From the NCBI GenBank assembly GCA_034670405.1, contig JAXDDX010000054.1, positions 930,001 through 994,000 on the forward strand: a stretch of 64,000 nt of DNA, read 5' to 3'. The translations under genes and the position numbers were made by a program. The DNA comes from Hoplostethus atlanticus (Eukaryota > Chordata > Actinopteri > Trachichthyiformes > Trachichthyidae). Below are positions 1 to 64,000 of the stretch, piece after piece (the stretch's first letter is position 1; each line of letters starts with the position of its first letter). Below the pieces are notes generated by a model. That model did no database searches and was not told the DNA's origin. It worked only from the letters and a program-made list of their open reading frames with translations.

Positions 1-3000
1 ATAATTATCGGCGCACCACTCCAAACAGTATCGAGTCGATACAGCAAAATGTCAGGAGGGCATTAGCGGCCAATTATTAATCCATATCAAGCTGGGGAGG
101 ACAATTTAATTATCACCTAATCAATATTTCCATCTTGTACAGATGTAGTGCAGTGACCGGGTGGATAGATTTGCCTTACGGGAAGCCCCGTGCAGAAAAA
201 AAAAAGGTCAGCTGGGCACACTAGCGTGGCTAAAGTAAACAGGAATGTGCCTCTCTCGAAGCGTGACCGACAGCACTCTACGGCTTCTTCCAGTGATGCA
301 CAGCAACTATGGCTGAAAAACAGAGAAGGCTACAACACTAAACAAACGTGCTATTATTGTAGGATTTGCTTGGGGAACAGGGGTGCCTTGGATGGCCTGC
401 AGTGCCAGTGCCACCGTGTCGCCCCTGCCTTTCAGGTTGGCTAATTTGACTCAAACCCCTGGTATCGTTTTTCTGTAACGGGAAGTCGTTGTCATCCTGT
501 TGCCAAGGCTTTCCACCTTGACCGATGATATGACTCTCTTTGTTTACCACAGTCCAGTGCTGCTATAAGTTAATGCTATTGCTAGCAAAGCCCAATAAAC
601 CAATAGATGCTCCAAGAGTAATGCAGGGTAATGGGGTTATAAATCATACAAAGACACATACAGAATATGATCATTTGTATAGCATTTATTACCAATTTAA
701 GATTCAATACAATATTATCATTGTCAGGAATGTTGCTTGCTTTCTTTAGGTCGCCTCGCTGTGCTCTAAGCAGCCTGAATAATTACTCTCATTGTACCGG
801 AGACAAACTATCTCAAATAATGCCAGTGAAGCCTTTGTGCAATTGATGAAACAAAGTGAATGCTGTGTAACACGCCGTTGTGGATTTCAAAGACACCACA
901 CAATGAGGCGAGGCAAAACAAAAGTGGCTGTCTTCCACGAGATAGCAGTCATCTTGAGATAAGAACACCCTCTCATGGTTCTGTTTTTTTTTTTTTTTTG
1001 TTTGCTGTTAATGTGACTCTCGTTTCCACCCATGGATTGCTTCAGACACCCCACAACCAATTGATTACTACTAAGATGCCCAGACCTTGGTTATTCTCAC
1101 GCCTTTTTGTCTTATTGTCGTGTGCAATGGATTGCCATTTTTAACTGGAGGCTAAATTATCACTTGACTTTTGTAAACCCAGCAATCATTTTGAACTCAG
1201 CATCCCTAACCACCTGCATTATTCATTTGATTGTTTTCCCTCTAATGCATTTTCATTTTGCTTTTAATCACCTATTGCTCTCATAAAGATGATAATAAAA
1301 ACTCACTTATTCCACGTAGCATAGACATGTTGACTCACCAGCTTTGATAAAAGTTGGATGAGGTTCAATTTAATGACTAATGCTTTTTAGATAAAAGTTG
1401 GCTTTCGTCATGTATATGACAAGAGACTTGAAATTAGATCAAAATGTGACATTCAATCCAAAATGCAATATCTTTAATCTGTTTACCTTTGACTTTCATT
1501 ACCAAATTTCAGAGCCTGAAAATAGGGTTGAGATCATTTCATAAGATGTCAGGAAACTAATGATATCTACAGGATTAAAGTTGTAGGCTTCAGGATTACT
1601 TTTTGGAAATGATCTTTGAGCCTTGTAAAAATGAATTGTGACATTCATGTAAGGCTAATAGCCTTACTGCTATGGGCCTTGGTTTAAAGGAAGATGTCAA
1701 AGAAACAGTTATGATCAGCAGTAGCAATGAGTAACACTAAGCAGTCCAGACACAAAAAAGGGAATCCTTACTACCCAGATTAGTTTCCCCTTTCCTTCAT
1801 TTTACCCACCTCATTCAACGCTCCCTTTGAAAGTCAATCCATCTGTTCTTTTAGTTGATCTCCATCTTCAGCTCTATTTGTCTTCAGTTTCTCTCTCTAC
1901 AACCTGTCTGCCTAAATCCCAACATATGGTGGGAGTCCATCTCTGGGGCAGTTTCCACACTGATGGGTGGTTAATCTGATCAGATTAAACCTCACCCACC
2001 CCCTTTACTTTCTTTCAAATGGCGTAGGCTTTCCTCCCTACTGTTTCATCACATACATACATTACTCAACCAGACACCACCCAGGGCTGTGTCCCTATTC
2101 TAGGTGTTTTAGTGTGTGTCAAGAGGGCACTACATTTTTCAGACTTGCTAACCAGTTATGCTGTTAGGCCGGAATAGAAAATGTAAGCGTATGATTATAA
2201 ATATATGCCGTTTGCATGAGTTGACATCAGTGCATGTGCGGGGAGAACAAAGGTACTATTTTTAGATAAAACCATACAATGAATATGTATACAAGTACGG
2301 CTGCTACTGCATGCCTGTGCGTACAGATGCCCGAGGAATGTGTGTGGGAGAAAGTACAATAAAATGGGTGTGATTACATAGGTATGTGTGGGTGTGCATG
2401 CCAGCACGTGCACATGTCAAGGCAAGGGAGTTGCTTGAGAATGATGTCTCAGATAAACCTGCATGTCATATAGACTGAAGGCAATTTGCGGGAGCACTTG
2501 ACAATCTGCAGGGCTGATGGGATGCCCAAGTCTGCAATGCCGATCCACCTAAAATCTAGGTGTCTCCCAAAGCAGGCAGATTACCGCAACTCTTCAGAAT
2601 GAAGGCTAGCTTGTCGCAACATTAGTGCGGGCGTGTTTAACCAAGCCCTTCTTCGGCAGCGCTTCGCTACCAGGTGACGGTAACGTATGCCGCGTTCCCA
2701 TGCAGTCTGCGTAATTCGTCCAAAGACACACAAATAAGGCCGTCGCCGCGGGACTTAATGGCAACACTGCAGCCTAGCCTTTTTTTTTGCGGACATCTCT
2801 GCCTGAATAATCATGAGAGGGAAAAATCACAGCCAATTAAATCGCACCATGTAATGAGAGGCAACAGATCATGCGGTGTGAAATTACTGTCTCTCCCGGG
2901 CAGCGGTGAAGAGGAGGGCGAGGCGGTGAAAAGGGATCTCTGCGAGACTCTCTGATTATGTGTTATTTTTCCCACTCTCCGAGGGGGCACGGAGACGAAA

Positions 3001-6000
3001 ATCTTATTTGGAAGGTGTACTTAAAGAAATCCATGTAGGCATAAATCCTGACATTATCGACTCCGCTCGACAGCTGCCCTCCCATATGCACACTCTTGTA
3101 CGCTGAACTATGAAGACTGGAGAGAGATAGAAGGGGATAGATGAGTGGATAAACGGACGACTGCGTAAGGATTGAGCGAGATTGGACTCGAGCGGACAGT
3201 TTGCAATGAAATATGTCTGTATTTTATCCTTCACAGGGACATAAGGATTTGGGATTTTGAAGCGGCGGGTGGGGGGGGGGGGGGAAGTGAAGAGACACAT
3301 CGAACCAACCAATCAACCAAAACGAAAAGTCTTACCTTTCAAGGCGAACAATCTCCCCGGTATCTTTTGTCACCCTACCTCTGTTGTACATCAATTAGCT
3401 ACACTTAACTTGAAATATCCTCAATCACGGCTCGAGTGGCGGAGGGGCCCGCGGTAATTCATTAGTTAACGAGTGAATGATGAATGACACAAAAGACGGC
3501 ACCATGGGAGTTGTAGTATGAAAGCTGAGGGACGCGGACTGCTCATGGATGCTATGATGGATGCTGTATAAACACCTCATCGATGTCCAGGGGCCCTACT
3601 GTAATGGTGTGTGTGTGTGTATGGGGGTGTGCACCGAACACTGTCTACGTAAGCTAATGTGAGCATTGATATTCCATGTTCCACTGCAGCGACTGGGAAG
3701 GACACTTAGCACGTTGCGCCATCAGCATCAAGGGGCTTGGCGCCGTTTCAAAAGCCTGTGGGTCCAACCGGCGGCGCGAGAGCTTTCTCACCTCCCCCAA
3801 ATGGAGGCTTTCACTCTCATTCGCCATAACTAATAAACCGCACTGAAGAGCCGCGTGTCGCAATAAATCTGAGCGCGAACCGAACGGCGTGACTCACTCG
3901 ATGATGTAGCGAAGCCGGAGAGGGAGGGAGGGAGGGAGGCGGCGAGGAAGTCGGCGAGTGTGTGAATGAGTGAGTGAGGGAGCTAATGAATGAGTAAGCG
4001 GCCAAATGAGTGAGAGAGGAAGGGGTGCAAAAAAAAGGAGTGACAGATGTGTGTGTGTGAGAGAGAGTGTGTTTGGTGAGAAAGACGACTCTCCAAAGAG
4101 GGACTTTGAGCACTAACCCCATCACTGCATGGGATGTAAATCAATTGTGACAAGAGGAGCTCAGGGCATATAGTTTTCCAGTCGAGCATCGAGCATCGGA
4201 GAGTGCTGTAGGTAAGAAGGTACGGATGTAAGCTTTCTGTCAGGGCCCAGGAGATCGCCCCGAGGCACTCCGCGGAGATGAATGGTTTAGGCCATTAACC
4301 CCACTGCAGCATCTCGACACCCCCCACAGGCACACAAATGTGCTGCGTTGAGATCAGTGCAATGTGCCACACTCTCGGGACCCCTGGAGTGAGACCAAAG
4401 CACAGGCCTCGGGCCAGGTGTTGCCCGCCCATACACACAGACAAAATGTTGACGATACATTTAGAATTGTACAGTGACATACAAGAAGCACACAGGAAAC
4501 ACAGTAACTCCCTACACACACACCAAGAATGTAGGGATCTTTATGCTTTTGGGTTATCCAGTCGAAGCCAAACATCCAGCAACGTGCAGGTGGCTTTGAC
4601 ATGTTAAAGAGGATAATTCATCGAATGACGTAGTGTAAATGCCGACTTTCCCATATGTTCCTGTCTTGGCTCCCCATCGCTCCACTCACATATTTCACCC
4701 ACTGTATACAAAATCCAGATCCACGCTGCATTCCTGAGGACGATACTCATACCTTAGTGCGTGCTGAGCGTTTTTTGTTTTAGAAATCTTGTTTTATTAC
4801 CAGCACATCATTAATGAGCGCTGAGATTGTGATCGCGGATGTGCTTTATTAGCCCGGAGATGATTAACAAGCTTTTAATTGGGTATAAACCTGCATGAAA
4901 CAAGCATTTACTCTCCTACACCTGACTCCTGTGCTGCAGAAAATGCTTGACGAGTAAATCCAGCGCCGATAGATAAATCAATACACCCTTGCAAGACTGC
5001 ACTACTGCGAATGACATCAATGTAATCAATTTTTATTTCTGCTGTGAAGTATAATAGACCAGGCCACCTCGACTGATGCCATTTCAAACTTGTGAACTTT
5101 GATCTTGCAGACAATGAAAACAAAGCACAATAATAATAAACCAGACAATCACTCAGCTCCTAATCCATATTTCAGTATGATTTCCCAAGCCTCAGATTAC
5201 CACGAGCACTTTGAATCCAACTCGACAGCATTCAGACAACACACCGCCCCGTAAGACAATCTAAGCGGAGAGCTCATGCATTTAAGACCCCGACCGATCC
5301 AATAATCCCAGTTGCCGCGGCCACAGCACCACTCTATTAAATGCGTCGTTGTGGGCGATGTCATGAAACACCCGCGTTGTTGCTGGCGTTACGGTACGGA
5401 GGGCGATCCGCTTCAGCGTACGCCAGCGAGGCTAGAATCATGCCAAGCGTAAGCCGGGCAGATGCAAAACAGCTGGCATTGTGCTCTGCTCGCCGCTGAT
5501 CCCGGCATCAAAGGCATGCTACAGGGTACCCTCGCGTGTGTGTGTGTGTGTGTATGTATATGAATGTGCACGTGTGCCTGTCTAAGTGCGAGACACCTGG
5601 TCTGTTGCACAACTTTAATGGGGTCATCCCTCCTTTTTGTTTTTTCTTTTTCTTTCTGCATTTGGTGCTCAACACACTGAGGTGGTGTGTGTGTGTGTTG
5701 GTGTTGGGGGGGAAGGGTGGTCATCATTCAGTGGGGTCCACTGAAATCCATGGCATTTCACAGTATGATAGATGAGGCCATTTCATGCAGAAGTACTCAG
5801 AGATATGACATCGAGAGAAAGGAATGCTGCTGCATTGTTGATTGCCACTCCAATAGATTTGTAATTTGCACTACGGTGTTTTTGCTCCGTCAATATTCCC
5901 TTCTCTCTCTCTGACTCGAACGGTACGCTGCCCCCTCCATTTTCGTGTCTCGGAGACGTAAGTGCACTTACATATCGCATTAGGGGAACGAAAGGCTAGC

Positions 6001-6908
6001 CTTTAATTACCCGCATCTGGGCACGTACAAAGCGACCATATTGTATGTGAGCATCTCCTTGAGTGTAGGAGGGTTAGGGGGGGGGGGGGTGTCGTGCAAA
6101 TTGCTTGGCTTTTTGGTCTAAGTGTCAGGCGAATCCATAGATGAGGCTAATGGCCTCGGAATAACACACTCGGGCATCGTCGCCGGAGAAATCGGCATCG
6201 GCGGAGTTAATAACGGGCCTGATACAACAATCTTTTGAAACATAATTGCACGGTACATTGTTGACAAGGAGTTGGTACTGGCATTTTGCAGCCAAAGAAA
6301 AACGATAATGACTACTTATTCATTTAGTTCAACCTGCGAGAGCGAGTAGCGTCGTGCGCGGCCCTGATAACATTGTTTCATCTCAGATTCGCAGTCTCGT
6401 CACGAGGTCTTCATCCCCAACAACTAGACGGTAATTAAGTACTGGCGGTCTAAGCCGAAAGGTGGGTTTTTTTTCCGCCACGTTTTGTTCGAGGTGTGAA
6501 CACGATGCTCTACAGAAACCGATGATGGGTTTTTTTAGGATGTAACTGTACTAAGACACTTTTTTTTTTTTTTTTTTTTTTTTGAACTGAGCGAGTGGAG
6601 CCAACAATGAGATTTCCACTCGAGCGGTGTCCGGCAGAATGATGAACGAGGGGAGGGGGGGGGGGGAGACCGGGGGAATTACAATGATTTAAAGCTGGAT
6701 CAAAAACCACTACGGGTTCTGTCCTCTTCCTGCTTTTTAATGCCGCTCTCTGTGGCTACGCTAACGTGTGTGTGTGTGCATCAGTGAGTGAGTGTGTGTC
6801 TAATTGGATGTGTGACAAGCAATGTGTGTGTGATGTAGGTTGATGCTCTTTGTTGAGTACATACGGTGCGTTCGCGCATGTGTGTGTTTGGTGTCGGCGT
6901 GTTCGCAC
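1..6908. other. Non-coding stretch, left end
   Basis: No gene seen. 1140-1740 is AT-rich unique sequence with TAAT words. 2640-2960 is CpG-richer and repeat-free. 3600-4080 holds short GT and GGGA runs. 5530-5720 has GT and poly-G runs. If the exon at 10756 is real, this is part of the following intron of that gene. No minus-strand exon with Ig or fibronectin coding is visible. Confidence 0.6.
6560..6583 (+). repeat. Poly-T run, 24 bases
   Basis: Perfect T run. It could be the reverse of a retroposon tail, but the flanks show no recognisable element or target duplication. Confidence 0.85.
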
Positions 6909-6953
6909 CGCGCGGGTAAAAGCGACTCGATTTAAATCGAATTAGCGCGCGGG
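6909..6953. promoter_or_regulatory. 14-bp palindrome flanked by CGCGCGGG direct repeats
   Basis: The perfect palindrome TCGATTTAAATCGA (6927-6940) lies between two direct copies of CGCGCGGG (6909-6916 and 6946-6953), 37 bases apart. CGCGCGGG resembles an E2F-type site. The block is CpG-rich in a CpG-poor neighbourhood. A paired protein-binding element is a plausible reading, but not proven. Confidence 0.35.
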
Positions 6954-7023
6954 CAAATTAAGCAGAGGGATTTAATATGAGCTGTTGTAAAAATGCTAAT
7001 TCCAGTACAGCCCGGAAGCCCAT

Positions 7024-7031
7024 ATGCAAAT
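7024..7031 (+). promoter_or_regulatory. Octamer (POU) site ATGCAAAT in a homeodomain-motif cluster
   Basis: A perfect octamer, target of POU-family factors. Within 90 bases are TGCTAATTCC, ATAATTCATATTAG and ATGCAAATGCAAC. The block 6950-7090 has no simple repeats and may be an enhancer. Single octamers also occur by chance. Confidence 0.3.
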
Positions 7032-8714
7032 GCAACACTATTTTACAATAATTCATATTAGGCCAGGCATGCATAAAACACACATATTAACAGCCAGATG
7101 TCATCTGGGGAATACAGTATCATTAGCTCTTGGACTGGCTACGAGGTGCTCCTGTTCAGAGTGTGTGTGTGTGTGTCGTCCTCCATTCACACATTTATCA
7201 ATATTGCAGTGGCGATATTGCATTTCCCCAACAAGCTTCTCCTGTTCAGGGGAGTATTTGTCTCTATGTGTGTGTGTGTATTTGTCTACCTCCCAGGTTC
7301 TATGAATATGTACCAAAACAGATTCAGTTTTAGTGATGACAGTCCTCCGTTTCCACGATGCATCCGCCCACACATTTTTTTTTTGGAAACGACTGTAATA
7401 CTGGCAGATGCAGGGAGTACCGGATTGTTACTGCAGCACTGTTGACGAAAGAACTCCTTATAAAGCAATAAAAGCTCTTTGATCATGGCCGTGTAACTCC
7501 CTCCTTCATCTCTAATAGTGAACACATGGGTTTGTTCTTGCACAGAAAACATTTCATTGATGAAGATGTCCCTAAAAAATAACCCCATCCCTCTCTCGCC
7601 TTCTGATTATGCCCGTCTCTTTATTTTGTTTGTTTTGTGAAAAAGTGTCTCAAAAGAAGTGGTGCATAGAAGGACTATTTGCTGTTTGGGTTCCCATGTT
7701 GTTCACCTCGGGTTTGCTGGCCAGAAACAGAGCTTCTATAGACGGCTGTGAGTGTTGTCGATGAGCGCATGCATGCGTGTAAAGGAGCGGGGCGAGGTTT
7801 AAGGCGTTAACGTCTTAATGTTTCGAAAATGTCGATAGTCATTTGATGTGTTAAAGAGCGGTGTGCCGGCTCACTGGGACTCGCCATGCCATCCACCAGC
7901 CAAGAGAGGAATCAATTACAACACTATTAGTGCCGTGGTTGGACTTGGCCCGACACAGCTTGGGATATATGGAGGGCTAAAGTCTGCTCATCAAGAAAAA
8001 AAAAAAATCCGGGTCTCACAACAATCAGACACTATCAGTGAATTGCAATGCAATGCAGCTGCTGACGGTCAATCACCTTCTCAATATGAAGCACGGGGGG
8101 AAACTTCCCGTAATCCAGTGATGTCATCGGGAGACTGACCTCTAGTACCGAGTCTGTTTTCGCTCCGTGCAGATGTGAGGCTGACGCAAAACAATCTATC
8201 AAATCGATGAACAGCCGGGTTTGTTAATGCCTAAAATGTTTGGCCCGTGTTTCTTCCCCTTCCCAGGTAAAGAGGCTTAATGACTCTAGCGCTCCTCTCA
8301 TCCTCCCTCTGTTCCTTTTTACACAACTGTTTAGCAAGAAACACGGAGGGATTGTTCGTTGCCTCGCCACCCCTCTTCTCTCTCTCTCTCTCTCCGTCCC
8401 CTTTTACTCACCGGGGACAATTATGCCCCTCTTTCAAGCTATTGCCAAGCCCAATTTGCCACACAAATTAAATGGGCTGCATTTGATGAGAGAGTGGGAG
8501 AGAGTGAAGGAGAAAGAGAGCGAGAGAGAGCAAGCCAAAGACAAAACAATGACAGAGAGGGAAAGCAACCAACAGACGAAAAAACACCGGAAAAGATGAT
8601 CCTTGAATCCACCGAGTTCCTGCCGGCTACATGCAGTGATTTCCCTGATAGCATTCCCACAACCAGCATCAGCAGCTACTCTACTATGAATAAGCGTGTT
8701 TGTGTTTTGGGGGT

Positions 8715-8732
8715 GGGGGGGGGGGGGGGGGG
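8715..8732 (+). repeat. Poly-G run, 18 bases
   Basis: Perfect G run preceded by GGGGGT. Similar G runs of 12-14 bases are at 3271-3284, 6080-6090, 13207-13220 and 57233-57246. Such runs are error-prone in sequencing, so lengths are uncertain. Confidence 0.85.
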
Positions 8733-9345
8733 TAGTGGTGATTGCTATGCCTGATTTGCGTTTTTGTTGAAAGAGGCTGGGGTGTCCACAGTGTGGGGCG
8801 GCACGTAGGACTGGCTACGAGGACCGTGCCATCTGTTGAGCAGGCCGACTCAGCCATTTTCTGCTCTCACGTGTCCCATATCCTCCACCGTTGTTGTCCA
8901 CACCCAGAGGCTAGCAACACACCCGAATGGATTCGGAGCACCAACAGAGGGCAGCTTCCTTCCTTTTTGGGGGGGTGAGGGTCCTGCAGATGGGGGAGGG
9001 AGCCCCCCCCCCCCCAGAGCGACTGGGCTGCAGATGCGGCTGCACGGTAAAAGGAAGTGGAGGAGCTTCCACATCGCTGGCAAGAGGGAAATCACGACGG
9101 GGAGGGAAAGTGGCGAGGCGACAAAGAGAGAGAAAAGGAAAGGAGCGAGAGAGAGATTAGGAAGTAAGACAATGGAGATGAGGTGGGAAGGGGCGGGGCA
9201 AACGAGTGCATGAGCGAGACCAGGCAGGCGAGGAATGGAGTGAAGATCAGTCCCCAGGCTAGGAAACGGTCCTGCCTCGTTCTCACACCTCGGTCGCAGA
9301 CGGGACGTGCGCCTCCTTCCCCATGACCTCCTTGACTCCCAAACA

Positions 9346-9372
9346 CCCCCCCCCCCCCCCCACACACACACA
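9346..9372 (+). repeat. C16 run joined to (CA)6
   Basis: Sixteen C followed by CACACACACACA and CCCCC. It is compositionally complementary to the G run at 8715-8732. Confidence 0.85.
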
Positions 9373-10755
9373 CCCCCTCAGTCATTATCAGACAGCCGTT
9401 GTGACTACCTCATGGTAAGTTTGTTTTGGCTTTGAAATGATGACCCAGCACAGCTGCCTAAGTGGGGTATGGGGTAGCAGCAGCTGCTCACTCACAGACC
9501 GCCACAGGGAGGGAGAAATGACAGGGTGGGCTTGCTTGGGAGGGGGGGGGGGTGGGGGAGGCACGGAGGCGTCGGGATCCAGGGGGGCTGCTGACTGCAC
9601 TTGCGTAGGTCTCTGTTACATCTGCGCTCAAATTCACCCGTTGGAATGTCTGGACACTCGAGTGCGGACGTGTCGTCGCGGCAGTTGGCTGGGGGAAAGT
9701 TTTGGTAATTGTTAGTAGTTTTTTTTTTCTTTTCAGTCGAGTACTACTATGCAGATGTACGCTACTGTTTGAAAGATGGGGGAGATAAAAGATAGCTCCT
9801 AAAGAGCCGCCGCGACGGTAACATTTATCGAGCGTTAGCGTCGTTTTGGGAACGTCCCGTAATTTAATTGTGTCAATAAATCCCGGAACCGCACATAAAA
9901 TGGGGGGTGGGGGGTAAGCGGAGAACGGGTTCCTCCATTTGTCTCCACCCTGCTGTGAGACATATGCGGCGGGGAGGGGAGAGAGAGAGAAAAATAAAAC
10001 ACATTTGAACAGATTGCAGGGAACATTTCTCAAGCACAAAGTTTAAAGTCTTGCCCATCAATTTCACTTTGACTCTCTCTGGTTGTGTGACCTTGGGTGA
10101 GCGATCCCACCGCTCAGATATTCAGCTGAACTGAGGGGGATTTCAGTCGGCGCGAAGGGAGCAATAAAACTTTTATTCATCCCGCTGTGACTAGAGAAGC
10201 TAATGATTCATGGATCTTAGTGTTAAAAAAAAAAAAAAAGAGGGTGGAGGGGTGATGCGGTGCAGGGACAGAGCTCAATGGGGTTTGAAAACTGTTGTCA
10301 CACGTCAATGGGCAGGTGTCTGGTGTCAAGTAACTCAATTCCAATGACTTTCCATCATGAGATTCTAGAGGCCCCTGAGATGGCTTTCACTGGGAAAGAG
10401 AAGAGTAGGCAAGACGGAGAGCTGGGTCGCTGTGGAGTGAATATAGGTGTGTGTCCCCGATCGACAGTCGCTGCTATGGTTTGACCGTTGATGTTTAAAA
10501 TAACATTTCTTTGCAGGTTGAACAGTTGTGATCAGGTACGAACCTCCATTATTTCGGCGGTGGACAAAATGAACGGCTGATATCCGATCAGCAAAACCGA
10601 TACATCTAACCCTAGCGCCTGCCAATCATGTGCAGCTGCATATTTGTGTATCTGATGATCAATGAGAAAAAAAAAGACACAAAAACAATTCCACAATAGA
10701 CAGCGTGCCCCAAGACACACTTCAGGCTCACGTGAAAGCCGAGGGTCCCACTTAC

Positions 10756-10858
10756 TTTCGGCGTCGGCGAGGTGGGGCAGCAGACCCAGGGCAAGCAGCA
10801 GTAGCAGCAGCAGCGTGGGTCTGGCTCTGTGCATGGTGGGACAGCTTGGCACCAGCAT
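10756..10858 (-). CDS. First coding exon: signal peptide of a secreted or membrane protein (possible LAR-type receptor phosphatase)
   Basis: Seen: reading leftwards, ATG at 10858 opens 34 codons plus one base before a consensus donor (A|GTAAGT, GT at 10755-10754). A second in-frame ATG at 10834 is followed by His-Arg-Ala-Arg-Pro-Thr and seven leucines, then Ala-Leu-Gly-Leu-Leu-Pro and a small-residue end (Ala-Asp-Ala-Glu). This is the basic, hydrophobic and cleavage-region layout of a signal peptide. The second ATG gives the better-shaped peptide. The intron is phase 1, typical after signal-peptide exons of Ig or fibronectin receptors. Known: PTPRD-type receptors, as I recall them, begin with a short Ala-Arg, poly-Leu peptide ending Asp-Ala-Glu-Thr, and the leftover A would fit a Thr codon. 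Inference: a LAR-family gene, most like PTPRD, acting at neuronal synapses. Other secreted or receptor proteins are possible, since no conserved domain is visible. The next exon lies outside the window. I am fairly sure of the exon and unsure of the family. Confidence 0.6.
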
Positions 10859-10941
10859 GCTTTGGCAGCCTCGGTGGCGCTGGCTCACAGAGCCCTGTGA
10901 GTCAGTCTGGTCTGATTTCTCAGATGCAGGGTATTCACAGC
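10859..10941 (-). other. 5' untranslated part of the signal-peptide exon with its splice acceptor
   Basis: The exon starts at 10941, right after an acceptor AG (10943-10942). Upstream of it lies a long pyrimidine tract (10945 to about 10990, reading CTCTCTTT, TCTCCCCC and CCCCTTGTTTAG). That is one of the best acceptors I found in the window. The 83 bases to the ATG have no stop codon in the frame of the signal peptide, so the frame runs open to the exon edge. Because the signal peptide is internal to that frame, I treat this segment as leader rather than coding sequence. Confidence 0.55.
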
Positions 10942-13399
10942 CTAAACAAGGGGGAGAGGGAGGAAGGGGGAGAAAGAGAGAAAAAGAGAGGGAATGAATG
11001 AAACAAAGCTATTTGGCTCCACGGGTTTTATCTATCCCTGCACATTTCTGACATACCCCCACACAGCCTCGGCTGGAGCTGACAGGGGATGGGAAGAGGC
11101 TGATGTGCTCGCGGGGTATGTTCTGACAGTTCTCCAACGGAATAGTCACTTCACACGTCGCTGTGTGTGCACGTGTGTGTGTGTGTGTGTGTGAGAGAGA
11201 CTCAACCCACGCAGATGAAAGGGTGCACTAATAAGATTTTGTCTTCACAGCGTTGGTCGCGTGCACCAATTAAACACGCTGCCTGATAAGAGCGGTGCGG
11301 TTTAAGACCTCTTCAGATCAATGTTGATGCACGCGTCATGTAAACAACACCTCTTGGGGTGCCGTGTCAATTTAGATGTACACATAAAATAATCAGGACT
11401 ACATCGCATTTACCAGGAGCATCAATACTACTACTAATAATAAAAAGAATAATACGATTTTTGCATGAAATATGTACTATATAAAAACTTAAACACTCAA
11501 TATCCATTGGAAGTATGGGTTCATTTGACCATTGCCGACCATCTGTTGAGAGGTGTATAAAATGCCGGACACAAACCATCTACTAGACACGGTGTTATGC
11601 ACTGTAATGCCACCGGTAAAGCCATTCAGCTCCGGCACATATTTATGCTCCCCGCGCCACATTCAATCCGTAGCAGATGCTTTAATGGCTCTAAGTGCCT
11701 CTAAATGGATTAGAGGTAAAATAAAGTGTGCTCTAAATCTATACAAAGTGATGAAGTAGCTTAGTTTGAGCACACACACACACACACACACATAGATGTT
11801 GCCTCTTTTATCAAGCGCTGCTTAAACAACAACTAAAATCTATAAGACAGAGTGGGCAAGTGTTGGTGTTCATGTTTGCTACTGGAGCCTTTTATCGAAG
11901 GACCACTACACGGCTGTATGAATCAATGTGACACAGTGAGCTCGTATTAGCTGCTGACCGGCTCTATCCCTTGTCATCCATTTGCTTAAGCCGGAGCTTG
12001 ATCCTTGGTGACGGATGCTCTGCGGTAGTCTTCGGCTCGCAGCACAGCTGGCAGCTAATCCCTAAGTGTGTGAGCTCCGATGACGTACTGCCGGATAGCA
12101 TGCTAGCCCGCCTGCTAGTGTTGGTGAGCAGAATGCTGCTGTTGTAGCACTGCCTTTCGGGGGGGCCTCGTGCGCTAGGATATGGATACATACATACATA
12201 GCATTTAATATGTGACGTCTACTGGACACGAGCAAAACTACAGCACCGGAACGTAGGCAATTCTGCACATATCCTTTTATTAGAAAGGATATTTTGTGGG
12301 TCTGTTTATCTCTGGATTTGACCACCACCCACCAAAATAAAAGCCCTAAGCCCAATCAGTGGGCCAGACGATGACAAAGTACCTCATTTCCCCGTTACCA
12401 ATCATCCTCTCTCTCACTCCTCGCGCTCCCTCTTTCATTTCCATGGGCTGCAAATGGCAGAAAAAGACGGGAAGATAGCGCACCTGTCACACTCGATTTG
12501 TGTCGGGGGGGGGGATAGACACGACTACCTGTCTCCAAGCGCCGCGGGGCTAGCAGTAAGCGCGAGAGCGGGGGACGCATGGCGAAGGGAATCAATTTGA
12601 GGCTATCTCCACCCCCGCACGCGCACGCATACACACATACGAAAAACACAAATGCATATACACGTACATGCATTTGAGCACACCAGACAGAATTTCCACA
12701 TGAGTGGTGTTCGGAGCTACTGTGAATTTGATTAGAATCAATTGGACTGAGAAGGCAGGCTGAAGCAGCAGTCTGATCCATACGTAATGCAGGTGAGGCC
12801 GTCGCCGTCCCCGCCCCCGTTATTGTTTCACGCCGTCTGTCCCTCCAAATCCAAGCGATCGCCTTCGAGTTAATTAATGGAGTGTGAATTTCCATGATGA
12901 CATGACATTAGGAGGCGCACGAGAAACAGAAGTCAGCAGCCCTCCCCACTCCCTATTCATTCCCCGCACACATACACACACACAGAGATACACTCAACAC
13001 ATGCACAAACACATGCTGAAAGAGGCAAACAAAACCATCTGCATGTTGTGTAAGCACCAGTGAGACGACCGAGAGGCTGTGCCATGTGTGTAAATACAAG
13101 TGGGGGCTAATGTGAGCACAGCTAGCTGACAAATTTCCCCCAAAACATTGATTCCTAGAAAAAAAAAATGAAAGTGTGCCGTCTATCCCTTCCCAATGTG
13201 TTGTGAGGGGGGGGGGGGGGAGCCACCTGCCAGACCTGGCATTAAGATAGCAGTTTACCAGCAGCGTATGTGTGCACTCGGTGACATTGGGACCCCACCC
13301 AAGTCCTGTCATCGTAAGTGAGCAGTTTCAAAATTGTTGTTTTTGGCGGAATACTGCAGCTTGTCTATGTGTGCATGCGTGTGGGTTTATCAGTGATAC

Positions 13400-13625
13400 T
13401 TTCCTCAGTAATGAGTAACAAATTACTATTTCAACTTCAGTAATAATGACCAATCAGAAAAATACTTTACTTTATGTCACATTCAAGTTGAATGAGCCAA
13501 TGTCTCCAGATTTATTTTCCTCAGTATTCCCATATAACTATAACGAGTAGTGCAACAAATTACTATTCACAAAGAGTAATAAGTAAAGTAATATTATTAC
13601 TTTTGATATGAGTGACGAGTATAAG
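13400..13625. repeat. Probable decayed interspersed repeat (AGTAATGAGTAAC-type)
   Basis: The block has several variants of one word family: GTAATGAGTAACAAATTACT, then AGTAATAATGACC, CAACAAATTACTATTCAC, AGAGTAATAAGTAAAGTAAT and ATTATTACTTTTGATATGAG. Runs of GAGTAAC/AATTACTTT in both orientations are typical of a dispersed fish repeat family that I recognise only by look. It is AT-rich compared with the DNA around it and has no ORF. Ends and target duplications are not clear, so the limits are approximate. Confidence 0.35.
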
Positions 13626-15186
13626 AGGATTATATTAAATTTTTTGAGAAAGACTGGTGTCCATGTGTTATGATGTGTTCAAGTCCTCCTCTGAACTCGC
13701 ATTACTGGGACCATATAAAGCGATCGCCTTCCTCGAAAGGCGCCTCACCTTCGCTCATTGTAACCTCCACGTGGCCATTTCGCTTTTGTCGCGTGCCTGT
13801 TCAATTTCACACATTTCGCGGCACCTGATGCTTCCCGTTGAACATTTATTACGATAGAAAGAAAGAAAGAAAGAAAAAAAAACAATCTTGTCTTTCTTCC
13901 CGAGGCCCCCGGCGGTATTATTGTGTTCCCATTCAGTGGTGCTTCATTCAAAGGATTTCGCTGCTGATAGCAATCATGCATTATTAAACAAAGCCTGACA
14001 ACATGCACAATGTTAATTAGAAAAAGGGGAGCACGTGGCAAGAAAAATAAGGGGCTGTTCAGCTGTCTTCTTTCTCTCCTCCCCCCCCCCACCCCCACCC
14101 CCCGATCCTTATCAGAATTGTGAAAGAGAAGGAGGGAGAGATGTTTATATTCTCCATAATAGCTGGTCTGTTCTGTGTGTGGAGGGTAATGAGTCCATTT
14201 GGACTATTATTACTAGCGGACCAAAAAGAAAAAATCAGCCTATATTCCAATCATACTGCAATAAACTTGTTTTGTTAAAGAACGCAGACGGGATAGGGAT
14301 CTATTTCCTCAACTCTCCGAAGCATCGGGTTCACGCCATCAACTTTTTACAATGCTTGATCCTGTTTTTTTTCCCATGTTATCCTACATATTGTAATAAC
14401 ACTCACAGCACACCACTTGCAAAACCACCGGGGAAACAAATGCTGACGAGAGCGCTACTTCTGGCGCCATCTTTTTAACAAATTCAATATGGGATGGAAA
14501 CGTAGCCTTGGCACAACGTTTTTTTTTTTGCTCCTTCTTTCGTGAGAGTTGACTAATTTCACTTCGACCCCGGGGGAATTTTAAAAGGGGAGTGTTTTTA
14601 ATTTCGGTCTAATCCACAAAACTGAATCGGACTTCCAGGAATGTTATCCTAACAACCCACAAAGCGCCCACAGAAATACCACCCGAATCTATAAGATCTG
14701 TAATTGTCGCGGCACATGCAAGGACAAAGCACAGCAAACCTACGAGGGAATTTCATACAGGACTGCATTGTGTTGTCAAAGTTGCCCCGGTGTCGTGCCC
14801 AGCCACGCACAGCAAATCAGACTTTTTTTTTGCTTTGTTTTATGAGGCAGTACATTCTTTTCCCCCAGGGGACTAGCGGAGTAGAAAATGCAGCAATTAG
14901 CCCCCCCCCACAAAGATACAATAACATGCAGGGTTACAGCAGCGAGCAGGCAAGGTAGACTGCTGTATTACTGCTGCAGCGCTCTCTGCGATCCCCTTTT
15001 TTCGACTTTCCCCCGATGCTGAGAGAGACAAAGAGTCAAGCGCCCGAGGACTCAATATCGCTTAATTAAGGCGAAGGCGCTGTAGCGTGGCGGCGCGCTC
15101 GCCCGGTGATTTCAACGCCAAGGTCAGAGGGCATATCTAAAGAGGGCACGGGGCACTGTGCACCCCATCCCTCTGCGCCAGCACCT

Positions 15187-15213
15187 CCCCTCCCTCCCTC
15201 CCTCCCTCCCTCC
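15187..15213 (+). repeat. (CCCT)n tetranucleotide repeat
   Basis: About six perfect CCCT units. Similar short arrays: GGGA at 3920-3939, GAAA at 13861-13882, and TATT at 63853-63870. Confidence 0.85.
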
Positions 15214-17576
15214 GTCGAGCGGCAGTGAAACTCTGCAATAACGGAGTGCTTGAGATGCGGCGTTCACACCCACTCACGGCGCCCTCGGGGGGTTTTGTCG
15301 GATGTGTCATATGACCGGAGTTATGAAACATTTCCACGTTGGAAAGCTCATCAAAGGCGCAGACCTCACCCCCTCCCCTACATGTGCACCCACCCCCCCT
15401 TCCCCTCCATCATGAGGGGTGTGGATTAAGTCGCGGTGTGTCTTAGATGCTAGTTACACCACCTGACAGGAGCGGTGTCTTTTCTCTCCTGCTCTTTCTT
15501 GCATCCCTTTCTCTTAATCTCTTTCAGTCTGTCGTCGCTACCTCTTCCTTTCTCGTGCATTCTTCACTCCGTCCCTTCTATTTTTCTCTCCTTTTTTTTT
15601 CTCTCCTCTCCGCTACTTACTTCTCGGGTTTGGGATGGTGTGATTTAAGAGCGAGCGACGAGGCCGTTTCTCACGCATCGCTCCCGATCAGTCAGCTTGT
15701 GTAATAACATCCCTCAAGCTAAGCTAAGCTATGCCCTCGAGTACAGCCTCCACATGAAAGACCCTGACAACCGCAGCTCAGAGGGGTTTATTTGCTATAT
15801 TTATTTACTTTTTTCCTCCATCTCCCCTGACCTCACTCAAACAGGCCTCCCACGGTCGTAAACTATCCTTCAGATGTTTCGTCCCACCAAAAGCTAACGC
15901 CTGACTTTCTGTTTGAGAATGCCGTTTTTTGCCGTTTTTTGTTTGCGCTACGACTAGCCCGGCTAACTTTTTGACGAGCCAATGCTGCTGCTGATGTTAT
16001 ACCTCGTCATCGTATGAATGAAACCCCCCGTCACGGCGCGCACAGCAAGGAGCTAATTGGGTCTGATAACATTTGTCTGTCTTGTAATTGGTTTAAAAGC
16101 ACCTGCTGCGGCTGTGGAACAGGGAAGGTATCGCAATCCCATCTGAACAGTTGGGCTTGTGGCAAAAAGTGAAATGTCACCCCCTTACCAAATACTAGCA
16201 AACGGATACACATTGGGAGAGGTTATAAGTCTTCATACGCCGCCATACTGACTCAGAGAAACACAGTTAGTAAGAGAACGTGATCATCGCAATTTTTTGA
16301 TGCACTTTACTTACAATTCAAATGTCTGTCATATGTCGTATGTAATAACGGTGTCAGGATGGAGGGGGTGGAATTTCATTGTTTGCCCACCGATAAAGGG
16401 ACACGTGAGTAGTATCATTGCATCTGTACTTTTGTATTGGGGGTTGTGTATATCCTGCAGCGGTAGATCGGGGAGTTTATCTGCAGACTTGACATCAAGT
16501 GTCAGCGATGCTAGCGGTGATGCTACAGAGGGTCACGTCCTCCCAAGACTTCAATCTTTCTTTTTAATAATGTGTTTACTTTTCTTCTGAAGAACAGGTG
16601 AGGCATTTGCTCGTCCGGTCCGCTTGTATCGTCCGCAGGTTTACGATGGGAGTCAATACGTCGCCCGATAGCCTCTACTCCCTCACGACTTTCAGATGAG
16701 CAAACAGAGGTCAAGGACAGGTCATTGTATTTGGAAGCAGTTACCTTTGTTCGGGTGCAGGCCCGCCCAAAACTGACCTTGAGCGTACACTGTGTAGTCA
16801 ATACAATGACCATGTAGCATCCGCTCACACACACTCCTCCTTCCACTTGTTCCATGTTTGCTTTTTTTTTATTTTGAACAATCACTCCTTGACTTTCTCT
16901 CTCTCTCTCTACTTAGTCTACCTCTCCACCTGCTCTATCTTCCTCTCTCTCCACCCATCTTTCTCTCTTCCCGCCACGTCTCCCAGCAGCTGTTGGGTTC
17001 AGATGGATGGTCCCCACGGTGCAGGACCCTGACCTGCAGACTAGTGACTGATTATCCCAGCGCCCCTGTTGTGCTTTTCCCTGAACGCAATACGGACATA
17101 CAGTGCGCACAAACACACACACAAACACACACACACAAGGTTACTGAGCTATTGGGTAAGCTTCAGGGTCGCTGGGGAGTTGAGGGAAGCGAACGACACA
17201 CTTCATCTGTGCCTGCATGTTTGGATTTCCTCGTTTGACCTTGATGACATTGGTAAATACACTTCTTATTGAACTGTAATGGACACCCCTAATGCCTTTT
17301 CAATGGAGAGCAGATAAAAGCGTGGCCGAGTACAAACGTGTGAGCTGTGTGTAGCCCATTCAAATGATTTTTTTTTCTTCACGCCGGCGTGTTGGGAGGG
17401 CTTCCCCTTGCTTGCATGTTTGCTTGTCACGGTGTGGGCGGGTTTCTATAGCGCGAGCATGTGCCGTTTGGAGTCGTGCTTGACCTTGCGCATCGGCGTT
17501 TAGTGTGGAGAGGGAACTTGTTATCATGCAAACAGGCAGAATCTTGAGGAGTCTATTGTGTTGGGAGCAGGGAGTG

Positions 17577-18072
17577 TGGCAGGATGTGGTGGGGAGGGAA
17601 GGGGGGAGGAGGGGGGAGATGGCAGACGCAGCAGCAGCCAACCTGGAATGGCTGGGATTAAATTTACGCCGCATGAACAGGGGAGGGCTAAATCATGTTA
17701 CATATTATGAACCAGAAGAAAAGGGAGGGGGAGTGGGAATAGGGGGAGAGAGAGAGAGAGAGAGGGGGGGGGGGGGGGGGTGGAAATAAAATGGATAAGG
17801 GGAGCAACGAGGCAGAAAGGGAGTGAGATGGCGAGAGAGAAAGGAGAGGACAGAGAAAGTAACGCGGAGGAAAGAGAGGAGAGAGGCAGAGAGCGCTGTA
17901 GGGTAGAGAGGGAGGTAGAGGTGGAGGCAGAGAGAGAGGGAGGGAGGAGAGCGAGGGAATGCGCGCCGCTGCCAGCTTTTCTCACGCTCCGTCTGTGCTT
18001 GTACGCCTAACGGAGGCAGAGGGAAGAGAGATGGAGAGAGGAATGAGGGAGGGAGGGAGGGAGGGAGGGAGC
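17577..18072. repeat. Polypurine tract with G-run and (GGGA)n
   Basis: About 500 bases with strongly purine-rich plus strand. It contains (GA)n at 17746-17764, a run of 17 G at 17764-17780, long GAGAGGA mixtures, and (GGGA)6 at 18046-18071. Short mixed segments at 17619-17705, 17781-17815 and 17960-18015 interrupt it. The frames through it give Glu/Arg/Gly-rich strings only. It can form G-quadruplex and triplex structures and is likely to be length-variable. Confidence 0.8.
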
Positions 18073-18243
18073 AGCAGCAAAGAGCAGGCGTTGAACAGAG
18101 GATGGAAGCCCTCGCAGTCTGAAGGTGTTGTTTCCCCCCCGAAGGGAAAGGGGGCTGGAAAATTGAGCGACGGTGAAAAATGGGATAAGAAATGTGGGTT
18201 AGGCATCAAGACCCTCTTTTGTCTCTCACATACATGGTTACAT

Positions 18244-18275
18244 ACACACACACACACACCTCTCTCTCTCTCTCT
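18244..18275 (+). repeat. Compound (CA)8(TC)8 microsatellite
   Basis: A CA run passes directly into a TC run. A (GA)14 run at 18505-18532 lies 230 bases to the right and is complementary to the TC half. Between them the sequence is rich in CACACA words. Confidence 0.88.
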
Positions 18276-18532
18276 AACTTGTGCTCACTCGAGTAAACTC
18301 ACATCACACACAGACACAAACTCCTACACACACAGAAACACATGCTCACAAATGTAAACTCAGACATTCATGCACACACACAGGCACACATACCCATTGC
18401 ACCACATGCTCCTGGCACCTTGACATCTACCCCCAACACAGTCCGCGGTCTGTGGGAGGATGAATAATCTCACTTCCGTGAGGGAGAGAGAAAGTGAGTG
18501 TGTGCGAGAGAGAGAGAGAGAGAGAGAGAGAG

Positions 18533-21500
18533 GAAGGAGGGTGAGAGGGAGGTCGTTCCCAGCCTGAGCTCATGCCGTTTTTATGGAAAGCGCAGAGCCT
18601 CTGAATAGACAAAACAGCATTCGACTGCCACTCGCAAAACACGGCAGAAATCGACGGAAACAGAGCGCCCATTGAAAATTATTGAACGATGCAACAATGG
18701 GAATTCTGTCGCCCCCAACGATACATTACGGCATAGTCAACGAGAATATCGCCCCTTATCTTTTTTTTTATCAATTGAATACCAAGGTACATTGTGCTGC
18801 GGTGACATTTCAGTGGCTTTTGTACATACGCCAAGCCGTTTGCTGTGGAAATGCGCTACTTAGGCATACATGAAGGATGTAAGGAGATGCTCGGGGCGTA
18901 CACGCTACACTCAAAAGGGCAGCACAATAATTAAAATGCCAAGTGTCTCCCATTATCTAAATGCTAATTTGCCACGATATACCCTGAGCTAAAATGTAAC
19001 GGCGCATTATAGTTGCTGTAGTGCGCTAAAGGCGATGGCGGCGGCGGCGGCGGGTGGATCCCCGTTCAATTAGCGTGAGCGCTATCGTGTACCTAAGGTG
19101 GTGCGGTGAATGTTTTTCCACGAAGGACCTCGTCGTCGGTCCTCGCCGATGCCGCTGTGTTGATATTGACTTCCTGTGTAATAGTGTCAGGGGTTATCAG
19201 GTGGCCTCGTGGCCCCTTTCAGCCCCGTATGGGCGAACGTCTCTGCAGGCCGCGGGTCTTCCAGAGCTTCAAATGTTTCAGAAATGCTGCATAGACGGAG
19301 CGTGTGCAGAGAGAAAGCTGGCCACGCTGGTCTTCATGAGGACACTGATTGCAATTCTCCTTTCAGAGCATTATGGGTATTTTTATGGGTGTTTTTGCCG
19401 GGACTCGTGATTTGATAAGAAAGCCTGAGTCAACAACTGAGAGAACAGACAGGTGTTATGAGAACCACCAGCTTATCAGAGCTTTCTGCATGAAAATACA
19501 CCAGTGCCAACATATGTGGCAATTGGGACGCAAAATATTATCACAGATTTTTGCTGAATATATCCCGATAAGACGTAGCAGGTGGGGATGAACAGCATTT
19601 CGGAAAGCTGTTTCAATATTTCAACGGTTCAAGTATTCGTATTGAGGTTTAGCGTGCACTTTGATGTCGGAGTTAAGAAGCTAAAAAGTGTTTTTTTTGG
19701 ACGTCCTTGAAAGGTGCTTTAGCCAAGCTAAGCTATTGTTCTCATGAAAGGGAGTGGAGGCTACCTGTGCAATGGTTCACCCCCAAGGCAAGAGCAACAA
19801 TTCCCCCCTTTGTTGTTTCACTAAGACAAATACGAGCCATTGCTACGTTAGCAACAGAACAAGTATAGTTCCCCGTCAATGATGGTATATTGTGGCGCTT
19901 CAACAAGACGTCTTATTATGTTGCTGAAAACTAATAAATGATTTTTTTTTCTTCCACAGTTTGGAGATTGAAATTCAAATCAAATGCCGCCTTCAAACAA
20001 ATGTCAAGACAAATCAAAACTGTTAACTCAATGCCTGGGAATCAAGGAGAATGCACAGTTTGACATTTGCGAGTGATTTTCTCTCCCTCTCTACTTGTTT
20101 CATACACAATTTTCTTAAAGTAATAGACTGAAAATCAAAATCATAAACGCAAATCAAACGCTTTCTCTATCCCTCCCTCTTTCCTCAAACACCCCCAAAC
20201 AAACCCCCGCGCAACACCAGCTCCCCTAAACCCCAATCCAATCCACCCCCAAACACTCACAAACATGATTAAGACACTGTCAAGCCTGACATTGCCATCT
20301 CCCCTGCTGTCAGTGGGTCCTCACTGGGAGTCGCTGTTGACTGACTGCCTGGATGTGCCTTATCATTAACAGGGCTGCCGGTGCCACCACGGAGGGGGGC
20401 TTTGATGACAGAAACCGAGGCCCCCGGTGCCTTGCCCCTCCCCTTTCGCCTGCCCGAGTGTCATCTAAATGAGATAGGGCCTAGGAGCTGGGGGGATTAG
20501 GCACTGCGTAATTACCTATTTAAAGACCCTAATTGAGCATTTCATTAAGAGACTGGCAGTGAGATTTTTTTGCCAAGGAGGGCACTACGGGGGGAAAGGG
20601 AACGTGTGTTTGTTTGTATACGTGCATGTGTGAGGGTGCACATATGCCTTTTTGGAACTGCGGCAGACTGTAACCTTGAATTGCAAGGGGGGGGGGCTCG
20701 CCTCGATAGCGCGGAGGCCTGTTTTGTTTTGTTTTGTTTACATTGCGCTTAGTCCGTTTGGCAGATGCGCTTATCTGCAGAGTAACTGCAAAAACCCGTT
20801 GACCCTTAGAAGCGGTGGATCGGCAGCCGTGAGCGAACGTAGTAACTTGCTTTTGTATTGGATCACATCCAAATTAAGATACATCTCGAGAAAAAGATGA
20901 TGGTTGCTGATAGGATGTACTCTTTATGTATGGCAATTGTTACTTCAGCTGCCCTTGACTGTCCTCACTGAACTGTAGATCTAAATTGTAAATGTAAACT
21001 TTGCTTTTCATTCTGATGATATTTTAAGTATTGAAAAAAACAAGACAAATATCTCCTTATTCTTTAACGTTGATAAAGTCACTACCTTCGTGTTGGCTGA
21101 GCAGACACACTCCTTTAAAGCAGTGAGCAAATGCAAAATTAATGAGTTATTTATTCTGTAGTCCCAATATTTCATATTTTGATGTATAGCCTTTCAGCAT
21201 CCTGTTTTTTTTTGCTCTCGCTTGAGAAAAGCTATTGTTCCAGGCGTCATAGCGACATTCACCCCCTGCTGCTGCTCTAGCTCAGGGAAATTAGTTGGGG
21301 CAAGATGTACTTGTGTTAATGCAATGCAGATTCTGCTCCAGTTGTGTGAAAGTGCCTCCAAACTCCTTCCAACTTCCATATTTGATGAATTGTGTCAACA
21401 CCAGACAAATAATGCTTTACACTAAATGAGACCATGTGAGACTACTGGGCTCTGGTACGCATGAAAAAAAAGACATACAAGGACAAAGCTATGCCTCTAT

Positions 21501-24084
21501 ACTCAAAACATTCCCTTCTCCGTGAAGCTAAATTATTCAAATAGGGTGGAAATGTGTGCACACACACCACTGTTCAGTTTTTCTGACAATTCCTTTATCC
21601 CGCCAACAAAAGACGGCAAGTGAGCTAATGACGCTAATGTTGTCAGTCGTCAAACTCGTGCTTTCATTCGCCGCCTCAGAGTGTCAGTGCCAAGGTTTCC
21701 GGTGCCACAGCTAAAACACATTTGTCAGACAAGAGACGAGACAAAAGGAGGATATGTATCTTTTTTTTTATCTGCCTCACAGAAGCAAAGATAACACAAT
21801 TAGTGGATGTGACGTTTGCCACTGAAATTATATATCTGTTCTACATGTACTTCAAAAGCTGCTTTTATCTGTGCAGTCCTTAACATCTCCGAAGCTACCG
21901 TGACCAAAAAGCACCACCAAAGTGGGAAGAGAATACTATTAATTTCCCTTTTCCGATGGCCACTGATTCCCTTTGCGAGTCCATGGCATTGCTGTCCAAC
22001 GTGGAAAGCTGATAAAGTAATTGCTTCGCTTGCTCATTTTCTCGCTCACCGTATTTCAGCGCTGGAACCTCGGTCCAAGACTCTCAGTTTAAATCACAAT
22101 GATTGGCTGTGAGATCCACTAGCATGCATGGGCCTCTGGCATGGGGGTAAAAAGATCAACAAACAGAGGTGGAACAGAGGACACAAGGGCCCCCGGATCC
22201 TTTGCCATTTTAAACAATCGTTACAGCAGAATACAAGGCCCAGATAGTTTGCTGATGACCAATTTGACCTGATTTCAATGGCCTAGTGGGCCATGACTCC
22301 CCTCTGCCCCCAACCCGCTATCTCTGGGAACACTGGGGACACTGGCAAATCACTGGCAGTTGCCTCGCACATGATTGACTTGTTTGCTAAATGACTAGCA
22401 GCTGAAGTGGCAAAGCTAGCTGGGGGCTATTGGAGTCTTTGGGGTGGACAGCAGCTGCTAACTGCTACAGATAAACTGTCCCTCCCTCGGGGGGATTCAT
22501 AAGAGCACTCTGATGGGGACTGGTGATGAAGTCTGGCCAAAGACGCTCAAGGCTGTAATGACACTGCAATCTCACGAGTCAGTCAGTGTCCCAGCACCAA
22601 AAACAAGCAGGGGAGCAACAAGAAATGCTAAATTATTTCATTTTGAACAAACCCTTGAACAAGTTTCTTAACGGATTAGCAGTCCATTGGTGTTCCAGCT
22701 AAAGAATGGGAACCTTCTGCTGTTTTCCGACATAGGAGCTGTGTGTTTTGTAGGCCAGCCAAGCAAAACTCAGCACCTTTTATGCCGTATGAGGTTTAAC
22801 AATGAACTTGTGTTGACACGAGAACAGCTAAAATAGCAGAGTCAGTGGCCAAAACAAGCCTCACGATAGCATGAAGTCTCCTCAATGTCAGCAACCTTGC
22901 CTTTCTCAACACTTTTCTGCCCGCTATCTGTTTGGTCCTATTGCAATGTTAGTTCAATCGCGGTCTGCGTTGGGCAATCATATCAGACTGAACACTGTAA
23001 GCTATCTGGAATATCTGTCCTTCCAATTTCTTCATCTGTTGATCTTTTTTAGTTTGCGTCAGATATGTGAGGAGGATAATGCCAACAGCAAGCATTTGAA
23101 GTTCACCTCAAACGCGATTCCAACCGTGTGGTGACTAACTTGCCTGCTGGTGTGAGGGGGTTTCATGAAAGCATCGGCGGGTGGGTTGGGGGTTGCCTTA
23201 TCCAAAAGCTTTCGCTTGAAACTGCACCGACTAACTCTCTCCCTTTTGTTGTCTTACAATGAACTTGGCGAGTGGATACTAAGCTTCAAACGTCGGCGTG
23301 CATAAATGGCAGATTGGCAAAGGGTTTCACAAAAAAGGCGACAGCGAGAGATTGTGTGAGAGTTGGTGTTTGCCTCTGTGCGTCCATGTCCACGTCCACT
23401 CCTTTCCCAGCATAGCATTCCAATGGACTTGCCACTGATGTGACTGTTGACTAGAATAAAAGCCTGTGTCCTCTATCCTTTGAATGCCTGACTAAGGCTA
23501 ACATTGCTTGGAGAGTATAAAGGCTGTGGCTGAAGACTGAGACCTTACCGTGTGACTGCTTGTAACTGGCTATGGACTTTGAGATTTACTTTTGTCTGTA
23601 AAGGGCAAATACTGAAAGATAGATAGATCATTGGCCAGTATTCATTCATACGTTCTCTCTGCATTGTACAAAGCCTTTTATCCATGACCAACGCTGCCAT
23701 TTATGTAACCTAGGTACATAGAAATGATGGATTCACCATTCACACAAGCACAAATACACACTAGGCTGCTGTCTTCTCTCCAGATCTACTATATTAATGG
23801 ATTACAAGGGTATGGTTTGTATGGCCTAAATCACAAATGCCGTGGAACATCGTCTCTCCATGGGTGTCTGATCTGACGGACAGAAAGAGAGCGAGAATAC
23901 AGACGACTGAAAAAACATCACGCATGTTGGCACGTGTGGACAAGCTACCTGCTAAACGACCGATGACCTTAACTTCTTGACGATACCCCATGGCAGCGTG
24001 TTTTCTGAAGTAGTTTCTATTCAAAATTCAAAGTTTCACAGTAGTTCTGGCGGCCCTGGTGGCAGTACAGCCAATCTAACCGGA
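18533..24084. other. Mostly unique non-coding stretch
   Basis: Few simple repeats, apart from a (GGC)5 run at 19037-19053 and G or C patches near 20200 and 20680. 20880-23700 is unique sequence of balanced composition with no ORF over 100 codons. No exon recognised. Confidence 0.55.
20270..20570. promoter_or_regulatory. Enhancer-like unique block
   Basis: The block is free of simple repeats and carries AGGGCTGCCGGTGCC, a GC-rich inverted pair (GGTGCCACC and GGCCCCCGGTGCC), then TCTAAATGAGATAGG, GCGTAATTACC, CCTAATTGAGC and TTCATTAAGAG. It is flanked by low-complexity DNA (20190-20260, C and A rich). I infer a conserved regulatory element. It may equally be plain intron. Confidence 0.28.
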
Positions 24085-24106
24085 GGCCCGATGCGCGGAT
24101 CGGGCC
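24085..24106. repeat. GC-rich 8-bp inverted repeat
   Basis: GGCCCGAT and ATCGGGCC flank GCGCGG, in a local GC-rich patch (24050-24120) unlike the AT-rich DNA to its left. Confidence 0.8.
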
Positions 24107-24486
24107 CTATCTCGGGTCCCCTTGCACTCCCTATCTTCCCATCTCTGTTGGGGGAAACATCCATCTTGATTTCTGCTGAGTGCCAAAAAAAAAAAGAGAG
24201 GGAGCAAGGAGCGTGAGAGGGAGAGATGGAGAGGAGGGTGGAGGAAGGGTGTTCACCTGATAAGGCGGACGCGGATCTGCGGCGAGGATCTCGGGGGAGC
24301 GTGGCCCCCAAAGTACCGGGAAGAGGAACTTCATCTTTATCTAATTACCGCAGGGCCGTTTTGTCAGGGTAGATAGCGTGAGCGTTTATGGCGGCCGGGT
24401 CGGTATCACGGTATTCTCATGGCTTTCGCGAGCACACGGCACAAACACATACAGATACGATTACCTTTCACATACACCTACAGTAA

Positions 24487-24509
24487 CACACACACACACA
24501 CACACACAC
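24487..24509 (+). repeat. (AC)n microsatellite
   Basis: Perfect run of about 11 units ending in CGGGGCGCAGGG. Similar runs lie at 25240-25259 and 26530-26552. Confidence 0.9.
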
Positions 24510-26699
24510 GGGGCGCAGGGCTGAGTGCCATAACAGCCCAATGAAATATATTCAGATTAGAAAGGTGTCGCATTACTCTCCAGCCGGATGATAAATACGC
24601 GGTTAGTACCGTCATTAATCTTGTCCCCCCCCCGCCACCCCGCCCTCCTCCCCACCTTCCGCCTCCAGACGCGGTGATGTAAGGGGAGGGGGGAGCGAGC
24701 GTACGCTGGATGGAGCTAGCGCCTCAGCTATGCTAGCGGCGTGGCTGGCGCAGGCATGTTCCGGTAGGTCTCGCTAACACAACGGGTCACCGGGGGGGGG
24801 TGGCTTGTAATGTCACTGCGGTTTGGAGAGGCGAGTCATCGGGTTGAACGGAGGTCTTGTTGATTCTTTGGACTACATTTGTGGAGGATTGCCTCTGTAA
24901 GGACAGATAACCCCCCCCTATCCCCCTCATCCCCCCCAAGGTCTTCTCTCCATTTGTTGCACATCGTCTCTTGTGCTATCTGTAAACACTCCCTTCCCCT
25001 TCTCCCATTCCTTTCACCTTCCTCTTTCCCTCCCTTTCTGTTTCTTAAGCTCCCCTATGTTCTTCTCCGACCTCCTTCTCTCTCGTTCTCGGGCCATCCC
25101 TCTGTCCCTCCCTTCTTTCATCCCAAGGGGCTTGCTGACACATTAGGCCTGAATGGCATCTCGTCATAAGTGGCCATTGTCTGGCTAATAAGCAGCATGC
25201 ATGAAACACTGGAGGGCTAAGGGGACTATGATAGACAGACACACACACACACACACACAGAAATAGACACTGAAACACATGGGGGCATTTCCCACCACTA
25301 AGCAGCAACACCACTCCTGCAAACACTGCCGATCCCTCTGGGGAGGCTTCAAGCAGACAGTTCAGACAGAGGCGTGCTTGCCCTCAATACAAACACAGCC
25401 CCGGGGAGCGGTCAAAGGTCAAGAGCTGAGGAAATTACGTGTGATAAATGGGTGCCGGTGTCGGGCGGTGTTGTGTTGTGTATACGCGAGCGGGGGTCCT
25501 TTCTCCCCATCCCCCCCGTCCCCCCTTCACCGGTGCGTTTTGATGGAGTGTAGCCCTGTGTCTTTGAAAGTACGGCCCACGTCTCTGGGATTAGTCAGAG
25601 TTAGCGCAGGGATCCTCCCACGCATCCCGATTCAAGGTGGCCTCTCGGGAAAAACGAGGGGGAGCACTTTAGTGGATTCGGTCCAAAAAGGAGGAGTACA
25701 ACTTTTACCACTCAATATGAACTGAGTCACTGCCAGACAGCATAGAAGTACTAAGGCTTTTTTATCATCTGCTAAAGGGATGATATGTGGAAATGACTGC
25801 AGGGCTGTTTTAGTAATAATATAATGGACAGCAAAGCAATAAAATAGAAACATCCAAAAAAGCAAAAAAAAAAACACATTGACATAGGCTACTGCAGTAA
25901 TCTGTTTCATAAAACCGTGACAGAACAACACTGAACGCGATGGCACGCTGCAAACTGTGTCCCCGCAAACTGAAGTGGTTACACATCGTAACATTTTTTT
26001 AAAAAGTTTACGAGATATTTTGCTGATTCAGACGTCTTGCAGGAGGAAAGGATTGAAAATACACGACTGGTCTCTCATTCCAAGAACAATTTGTGTGTGG
26101 GGCGGGAGGGGGGGTAGGATTGTTCTCAATGTCGTGACAAATTTCAGCCCATAGTAATTTCAGCCAGCGCAATTATGTAATTAAAGAGACTCAATCCTCC
26201 TTGGTGATTGGCTTAAATGTTTGTCCTATTAGATTGTGGCCACATTTTTTTTCCTGCATTTTCTGTCTGCATTCAACAATCACCGCAACGAGACAGCGGC
26301 GGGATGAGCTCCTTTCTTGCCAAGACCTTGGAGCTTAACAATGAGTACATACAAGGGGGACTATTGTGTGAGGAGGACCAATATAAAAACCCTCATGTTT
26401 CATTGCAAGATGGCTGATTAGCTCTTGGGGGGACTGTAAACAACCCGGTGCCTTTCGTTTAGGGTTGGGTTTTTTTATTCATGAGGCGCTTGTTAAAATT
26501 AGTTGATGAAAACCTGTGGACCTCATCGCGCACACACACACACACACACACATGTATCACGGGCGTTGAAAATGATAACAATCGCGCACAATTTCCACAC
26601 AGAAATTCTCGCATAGTTTCTCCACGAGTTACCGCATTTTTATTGAATTTCTCAGTCGCCCCCCAATCACTCTGCGCCCCATAAAATGCTGGCGAGCGG

Positions 26700-26960
26700 A
26701 TTGGGAGCCACTATAATGACGGCTCAATGCAGAAATAAACTTGTTTTACTGCTGCAAACAAAGTGATGTGACCTGGAAAGGTTGTATTTTTCGCTGGGAT
26801 AATGACTGTATTTTAGAGTCAGGCCTCAATGTGAGCTCTAATTACTTGTCTGGGGCCAGTGGGTAACATTGGTCTCAAGCACTCTCTAATGAAGTCCATA
26901 TTGGTGCCGTGTCTATTAACCACAACATGAACGTCTAGTGAAAATATCTTCCCTATTCCC
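26700..26960. promoter_or_regulatory. Enhancer-like unique block
   Basis: Repeat-free sequence with GATGTGACCTGGAAAGG, GGGATAATGAC, AGCTCTAATTACTTGTC and ACTCTCTAATGAAG. Composition is balanced and there is no ORF. The motif spacing resembles conserved non-coding elements, which is inference only. Confidence 0.25.
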
Positions 26961-28391
26961 TACGTCTGGCCACTCGGGGTCTTTCCTCTCCCAGGAGGAC
27001 TCGGATTGACGCAAGTTTTGATATTTCCATTTAAAATGAATCCCGTTTGCCTTTTCCACGACTCCTGCCATGCAAAAAGCACAATAGTCGACGTTTATAT
27101 ATCGTCAGCATCCGTGGCATCAAATTTTAGCAGCTCCTGTAACCTTTTTTTGACAGGAAATCACCAAAATGAGTGTCCATCATCTCCTACTGCAGCCACA
27201 TTCTCACCCAAGTTCATCAACTCTGACACGAGGCCGTGAAAGAGATAATTTGAAGAAAATGTCCTTTGACTTTCACATTTTATATGCTTTCATTATCCAC
27301 ACTCTGCAGGACCGGCTCCCAGTTAACTTAATAACTGTGACACCCGTTTCTCATAACTATGCAAATACAATACATCTTGAGCGCTTCAAGACGAGGGAAG
27401 AGGACTTGGGTAAAAGTCTTGACGGGGAAAGAGTCAAGTATCGAGTCTTTTTCAGGTATTATGTTGACGCTAGGGGGTTCCCACGGCAACATTTGCCACC
27501 GAGCGGCAGCACGCTTTGCCTGTCACAGTGAATTTAATCATCCAAAATGGGAGCTGCTCCGCGCCGCTCTCGTCAATGCCACTCGTTTTTGGAGTGGTTC
27601 TGTTTCCACTGCGGTAACAACTGAGGCAGATAGAGGGGGAGGCCCAACAGAGACAGAAAACCATCCCTGCCATCTTTAGTGAAAATAATATCATGAAAAA
27701 AAATGGCTCGATGGAGGTCTGGTTGTGTAGCAGGGGAGTATCATTTTTTTTTACCAGGGTCCTTTGTGTCCCTCTAGACCACTGGCTCACTAGTAAAACA
27801 GGCCTCCACAGACTGAAAGGCGGCATGGGTTTGTGAGTTGGTAGGGGAAAATAAAAAGGGAGGCAAGAGAAGGGGGATTGGTAGGGGTATTAAACCGTCG
27901 CACGCCTGCTGGCTTGCGCCTTATCCCCCGCCGTACATTCCAGTGGTGCAAGCGTGTGAAACTTCCAGTCCTCGGCAGGGCAGAAAACATCTGCATCTGC
28001 ACTTCATGAGGTTTTGGCGGTATGTGCGTGACCCATCTTCAACCTCAAAAACCCTCAAAAGTCAGCTGTCTTGTCTCGCCTCTTGTGTGTGCGCTCGCGT
28101 TCTCGCTGATGTACTTAATCTCCGACGGGGGTGTGTGTGTGTGTGTGTGCAGAGCTTGCGGACTAACAGCTGGGAAATCTATGCCCCCCTACTGCCCTTG
28201 CGCTCCTCCCTCGCTCCCTCCCTCCCCACTCTTTCACCCTCTCGCTGCCCTACCAGGTTGGCCTACTGATGGCTAATAAAAGAAGCGGCCCCTTGACTGT
28301 GAACAGCTGGGTTCCTGTGATCTAACTCGCCGAGCGGCTGCTGGGGCTTTTTCTCTGTGAGTGGAATAGTGAAACGCTATAAGAATAGCAC

Positions 28392-28415
28392 AGAGAGAGA
28401 GAGAGAGAGAGAGAG
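28392..28415 (+). repeat. (GA)12 microsatellite
   Basis: Perfect AG run within otherwise unique sequence. The similar phrase AGCACAGAGAGA occurs before it and AGCACAGAGAAAC follows at 28507, perhaps a small decayed duplication. Confidence 0.88.
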
Positions 28416-29350
28416 GAGACACGCTAGCACGCAGTGGTAAGCTAGAGGAAGGCAGCTCAGTGCCTGTCTTGTCCCTGGCTTTTCATGGCCTAACCAGCTA
28501 ATCAATAGCACAGAGAAACACTACTTCAGCTGGCTTACTGAGCTTCTCTGTACAGGGGGAAAATACTGAGCGTGCCCACTGTTATTTTCTTCCCCCACTA
28601 CAGTTTGTGACAGCGGTATATTTTACTGATACACAATAAGTCATCTTAAGTAGCTCCAATGTAGAAACCTCACTTGGACGTTTAGATGTAAGGGAGGGAG
28701 GTCAGAGCAGATGTGTCACTGAATGAATCAAGATAGTGAAAGCCCTATAGTATATGTAGCCTGGACTGCTGTGCTCATGTGACTTATTAATCATTAAAGT
28801 GAATTATTAAACAATCAAACGTCCGAACCAGGAACGGGGCGCCCTGAACAGCGGTTTCGTCAGCTGCTCGCAGAAAAAAACACATCAAGCGCAAAGAGGG
28901 GGCGAGAGAGACCGGGAGGCTTTTTTTAAGAATTGACCTTGCTTTGAAATTCTTCTGGTCCTCTGGGATTGGGCTTTGATGGTCTTTGGGAGTGCAGAAG
29001 CTGTTGGGGTTTTTTAGTACGAGGTCCTTCCCCCTTCGCGTTGTCGGCATTCCAGTCTCCCGGGAGAGAGACGTGAGAGCGGGGGGGGACCCTTACTTTG
29101 AAGGACTCCAGACAGAGATGAGGGGTTGTGATGTCGGAGAGGCTTAAAACGCGGCAGATTTAAATAGCTGGGCGTATGACCTGCCACGCCTGACCTACGC
29201 CACCTTATCGCACTGCTATTCCGTAGATCTCTTCTAATTGTGTGTGTGTGTGCAGTGGGGAAGGTGGTGAGTATGAAAGACGACTCCAGATGCTCCCAGC
29301 TGGCTGTTGCCCAGCGAAGCTAATATACTTCTGCCTGCCTAATTAGAACA

Positions 29351-29374
29351 AACACACACACACACACACACACA
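29351..29374 (+). repeat. (AC)12 microsatellite
   Basis: Perfect CA run; a shorter one follows at 29745-29760. Confidence 0.92.
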
Positions 29375-32300
29375 TCCATAGTCGACCCCTCCTCAGCACT
29401 CATGCCCTGCTGTTTCAATGGTTTTATGGTAGGAGGAACATATGCCCCCCTGTGTTTTATACAGGACACACACACAGGCAGCTAAACAAACAACCGGGGG
29501 CCTAATTACTCCACGAGGGAGGCCAAGGGGTGAGGGGCTGCTGATGAGTGAGAGCAGCATGATGTATAATGATGTGTAATCTAATGTAGTAAATGCAATG
29601 GGATGTTGTAAATACAACTGATGTGTTGATTAGTCTGAGAAGATGATGCCTCGGGAGAATAAGACTAAAGCTAAAAAGAAAAAGGGACCGTTGCTGCAAG
29701 TGGTGCGGGTCTAACTAGCTTACTATCTCAGCTGTGTCCTGCCAACACACACACACACACAAGACCACCCTTGCATTGCTAGCAGTGATTGATAGAATAG
29801 GAGCATGAAGTCATTAGCTGCTAAATTGGTAGAGCCTCAACACTATATGGGGCAGTCTTGCTTACCGTGGTGCAAATTGACCCAGGATGCCAACTTACGG
29901 AGGGTTGTGTTGCCTGTACGTGTTTGCTACTCCCGTTTTCCCTCTCTCCGGGCTCTCTCTCTCCGACAGCTATATTTTTATACCCGAGTCGAACAGCACT
30001 CACTCACACTACACATCATGTCAGGCATCTCCTCGCGAGCCTGTCAACACCGGGCGGCTGTGTGGCAGCTTGTTTTTGTGTCTCGTTGGCACAGACACAC
30101 ACAGCAGAAACACAGAGGGTACCCTCAGACGCAATTCTTTTTTTGAAGCAAAATCATGGATTGCATTATTGTCTTTCGAAACACACGAAAACCTCATTTT
30201 CCGCTACATTTAGGCTCTTCTCCCCCCGAAGAGAGAGAACATCGCATGGAAGCAAGAGATCCAAATAAAGCCGAGGGGACTGTGTCGGCGTTTGAACATC
30301 GGTGTGCAAGTCATGTCTGACCACAACGCAAGGTCTAAAAGGGTAAATGATACCCGCGAAACAGCAGACACACGGAAGCAGCGCCAGATGAAGCCAGAGG
30401 GGGGAGCGAGGGGGGAGTGAGGTTGGGGTAGTGGAGTAAAGCGAGATGAAAAAAAGAGAGCGAGCCCAAGGTCAGTGTTTTGGGGCCCGCTGCAGACGAG
30501 GGAAGAGAGATGGCGTGGACAGATGTCAGAAGTGATAAGTGCCAGGGCTGACAAGCTCCGGCTTGGCTATCAGTTACTACTCTGAGCCTGTTGTCGGGCC
30601 GGTGCCAAGACAATGCCAACGCCTCTCTGTGACGATCAGTGCCTCCGGAGGTTGTGCAAAATGGCTGCCGCCATGCCAACGCATTATTACGAGTCACTGG
30701 CTTGGCGTTTTTTTTTCTGAAAGGAAGTGCCATCTGTGAGTGACAGCGGGGCCTCAGCCATTTATTTTGAAAGCGGTAAACAAAGCTGCCATTTTTTGCA
30801 TTTGGAGGTTCGAGACACTCGCTATTGTAAATTGCACGTTGCTACCGGCAAGGCTGTTTCGCTGGTGGTGGGGGAGATCAAGCGCAGTGTGATATATATC
30901 CTGCCTCCATCTTATTTATCTGCTTGAGTCCAAGCTCTCTTACGAGCATCATTCAAGCAGCAGGACAAAATAAATCCTCATTTTCACATTTGAAAGCAGA
31001 CCGGCCAAAAATCCAATACTCAAGAGAGTGCTTGGTCTTGCTTTAAGCATAATAGCTCATGAGAAGAGAAGGGGGGACACAGTGAAATAAATCAATATCA
31101 GGCAATTTACTATCGTATTCTGTGATCATTGATGATCTGTCAAACCATTTATTTCAAGAGCCTGAACTGCACAGCAAAATCATTTTCCAAAGAACTTTCT
31201 CTACTTCCAAAACAAATAATGAATAACTCGCAAATCGATACAGTGTGGTTTATTGAGCTCACATGCTTGACTTGAGTCTGGCACTTGGCCCAGTTGTTTT
31301 TCATTTGCCAGAAGTCCTTTTCTCTCCCCTCTTTGTTCTGCTCGGTATCAGACTAAATAATTAGAAAAGGCATGCACCTTCAAAATGACGTTCATATATG
31401 ATGTGGTCGACATGAATCAGCTCAAAGTAAAGAATTGTTAATATCTTTTTTAAAAGGGTAGCAAAAAGTTCGTCGGGGCCCTGCCAGATCTATTGAGTCG
31501 CATGTCTCCAGAAAAGAACAACACCACCAATTTCAGCAGACTCATTTGGCTGTGGTTATATAGAAGCTCAGCAGTGTGGATCAAAAACATCCGGCACCCT
31601 TGATAAGCCTCTCTCAATGGGCCTTGAGTTCCTCAATAGAGTCGGCGTTGGCAGTGCCACATCGACCCGGGTCACACCCCGCTGTTCTACTGAGCGGGGC
31701 TGAATCAAAATCATCGCCGGCAGAATGAGAGCTCGCCGGGGCAGGGTCAACCGCTCTGACCCCCCCCAGCCAGGAGGCCCCGGGGCCCCCGTCTTCCCAG
31801 AAAAAAAAAAAAAACAACTGCGAGAGAGGAGAAAGCGCCCGTGTCAGCAGGATACAAACGGAGCCAATGGACGAGTGGGGTTCCGCTAAGAGGGTCCCGA
31901 CTGACAAGGCAAACTAGCATTTGCACACTATTTGACAGGGACGCATTCCCCGGCTCTGTTGAGGAGGTCCACTTTCAGAGAGAACTGGTAGCGAGCCAAC
32001 GCAGTTAGCATGCGGTTAGCACTGCAGAGTTCATGAAAAAAAAAAATAGTCAGATAGAAACGAAGGATATGAGCAACAAAATGAGTCGTCTTAGCAGCAA
32101 TTGCTCATGCTTCAAAGAACAAAAACAAATATATATCCCCCAGTTACTACATAAAAAAAACAAAATCAATGAGGTAAAGTGCTAAGACCAAGCTTCTCTC
32201 GTCCTCTCCCCCTTTCTCTCTCACCGAGGTGAAAGTGTGGCGGCGCTTTCTGTCTGAGCAGCAACGGGGACTGCCCTGCAGACCCGTCCTGGCTGACCCG

Positions 32301-34299
32301 CTCAATTCCACCTTTCTAAGGGTCCTTCTTGGGGTCACAGCCTCGGGGACAAGAACAAGGGATACTGATTGTCAAAAAAAACTCATTAAGAAGTAACTGA
32401 AGGACTCAGACGAAACAATGTGTTGCAGTCAAAACGTGAGCTCATTTTCACCATCCACTCATTGTTTTGCTAGTGAGCTATGGCTCCATGCTATCGTCAG
32501 GACAGTTAAAAGGGACATAAAGTAATGGTTTAACAGTGGTGGTAGTGAAATGGCCGTATTTCTGCTTTACAGTCCCAATAGCGCTAATGTTCTGGCAATC
32601 ATCCCCCCTCCCCGTGTTGGGACACCGGCCCATTCGTTCACGGAATGAGCACTCGATACCAATGGCGTTGAGCATCTGTTATGCCTGATGTTAGCTGGCA
32701 GCTGACCATATCTGTTTCCACTCTCTTCCCCAGAGTGTGTTTATGAGTGTGAGGCAAGTCTCTTCAAGGCTGTCTAGTCCGGTACGTGAAAATGAACACG
32801 CTATGTACACTTTTGTATATGAGCAAATTGTTAGATTATTCCTATCAAAAGATTTCTGAAATGACACGATGGTTTCCGTTTCAGGACAATTAAAAGGCTA
32901 ATACAGGGCAGTTCCTTATAAATTGCAGATGGACATTTGTAGCACCGGAGGGGGGAATCCTGCATGCTGCGCTTGGAACGCCGGGAATTAAACTTTCCCG
33001 GCATACCAGTGATAAAGCGCCTCGTCGTAGGCCCTTTGCACCTCTGCTCTTCAAGCCCTGGGAAGGATGGGGCCCCGGAAGATCGAGATACCACTGAGGG
33101 ACGCTGACTACTACTCCGTTATCGCGGCCGCGCCATTAATAAGATCGCCCGGTGGCTCGTGTCCGAGGGTTCGCCTGGTCCCCGCGTTATCGTGCCGCGG
33201 GACAATCTAAAATGAAAACGGCGCTGGAAATATGGCGGCCCCAGTGACAGGGGGTAAAAATGGGAAGGAATGTGATGGGGCCGTGGTGTCAGCGTGGTTA
33301 ATCGAAAATAATGGCTGGCAATTTATAGTCGCCGGCCTGACCAACGCTGGATGTACTGATGCAGGAGATCGAATTTTAATGTGTACATTCCATCACTTCA
33401 TACAGTCTGCGGATGTTTAGGGCCTCAGCCAAACAGCATATGAATCTATAGGTGGAGGTTATCATACAGTGATAATAAACAAGGAAACACTGTAGAAGCA
33501 GCGCTGCGTCTGCTACGATTGTGCACGATGTGTTTGCGTCTGTGCACATTTGTCAGCGCCGTGTTCAACGTTAAGATGGATTGAAAGTCCAGTGTGATTT
33601 CCACCTGCGGCCATTGTAATCAATAAAAGGAAAAGAGGGAGGGAGGGAGGGGCAAGCTCAGGGGGAGATGCAGATGAATGCCACCTGCTGTGATGTTGAG
33701 ACCACAGGGAACCGTGAAACCCCGTCAATGTTATCCCTCGTTCCACAAGTGTCCATCTACCCTCCCTTCCTTCCCCCTCACTCCCCCGACGGGCAATGGC
33801 AAGCACCTCCAATAGCTTTCTATGCTGCTGGCCGACTACCAACAGCACTCAGTTAACAGGACATCAGAAGTCCCTTTTGCAACAACGTCTAACTGGAAGA
33901 GACTTTGACGGTGGGAGGCGTTTTACAAGACGTTGACAGAAGAATGGATCTTTTTTTATTGTCTTTCTTTTGATTGGCATTTTCATAATGGTCCACGGGG
34001 GGAGGGATGCGACGGGCAACGGTCCACGTCTATGATCTCCTCTCTGCTGTGTCACACAAGAGTCACCGCCACACACGGCGCAGTTTGGCTAATCAGGAAA
34101 GTGGCTTGCGACAGGGGTGTTATTCCAAAAGAGCTTATGATCAGCGAGGTCTACACAGCACATGCAGAAAACTCTCAGATCAACCATGACTCACGCTCCT
34201 CGATGTTAGATATTTCATTAAAACACACTCAGACTTCATTGTTGGTTTCCTCGCGCTCTGAGCACAAACACAAAATAACCTCCTATAGGGCATAAAGGG

Positions 34300-34640
34300 T
34301 AGAAATCAGCCCCTTTTCACCGAGCCGTTTTCTCCATTTCACTCCTGACGTCAGAGCTCTTAATGAAGACAGCGTAGCTCGCTGCTACCTAGTTCTGCAC
34401 AGCCAATCTAAAGATTTTATTTCAATGCTCCCACAGCTTGCCTTATTTCACTACGACTTAATGAGAGTCATTTGGAATAATAGGCTTCCATTGAAGGGAG
34501 GCATCTGCATCCACACAGCCCTTAAATGAGCAAGCTAATTTCCAAAGATAATCACCTCTCTCCCGCTGGGTTTTTTTTTATATGCCGAGATGCTGTAGAT
34601 TTCCCCCCCCCTCGGATTTAATGAAATCAAAAATTACCTC
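34300..34640. promoter_or_regulatory. Enhancer-like unique block with a perfect CRE
   Basis: CTGACGTCAG, a perfect CRE palindrome, has its core at 34346-34353. It is followed by AT-rich, repeat-free sequence with CTTAATGAAG, GACTTAATGAG, GAGCAAGCTAATTTCC and GGATTTAATGAAATC. Many TAAT cores without simple repeats are what conserved vertebrate enhancers look like. Conservation itself cannot be judged from one sequence. Confidence 0.28.
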
Positions 34641-36142
34641 CAATCCTTCAATAAGGTCTATGGAAAGCCGAATGTCACTAACATTTGTCTTTCAATCGTA
34701 AAGGAGAAGGAGGGGGGAAGTGTTACGTTGCTTTATGTCACCATCAAGGGATGTTATTTCACATTGTTGGACACTTATCAAAGTTTTGTATCAGTATACT
34801 AACACTTTAGTTAACCAAGAAATGGCTTGTTTTCATAATCCTAATGCAACTTAAATGATAGCAGCTGGTCACAAGTAAACCAGTTTGCCATTTCCTCTCC
34901 ATTAGGACTGCTAACAATGCTAACAAGCCATTTTTTTGTTTGAACTGAAGTGATCCCATCAAAATAACTGACTGAATTTCAAAAATCATCATATTCCTTC
35001 AAGTTAAAACGAGACTAATCCGCAACGTCGCTGCTGTTTGTCGAACTCGAGGTGCAGAAGGGCTACTGAGGGGTGTGCCATCTGTCCCCGGCTCCATTAG
35101 CTCCCCGCATTATCGTCAAAACTTTCTCAGCGCAGAGTGAAAAACCCTCGGTGGCTTTACTGAATTGCTGGAAATGTGCCTCGATGCGTGTTACAGAGAA
35201 ATCTCGACTGGCTTGATTGAAGCGCTTGATGGGAGACTGTGGAGACATGAAAGGAACTGCAGACGCCTTTCACATGTCTCCAAGAGCAAACAAGTGAGAT
35301 TTCTTTAGGATGCCCGGGTAATGAAGTCCACCGGGACATGCAGAGACGCAATTAAAGGATAAAGTGAGCCCTCTCTTTCACTGTCTCGCCGCTCTCTCTC
35401 TCTCTCTCTCCCCCTCCCACACTGTTGTTCTCTCTCGTCTAGCCTGTGTGTGTGTGTGAGCGTTGTCACTGATGACATAGAAGCTGTGGCGTCACGCCGT
35501 CATTGCAGATGGCAGATATGAAAAAAAAGCAAAACAGGGGGGACAGGAAAGGAGGAAGCGGCGTAGGCCATTTTGACAGGGAGAAACCCTGGCCTGTCAG
35601 AACAAATGGGAAAGGTTACCAGCTGTGACAACGTTGTAATGTCCCATTCAGTGAACTACACTTTTATGTCAACTAGCGTGTCTTTTAAAAAAAAAAAAAA
35701 AAAAATGTCATGCCCTTTTATTTCTGTAAAGGTTGCACTAGAGGCAGCCACAAGCAAGAGGCTCAGTTGTTTATCAAAATTTGCCATATATTTATGTCTT
35801 TTGGCTGGAGAGAAGCTGTCAAGTGTGTTTGCAACATTTACCTTTCCCCTTTGTGGAACGATTTATACAATAGGCAAGCGACGGCAACAGAGGCTAATTC
35901 CCCGGTGCAGTGTTGTGCAGGGCTGGCAGCCCAAGCGGAGGAGCACACCAACAATATAGCTAGCAGCTAACACAGGACATCCTCCCTCCCTCCCTCCTCG
36001 CAGCTTTGTGTTTGGCTTATCACAATGGACGGTTGGGAAGCTTTCCAAATAACGGCAGAGGGTGGGAAGACGGGAGAGGGAGCAGAAGGGAAAGGGGATT
36101 GTATTCTCGTTGGGTTTTCGCGGCCACCGAAATGAACCGTTT
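34641..36142. other. Non-coding stretch left of the hAT element
   Basis: Unique sequence with a TC run at 35391-35410 and poly-A at 35687-35705. No exon recognised. Confidence 0.55.
35687..35705 (+). repeat. Poly-A run, 19 bases
   Basis: Perfect A run following GTGTCTTTT. Other A runs of 12-15 bases are at 10226-10240, 31800-31814 and 61001-61012. Confidence 0.8.
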
Positions 36143-36150
36143 CAATAGAG

Positions 36151-36296
36151 CGGCGGTTCCCGACTCCGGTCCATCGGGAGCCAGAGTGCTGCTGGTTTTC
36201 ATTCTAGCCGACTGATTTAGACCTTTTGATGCCAGGCAAATGTAATTAACTACCTGGTAGGACCAGAGTCCAGAGGAGCAGAGTTCGAAACCACTG
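36151..36296. mobile_element. 146-bp non-autonomous hAT-type transposon with 8-bp target site duplication
   Basis: The element is flanked by a perfect 8-bp direct repeat CAATAGAG (36143-36150 and 36297-36304). Its ends are imperfect inverted repeats: left CGGCGGTTCCCGACTC, right (reverse complement) CAGTGGTTTCGAACTC, 11 of 16 matching. An 8-bp duplication and CAGNGGTTC-like ends are the hallmark of hAT elements. At 146 bp it cannot encode a transposase. Differences between the ends are mostly transitions, which suggests an older copy, although the target duplication is intact. It lies in unique sequence away from the candidate exons. Confidence 0.8.
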
Positions 36297-36974
36297 CAAT
36301 AGAGTGGCACAGAGCCCATTGCTGTAAAACACATGCACACACACACGTACACTCAACGTTGTTTTGTTGCAGGAACGAAAACCAACTGCGGTGAAAGTCA
36401 GTTTGTAATATTAAAAGCTTGAGTGGCGTCTCTCTCTCTCTCTCTCTCTGTCTCTATATCCTCTCCTCGTCGAGACCTGAGGCAAAGCCATCAAACTTTG
36501 AAATGACACTTAAAGTTAGTCAGCCGTTTCACAACAGGCCCGCCATCTCTGGTTCATCTACTGTTACAGCGCTGCGGTTTCAGGGAGCCATTTTTAGCGT
36601 CACGACGTCTTCAAATTAGTCATTTGTGTGTTTCCACTTCCCCACATCTGCTCTGATGTGCCATTTTATTCCCTTAATCCTACTTTACAGCTTCTCTCCC
36701 TCCCTCTCTCTCTCTCTCGGTATACTATCCCACCTTCCTCCTGTTTGTTTTCTTGCTATGTGTCTGCCTATTCTATTTTTTTTCCACTCTGCCCACAACA
36801 TTCCAATTATCTCCGTCTGTACTCCTGCTCTCTCTAACCCTGTCTGTGAGAGAGGGTATGTGTGTGTCTGTGTGTGTGTGTGTGTGTGAGTCTATTACGC
36901 CATCTTTCTTTATGAAGTGGATTGGGGCTTGCCCTCTATGTTGTCCATCAGGTGAGAGATGAACCTTTACTTTC

Positions 36975-36976
<2 letters not shown>

Positions 36977-37018
<42 letters not shown>

Positions 37019-37126
37019 TCTCACCGACCAGCCTTTGAGATCAGGCTTGAATACTGTATTCGCTCTCCTTCCACCAATATCCCTGCTGACAGACACATGC
37101 ACACACACACACACACACACACACAC
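36977..37126. repeat. Pair of CA microsatellites: (AC)18 and (CA)13
   Basis: (AC)18 at 36977-37012 and a second CA run at 37100-37126, 87 bases apart. A (GT)n run at 36861-36889 lies 87 bases to the left of the first, so GT and CA tracts face each other as an inverted pair able to form a long hairpin. More CA runs follow at 37330-37346 and 37365-37375. Confidence 0.9.
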
Positions 37127-37490
37127 CTCTGAAACTCACCATCCTTTTGTCTCTCTCAACGTCTAATTCCCACTCTCTCTCACACACACACGATGTTGTC
37201 ATCCCGGCCTCATATTGACCTGATCTCAGGGTTATTTGCTGCCTTACATCATGCAACCCAAGTAGTGTGTCGTGTTAAAACTTCCACCGATTGGAAAAAA
37301 ATGAGCAGGCCCTACCCACGCATTCCGATTCACACACACACACACACTAAGATCCCTCTGTCAAACACACACACAAGGTATGACGGTGTCCAGTTACAGT
37401 GGCACTGAAACTCTCCTGGAATGTTTCTTTAGGCTGGATCGGTTGGAGAACACGCGCCTGGACAAGGTAGAGGTAGGTGGAGGATTAACC

Positions 37491-37512
37491 GGGGGTGGGG
37501 TGGGGTGGGGGG
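37491..37512 (+). other. Strong G-quadruplex motif
   Basis: Four G-blocks (5, 4, 4 and 6 G) separated by single T bases. One-base loops and four-layer blocks are the most stable type of intramolecular G-quadruplex known. There is no gene start close by that I can see. Confidence 0.85.
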
Positions 37513-38368
37513 ATTGGGTTACGCTGCCCTACACCTGACACGGGGCTGCCCTTGAACACCGGGCAGAAACCTTACGGGAGAGCTTTCTATCGGGCATGGT
37601 CGTGGAAAGCCCTAAATTTATGGCGCCCCGAGGGAGGACATTTCACGGATGGCTGACGGTCCTCTCAAAAGTTTTTGCACCTGTAAAGTTGCGCGTGGCT
37701 GCGAGGGGCCTGTCGTTTTCAACAGCCGTCAAACGAGGACGGTGGCGGAATGATCGGGATGAGCGCTTTTGTACTGTGCAGGGGTTTTGAAGGTGGTTTC
37801 GTGTGAATCTGGGGAAAGTCAAGAGTTAAGGCTATAGCAATGACACAGCCAATTTCTTTTACAGTAACTCGGCTGCTGCTGCCTTTTGTAGAATTTGCCG
37901 ACTCACCACCTTGGGCTTTTTTTTTTTTTTCCTGTCAGAGCGACTTGTTTCGATGTCAGACGGCTAATTTCACGCCGTGGCAAATCGCAGCGTTTGGTAT
38001 CGGTCATTGTTCACACTACATTACCGTGATGTGGGTGCGTTATACGCAAATGTCACGAATAGCACGGTGACCTCACTGGGTTTTGGTATGTGGAGCGTAT
38101 TTATGTTGTCTATAACTCAGAGCTATTTTTGCGATATCCTGATCCTTTCTGCGCGAACTTCACCGGTAACCGGACTCTGCCAAAGCGCCTCGGGTTTAAA
38201 ACTGCCTTTCTATGTATATATCTGTTGCCATGTCATCTCCCAAGTAGATTTGCTCATACACGGGTCCAAATATAGTTAATTGCCAAATGGGCTCATGGGG
38301 CTGTAATAAAGTTAGTGGATATTGATACTTCATAGCCTTATTTGCTGATGTGATGTGATTGGTACCAG

Positions 38369-38401
38369 GCCAGCATCCCTTTCTAATCTAGGGATGCTGG
38401 C
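38369..38401. repeat. Perfect 12-bp inverted repeat with 9-base loop
   Basis: GCCAGCATCCCT and AGGGATGCTGGC pair perfectly around TTCTAATCT. A G-T wobble could add one more pair at the base. The stem is too short for a microRNA precursor. The flanks are AT-rich unique sequence. Confidence 0.85.
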
Positions 38402-38939
38402 TGTGAATGAGTATGTGAGGAGTTTTAAGGAATGCATGATTTTAAAACTGCCTTAGCAGCAAAGGAGATTTATAGACTGGTATTCTTCTATAAATACAAC
38501 GGTGGAGGGGGGTCATCCGCCCCGACTAAATATAAACAAGGCCTGTCTGCGCGGTGTTATCTATAACCGCGTGATGCAACGCCCCGAAACCCCTCTGAAA
38601 TAAGTTCCTAAAATATACATGAAAAGGGAGACGGGAACGTATACAAGCTCTTCGGTGTACGCCGGTTTTGAAGACGCTCACGCAGCCTTCACCTGTCATC
38701 TCAAAAATACCCCAAGGAAGAAAGAGTGAAAGACAAAGGGAAAGAAAGCTGATGCTATGAATGGCGTTTTCATCATCGCTAGCGTCTGGTATCAGAAACG
38801 TCTGATGAAACAATGACAAAGTATTAAAAAAAAACATGTTTTCCCACCTTAGACACTGGAAGGTTTGAGCGAGGCGGGACGAGTAAATGCTGCAACTCAC
38901 ATTAACATCTAATAGTGGCTCATTTCTTTTCCCCACACA

Positions 38940-39260
38940 AGAGCTCTTTATTCCCCCGGGCTACCATTTGCTTTGCAAAATGCATGCATGAAATTCTTGA
39001 GACCGGGCCTCCCCACGAGAGTCTAAATAATAGATTAAGCAACACAGCATCCAGCCTCGCGCTATAACTTCAGCCCCGACTGTCTGGCCTCATTAGCGAG
39101 GGAAGTGTAAAAGATAGCCAGCTGCTAGCCCAGGTGACGGCACTCCCGCTCTGGCCTTTGGCAGCGGTGGCCCACCCTTAAGAGAATATACGGCGTCTCT
39201 CTCCTGCGCCATTCATCTTGTAATCCGCCTTAAAGCTGCTAAGCTTCCCTTTGGTTGGAA
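38940..39260. promoter_or_regulatory. Enhancer-like unique block
   Basis: Begins with GCATGCATGAAATTC and AATAATAGATTAAGC, then CTCATTAGCGAGGG and CCCAGGTGACGGC, and ends before AGTAAGATAGAGAG. No simple repeats and no ORF. Regulatory role inferred from motif density. Confidence 0.25.
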
Positions 39261-40293
39261 GTGAACGGAGACCAACAGTAAGTAAGATAGAGAGACAGAA
39301 CGATAAAAAGGGTAGAAGGTCCAGTGTCTATGAGAATCTGTATAGAGAGGGGGGAGGTTCGTCTGCGAGGGGTGATAGAGGGAGAGGCAGTTGGTTTGGT
39401 CCGTCTGGTCAGAACCAGAGGTGACCTAAGCCATTTTCATCTACTGAATATCCCCCTTTCCCCCTCCCTCTGCCCCTCCCTCCATCCCTCTTTCACTCTC
39501 TTCTGCGTAGCTCTAGCTCTCTTGCCCTCTCTCTCTGTGTCCCCTTCCAAATGGCAGTCATTATACCGGACATGAAAAGTCATTTTAGTTCCGCCTGGCT
39601 TCTTCAAAGCAGCTAGCTATAATTGCAGATTGAGGGGGGGGGAGAATGGAGGGGGGGAGAACGGGGCGGAGGGGGAGACCCAGAATTTAAACATTGACTC
39701 CTAACCTCGCAACGATGGAATTTCAATCCAAGAAAGGAAGGAAAAAGGAATGGTAACGAAGCAATATTTACACAGGGGCCGGCCTGTTGACAAGTTTCCT
39801 GCCTCGTCCCCCGTTTCTCACTTTGCCTCGCGTGACATCCGTTCGTCTCCGCGTGGCCGTACGGGGGTTGCCAGACACCGTGAGCGGATTTGGCTGTATC
39901 GGATCCCACTGCGGCACGTGCCACTTCCAAGAATTACAGAGCAAATTGGGGAGACATTTCCAAATTATGAAAAATCCATCCGCTATTAAATGCACTCCTC
40001 AGTCGTGAAATTGCTATGTGCCAATGTCACTGCACTTTTTAAATGGAGCTTGCTCCTGGTGGCCAATTTTAGTCTGAGAAAACGCAAACGGACAACAAAT
40101 CACCTTTTGTTCTTCATTTCTAATTCTGACGCAAAATAGCTTTCATTTTGGGTTAATTGATTATTACAAGTGATTTTCTGTAGCGCTGCCACGGCAACAA
40201 ACTCATTTTTTTCATTAGAGATGTGGATTGGCCGTCCCATGATAGACTCCAGTGTCTATCTTTTGTAACTTTAGGTCTATCATCTGTTTCTGC

Positions 40294-40317
40294 GTGTGTG
40301 TGTGTGTGTGTGTGTGT
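40294..40317 (+). repeat. (GT)12 microsatellite
   Basis: Perfect GT run. Other GT runs of 14-22 bases are at 3607-3620, 5535-5553, 11173-11192, 28133-28149, 46374-46395 and 56418-56434. A CA run of 22 bases is at 11771-11792. Confidence 0.9.
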
Positions 40318-42213
40318 TTACAGTCCCTGAGGGTCATATATGGGTTGCACTTTCCCAGTTTACAAGCTAGCCACCGGTCTCGCCTGAGCGCCGCTCCCTT
40401 GCACTTATCTGTTGCACCCTTCTTTTTTTCCGCACAGCGGGGTAGCGTAATTGTTCTTGGAAAGAGCCTATCAACCAAATACTCCATTTTTGACTTTTTG
40501 CCACAAAGACCTTTATCGTAACACCCCATTTTTGCCTGGCTCCGGGGCTCTAACTGCAGAGTGCCTCCGAACAAAGGTGTTTCAGCTAAGTCATTCCCTT
40601 TTGATGGAGGATGGGTGGAGGCGGGGGGGGGGTGAGTAGGGGAAGTGGATAGATAGAGAATATAGACTGGAAAATATGTCTTCTGTATGAGATCCTCCCC
40701 GCCATCCACCCCATTTCCACCCGAAACCACACCAGCCTCTCTCTCTCACGAGCAGAAACAAATTTTAAAACTGTCATACTTTAATTGAAATTCCATCACT
40801 TGTGTGGCTGCTATTGTGGAATAATTTGATAAAGCTGTGTGACATGAATGCACAGAGCCGCCCGCCACTTCCATTTCTTCTCCCTGGCTTTTATTTCCTC
40901 ATTCCATCGGTTATTCAAATGAACCTCGGGGTGGATTTCCGCTCTCGGGCCTCCCAAAAAATTAAGATAAGGGGGAAATGAGACAATGGGGAAGGGCATA
41001 AAAAAAGAAATGATGTGTTGGTTTGCAACACAATCAGAATGAAAGCCCTTTAAAAAATATCACCTTTTTTATGCCCGCTCATTCCCTGCAACAATTGAAA
41101 CCACAATATCTCCCTTTACCTTTCTTCCACTTGGTCCTATAGCTCTTTCTAAACTGGGGGGGTTAAGATCCAAAATGGAGGTCAAGGGCAGAATTCCATC
41201 CCTCTTCCAGTGCTACTGACCCCGATCCAAATCCATACCAACGCACTCCCTCCCCCTCTGTCTCCCTCACAACTGGCTACAGGCATTCGGCGTCCATCAT
41301 ACCTACTGAAACCCAATCTGCAAGCAAAGGACAGCTGCGGAGGCAAAGCAGTCATGGCATACCCTCCCTCCCTCCCCCTTTTTTGACACATCGGTGCTCC
41401 CCCCCCTATACACTTAGCCTGGAGGCTCTTCCTCTGCTGGGCTGACATGCAGCGCTAAATGTGTACACAAGTATGTCGATCCGTGTTGGAAGTGCTTCGT
41501 CGTTTAGAAGACGGACAGATAAATATTACTGAATGAAATCAGAACGAAAAAGGGGGGAAAAAAAAAAAGGAGGAAGGCGGGGATTTTTTTCTTTATTTCT
41601 TCCTTTTGATGCGATGTATCTCCGACAGAGACGGACAGAGACGGCTATATGAAGGGACAGGCGAGGAGAGAAAACAAGAGTAAAGAACAAGGAGAAAAAA
41701 AAGAGAATAAGAGTAAACATGAGAGAGCGCGAGCTCGGGATATCACCCCGCGCACCCTCCCACTGCCAAATAATATTTATGGCTCAGCTTTCTGCCCTGA
41801 CAGGGTGATGGACAGTAGAGGTGATTTTTGCCTGGGCGTGAAAATAGGCTTCTTATTACTCCAACCCAGTGGTAACTTGAATATCAATAAAAAAAACTGC
41901 TAGCGCTCCCCTATGTGTAAAACCAATGCCCCGTAGCGGTGGTTTTTATCAAGCAACCCACCCTTGACGCTAGTTATGCAGTACTAGAGGTTACGGGAGG
42001 AAATGCTTGCCAAGTAAATAAGTGAGTGAAGCGATTGGACGAGGGGGGGGGAAACACACAGCGGGACCGGGGCCAAAGTGAACCAAGGGTAAAGTCATGA
42101 TCACTTCATTATGTTGCGGTGCAGCTCAGTGTTCTGCAAAATCAAACTGCTTTCTCATTTGTCACAATGCATCAGGCTGGCCTCTGCGAAGTGGGTCTGT
42201 AGTCGGCGGGAGT

Positions 42214-42232
42214 CCCCCCCCCCCCCCCCCCC
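42214..42232 (+). repeat. Poly-C run, 19 bases
   Basis: Perfect C run, just left of the doubled CGCTAGCG palindrome. Confidence 0.88.
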
Positions 42233-42243
42233 TTGACACACAT

Positions 42244-42264
42244 CGCTAGCGTGTAGCGCTAGCG
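42244..42264. repeat. Doubled CGCTAGCG palindrome
   Basis: The self-complementary word CGCTAGCG occurs at 42244-42251 and 42257-42264, five bases apart. The two copies can also pair with each other. Confidence 0.8.
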
Positions 42265-45200
42265 TGCGCAAGAAAGTTACAATGTACAGCACCCCAGATA
42301 GGACATTCTTCGTCAACGTATCCAAAACTCCCCCTCTTCATCTCGCTCCCCTTCTTATCCTCCTGCCTTCTCACCCATACGTAGCACCACTGCCATGTTT
42401 TGGTTTTTTTTTGTTTGTTTTTTCCTCCCAATATGACCTCTACCAGTCAACCTTCCCCTTGCATCCGCCAACCGCCCACCCTGCCTGCCAGCCAGCCAGC
42501 CTTCCAGTCAGTGGGCAGTTGTTGAGGCCCCGCTGTTGGCACAAAATAAGCTAGAATACACCCACTGGATTATAGAGGGAAGGCAGTTGGGGGGGGGGTG
42601 TGATTGCTAACAGACCTATTGGCACTCCATCTCCAGTTCCAACGCCACGGCGCCCGATAATTGCGGCCCCTGTGTTTACGTATCCGTTTTTGTAATGTAA
42701 GTGTTGATTTCTCATTCCGCACTCGTAATAGGGGCCCTGGCCTTGGCATTCCTGAAGCAGTGCTCACACGCACACACACATACATACGCACACACACACA
42801 CACACGGATAGCAAACTCTCTTTTCCTACTCTTGAAAACAGTACGGTGAGTCAGAGCTACTTGGATGTGGTCAGACAATGGCACTGTGAGACGCAAGCCC
42901 ACTTGTTTGCAAGAGTGCTTGGTTTTTGTGCCACGGAGGGACTTGAATAAGGAACTACTCGAAGCTCCCACAGCCCTTCAACGCGTCTCATGTACGTTAG
43001 CTGGGGTACTGTCAATGAGCTTTAAGTCTACGAGTTAAACATTTCACCCACTTGTGCACCAGAGCTGAACGATGACGCAGCCCAGCCAGGTGAGTGCACC
43101 AATTAAAAATAATAGCCTACTAATAAAAACGACGTCTGAATTCTTTTTTTTAACGTTATTTCCTGAAAAATACCCCACAGGCTCGGCCCTTCCAGGAACT
43201 GTCAGAAACGCGGGATATGACTTCAGAATGTGCTTCAGGGCACCGGGAAAGAAAAAAAGGTAGAAAAAAAATGTCCAACGTCCTTTTAAAGGCAACATCT
43301 TAAACCCCTTAAATGATTTGTCAAACGAAATGGCTTGCATGTCATGAGCTGTTTGAGTCCTTCACACACACACACACACGGGTAGATGACAGAAAAGCTT
43401 GAGTCGTTTCCCTGTAATATTTTATTCCCTTTTTTTTTGAGAGCTACAGCGAGACTCTTCACAATGATGTTTTGGAGGCTTCAAAAACGCCAGTAAGCCC
43501 GAGGATGATGGTTTGAGAAAAGACGGCCACTTCAGCACCGCTTTAAAGAGCAGGGGGGCTTCCTTGCTCCCCCACACCCACCCCCTCAGCTTCTTTGGAC
43601 AGCAGCACTTAAACCGTGCACCGCGGTAGTGCGCACATTCATTCCGTCTCCTCTTTTTTTGAGTGCCGCTGTCGCAACAGCAAAATTGGAAATCGAACGA
43701 GCGGTGACAGCGTTAATTGCGCCGTGTCAAAATTGGAGGGCGAGTGCTAATTGTTTGAGCTGGGAACTGTAAAACATGTAAGACAGTGGAGGTGCTGGGG
43801 TGTGCTCTCTGGGAGTGCTTACTGGCTGCGAACCGAGGGAATTGCTTGAGCAAACACACACGCGCACAGATTTGCAATGCACGCACACACACACACACAC
43901 ACACTTACTGGCCATTTTGAACACCTCACTACTCCACCCTCAATCACTGCCTTTTCATTTGGCGCAGGCAGCAACATATTACGCCGCATACTGTAAGAGA
44001 CGGCCTTTTTTTGAAAACAGTCCACAAATGCTGTGACAGACACTTTGGAGAAACAGTGCATGCACGCAAAATGCTCAGATCGGCACAATGCTCAATTGTC
44101 CATGCAATAACAACACCATGCTACACTGTACTGTGCATTGCAGATCACAAATTCTGTTATTTCCAACATTTTGATTGACTGAATAACCAAAGATGTGAGC
44201 TTTATAAGACTTTTTAAAATAACTGGCATGTTGTTACATAGTCCTAGGCGGAAGTGAGCTTTTTCAGTCAAAAGAGAGGAGGAAGGTGTCTTGTTGTGGT
44301 ACCTAAACTCCCTTCTCCCATGGCTTGTGGCCCCTCTCAGTACTGCATTCCACCGACTGGCTGGAGAGAATGAGTCCCCTAGTGGCCCAACTGGCACACT
44401 GAGCACAGGTGGTGTACAACAGCTCTACTGGAAATGAAGGTTCACTTTCACCTGATTGACTGACTGACAGACCCCTTTTTGGTGCTTTTTTTTTTTTTAA
44501 TACGCGCGCGGCTCTTTGGAAAGCACAGCCAACTTCAAGCCCCCGCGAGCAACTACAACGTGTTACAAAAATAAGAACGGATAAAGACGAGGTCCTCTGG
44601 GGGAGATGCAGGAATGCACTTTGAATTCCTCGCAGTGGACCCCGCTCGATGCCACAACTTTTGAAACCGTGTACTAAATGAACCCAATGCAATTATACGA
44701 CTGTACCACCGCTTCAAACCGGGCTTAAAATCAAATCACCGGGGGAAAAACTAATGACTACCGAGGACAGATATCCAAAATCTTTACAATTATTTCCACA
44801 GACGGTCAGCAAAATATTTATTATTATATAATTTGGTCCTAGTTCAATGAAAACAGAACTAATGCCTGACTTTGCGTCTCCAAACCTCCAAACCAAATAG
44901 CATGACCGGAAAAGAAATTACAACTCCTGCACAATCACACGTATATAACTAACTGGATCATGTTCAAAATAAATAAAGGAACAAATAGATGATCTATAAA
45001 GCAATTTACACCGATGGCGTCTGTCATAATATTGCACTGCACGGGCTATCTTTTCAAGGTTGCGCGCGCTCATAATAATAAATGCACTAGGCAATAATTC
45101 ACTCACCGAATCAATAAAATTGTCATATCTCTAAACACACTGGTCAGCCTGTATAACCCTTTCATCAGAATAAATCCAATATATGTTTGCTCAGCGGGTT

Positions 45201-45321
45201 ATAACATTAGCAACTTGTCATAAGCCTCTATGCACACCTGAAATCACTGCGGCAGCGACTTTCTCTCGTGCCTGTCACAACGTTAAAACTCACATGCCCG
45301 TTAAGTGCCTTTAAATCTTAC

Positions 45322-45950
45322 CTTATCACCATTTTGCGTTCAATTTTTTTGTTTTGTGTTTTTTGTTGTTGTCTCTCTCCTGTTGTCAAAGAGCAGTCGA
45401 GAGTTATTACATCCAGAAAATGACAGTCGAGTCCCGGCGTTGGAGAGTGAATCAAAAAATAAAAATAAAAAAACAAATCCGTCCGCACGTCTACGCTTCT
45501 CCTTCTTCCCGTCTTTTCGCTCTTATTTCGACTCTTTCCTCGAGTTGTCCCTCACTAGCGGATAAACGATCTTCGGGGCGAGAGGACGGGAGGGGAAAAA
45601 AAAACATGCACGTGAAGCTGTGCACTGTATTAATATATTCTCCCGTTTGGGTCTGTCTGTGTCGTGCTCGTTAGGTCTTCGTTGAATTGAACGTGGCGAG
45701 ACTGTGGTTGTGTTTGTAGTGTGCGGTGTGGCAGGGACACACATCCCCTTTCTCTCGCCCTCCCTCCCTACCTCAATACCTCTCTCTCTCTCTCTCTTTC
45801 TTTCTCTCTCTCTCACGCGCACACTCTCTCTCTCCCGTTTCTGCTCCTCAGCCTCGGGCCAAGGGTTTTAGTCCGTGTCCGGATCTCAGGAAAGAGAGAG
45901 ATATAGAGAGAGAAAAAAGAAAGGGAGAGAGGTGGGCTGTGTGTGTGAGA
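45322..45950 (-). other. Possible alternative first exon (5' UTR) on the minus strand; 5' edge approximate
   Basis: The right-hand limit is only a guess, set just below the CRE at 45966-45973. The left edge is a good donor, GATAAG|GTAAGA (GT at 45321-45320). Between them the minus strand is purine-rich, has a higher density of CpG than its surroundings (for example at 45480-45600), and has no long ORF. One ATG with a favourable context (AAAATGG) sits 11 bases before the donor. If joined to the exon at 10941 it would end after five codons, a minimal upstream ORF. Inference only: promoter-proximal layout with CRE, GA-rich leader and donor. RNA data would decide. Confidence 0.22.
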
Positions 45951-46030
45951 GGGGGGGGGGGGGGGTGACGTCACTCAGTGAGATCCTTCTCTCTCTCTCT
46001 CTCCCTCTCCCTCTCTCTCTCTCTCCAACA
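45770..46030. repeat. Alternating TC, GA and TC tracts around the CRE
   Basis: In order on the plus strand: a TC-rich run (45779-45838), a GA-rich run (45888-45930), a G run (45951-45965), the CRE, and a second TC-rich run (45987-46025). The GA run is complementary to both TC runs, so the region could fold into alternative long hairpins when single-stranded. The CRE lies in the short mixed-sequence gap between them. Confidence 0.7.
45966..45973. promoter_or_regulatory. Perfect cAMP response element (TGACGTCA)
   Basis: The full palindromic CREB/ATF site TGACGTCA is followed by CTCAGTGA, giving a second small dyad (TCACTCAGTGA, 45971-45981). A run of 14 or more G lies immediately to its left and a (TC)n tract to its right. 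Full-length CRE sites close to GA-rich leaders are a known feature of activity-regulated neuronal promoters. Whether this one drives transcription is inferred from its position about 650 bp from the donor at 45321. Confidence 0.35.
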
Positions 46031-46857
46031 CTCCTGGATCAACTTTCCCTGGACTCCACTACAGGAATGTGCACTTGGACATGACTATTTTAGAGAGGGA
46101 GATTTATGTTGAAGAAGGGTGTGTGTGTGTGGGGGAGAGAGAGAGGGGGGGGGGGGGCACAAATAGACTTGCCTGTGCCTATGTGAGAGACAGTGTGTGT
46201 ATGTGCATTTTGAGATAATGAGCTATATTAATCCTATAATAAAAGACATTACACTGGAGGAGGATAGTATACAAATACAATAATAACTATAATAATCATG
46301 ACTTTTATTTCTACACTTTGCTTGAGATGAATTAAAATGTAAGCAATGAAAAAAGATGTGACTAAATAAAGTTTGTGTGTGTGTGTGTGTGTGTGGGAGG
46401 GGATAAAAAAAAAAAATGCCATCAAGTACAATAAGCTCACTATAAACTCATTGAGTGCTGCAGACGCTACGAGTCCCTACAGGAATATGATTTTTCTTTG
46501 ATGGGTTTTGTTTGATTTTGTCAAAAGCAAACAACCGCAGGTCGGCCCCTATAAAGGAGGCCAGCTTGAGCAGTAACTTCCGTAAACTGCTTCATGCTTG
46601 TCAACGTACGACATAATCATCCCACATTTCCCGCGTCAACTCAAAGTCAAAGGAGTGATTCATCGGAGTAGCGTCTCGGAAGATCGCCGCGCGGCCATAA
46701 TGTTGCCTCTTTTACGCGCCACGCCGTATCATAATACAGTGCGTGACCTCTGGAAAAAGCAACAGCGGCCCGCGGCGACAGATGAGTGTGAACAATCGTG
46801 TTTTGAGAAAGGGTTTTTTTCGTGGCAGCGACCCAAAGCTTGTGATGAACAACCCAG

Positions 46858-46875
46858 CCCCCCCCCCCCCCCCCC
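46858..46875 (+). repeat. Poly-C run, 18 bases
   Basis: Perfect C run followed by GCCGCCAGAG. It explains the poly-Pro and poly-Gly frames here. Confidence 0.88.
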
Positions 46876-46961
46876 GCCGCCAGAGACACGAGCGCCATAG
46901 CATCCCAACAATAGTGCCCTGAGAGACGGAGCGCCGCCATCAGCAGATCTGTTTTCCTCAC

Positions 46962-47039
46962 CTGCACTCCAAACATGTCACGCACCTGATTGAGTAACTG
47001 CGATGGTGATTTATACCCGCGAATTATATCGAGTTCCAT
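46962..47039 (-). other. Possible cryptic first exon: 26-codon ORF ending at a splice donor
   Basis: On the minus strand a TATAAAT box (47080-47086) lies just over 40 bases before an ATG in strong context (AAAATGG, 47039). An in-frame TAA precedes the ATG. The frame runs exactly 26 codons (Met-Glu-Leu-Asp-Ile-Ile-Arg and so on) to GTGCAG|GTGAGG, giving a phase 0 exon end. The peptide is not low complexity but matches no family I recognise. Joined to the exon at 10941 it would stop after about 18 more codons, so it would not extend the signal-peptide protein. The arrangement may be chance. Confidence 0.13.
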
Positions 47040-47504
47040 TTTCCGAGGGGGAGAATTTGATACGATACGCCGCGTGTAGATTTATAAGCCAGAAGAAAGT
47101 GTTGGTTTGGTAACAATGAACAATGGAGCAACTTGAAGAAAATTACTGTTTGCTGAACTATTGCCCTTGACTGCTGGCTATGAGAAAGCATTGTGGGAGT
47201 GACAGCCAGTTGTGTCTACAGCAGTAACATAGCATCTTGGATTTTTCTGATTGCGTGACTCACCACCAAAGCAATTATATGGAAAATATTATTGTTATTT
47301 CTCAGGAATATGGGCTGAAGGTTGAAACATTATTTTGGCTATGATGAAGCTACGCCGTTCCTAACATACCCAAACATCAAATATTATGAAACTATTTTTA
47401 AATGACACTCCTGATAAGAAAGTGAGCTAAGGCACAAGTTAGTCCTTCACCTGAGGCCTACTGACATGCTTTAAATCCCCCCCCATAGTCATCCGGGGCA
47501 TGCC

Positions 47505-47527
47505 TTTTTTTTTTTTTTTTTTTTTTT
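47505..47527 (+). repeat. Poly-T run, 23 bases
   Basis: Perfect T run after CCGGGGCATGCC, followed by AAATCAATCG. No retroposon body is recognised on either side. Confidence 0.85.
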
Positions 47528-48694
47528 AAATCAATCGACTGTGTTCATGCTCTTTGACTATAATTGGATGATACGAGTTATTAGATTTACAATTCTTGCT
47601 CAGCGTCTAACCTTGCGCTTCCGTATTCTTGGCAGCGTCTAAGGTGGCGATACGGCAGCACTTGTTGATAAATGGGGGCAAGGGGTGGGATTCATCAACG
47701 GCGTGCCTTTTGCCGGCCTATCAACGGCTGAACTTTGCCGCCCTGACGCGACGCGGGAGTCTATAAACTAATTGTCCTTCGATGAGAAGGATCCAAGAGG
47801 GGAGAAAACCCGAGCGCTTGGCGGAGGTACAATATCGCCACGTGTTGGAAGTTTGCTCGTTGATACTCGTGACAGAAGGAGGTGCCATGTACAAATCAGG
47901 TTTCTAACAGTGTGTTACTACGACGTGGGCCAACAGTGTGTTGATGCACCGCCTTGGTTGTGTTTACATCCATGCATGAGGTGTAAAGAAACCCCGCCCA
48001 CTGAGGGGTCATGCTACAGTAAACCTGTGGGGACTACTGACTGGACAAAACTGATAGCTTTGACCACTGTGATTCGTCGAAATTGCTGCATCTGACGCTT
48101 GAAACTGGACCATAGTAGTGGGCCAGCCTCATAACTGATCACCACAAGTTCATTTGATTGGCCTATTTAATGGAGAATGTCAATACCTCCTTTTTGGTAT
48201 GGGGGGAAATCTGTGCCAAACGTTTTTTTTGCTTAGTTTGACTCATGCAAGGTCGCCCTATTGTTTTCGTTACACCGTACATGCCCAGTCCATGACAGCC
48301 ACTGTGCGAGTATTTGCAGAGTTCTCATGCTTGAACGGCGCTCTCTCTTTCCCCCCCACCCCCCCCCCCAGCAGTCTCTTTAAGCAGTGGCCTCCCCGAC
48401 TAGACGATGCCAGTTACTGTATGCAGCGAATCAATTTATAGATTCGGGGCGAGATCTCTCTTTTTACGGGGTGCAGTGTTTATCTCAGTGGGGATAAAAC
48501 TACCTCTTAAAGTCGTGTGTCAGTCTGAAACTGTCTAGTGCTAAAAAAAAAAAAGAGCGTCAACAACAGGTAGAAAATCAATCACCTTGTTCCTCAAGTT
48601 GCAGTGGAAGAGGTTTTCTTTAAAGGAGGTTTGTCAGATGAATTTACACTAAGGACTAGACTAAGTGGATTTTATTGCTCAATAGGTCCGTTCT

Positions 48695-48712
48695 ATTGTA
48701 ACGCATTACAAT
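48695..48712. repeat. Palindrome ATTGTAA-CGCA-TTACAAT
   Basis: Perfect 7-bp arms around CGCA. The GTAACGCATTAC core is seen in dispersed fish repeats, so this could be the tip of a decayed element, but no ends are visible. Confidence 0.6.
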
Positions 48713-50693
48713 AACTGGCGTCAGTGAACACATCAGATTCAGGTGGGCTGACAGTTATTTTAAGTGGGAATTTCTACTTCTGTCGGCAGTATTTCAGCGT
48801 CAGATAACTGTACTTCTGACTGCAGCTCTAATTTTTAACTCTGCATACAAAATCGACAATTTCACGTTGCACAGAGACATAAAAATGCAATATTTTCCTC
48901 TGTCAATCTCGCTGTAGCCCGAGGTACAGGCCTTTTCACCCCTGACAGGCTGCCGGTGCTTTTACAAATGATTGTCAGTCACATCATTATTCTTACTTTG
49001 CACCCCAAAGACAACACCATGTATAACGCCGCGAAAAGGTAGAGAGCCGACTTGTCTGAGTCAAAAAAAAAACAAGGACTGTTGTTTTCAGCTCCTCACG
49101 CCCCAGAGTTGATACATTTATAGCCCCCTCCCCTCCCGCCTCCCCCCCCACCGTCCTGATCAAGTAAACCAGTCATCGTAAAATTAATTTTCCCATGAAG
49201 CGGGACTCACACTCTTTGGGATCACAATCTATTTTTAAGCGGATAGATTTAATCCAACGTGTCGAGACGGACGGAGATTGACTTGTTTATGGCCGCTGCC
49301 CAAGCAGGCAAGAGAGAGAGAGAGAGAGGCATGCCGAGGGCGACAAGAGCCAAGGTGATGTTACACACAACATCTCCGAGGCACGAAAAAACGTAAACCA
49401 ACACCCAACTCCAATCCTTGGCCCGAGACACCCGACGCCTCTCTCTCCTTCTCAGAATGTGTCACACATGACGGCGAGGTGCACGGGGTCTTACTTTCGC
49501 GGGACAATTAAAAGTTTAGTCGAAATCGGAGGACTTAATTGTTGCCGAGTTCATCGTAGACAAAAAAAAAACAAAAGAGGATTTTGATGACGCTGTGCTT
49601 GGGAGTGATTGTCAAGTTTGAGCGAGAGAGATTGATTGCTGTAATTAGTCTTCACTTAGCACCGGATGGGGAAGAAGAGGTTAACGTGTTGGTCGGCAGC
49701 CAGGGAAGCTGTATATAAAGCCTTGCACAACCGTCGATCTAACATGTATGCAACTCATTTTCAACGACCTACATAACGAGGAAACAAAGACGACCATAGA
49801 AGCTCCGAGTGCCCTGGGCAAAAAGCCTCCTCAGCTCCTGTCGAAGCCTGATCGTTAAAATAAACGCCCCCTGTTTCGTGGTTCCGGTTCATCCTCGTAG
49901 AGTTAACTGGGACTTGGGGAGAAGTGAAAAGAAGCTATGCTGCAATGAAAATTATTGTGAGTCATTATCTACTGACCCCCATGTCAGTTTCAGTAGGTAG
50001 GATCAGTGAGATACCCCCCCACTTGTTCCATCTCAGCCTTCTCCAAAACGATTGAAGTTTACGGGGCCATCTTTAACAGCTCCAAAAAAATGTCCATCAA
50101 ATTTCTCGAAATAGCTTGTGCAGCATAATGAACCCAGTTTTTTTTGCCAAACGTGGGTGCAAAAGTCCAGTATTTACCTCATTATCCCCTATATGTTCCC
50201 TGCTGGGCCAACTCGCTGTGTGTTGGAGTTTCGGCTGACAAGAGGGTGAGTAGATAATGAGTCACTTTTCATTTTGGGGTGAACCATTCTTTTAAAGTTG
50301 CCATTCAATAGAATATAGAGCATCCCGTCTGTAGAAGTGTTATTGTTTTGTCTGCCAAGTACACCTCTAAAAAAGGACCACAGTTCATTTTTGTAGTTTT
50401 CAATCATTTTGTAAGAGTACGGGTCACTTTTTTCAAACGGTGGATATCTTGTTTATTTTGGAACAAATCTCTGCAACTGGAGCAGTTTTTCCTCAGTTGT
50501 ATCCACCAATTATTAGCCTTTTAAAGACTGAACTTTAACAGAACACAAAACACATAAACACTTTCAAATTAAAGTGATTGGTTTCTACTGGGAGCAATGA
50601 AGAGGGCGCTATTAATCACCTCCGTTGTAATGTTGTTTAACATTAGGCTATAATACAGATCTTGGACCAGGCCAGCTGAACCAGGGTTGACTC

Positions 50694-51706
50694 TCATGTT
50701 ACCTCTGAAATAACAGGCTAACATTACTTCTGATTGGTGGAACCGACTACAGGCTAATGTTACATTACTTCTGATTGGTGGAACTGACTACAGGCTAATG
50801 TTACATTACTTCTGATTGGTGGAACTGACTACAGGCTAATGTTACATTACCTCTGATTGGTGGAACTGACTACAGGCTAATGTTACATTACTTCTGATTG
50901 GTGGAACTGACTACAGGCTAATGTTACATTACCTCTGATTGGTGGAACCGACTACAGGCTAATGTTACATTACTTCTGATTGGTGGAACTGACTACAGGC
51001 TAATGTTACATTACTTCTGATTGGTGGAACTGACTACAGGCTAATGTTACATTACTTCTGATTGGTGGAACCGACTACAGGCTAATGTTACATTACCTCT
51101 GATTGGTGGAACCGACTACAGGCTAATGTTACATTACTTCTGATTGGTGGAACCGACTACAGGTTAATGTTACATTACTTCTGATTGGTGGAACCGACTA
51201 CAGGCTAATGTTACATTACCTCTGATTGGTGGAACCGACTACAGGCTAATGTTACATTACTTCTGATTGGTGGAACTGACTACAGGCTAATGTTACATTA
51301 CTTCTGATTGGTGGAACTGACTACAGGCTAATGTTACATTACTTCTGATTGGTGGAACTGACTACAGGCTAATGTTACATTACCTCTGATTGGTGGAACC
51401 GACTACAGGCTAATGTTACATTACTTCTGATTGGTGGAACCGACTACAGGCTAATGTTACATTACTTCTGATTGGTGGAACTGACTACAGGCTAATGTTA
51501 CATTACTTCTGATTGGTGGAACCGACTACAGGCTAATGTTACATTACCTCTGATTGGTGGAACCGACTACAGGCTAATGTTACATTACTTCTGATTGGTG
51601 GAACTGACTACAGGCTAATGTTACATTACCTCTGATTGGTGGAATTACTTCTGATTGGTGGAACTGACTACAGGCTAATGTTACATTACCTCTGATTGGT
51701 GGAACT
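50694..51706. repeat. 41-bp minisatellite, about 25 units, each with an inverted CCAAT box
   Basis: The unit repeats every 41 bases (AGGCTAAT starts at 50751, 50792 and so on to 51612, then at 51672 after one truncated unit near 51643). About 25 copies of TGATTGGTGG are present. Units differ mainly at two sites: TTAC(T/C)TCTG and GGAAC(C/T)GAC. One unit has AGGTTAAT (51161). The first unit (from 50713) lacks three bases and the stretch before it is a decayed copy. Read on the minus strand each unit gives CCACCAATCAG, a close match to the NF-Y consensus. 41 is not a multiple of three, so the array is not a coding repeat. The low divergence points to recent expansion by unequal exchange or slippage. 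Confidence 0.95.
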
Positions 51707-52499
51707 AACAAGCAGCTCTTGACTTGCATACCCAAAAGGCCACCAATGTGGCAAATACAGGTCACAGCAGAATGGCTGGCTTCAGGCTGCATCTGTTTCT
51801 TCAGTTTCTTTTTACGCCATTATTACAAACACTGTGCAACTATGGATTATATGTTGTAATTGTATCTGAGACTGCCTGCTGGGACAGGGTTACGATTCCT
51901 AAGGAGTGCAGCCTGAACTCTTACATGACCTGATCGCGCCGTGACCAGAGGCGTATGCTTAGTCATCTGTTCTGGAACCGCTGAGTCATGAGTAGTCAAT
52001 ATCACCTTATTACGATGTCAAGCAAAATCAGATTCGTGATGAGGCTTCTGAACGGGACCTCGGTTTGATTTAGTTTAGTGTTGGCATGGGGTGCAATGAG
52101 CTGAAAGGCAATTAGGTCCATTAAGAGCTCGACTGGGCTGCCGTTAGCAGCCATGGTGCATGGTGTGCTGCAGCCCCCACAGAGAGAGAGAGAGGGAGAG
52201 AGAGAGAGAGGGAGAGGGATGGAGATAGATAAATAGATAGATTCAGTCAACCTCCCCCCTGACTGTCCAGGGACCGCTGACTAGTTTAGTGGTGAAAATC
52301 TGTATCTGCGTGTATGTACAGTATATGTGTGTAAGCATGTGTGTGTGGGCGTGTATCTGCACCAGATGTACTGAGCACCTGACAGGTTGGCATGGACACT
52401 CTGTGATCATGAAATTGGGATGGAGGAAGTGGAGCAGTGGAAGTGGATGACAGCGAGGGTCTGAATGAGAGCAAGAAAGACGAGGCACACGGGAGTATT

Positions 52500-52760
52500 G
52501 TGGTGAAGTGTTTTTTTCTTTAATTTCCCTGATTCCTCATTCTCTCTCAGTCTTCTCTACGCAAACGGCATGCATCCGCTGCCTTCTCCATCTCTGCCCC
52601 ATCTCCCTCCCTTCTCCCCTTCAATTTGTTTTTTCATTTTCCTTACTCTTTATCCTTTTCCCCTCTCTTGCCATCGTCATCGGTTGTCTATTCCCTCCTC
52701 GCCTCTAGACCCCTTCCTCTTGCTCTCTACCTCTCCCACTTTCTTTCCCAAAGCTGATAG
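52500..52760. repeat. Pyrimidine-rich tract
   Basis: About 260 bases of irregular CT-rich sequence (TCTCTCTCAG, CTCCCTCCCTTCTCCCC, CTCTTGCTCTCTACC). Further pyrimidine runs continue to 52800. A (GA)n run lies 300 bases to the left at 52180-52218, on the opposite composition. Confidence 0.6.
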
Positions 52761-53589
52761 TGACACCTGCCTCAACTCTCTCTCTCTCCGTTTCTCTCAT
52801 GCATTTACGCGAAGCCTCCCACCGTGGCCGATTGATCACAGCCATCGTTTGCACCTCGGCCCTCCATTTTACAGTTCAGCGTTCACGAAAAGGAGCTTTT
52901 GCCACTCCTCTGCCACCCCCCCTCACCAATACGTACACTTGTCCTGTGTCTCTCGCTCTCCCCCCTCTCCAGTGATCCCCCACTGACATTTTCACAAGCG
53001 CACCTTCATCAATTTCACACCTCCGATGCCCTTCTGTGCCAGGGCGGAAAGGAAGGAGGAGGTGGTGAATTGATGGGTGTGCGCTGACAAAGCTTAGCAC
53101 GAATTCGAAGTCAGGGGAGTGACAAAGTTCTTCAAGTGGAGGACAGATAGGACACAGAGGGACATCGATACGGCTGTCGTATTGACCAAGTCCACAAATC
53201 GATCAATAACGTGACATCAAACGAGGATTCGGGTCCAAATGCGTCCGATAATATCTATTAATAACATCATGTAGGAATTTCATTTCGGTGTCATGACCAT
53301 TGGCCTCACTGCCAAACCGCACAATGCAAGCATCTCTGCATTTGAGCTTGCCGTCTGCTGCCCCCTGTAGTTCGCATCTCCCCTCTCCTCTCTCGTTTCT
53401 TTCCTGCAACTATAAATCCAATAACGCAATAAAATGTGGCGATGGAAAAAAAGAAAAGCCACCCAGAAGGTAAACATCCTGTGTGCTCGCTTCCTCCCTT
53501 TTAGTCTTGGGAAATTAGACCGTTCTATCATCAGCCAACTGGTGCATTTATGAGCTGCTAAAGTAATTGGCGATAGCAGGGAGATCTCG

Positions 53590-53620
53590 GCTGAGGTGAA
53601 GGTAGCACATTCACCTCAGC
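53590..53620. repeat. Perfect 11-bp inverted repeat with 9-base loop
   Basis: GCTGAGGTGAA and TTCACCTCAGC flank GGTAGCACA. The arms carry AGGTGA/TCACCT half-sites, which resemble T-box or nuclear-receptor half-sites and are arranged as an everted pair. Function is inferred only. Confidence 0.85.
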
Positions 53621-53739
53621 GGAGCCTAAAGCGAAAAAAAAAAAGGCTTCAATGAAAATAACGGAGAGGAGATGGAGGCGGAGGAGAGCGGAGCAAAAAG
53701 AGAGTAGCAAGGCGCCTCATTCACAGGCTCAGGGGTTTA

Positions 53740-53960
53740 TGGGATTGCTCCCAGCTGTCACTCTGTGTAGTGAATCCACAGCGCCGTAATATCTTAATTG
53801 TTTCAAATTAAATGCTCGTAAAATGGCAAAGGAAATGAGTTTTTCTCTCTGGCTAATCCAAAGCGGCCCCTTGACTTACATCTGGGCCCACTTTAAGCGA
53901 GAGGGGTTTTAAAAGGTGGAATGGCTCCCACGTGAGATGGCTTTGGACAGAATGGTGTGG
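53740..53960. promoter_or_regulatory. Enhancer-like unique block
   Basis: Contains GTAATATCTTAATTGTTTC, AAATTAAATGCTCG and GGCTAATCC, followed by TGACTTACATCTGGGCCC. It lies beside purine-rich DNA on the left and a TC tract on the right, and is itself repeat-free. Conservation untested. Confidence 0.22.
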
Positions 53961-54358
53961 AATTAGTTTTTATAGGTTGTGATCTTCCACCCTGTCACTG
54001 TGCATATGTGAATCTGGTGTATCTCAGAGCTCCCTATCTCCCTCCCTCTCTCTCTTTCTCTCTATTTGTCCCCTTCTTTTCCCTATCACACCATCTTCAT
54101 CTCGCCGTTTCTACCTTTTTCTTCTTTACACGTGTGCATCTGACGTGTGTGTGTGCACGTGTGTGCACAGAGGCTTATCATAATAAACAGTCTAAATATC
54201 CTGTGGGGATTCACACATTTAGTCCCCTCCCCCCACCACCACCACCCCTCACCCCTCACCCCCCTCCGGCACTTCTGAGACTCGGCTCGTTCCACAGCAC
54301 ACATTCAAATCACTCAACCAGGTAAAGCGCCCTGGATGACACGAGCCTTGCTGTCAAA

Positions 54359-54384
54359 CACACACACACACACACACACACACA
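54359..54384 (+). repeat. (CA)13 microsatellite
   Basis: Perfect 26-base CA run, followed by GGCATGCATGC. Confidence 0.93.
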
Positions 54385-55439
54385 GGCATGCATGCAAACA
54401 GAGAAAAATCTGCGGTTTTACTTGCTACATGCTCATAGCGCACACCACGCACGCAATTCACACACAAAACATATGCCTTTTATATGCCAACAGTGTGTGA
54501 GACGCCACTCACGGCATTTCTGAGCCCAATTCTCGTCCTGAATGGATATCAGAATTTCCCATTAGCCCCTGTTAACTTGACATCTTCCCTGCCATTCTTA
54601 TATAAATATCAGCTTGAAATGAATCCCCTAACAGGCAAATCCAGCAGACAATTATGTGTCATTACATCTGTGAAGTGGTATTGTGGTGGGGGGGGGTTGT
54701 AGGTGGCGGCGATGGCGGGGGCCGGCGGAGTCGATTATCATAAAATGAAACACCGGCTGAGAAGGCCTGACACCTCTCTACTTGGAACCAAGACTGATTG
54801 AAAAAAAAAAGAAAAAAGGCCGTCATTATCCGCCGGTAATGCAAGGGAGAAGAGGCATAAAAGGCGAGTGGGGGTAAAAGTTGCAAGTGCCCCCAAAAAA
54901 GTTTCTGACACTATCTGCTAAGTCACGCCATTAGTATTCTCTGCGCTCGGCTGTTTGGACCGGCAGAGATGTGGAGGGAAGGCGGTATGTAACTGTATCT
55001 GATAAAAAAAAGTTATGTCAGACGTCCCTGGGCACTTGGCGCTTTCTGGATTGAGTCCAGAAACTGTTAGCTGCTGCATTTACAATCAATTTGCTGTGAG
55101 TCGATACGCGGCTCCTGTTGCGTACCCGATGCTACCTATTACACCTCGGCGCTCGCAGCTTATTTCTTACACAACTGAAGTGCAGTTCGCGGTGAGATCC
55201 AAAATAGTGAGAAGAAACGGCGTGTCCCGAAATTAACAGAGGACAAATCGCACCGTGAAATCAACATGGAAGTCAGTGGTGGGACTGAAGTGGTGTGATT
55301 GATGCACACGGCGACAAAAGCGACGAATGGAATCAAAATGCTGAACCACTTTCATCCAAAGGCAAAGTGCAGTATGACAGCGTCCCCGATGTTTGAAATG
55401 AGTGTGTTACGTCCCCACAGCAGCCGCTCACTGAATAGA

Positions 55440-56296
<857 letters not shown>

Positions 56297-57246
56297 TTTG
56301 TGGCCTTTCGCTCTGTGCACATCTAATGGCTGGGGTGTAATCCACTGGCTAATCTGCTGACAGCCTGTGTGACAAGGCATTAGCTCTGTGTCACTGCCTA
56401 CCATGCTGCTTCTCAGTGTGTGTGTGTGTGTGTAAATGTGAGAGTCAGAGAGAGAGGCTCTGACGGTTTGTGTGTGCATATGCATATGAGACATATTTGT
56501 GTGTATACTAGCATGTGTGACAGGGTGTAAGTAATGGTTTGTGTGTTTGTGTGTGTGGGGTTCAAGCGTGTGTGTGTGTTTCTAGCTCCTCAGTTCTGCA
56601 TGACCTCTCAACTTTTTGTATTTTGTCTCCCATTTGTCCGTCGCTGCTCTTTCCTTCCATGGGTGGAGTTTTTCACGAGAAGTCGGTTGAGAGTGCTGCT
56701 AAATGGAACAAGAGGCCACGCTAGGCGAGGCACGCCAAAACAGCCTTGTCGCGGGGGGTGCCGACTAGCCAGTGTGTCAAGCATCCAGCCATGTCAAATA
56801 GGACACAGTGTGTAAACAAATGTAGGATTTTCAATTAGCAGATTTCCCTGTAATAGTTGCAATAATTGTACTATTTTAGGAGAATGAAACTTTTTTTTTT
56901 CCATTATTTTTGGCACCAAAGTCCGTGCTGTCTGTGAATAGGTGGGTGAGCCTGTGTCTTTGTGTATACGCTGCCCGATAATCTCAACCCCCTCCGGTGA
57001 ATTCCCAGCTCCCGCTAAACCAACCAAGAGCTCCATCTTCTACCTAATACTTTTCCCCCCACATCGCGCTCTTTCCCAGCTTCTGTCCCGTTCTTTAGCG
57101 AGTCCCCCTTCCCCCGTCTCCACGCGAGTGATCCTGTTATCGCGGCTGACCCCTCGCTAGATCTGTCGACTGGCAAACAGATTACACCGACGGCCGCCGA
57201 ACACAATGGGCTCCCCCGTTTGAAGTAGGGGAGGGGGGGGGGGGGG

Positions 57247-60200
57247 AGATTGCCTGATCCCTCGGTGCTGATAAACTGGCCGAGGCTTTTGGGGATTCGA
57301 GAAGGTCCCATCGGGATTGGGAGGGGGGGTAGGTGCTATAGTCGACTTTAAGTCTTCTTCTAATCACTGGGCTTTTCAGAAAGGGATAAGGGAAAGGAGA
57401 ATGGGAGCTTGGTTTGGAATGGAATTAGCCCTGATGGAGTTGGGGATAAGGTTGTTGGGCTTTGATTTGATCACACTTGACTTGAAAGCTGAGCCGAGGA
57501 GCATCTTTGATCAATCTGCGGCGCACTGTGAACTCGCTTATACGCCTTGGTTGAGTTACAATGATAATAATTACAACATGCTACCGCGGTGAAAATTCTC
57601 TTTGCGCTTGCCCCGCCCCCACCGGGTCAGCTACAGAACAGCACCCTCTGGGGAGCTGGTAGATTCAATGCCTTGCTCAAGGACACTCAAGCAGGGATTG
57701 AAAGCCATTCTCCGACTGCGCCACCCTGCCTGTCTGGCGATAGGCATGCTAACCCTGCTTTTGACAGCTAGTTATAATACTGATAATATCAACACAGTGC
57801 TACCGATGGCTTTTGCATTGACTATTTTCCAGCTAATGAATCACCATCCCAGGGGAACCGCCATTCATTTTCATTCCTGCTAATTTCTGGGTATTCCTTG
57901 AGCCCATCCCTCAAAACTTCCCATGTTTGACTGCTGCCGCACGGGGGGATACTTCTGCCATTTGACTGAGAAAACGGCACAATTATCATTGATTCATGCA
58001 CCATAAGAGCAGAGCAGAGTGAGGCAGACTCTTATGAAATGTGGCTTGCCAGAATCCTGTCAGAGTCTTGAGGTTTGATGGCTCACTCGTCCGTGGCCTC
58101 CGCATCATGTTGTCTTCACCAGCTGTTGTTTGACAGAAAGGGATTCTTCCCGCCGAGTACAAAGACACAGCTATCAACTTAAGAGGCTTGACAGCAAAAA
58201 GACCATGGGCCTTTTTCTACTGTATTATACTAGGTATTTCTGGTGTTGTATCTGCAAGTCGTAGAAGACACAAAAAACCCAGCAACAAATTAAAAGAAAA
58301 AGAAATCTGCAACATGCTATATAGTGCGTCATAGACAGGATTTTATTTTTGGATGTAACATTTCACATTTTATGATGAATTTCTGCCCTACTGCTGACTG
58401 AATTACTATAGAACCAAGACCTGGTATAGTGGGAAAGGTACCAAGCAGCACAGTCCTGGAAATCAGTGAGAGTTACCGCCTTTTATTGACGTGTCCTAAT
58501 TACAGGAGTCAATACGATATATGGCTTTCAGGCTTGCCAGAAGCCACTTATATGGCGTACCAAGTTGAGCAATCACTTCTAATGGCAAGTGATCAAATCA
58601 CTGACTACCCGGCCAAAAAAAAAAGATTAAAAAAAATATGGAGCTGGTATAAAACCCAGTCTGGGGTAACACTGCCAAACAAGGCTGTCAGATCTGAGCA
58701 GTTGTTGTTTTCGCCACTCTGTTTTAGAGTCTCAACAACAACCGATGGCAAACGAAGAAACATATCCACGCCGGCTATTTTACTTGTGACTTCGGCGGTT
58801 GTACATATGGAAACGACAGAAATTACTTCTAACCCGTTGTTGGCCCGTGTGTACATGTCCTTCCCACATTCAGTTTTCTCTAACAATGTCGGCAAAAAGG
58901 TGATTCAATAACCACATCACAACAAATCAGGGTGATATGATGACGACAGTAAAGACCAGGGGCTCCTGATGTAGATTGTGCAACACCAGGTGCAACGCTG
59001 AGGCGAGAGCAGGGGCCGAGCTCCTAACTCTTAGTAGATCATCGTAATTAAAACATAAATTGGAAGTATTGAGCTGCGTGCGTTGCAGTCGCCAACAAAG
59101 GCTCCAGGGCAGCATTGATTCACGCACGCACTTGGAAACAATTGCTCTGATTTGCACAGAGTAAAATATAGAAGGCTTGTGAATAAAATCAATAGCAAAA
59201 CAAGCCGCTTGGGCTCTTCGGAAAGTGGACTGGTGAATTACAATTGTGGGCAAATAACGCCGCAGGTATGAAAAAAAGCAACGGGCACATGGGGACGGAC
59301 ACAAGCACATTTAAGGTACGAGTATGTGGAGAAATGGTGGATTATTGAATGGTAACTGACTTGAATGGCCTCTGGACTTTACAGAGAGAGAGAGACCCTT
59401 TTGAAATGTGTGTCTAAGGAAAGACCAGATGAGGGATAACGGAAAGAAATGAAGTTCTTGAGTTTACACCACCCCGATGCGATCTCTATCACGTCGCATT
59501 TATGTTTAGTCTACCATCTACTACATCTAACTCTGATAATTACGCTCAAAGTGCAAAGTGCTGTAAACACCGAACACTAGTGACTAATTTCAGCGCCCCG
59601 GGGGCTGTGCAAGGCCTTAAAGAGTGCACGTTTAGAAAATTACATCGCTTGTGAAATTGTATTTTAGGGTAGGTTTGTAGGCGGAAGTTTCACCTTTTCT
59701 AACCCAATTACAACAACCACTCCATCTTTAATAGAGTAGGCACAAAGGTTCAGCTCATAACGTTAAACGGGGAGAGCCGTAATTATAAAAGAACAGGCTA
59801 TTCTCTGTTTTTACTTCAAGGTTCACTCCCAAACACACCACCGTCGTTTCTTTCTTTTCTTTCCGAGGCTAATATAGCGTGATGAAAGAACAGAAGCACA
59901 ATAGCGCCGATCTACAGGGATGCCATGTGCCACGGCTTTGAGGATATTCTCCGATATGGCTCCGGGCACGCACCTGAACCCCCTTTGTTCCGTGGCGAAA
60001 GTTGTGACTTAACATCTTGAAATGAATTGTGGATTTTAAAGCGTGGCGCAAATTTATACCAAAGTGTGAGGTGAATCTGTCACCGGAGAATGTTGACACC
60101 CATCAGAAGTGCAGCAAAACCATCAGATTTACCTGGCTACATCGTCTACTGTAACCTATTAATGGCCATCGCGACTGTTTTGGTGCAAAACGGTGCAGTC

Positions 60201-60354
60201 TTCCGTGCGGATGATGTATCCCATGGACTGTATGTGGGCTTTAATTCATGCCTGTGTAATCCCTGATTTCCAAGGATGTCTCCGGGCGCTATCCCTCAAT
60301 TCTGCCGGCCCGCCAGCCCCACATCTGGGGGAGAGACAAGGGGTCAGCCCGAAC
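57247..60354. other. Mostly unique non-coding stretch
   Basis: Contains the fish-type repeat fragment at 57636 and AT-rich DNA at 58200-58420. A 160-codon plus-strand frame (58429-58911) has mixed composition but no family resemblance, no splice context and no partner, so I do not call it a gene. Confidence 0.5.
57636..57740 (+). repeat. Interspersed repeat fragment of a type common in fish
   Basis: The stretch contains GATTCAATGCCTTGCTCAAG, then GACACTCAAGCAGGGATTGAA and, further on, CTCCGACTGCGCCACCCTGCC. This word order (gather-like CCTTGCTCAAGGRCAC, then GGGATTGAA, then a GCCACCCTGCC end) is a motif I recall from many teleost introns and 3' UTRs, where it belongs to a dispersed retroelement-like family. 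I cannot name the family for certain. No poly-A tail or flanking duplication is visible. Confidence 0.45.
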
Positions 60355-60770
60355 TGCAATGGAGAGGGAGGGGAGAGTAAGACAGAGAGAGATTCAGCCA
60401 ACAATGACAGGGTAGGTAGGGTGGGATTAATGGAGGGTGGTGGAGGGAAAGAAGAGGGAGTGAGAGGAGGATGGGGGAAAAAAAGTGAAAGAGGGGAAGG
60501 CAGAGATGAGAGCAATCAAAGGTGGACACAAGCATGAAGAGGACCGCGGACGGCAGAGAAAACAAACGGTACAGAAGAACAGCAAGAAGGATGGATGGGG
60601 AAGACTGGGTAGGAAAACAGCAGCAAATACAGGGAGGGGAGAGGCAGGGCAAAGAGGAGATAGCATGGGGAGAAAAGAGAGGGAGAGAGGATAGAGAAAG
60701 CGGGGAGATGAAGGAAGAGAGGGAGGTGAAAATTGGAGAAAAGAGGGAGAAGGTGGAGGAAGAGCTTTCC
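60355..60770. repeat. Polypurine tract, irregular
   Basis: About 400 bases, almost all A and G on the plus strand (GGGAGGGGAGAG, GAGGGAGTGAGAGG and similar), without a fixed period. It is followed at 60771-60830 by mixed sequence, then (CA)n at 60854-60881 and (TC)n at 60882-60899. ORFs on both strands here are composition artefacts. Confidence 0.7.
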
Positions 60771-60899
60771 TTCCCAGCCGTGTACTGTATCCTCAAAGCG
60801 GCTTTCATCCGCCCTCACATGAGCAGCCCAGCCTGAGAAACCCCAGAAAACGACACACACACACATACACACACACACACACTCTCTCTCTCTCTCTCA

Positions 60900-62502
60900 T
60901 GCCAAAAAAGTGTTCTTTGACTGGAATCATCAAGCTACATTTTTTGGAATCATACAAAGCCTGTTTTGTGCTTTTTGTTGTTTTTAAAGGAACTGCTTGA
61001 AAAAAAAAAAAAGGGATGCAGAACACACAAAAAAAGCTTTCCCTCTAATTATAGCCACGACTGTGTGAACTTTTTTGTTCTTACAGGAAACCAAAGGAGC
61101 AGACGCAAAGGTATCTTAGTAGTGAACATGCAGGTGTGGAAGAGGGAAGGCAGATCGATCTATCTATATATCAGATAGAGAGAAATGTAAGGGTGTAAAA
61201 TCAAGTAAATACAGATGCATTAAGTATCCTTAGCACGCACATACACACCTGCGCACGTACACAAACGCACACACTCTGAAGCTACGCACTCACATATACA
61301 CTCTCTCACACACACACACGCCGCCGAATGCTAGCAGCAGAGAGGAGACAAAGGAATTCAAGAGAGGCTGACTAACAGAGTATGACATGTCCAAGGCCTA
61401 TCACTAATTATGCCTCCACAGACTGTTCCCTTAACATGATCCACTGAAATAGGAGACGGGGGAAAAAAGCTCCGGCAATTACTACTGAAACAACCCTATA
61501 AGTGAGGTGTATGTTAGTCTTGAGAAGGTGTCATGACATTGGGGAAAAAAAGTCCTTTCAGAATAAAGACGCCATAAAGAGTTTTATGTCTCCATATTAT
61601 TGCATTAATACACTTTATAGTAATATTTTCATTTTAAAGCATTCCCACATTCCTTTATATATAATATAGCGGTTTGATCACAAGTGTTACACACAAAGAG
61701 TAACTAATTTAACATTGACTGCATTACTACAGTTAGTTTAATAAGTGATGCATCATTACTTTCAGAATTCCATTTATACTTGGAGCTGCTGAACGCACTA
61801 ATGCTGCAGTTCATTTCCTATTGTTGTAAAGCCCAAATCAAATAAAGCTAGCTGAGTCACTTTAATGTGCTTGCGAAAGTAATTAAAAAATCTTTAATAC
61901 TAGAAAGGCCCGACTGCAGTCAATGGCTGTTTTCTTTAGCCATTGCTCACTTTCTCTACAAAACCGGTGTTGTTGGGATTTTCTAAACCACGTAAGGAAA
62001 TAGTAGACAATTATATTTGTCTGGCGGCTTGTCTTGCTCTGTAAATCCCTCAAATCCAATGGGTTGGTGGTTGGTCTGGTGTTAAAGCTGCACAAGGCAA
62101 TATTGCATGTTGCCCCCCCCCCCAAAATGGCAGCGAGAGGTAACAGTTTGAATTTTGAGGACAGCAGTCAGTACACTGCACACTACTCAGACCAAAATGT
62201 CTTTTTTCTAATGGCTGGTGGCAGTGGGAGGTGATTCCAGCTCTCTCTGGGCGGCACGCTCACTCGCTGCTGTTTAGGATTTGCAGGTTTTTGTATTTCA
62301 GTCTTAAGGTCAATTTGTCACCTCCTGTGTGTGGGCGAAGATTTCCCACCAGCGACCATACCTGACAAATAGAATTTAATTTGGGCAAATAGGGTGAATC
62401 TACAGAGTCTCATTAGGGGGAATGAGACGCTCCTCTCTGTTGCAGCCACACTTTGCAGTTTAAACTGCAAGTGGATCTGGTTCATTTTGCAAACAAGCAA
62501 TA

Positions 62503-62541
<39 letters not shown>

Positions 62542-63123
62542 ACTTCCACTGTTAATGAATGGCCCACAAGCCCATTCTGATTCGTGGCAGTCTTCTTGTC
62601 TTCCCACAATGCACTATTGCATGGGTAACAGAGACGATGGGCAGGCTGAGATGTTGCAGCATGCCATTTATCTCTGTCAGACGCGGTTGAACGCAAGTTC
62701 TTATTGGCTGGGCAGGAGTCGTGATTGCTAAAGCGGCACACCGATCTCTGGCACCATGCTAATTAAACAGTGGGGGGGGGAGAAAAGGGCAAAAAACAGG
62801 GCCTTCACACTCTACCCTACCAGGCTCCCCCATTCTGCTGCAACAGCATTAACGCAACCCTGGGACCGAGCAGAAAATGGAAACCCAGCTTCAAATGCCA
62901 TGACTCATCTTTGCTGTTGACTGCATGAGGTGGTTGCACAATGCTTGCATCAGAGCTGGAGATGAATCGGTGGATAATGCTGATCTTTCATTGGAGCCAT
63001 CACACAGTGAGGTGTCCAGCTTCGATTCACGTGGTTGTTGTTGCGTGTCGTAATTTCACTTACATCATATGTGAAAACCAAAATTGACCTGTTAAAAAAA
63101 AAAAGGAAGGAAAGCTCACTCAC
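60900..63123. other. Non-coding stretch left of the 39-bp exon candidate
   Basis: CA-rich at 61240-61320, AT-rich unique DNA at 61560-61880, and a possible decayed dispersed repeat at 62078-62110 (GTTAAAGCTGCACAAGGC type). The last 580 bases before the candidate exon are unique and repeat-poor. Confidence 0.5.
62506..62537 (+). repeat. (AC)16 microsatellite
   Basis: Perfect 32-base AC run in otherwise unique sequence, about 600 bases from the 39-bp exon candidate. Confidence 0.93.
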
Positions 63124-63162
63124 CTTTCAGCACCCAAGCAACCGTCCCCAAAAATTCAAGAG
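63124..63162 (-). other. Candidate 39-bp exon (probable 5' UTR exon of the same gene)
   Basis: Reading leftwards there is a CTAAC branch-point match whose A lies about 23 bases before the acceptor, then a pyrimidine-rich stretch, CCCGCAG, 39 exon bases, and AAAG|GTGAGTGAG. All four intron signals fit well. Two frames contain stops. The third is open and would continue in frame into the exon at 10941, but it has no ATG before the signal peptide. The simplest reading is a non-coding upstream exon about 52 kb from the signal-peptide exon. LAR-type receptor genes are known for many short non-coding 5' exons. It could also be an exon of a different minus-strand transcript, or a chance match. Confidence 0.45.
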
Positions 63163-64000
63163 CTGCGGGACAACAAAAAGACATGTTAGATCATAAACGC
63201 ATTCATCCCTGTATGACATAAATTAGCCATCTGTGGAAAAAGGAGAGTTCAAGAGGCAAGAGATGACAATAGTTAGTCAAACACGTTTTCATTCCTGGAA
63301 AATAGTATTAATCAAAGCTACACCAGCTTCAGCGATCTGCTGCCCCCGAAGTTCAGAACCAATTCAGCACTGTAGTTGCTTTTTACAGTGTAAAGGGCAA
63401 ACATTTATTACCCGCTGATTACATTTGGCAGGCATATGTGTCTGACACTTAGGGCCTTGTAATTTTCCAGCCCGTTCTTCTTCACCACTGATATTCAATC
63501 ACTGCTTGAATGTGGTTTTATCTCCCATGCATTTCACTGGGGCATGGAAAAAAAATAAGTTGCGAGAACAAAAGGGGGAGACGGGAGTTCGAGGTGGGGT
63601 GGGGGCACTGAGCAGCTTTTTAGGTTAGCACTTAATTAAAATGTGGGAGGCACTCAAAAGGTCAGAGATTGACGGGGGAAAAAAAAAAAAAGAGAGAACG
63701 CCACTGCTGATTGTGTGCGTAAGGCGCTCAAGGTCTTGAAGATTAATGCCAAGTCTGCTTTGAAAAAGGGGGAATACAGAGAGAGGAGAGAGAGAATTAG
63801 TTGTGTGCCTGATAAACAGTGTATCTCCATGCTCCAGTCCCTTTTTTAAATGTATTTATTTATTTATTTTCCAGCTGGGAGATAAAAGTCGGACTTGGCA
63901 CTGGTTGTCAACGCAATTGATTCTGGCAGGGGAATATGATTGCAGATAGAGTATGAGGACTAAGTATCTGAATAGCCGCTGTCAAAACGGTGAAGGGGAA
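63163..64000. other. Non-coding right end
   Basis: Upstream intron of the candidate 39-bp exon on the minus strand. It holds A-rich and GA-rich patches (63680-63700, 63776-63795) and the TATT run at 63853-63870. No further exon recognised. Confidence 0.5.

Follow-up and report, generated by a model that had tools for sequence, protein, structure and literature searches.

Locus and structure of the tandem array

The 64,000-nucleotide stretch of DNA analysed here (the window) carries, towards its right end, a tandem array built on a 41-bp period in which a CCAAT-containing box recurs from unit to unit. Tandem Repeats Finder reports 22.5 copies at 50721-51644, at a match rate of 97% and with 0% indels; further rows from the same program, which overlap this one, carry the array on to 51704. 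When read unit by unit, 50721-51704 resolves into 22 full 41-bp units, followed by one that is truncated, one that is again full and one, the last, that is partial. The features at the locus are as follows:

50694..50720, plus strand: decayed left-edge unit, made up of collinear fragments of the unit and lacking the CCAAT core; its left end is approximate
50721..51622, plus strand: 22 full 41-bp units of five sequence types (10, 5, 5, 1 and 1 units)
51623..51641, plus strand: truncated unit 23; the step to the next box is 19 bp, which is 22 bp less than a full one
51642..51704, plus strand: unit 24 (41 bp, of which the first two come from the junction), followed by the partial unit 25, where the array ends abruptly
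50730..51702 (first to last box), minus strand: 25 CCACCAATCAG boxes, NF-Y-type CCAAT, as counted in the array

Minisatellites are tandem repeats with units of roughly 10-100 bp, whose copy number is usually, though not necessarily, variable between individuals. The head-to-tail, highly alike units seen here in one haplotype (period 41, 22.5 copies, 97% matches) place the array in this class.

On the plus strand the box reads CTGATTGG, and both a script and direct reading of the units find it 25 times, at 50730-51692; CCAATCAG is the minus-strand reading of the same box. The step from box to box is 41 bp in 23 of 24 cases and 19 bp in the remaining one, between boxes 23 and 24. An earlier, sequence-only reading had described about 25 boxes on a 41-bp period, with a box on the minus strand of every unit. 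The count of 25 stands and all of the boxes read CCACCAATCAG, but they do not occupy 25 full units (unit 23 is truncated and unit 25 partial), and the left part of the interval that had been claimed, ~50694-50720, holds a decayed unit from which CCAAT is absent. The relationship of this edge to the array is supported by local alignment of 50661-50720 to a two-unit consensus, which scored 39.5, a value matched by 0.2% of 2000 mononucleotide shuffles. The right flank, 51705-51764, aligned to the unit no better than its shuffles did (41% of 2000 were as good). A 13-bp palindrome, TAATGTTACATTA, lies across the unit junctions in 50721-51622, and we take it to be a possible homeodomain-type site.

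Within the window, the repeat is confined to this one place. All 25 occurrences of CCACCAATCAG in the window fall in the array, on its minus strand; searching with a 20-mer that surrounds the box and allowing up to 3 mismatches gives 25 hits, none of them outside the array, against an expectation of 0.00 from 100 shuffles; and when the unit was aligned to the window by blastn, no row beyond the array was listed at E values up to 1. A 24-base unit pattern had no exact match among viral and prokaryote contigs, which says little about fish.

Homogeneity of the units

The 22 full units differ from one another by a mean of only 1.03 per 41 bp, and just three of the 41 positions vary: 8 (T/C), 24 (C/T) and 34 (a singleton, in unit 11). 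Conservation is therefore array-wide rather than centred on the box. As the sequence-only reading had said, the two common variant sites, positions 8 and 24, fall outside the CCAAT core, and in fact none of the three variable sites lies in the box. As an argument for function this invariance is weak, since an array that is 97% identical gives the same picture: the probability that randomly placed variable sites would all miss the 11-bp box is 0.53 for the two common sites and 0.38 for all three, so that the constancy of the box does not speak for selection. Relative to the rest of the unit, the box is not preferentially conserved. A caution of wider use is that a homogeneous tandem repeat makes any embedded motif look conserved, so that selection cannot be read from an unvarying motif alone.

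The C/T variation at position 24 is a CpG/TpG alternation, making or losing a CpG, and is what methylation-driven decay would be expected to give. The observed/expected ratio for CpG is 0.27 in the array versus 0.63 in the window, which, with at most one CpG per unit, says little. Nothing convincing in the way of higher-order repeats was found in the variant codes of the 22 full units at lags 1-11 (20,000 shuffles each); the best lag, 11, gave 7 of 11 matching, with P 0.018 before correction for the 11 lags.

The CCAAT box as a candidate NF-Y site

The NF-Y site is given as RRCCAATSR in a 2024 review (PMC11802806). The sequence-only reading held that NF-Y binds CCAAT with flanks such as these, and the array box, CACCAATCA, does agree with that consensus at 8 of 9 positions, but it departs from it at position -2, which is C in 25 of 25 boxes. 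The array accordingly has 0 full RRCCAATSR matches, against 9 elsewhere in the window; the shorter RCCAATSR is found 25 times in the array and 15 times in the remaining 62,840 bases, where the CCAAT pentamer alone occurs 108 times. NF-Y is described as generally requiring a perfect pentanucleotide plus flanks (PMC5216769), and ~30% of bound human NF-Y sites as being one base off CCAAT (PMC3422339). Judging from its sequence, the array box is a plausible candidate NF-Y site, if a less than ideal one, and binding of NF-Y to the array is likewise plausible.

Chance rates for such motifs were taken from 4000 random 41-mers drawn from the window outside the array and treated as tandem units. CCAAT was present in 6.6% of these, RCCAATSR in 1.0% and RRCCAATSR in 0.5%. 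The specificity of RCCAATSR, 13 bits, served as the lower limit for a list of 55 factor strings, at least one of which was present in 16% of the random tandemised 41-mers; for the full set of 65 strings, which includes eight of only 5-6 bases, the corresponding figure was 37%. The chance that the unit would hold an NF-Y site is thus 1 in 100, and that it would hold a comparably specific motif for one factor or another about 1 in 6. Among the 65 strings, RCCAATSR was the only one to match the unit, with no motif for a partner factor.

Published spacing data bear on how such boxes could be occupied. The minimum spacing of two adjacent NF-Y trimers is put at 24 bp and the bend at ~80 degrees; in c-Fos-bound promoters, the spacing of CCAAT pairs is most often ~31 bp, and smaller maxima are seen at ~41, 52 and 63 bp; and in distal NF-YB ChIP regions, it peaks at 24 and 41 bp, which was traced to LTR12 (PMC4982600). 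In the array, the 24-bp minimum is satisfied by 23 of 24 steps (41 bp each), and the 19-bp step is too short. The sequence-only reading had also placed all of the boxes on nearly the same face of the DNA. This is roughly true of neighbours, but along the array the boxes drift by -34.3 degrees per unit at 10.5 bp per turn, or 720 degrees over 21 steps, and the drift is zero only at 10.25 bp per turn; the boxes therefore wind round the helix and share no common face. Helical phasing as a support for array-wide cooperation is ruled out by this drift of 34 degrees per unit at 10.5 bp per turn.

Genomic context

The location inside a large intron that the sequence-only reading had assumed could not be established, the only credible coding start being ~40 kb away, on the minus strand. 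There, a putative, signal-peptide-like first coding exon begins with an ATG at 10834, continues into a leucine-rich run and ends at a gtaagt donor at ~10755. In a scripted ranking by codon usage, this exon-like stretch (10755-10834) came second of the 12 stretches listed; the first was 60519-60833, a stretch with many charged residues for which Pfam gave no match. The exon-like stretch itself had no Pfam match and no PDB match, and a Pfam scan of 15 stop-free stretches (at least two of them overlapping) returned a single match, below the cut-off (E 0.13). If the exon at 10755-10834 is real, the gene continues leftward, and the array would lie ~40 kb upstream of its start codon, either in a 5′ UTR intron or in intergenic DNA.

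The array itself shows no sign of coding, with 18-34 stop codons per frame in the six frames of 50721-51704 and a longest open run of 40 codons, and no RNA family matched at its gathering score in the window. Folded as single-stranded DNA, one four-unit stretch gave a z of -1.72, with 14 of 200 shuffles folding as well. Two other repeats were seen in the surroundings. A perfect dinucleotide repeat, (TC)48, occupies the 96 bp of 56198-56293 (Tandem Repeats Finder), and an inverted-repeat element of ~330 bp that looks like a small non-autonomous DNA transposon lies at 49944-50273, ~450 bp to the left of the array. The arms of the latter are at 49957-49987 and 50235-50265 or, alternatively, are 44 nt long and 79.5% alike (blastn).

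Origin and possible function of the array

We think it probable that this is a young minisatellite, itself probably neutral both in its origin and in its persistence, whose founder unit happened to carry an NF-Y-capable CCAAT. A short local sequence would have been duplicated first; replication slippage or unequal exchange would afterwards have multiplied the copies and kept them alike. The bindable CCAAT would have been present in the founder unit by chance and inherited by all later copies. The array would most likely have no selected function, and some of its boxes may bind NF-Y where chromatin permits. We argue for neutrality from the conservation of the whole array and not of the box in particular, from the CpG/TpG alternation at one variable site, from the decayed left-edge unit, which lacks CCAAT, from the one inner step (19 bp) that falls under the 24-bp minimum for trimers, and from the one-in-six chance (16%) that a unit would contain some equally specific motif. 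On the other side, RCCAATSR specifically is found in only 1.0% of random 41-mers, the chance rate of 16% for equally specific strings is well under the 37% obtained with the looser list, and the 41-bp period coincides with that of the NF-Y-bound LTR12 repeats. A neutral minisatellite had been offered in the sequence-only reading as an alternative to its own functional proposals; we find it the better fit, the arguments for function being weak.

An alternative is that the array is part of a transposable element, for example an LTR with tandem NF-Y repeats in its U3 region, brought in by insertion. LTR12/ERV9 LTRs, with 5-17 tandem repeats of ~41 nt that contain CCAAT and are bound by NF-Y (PMC11853044), have a like architecture, the transposon-like inverted-repeat element is only ~450 bp away, and AWTAAA polyadenylation-like hexamers occur at four places in 49700-52700 (a count made without a control). 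Nevertheless, we judge an origin of this kind quite unlikely. The flanks at 49300-50700 and 51705-53200 have no second copy in the window, the arms of the inverted-repeat element excepted; TG..CA ends with exact 5-6-bp target duplications are no more frequent around the array than in controls (6 versus a control mean of 5.08, with 28% of 200 controls having as many); and the sole TATAWA in 49700-52700, at 49712, is ~1 kb from the array. Neither in these ends, nor in a TATA box, nor in other copies in the window did the surroundings of the array thus show the hallmarks of an LTR. The array might conceivably lie in a degraded solo LTR.

Function could also be proposed irrespective of origin. If the array were a copy-number-dependent NF-Y enhancer, many boxes would be bound, the array would be nucleosome-free, and a nearby gene would be upregulated with copy number. 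The 25 intact boxes, their 8/9 match to RRCCAATSR, the room for adjacent trimers at 23 of 24 steps and the human precedents of the ABO minisatellite and LTR12 all favour this, but we consider it unlikely, given that the invariant C at -2 is off consensus, that conservation is not specific to the box, that RCCAATSR, alone of the 65 strings, is found in the unit with no partner motif, and that the only credible coding start is ~40 kb off. It is very unlikely that the host lineage has independently arrived at an NF-Y-driven, copy-number-tuned enhancer with the ~41-bp period of the primate LTR12 U3 array, in which case the spacing of about four helical turns and the 24-bp NF-Y footprint would suit dense occupancy by NF-Y. 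Should the array prove to be bound, it would provide a natural series of site numbers for measuring the effect of NF-Y dosage on chromatin opening, possibly outside a retroviral LTR. Most improbable in our view is a transcription-factor sink, in which the DNA of the array, or read-through RNA from it, would titrate NF-Y. For antisense LTR12 U3 transcripts over the CCAAT repeats, both binding to NF-Y and a lowering of NF-Y-dependent cyclin transcription have been reported (PMC11853044), which lends the idea a precedent, but 25 sites are few relative to the genomic pool, and outside the array this window already holds 108 CCAAT and 15 RCCAATSR in 62,840 bases.

Comparison with known systems

The idea of an NF-Y-binding tandem repeat is already embodied in two human systems, ABO and LTR12/ERV9. 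In the literature searched, no paper brought intronic minisatellites, enhancers and transcription factor binding sites together in teleosts, and none did so for NF-Y, CCAAT, tandem repeats and satellites in zebrafish, which does not imply their absence in print. The human ABO minisatellite, ~4 kb upstream of the start codon, contains a number of CBF/NF-Y motifs that depends on the allele, and higher reporter transcription goes with its four-repeat forms (PMC2988417); binding is reported in the title of Kominato 1997. Our array resembles it in being a short tandem repeat with CBF/NF-Y motifs. However, ABO has one or four repeats and published binding, whereas the array has 25 boxes that are candidate NF-Y sites and an uncertain distance to a gene.

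The likeness to the LTR12/ERV9 U3 region, with tandem CCAAT repeats and a period of ~41 in both, is one of architecture. LTR12/ERV9 repeats are located in a retroviral LTR, include GATA and G-rich MZF1-type motifs and fall into four unit subtypes; in the array, by contrast, LTR hallmarks are not above control, the GATA string has no match and the units are near-identical. In its 41-bp period, high homogeneity, decayed edge unit and truncated inner unit, the array is like ordinary vertebrate minisatellites, and it differs from them in that its unit contains an NF-Y-type site, as do ~1% of random units.
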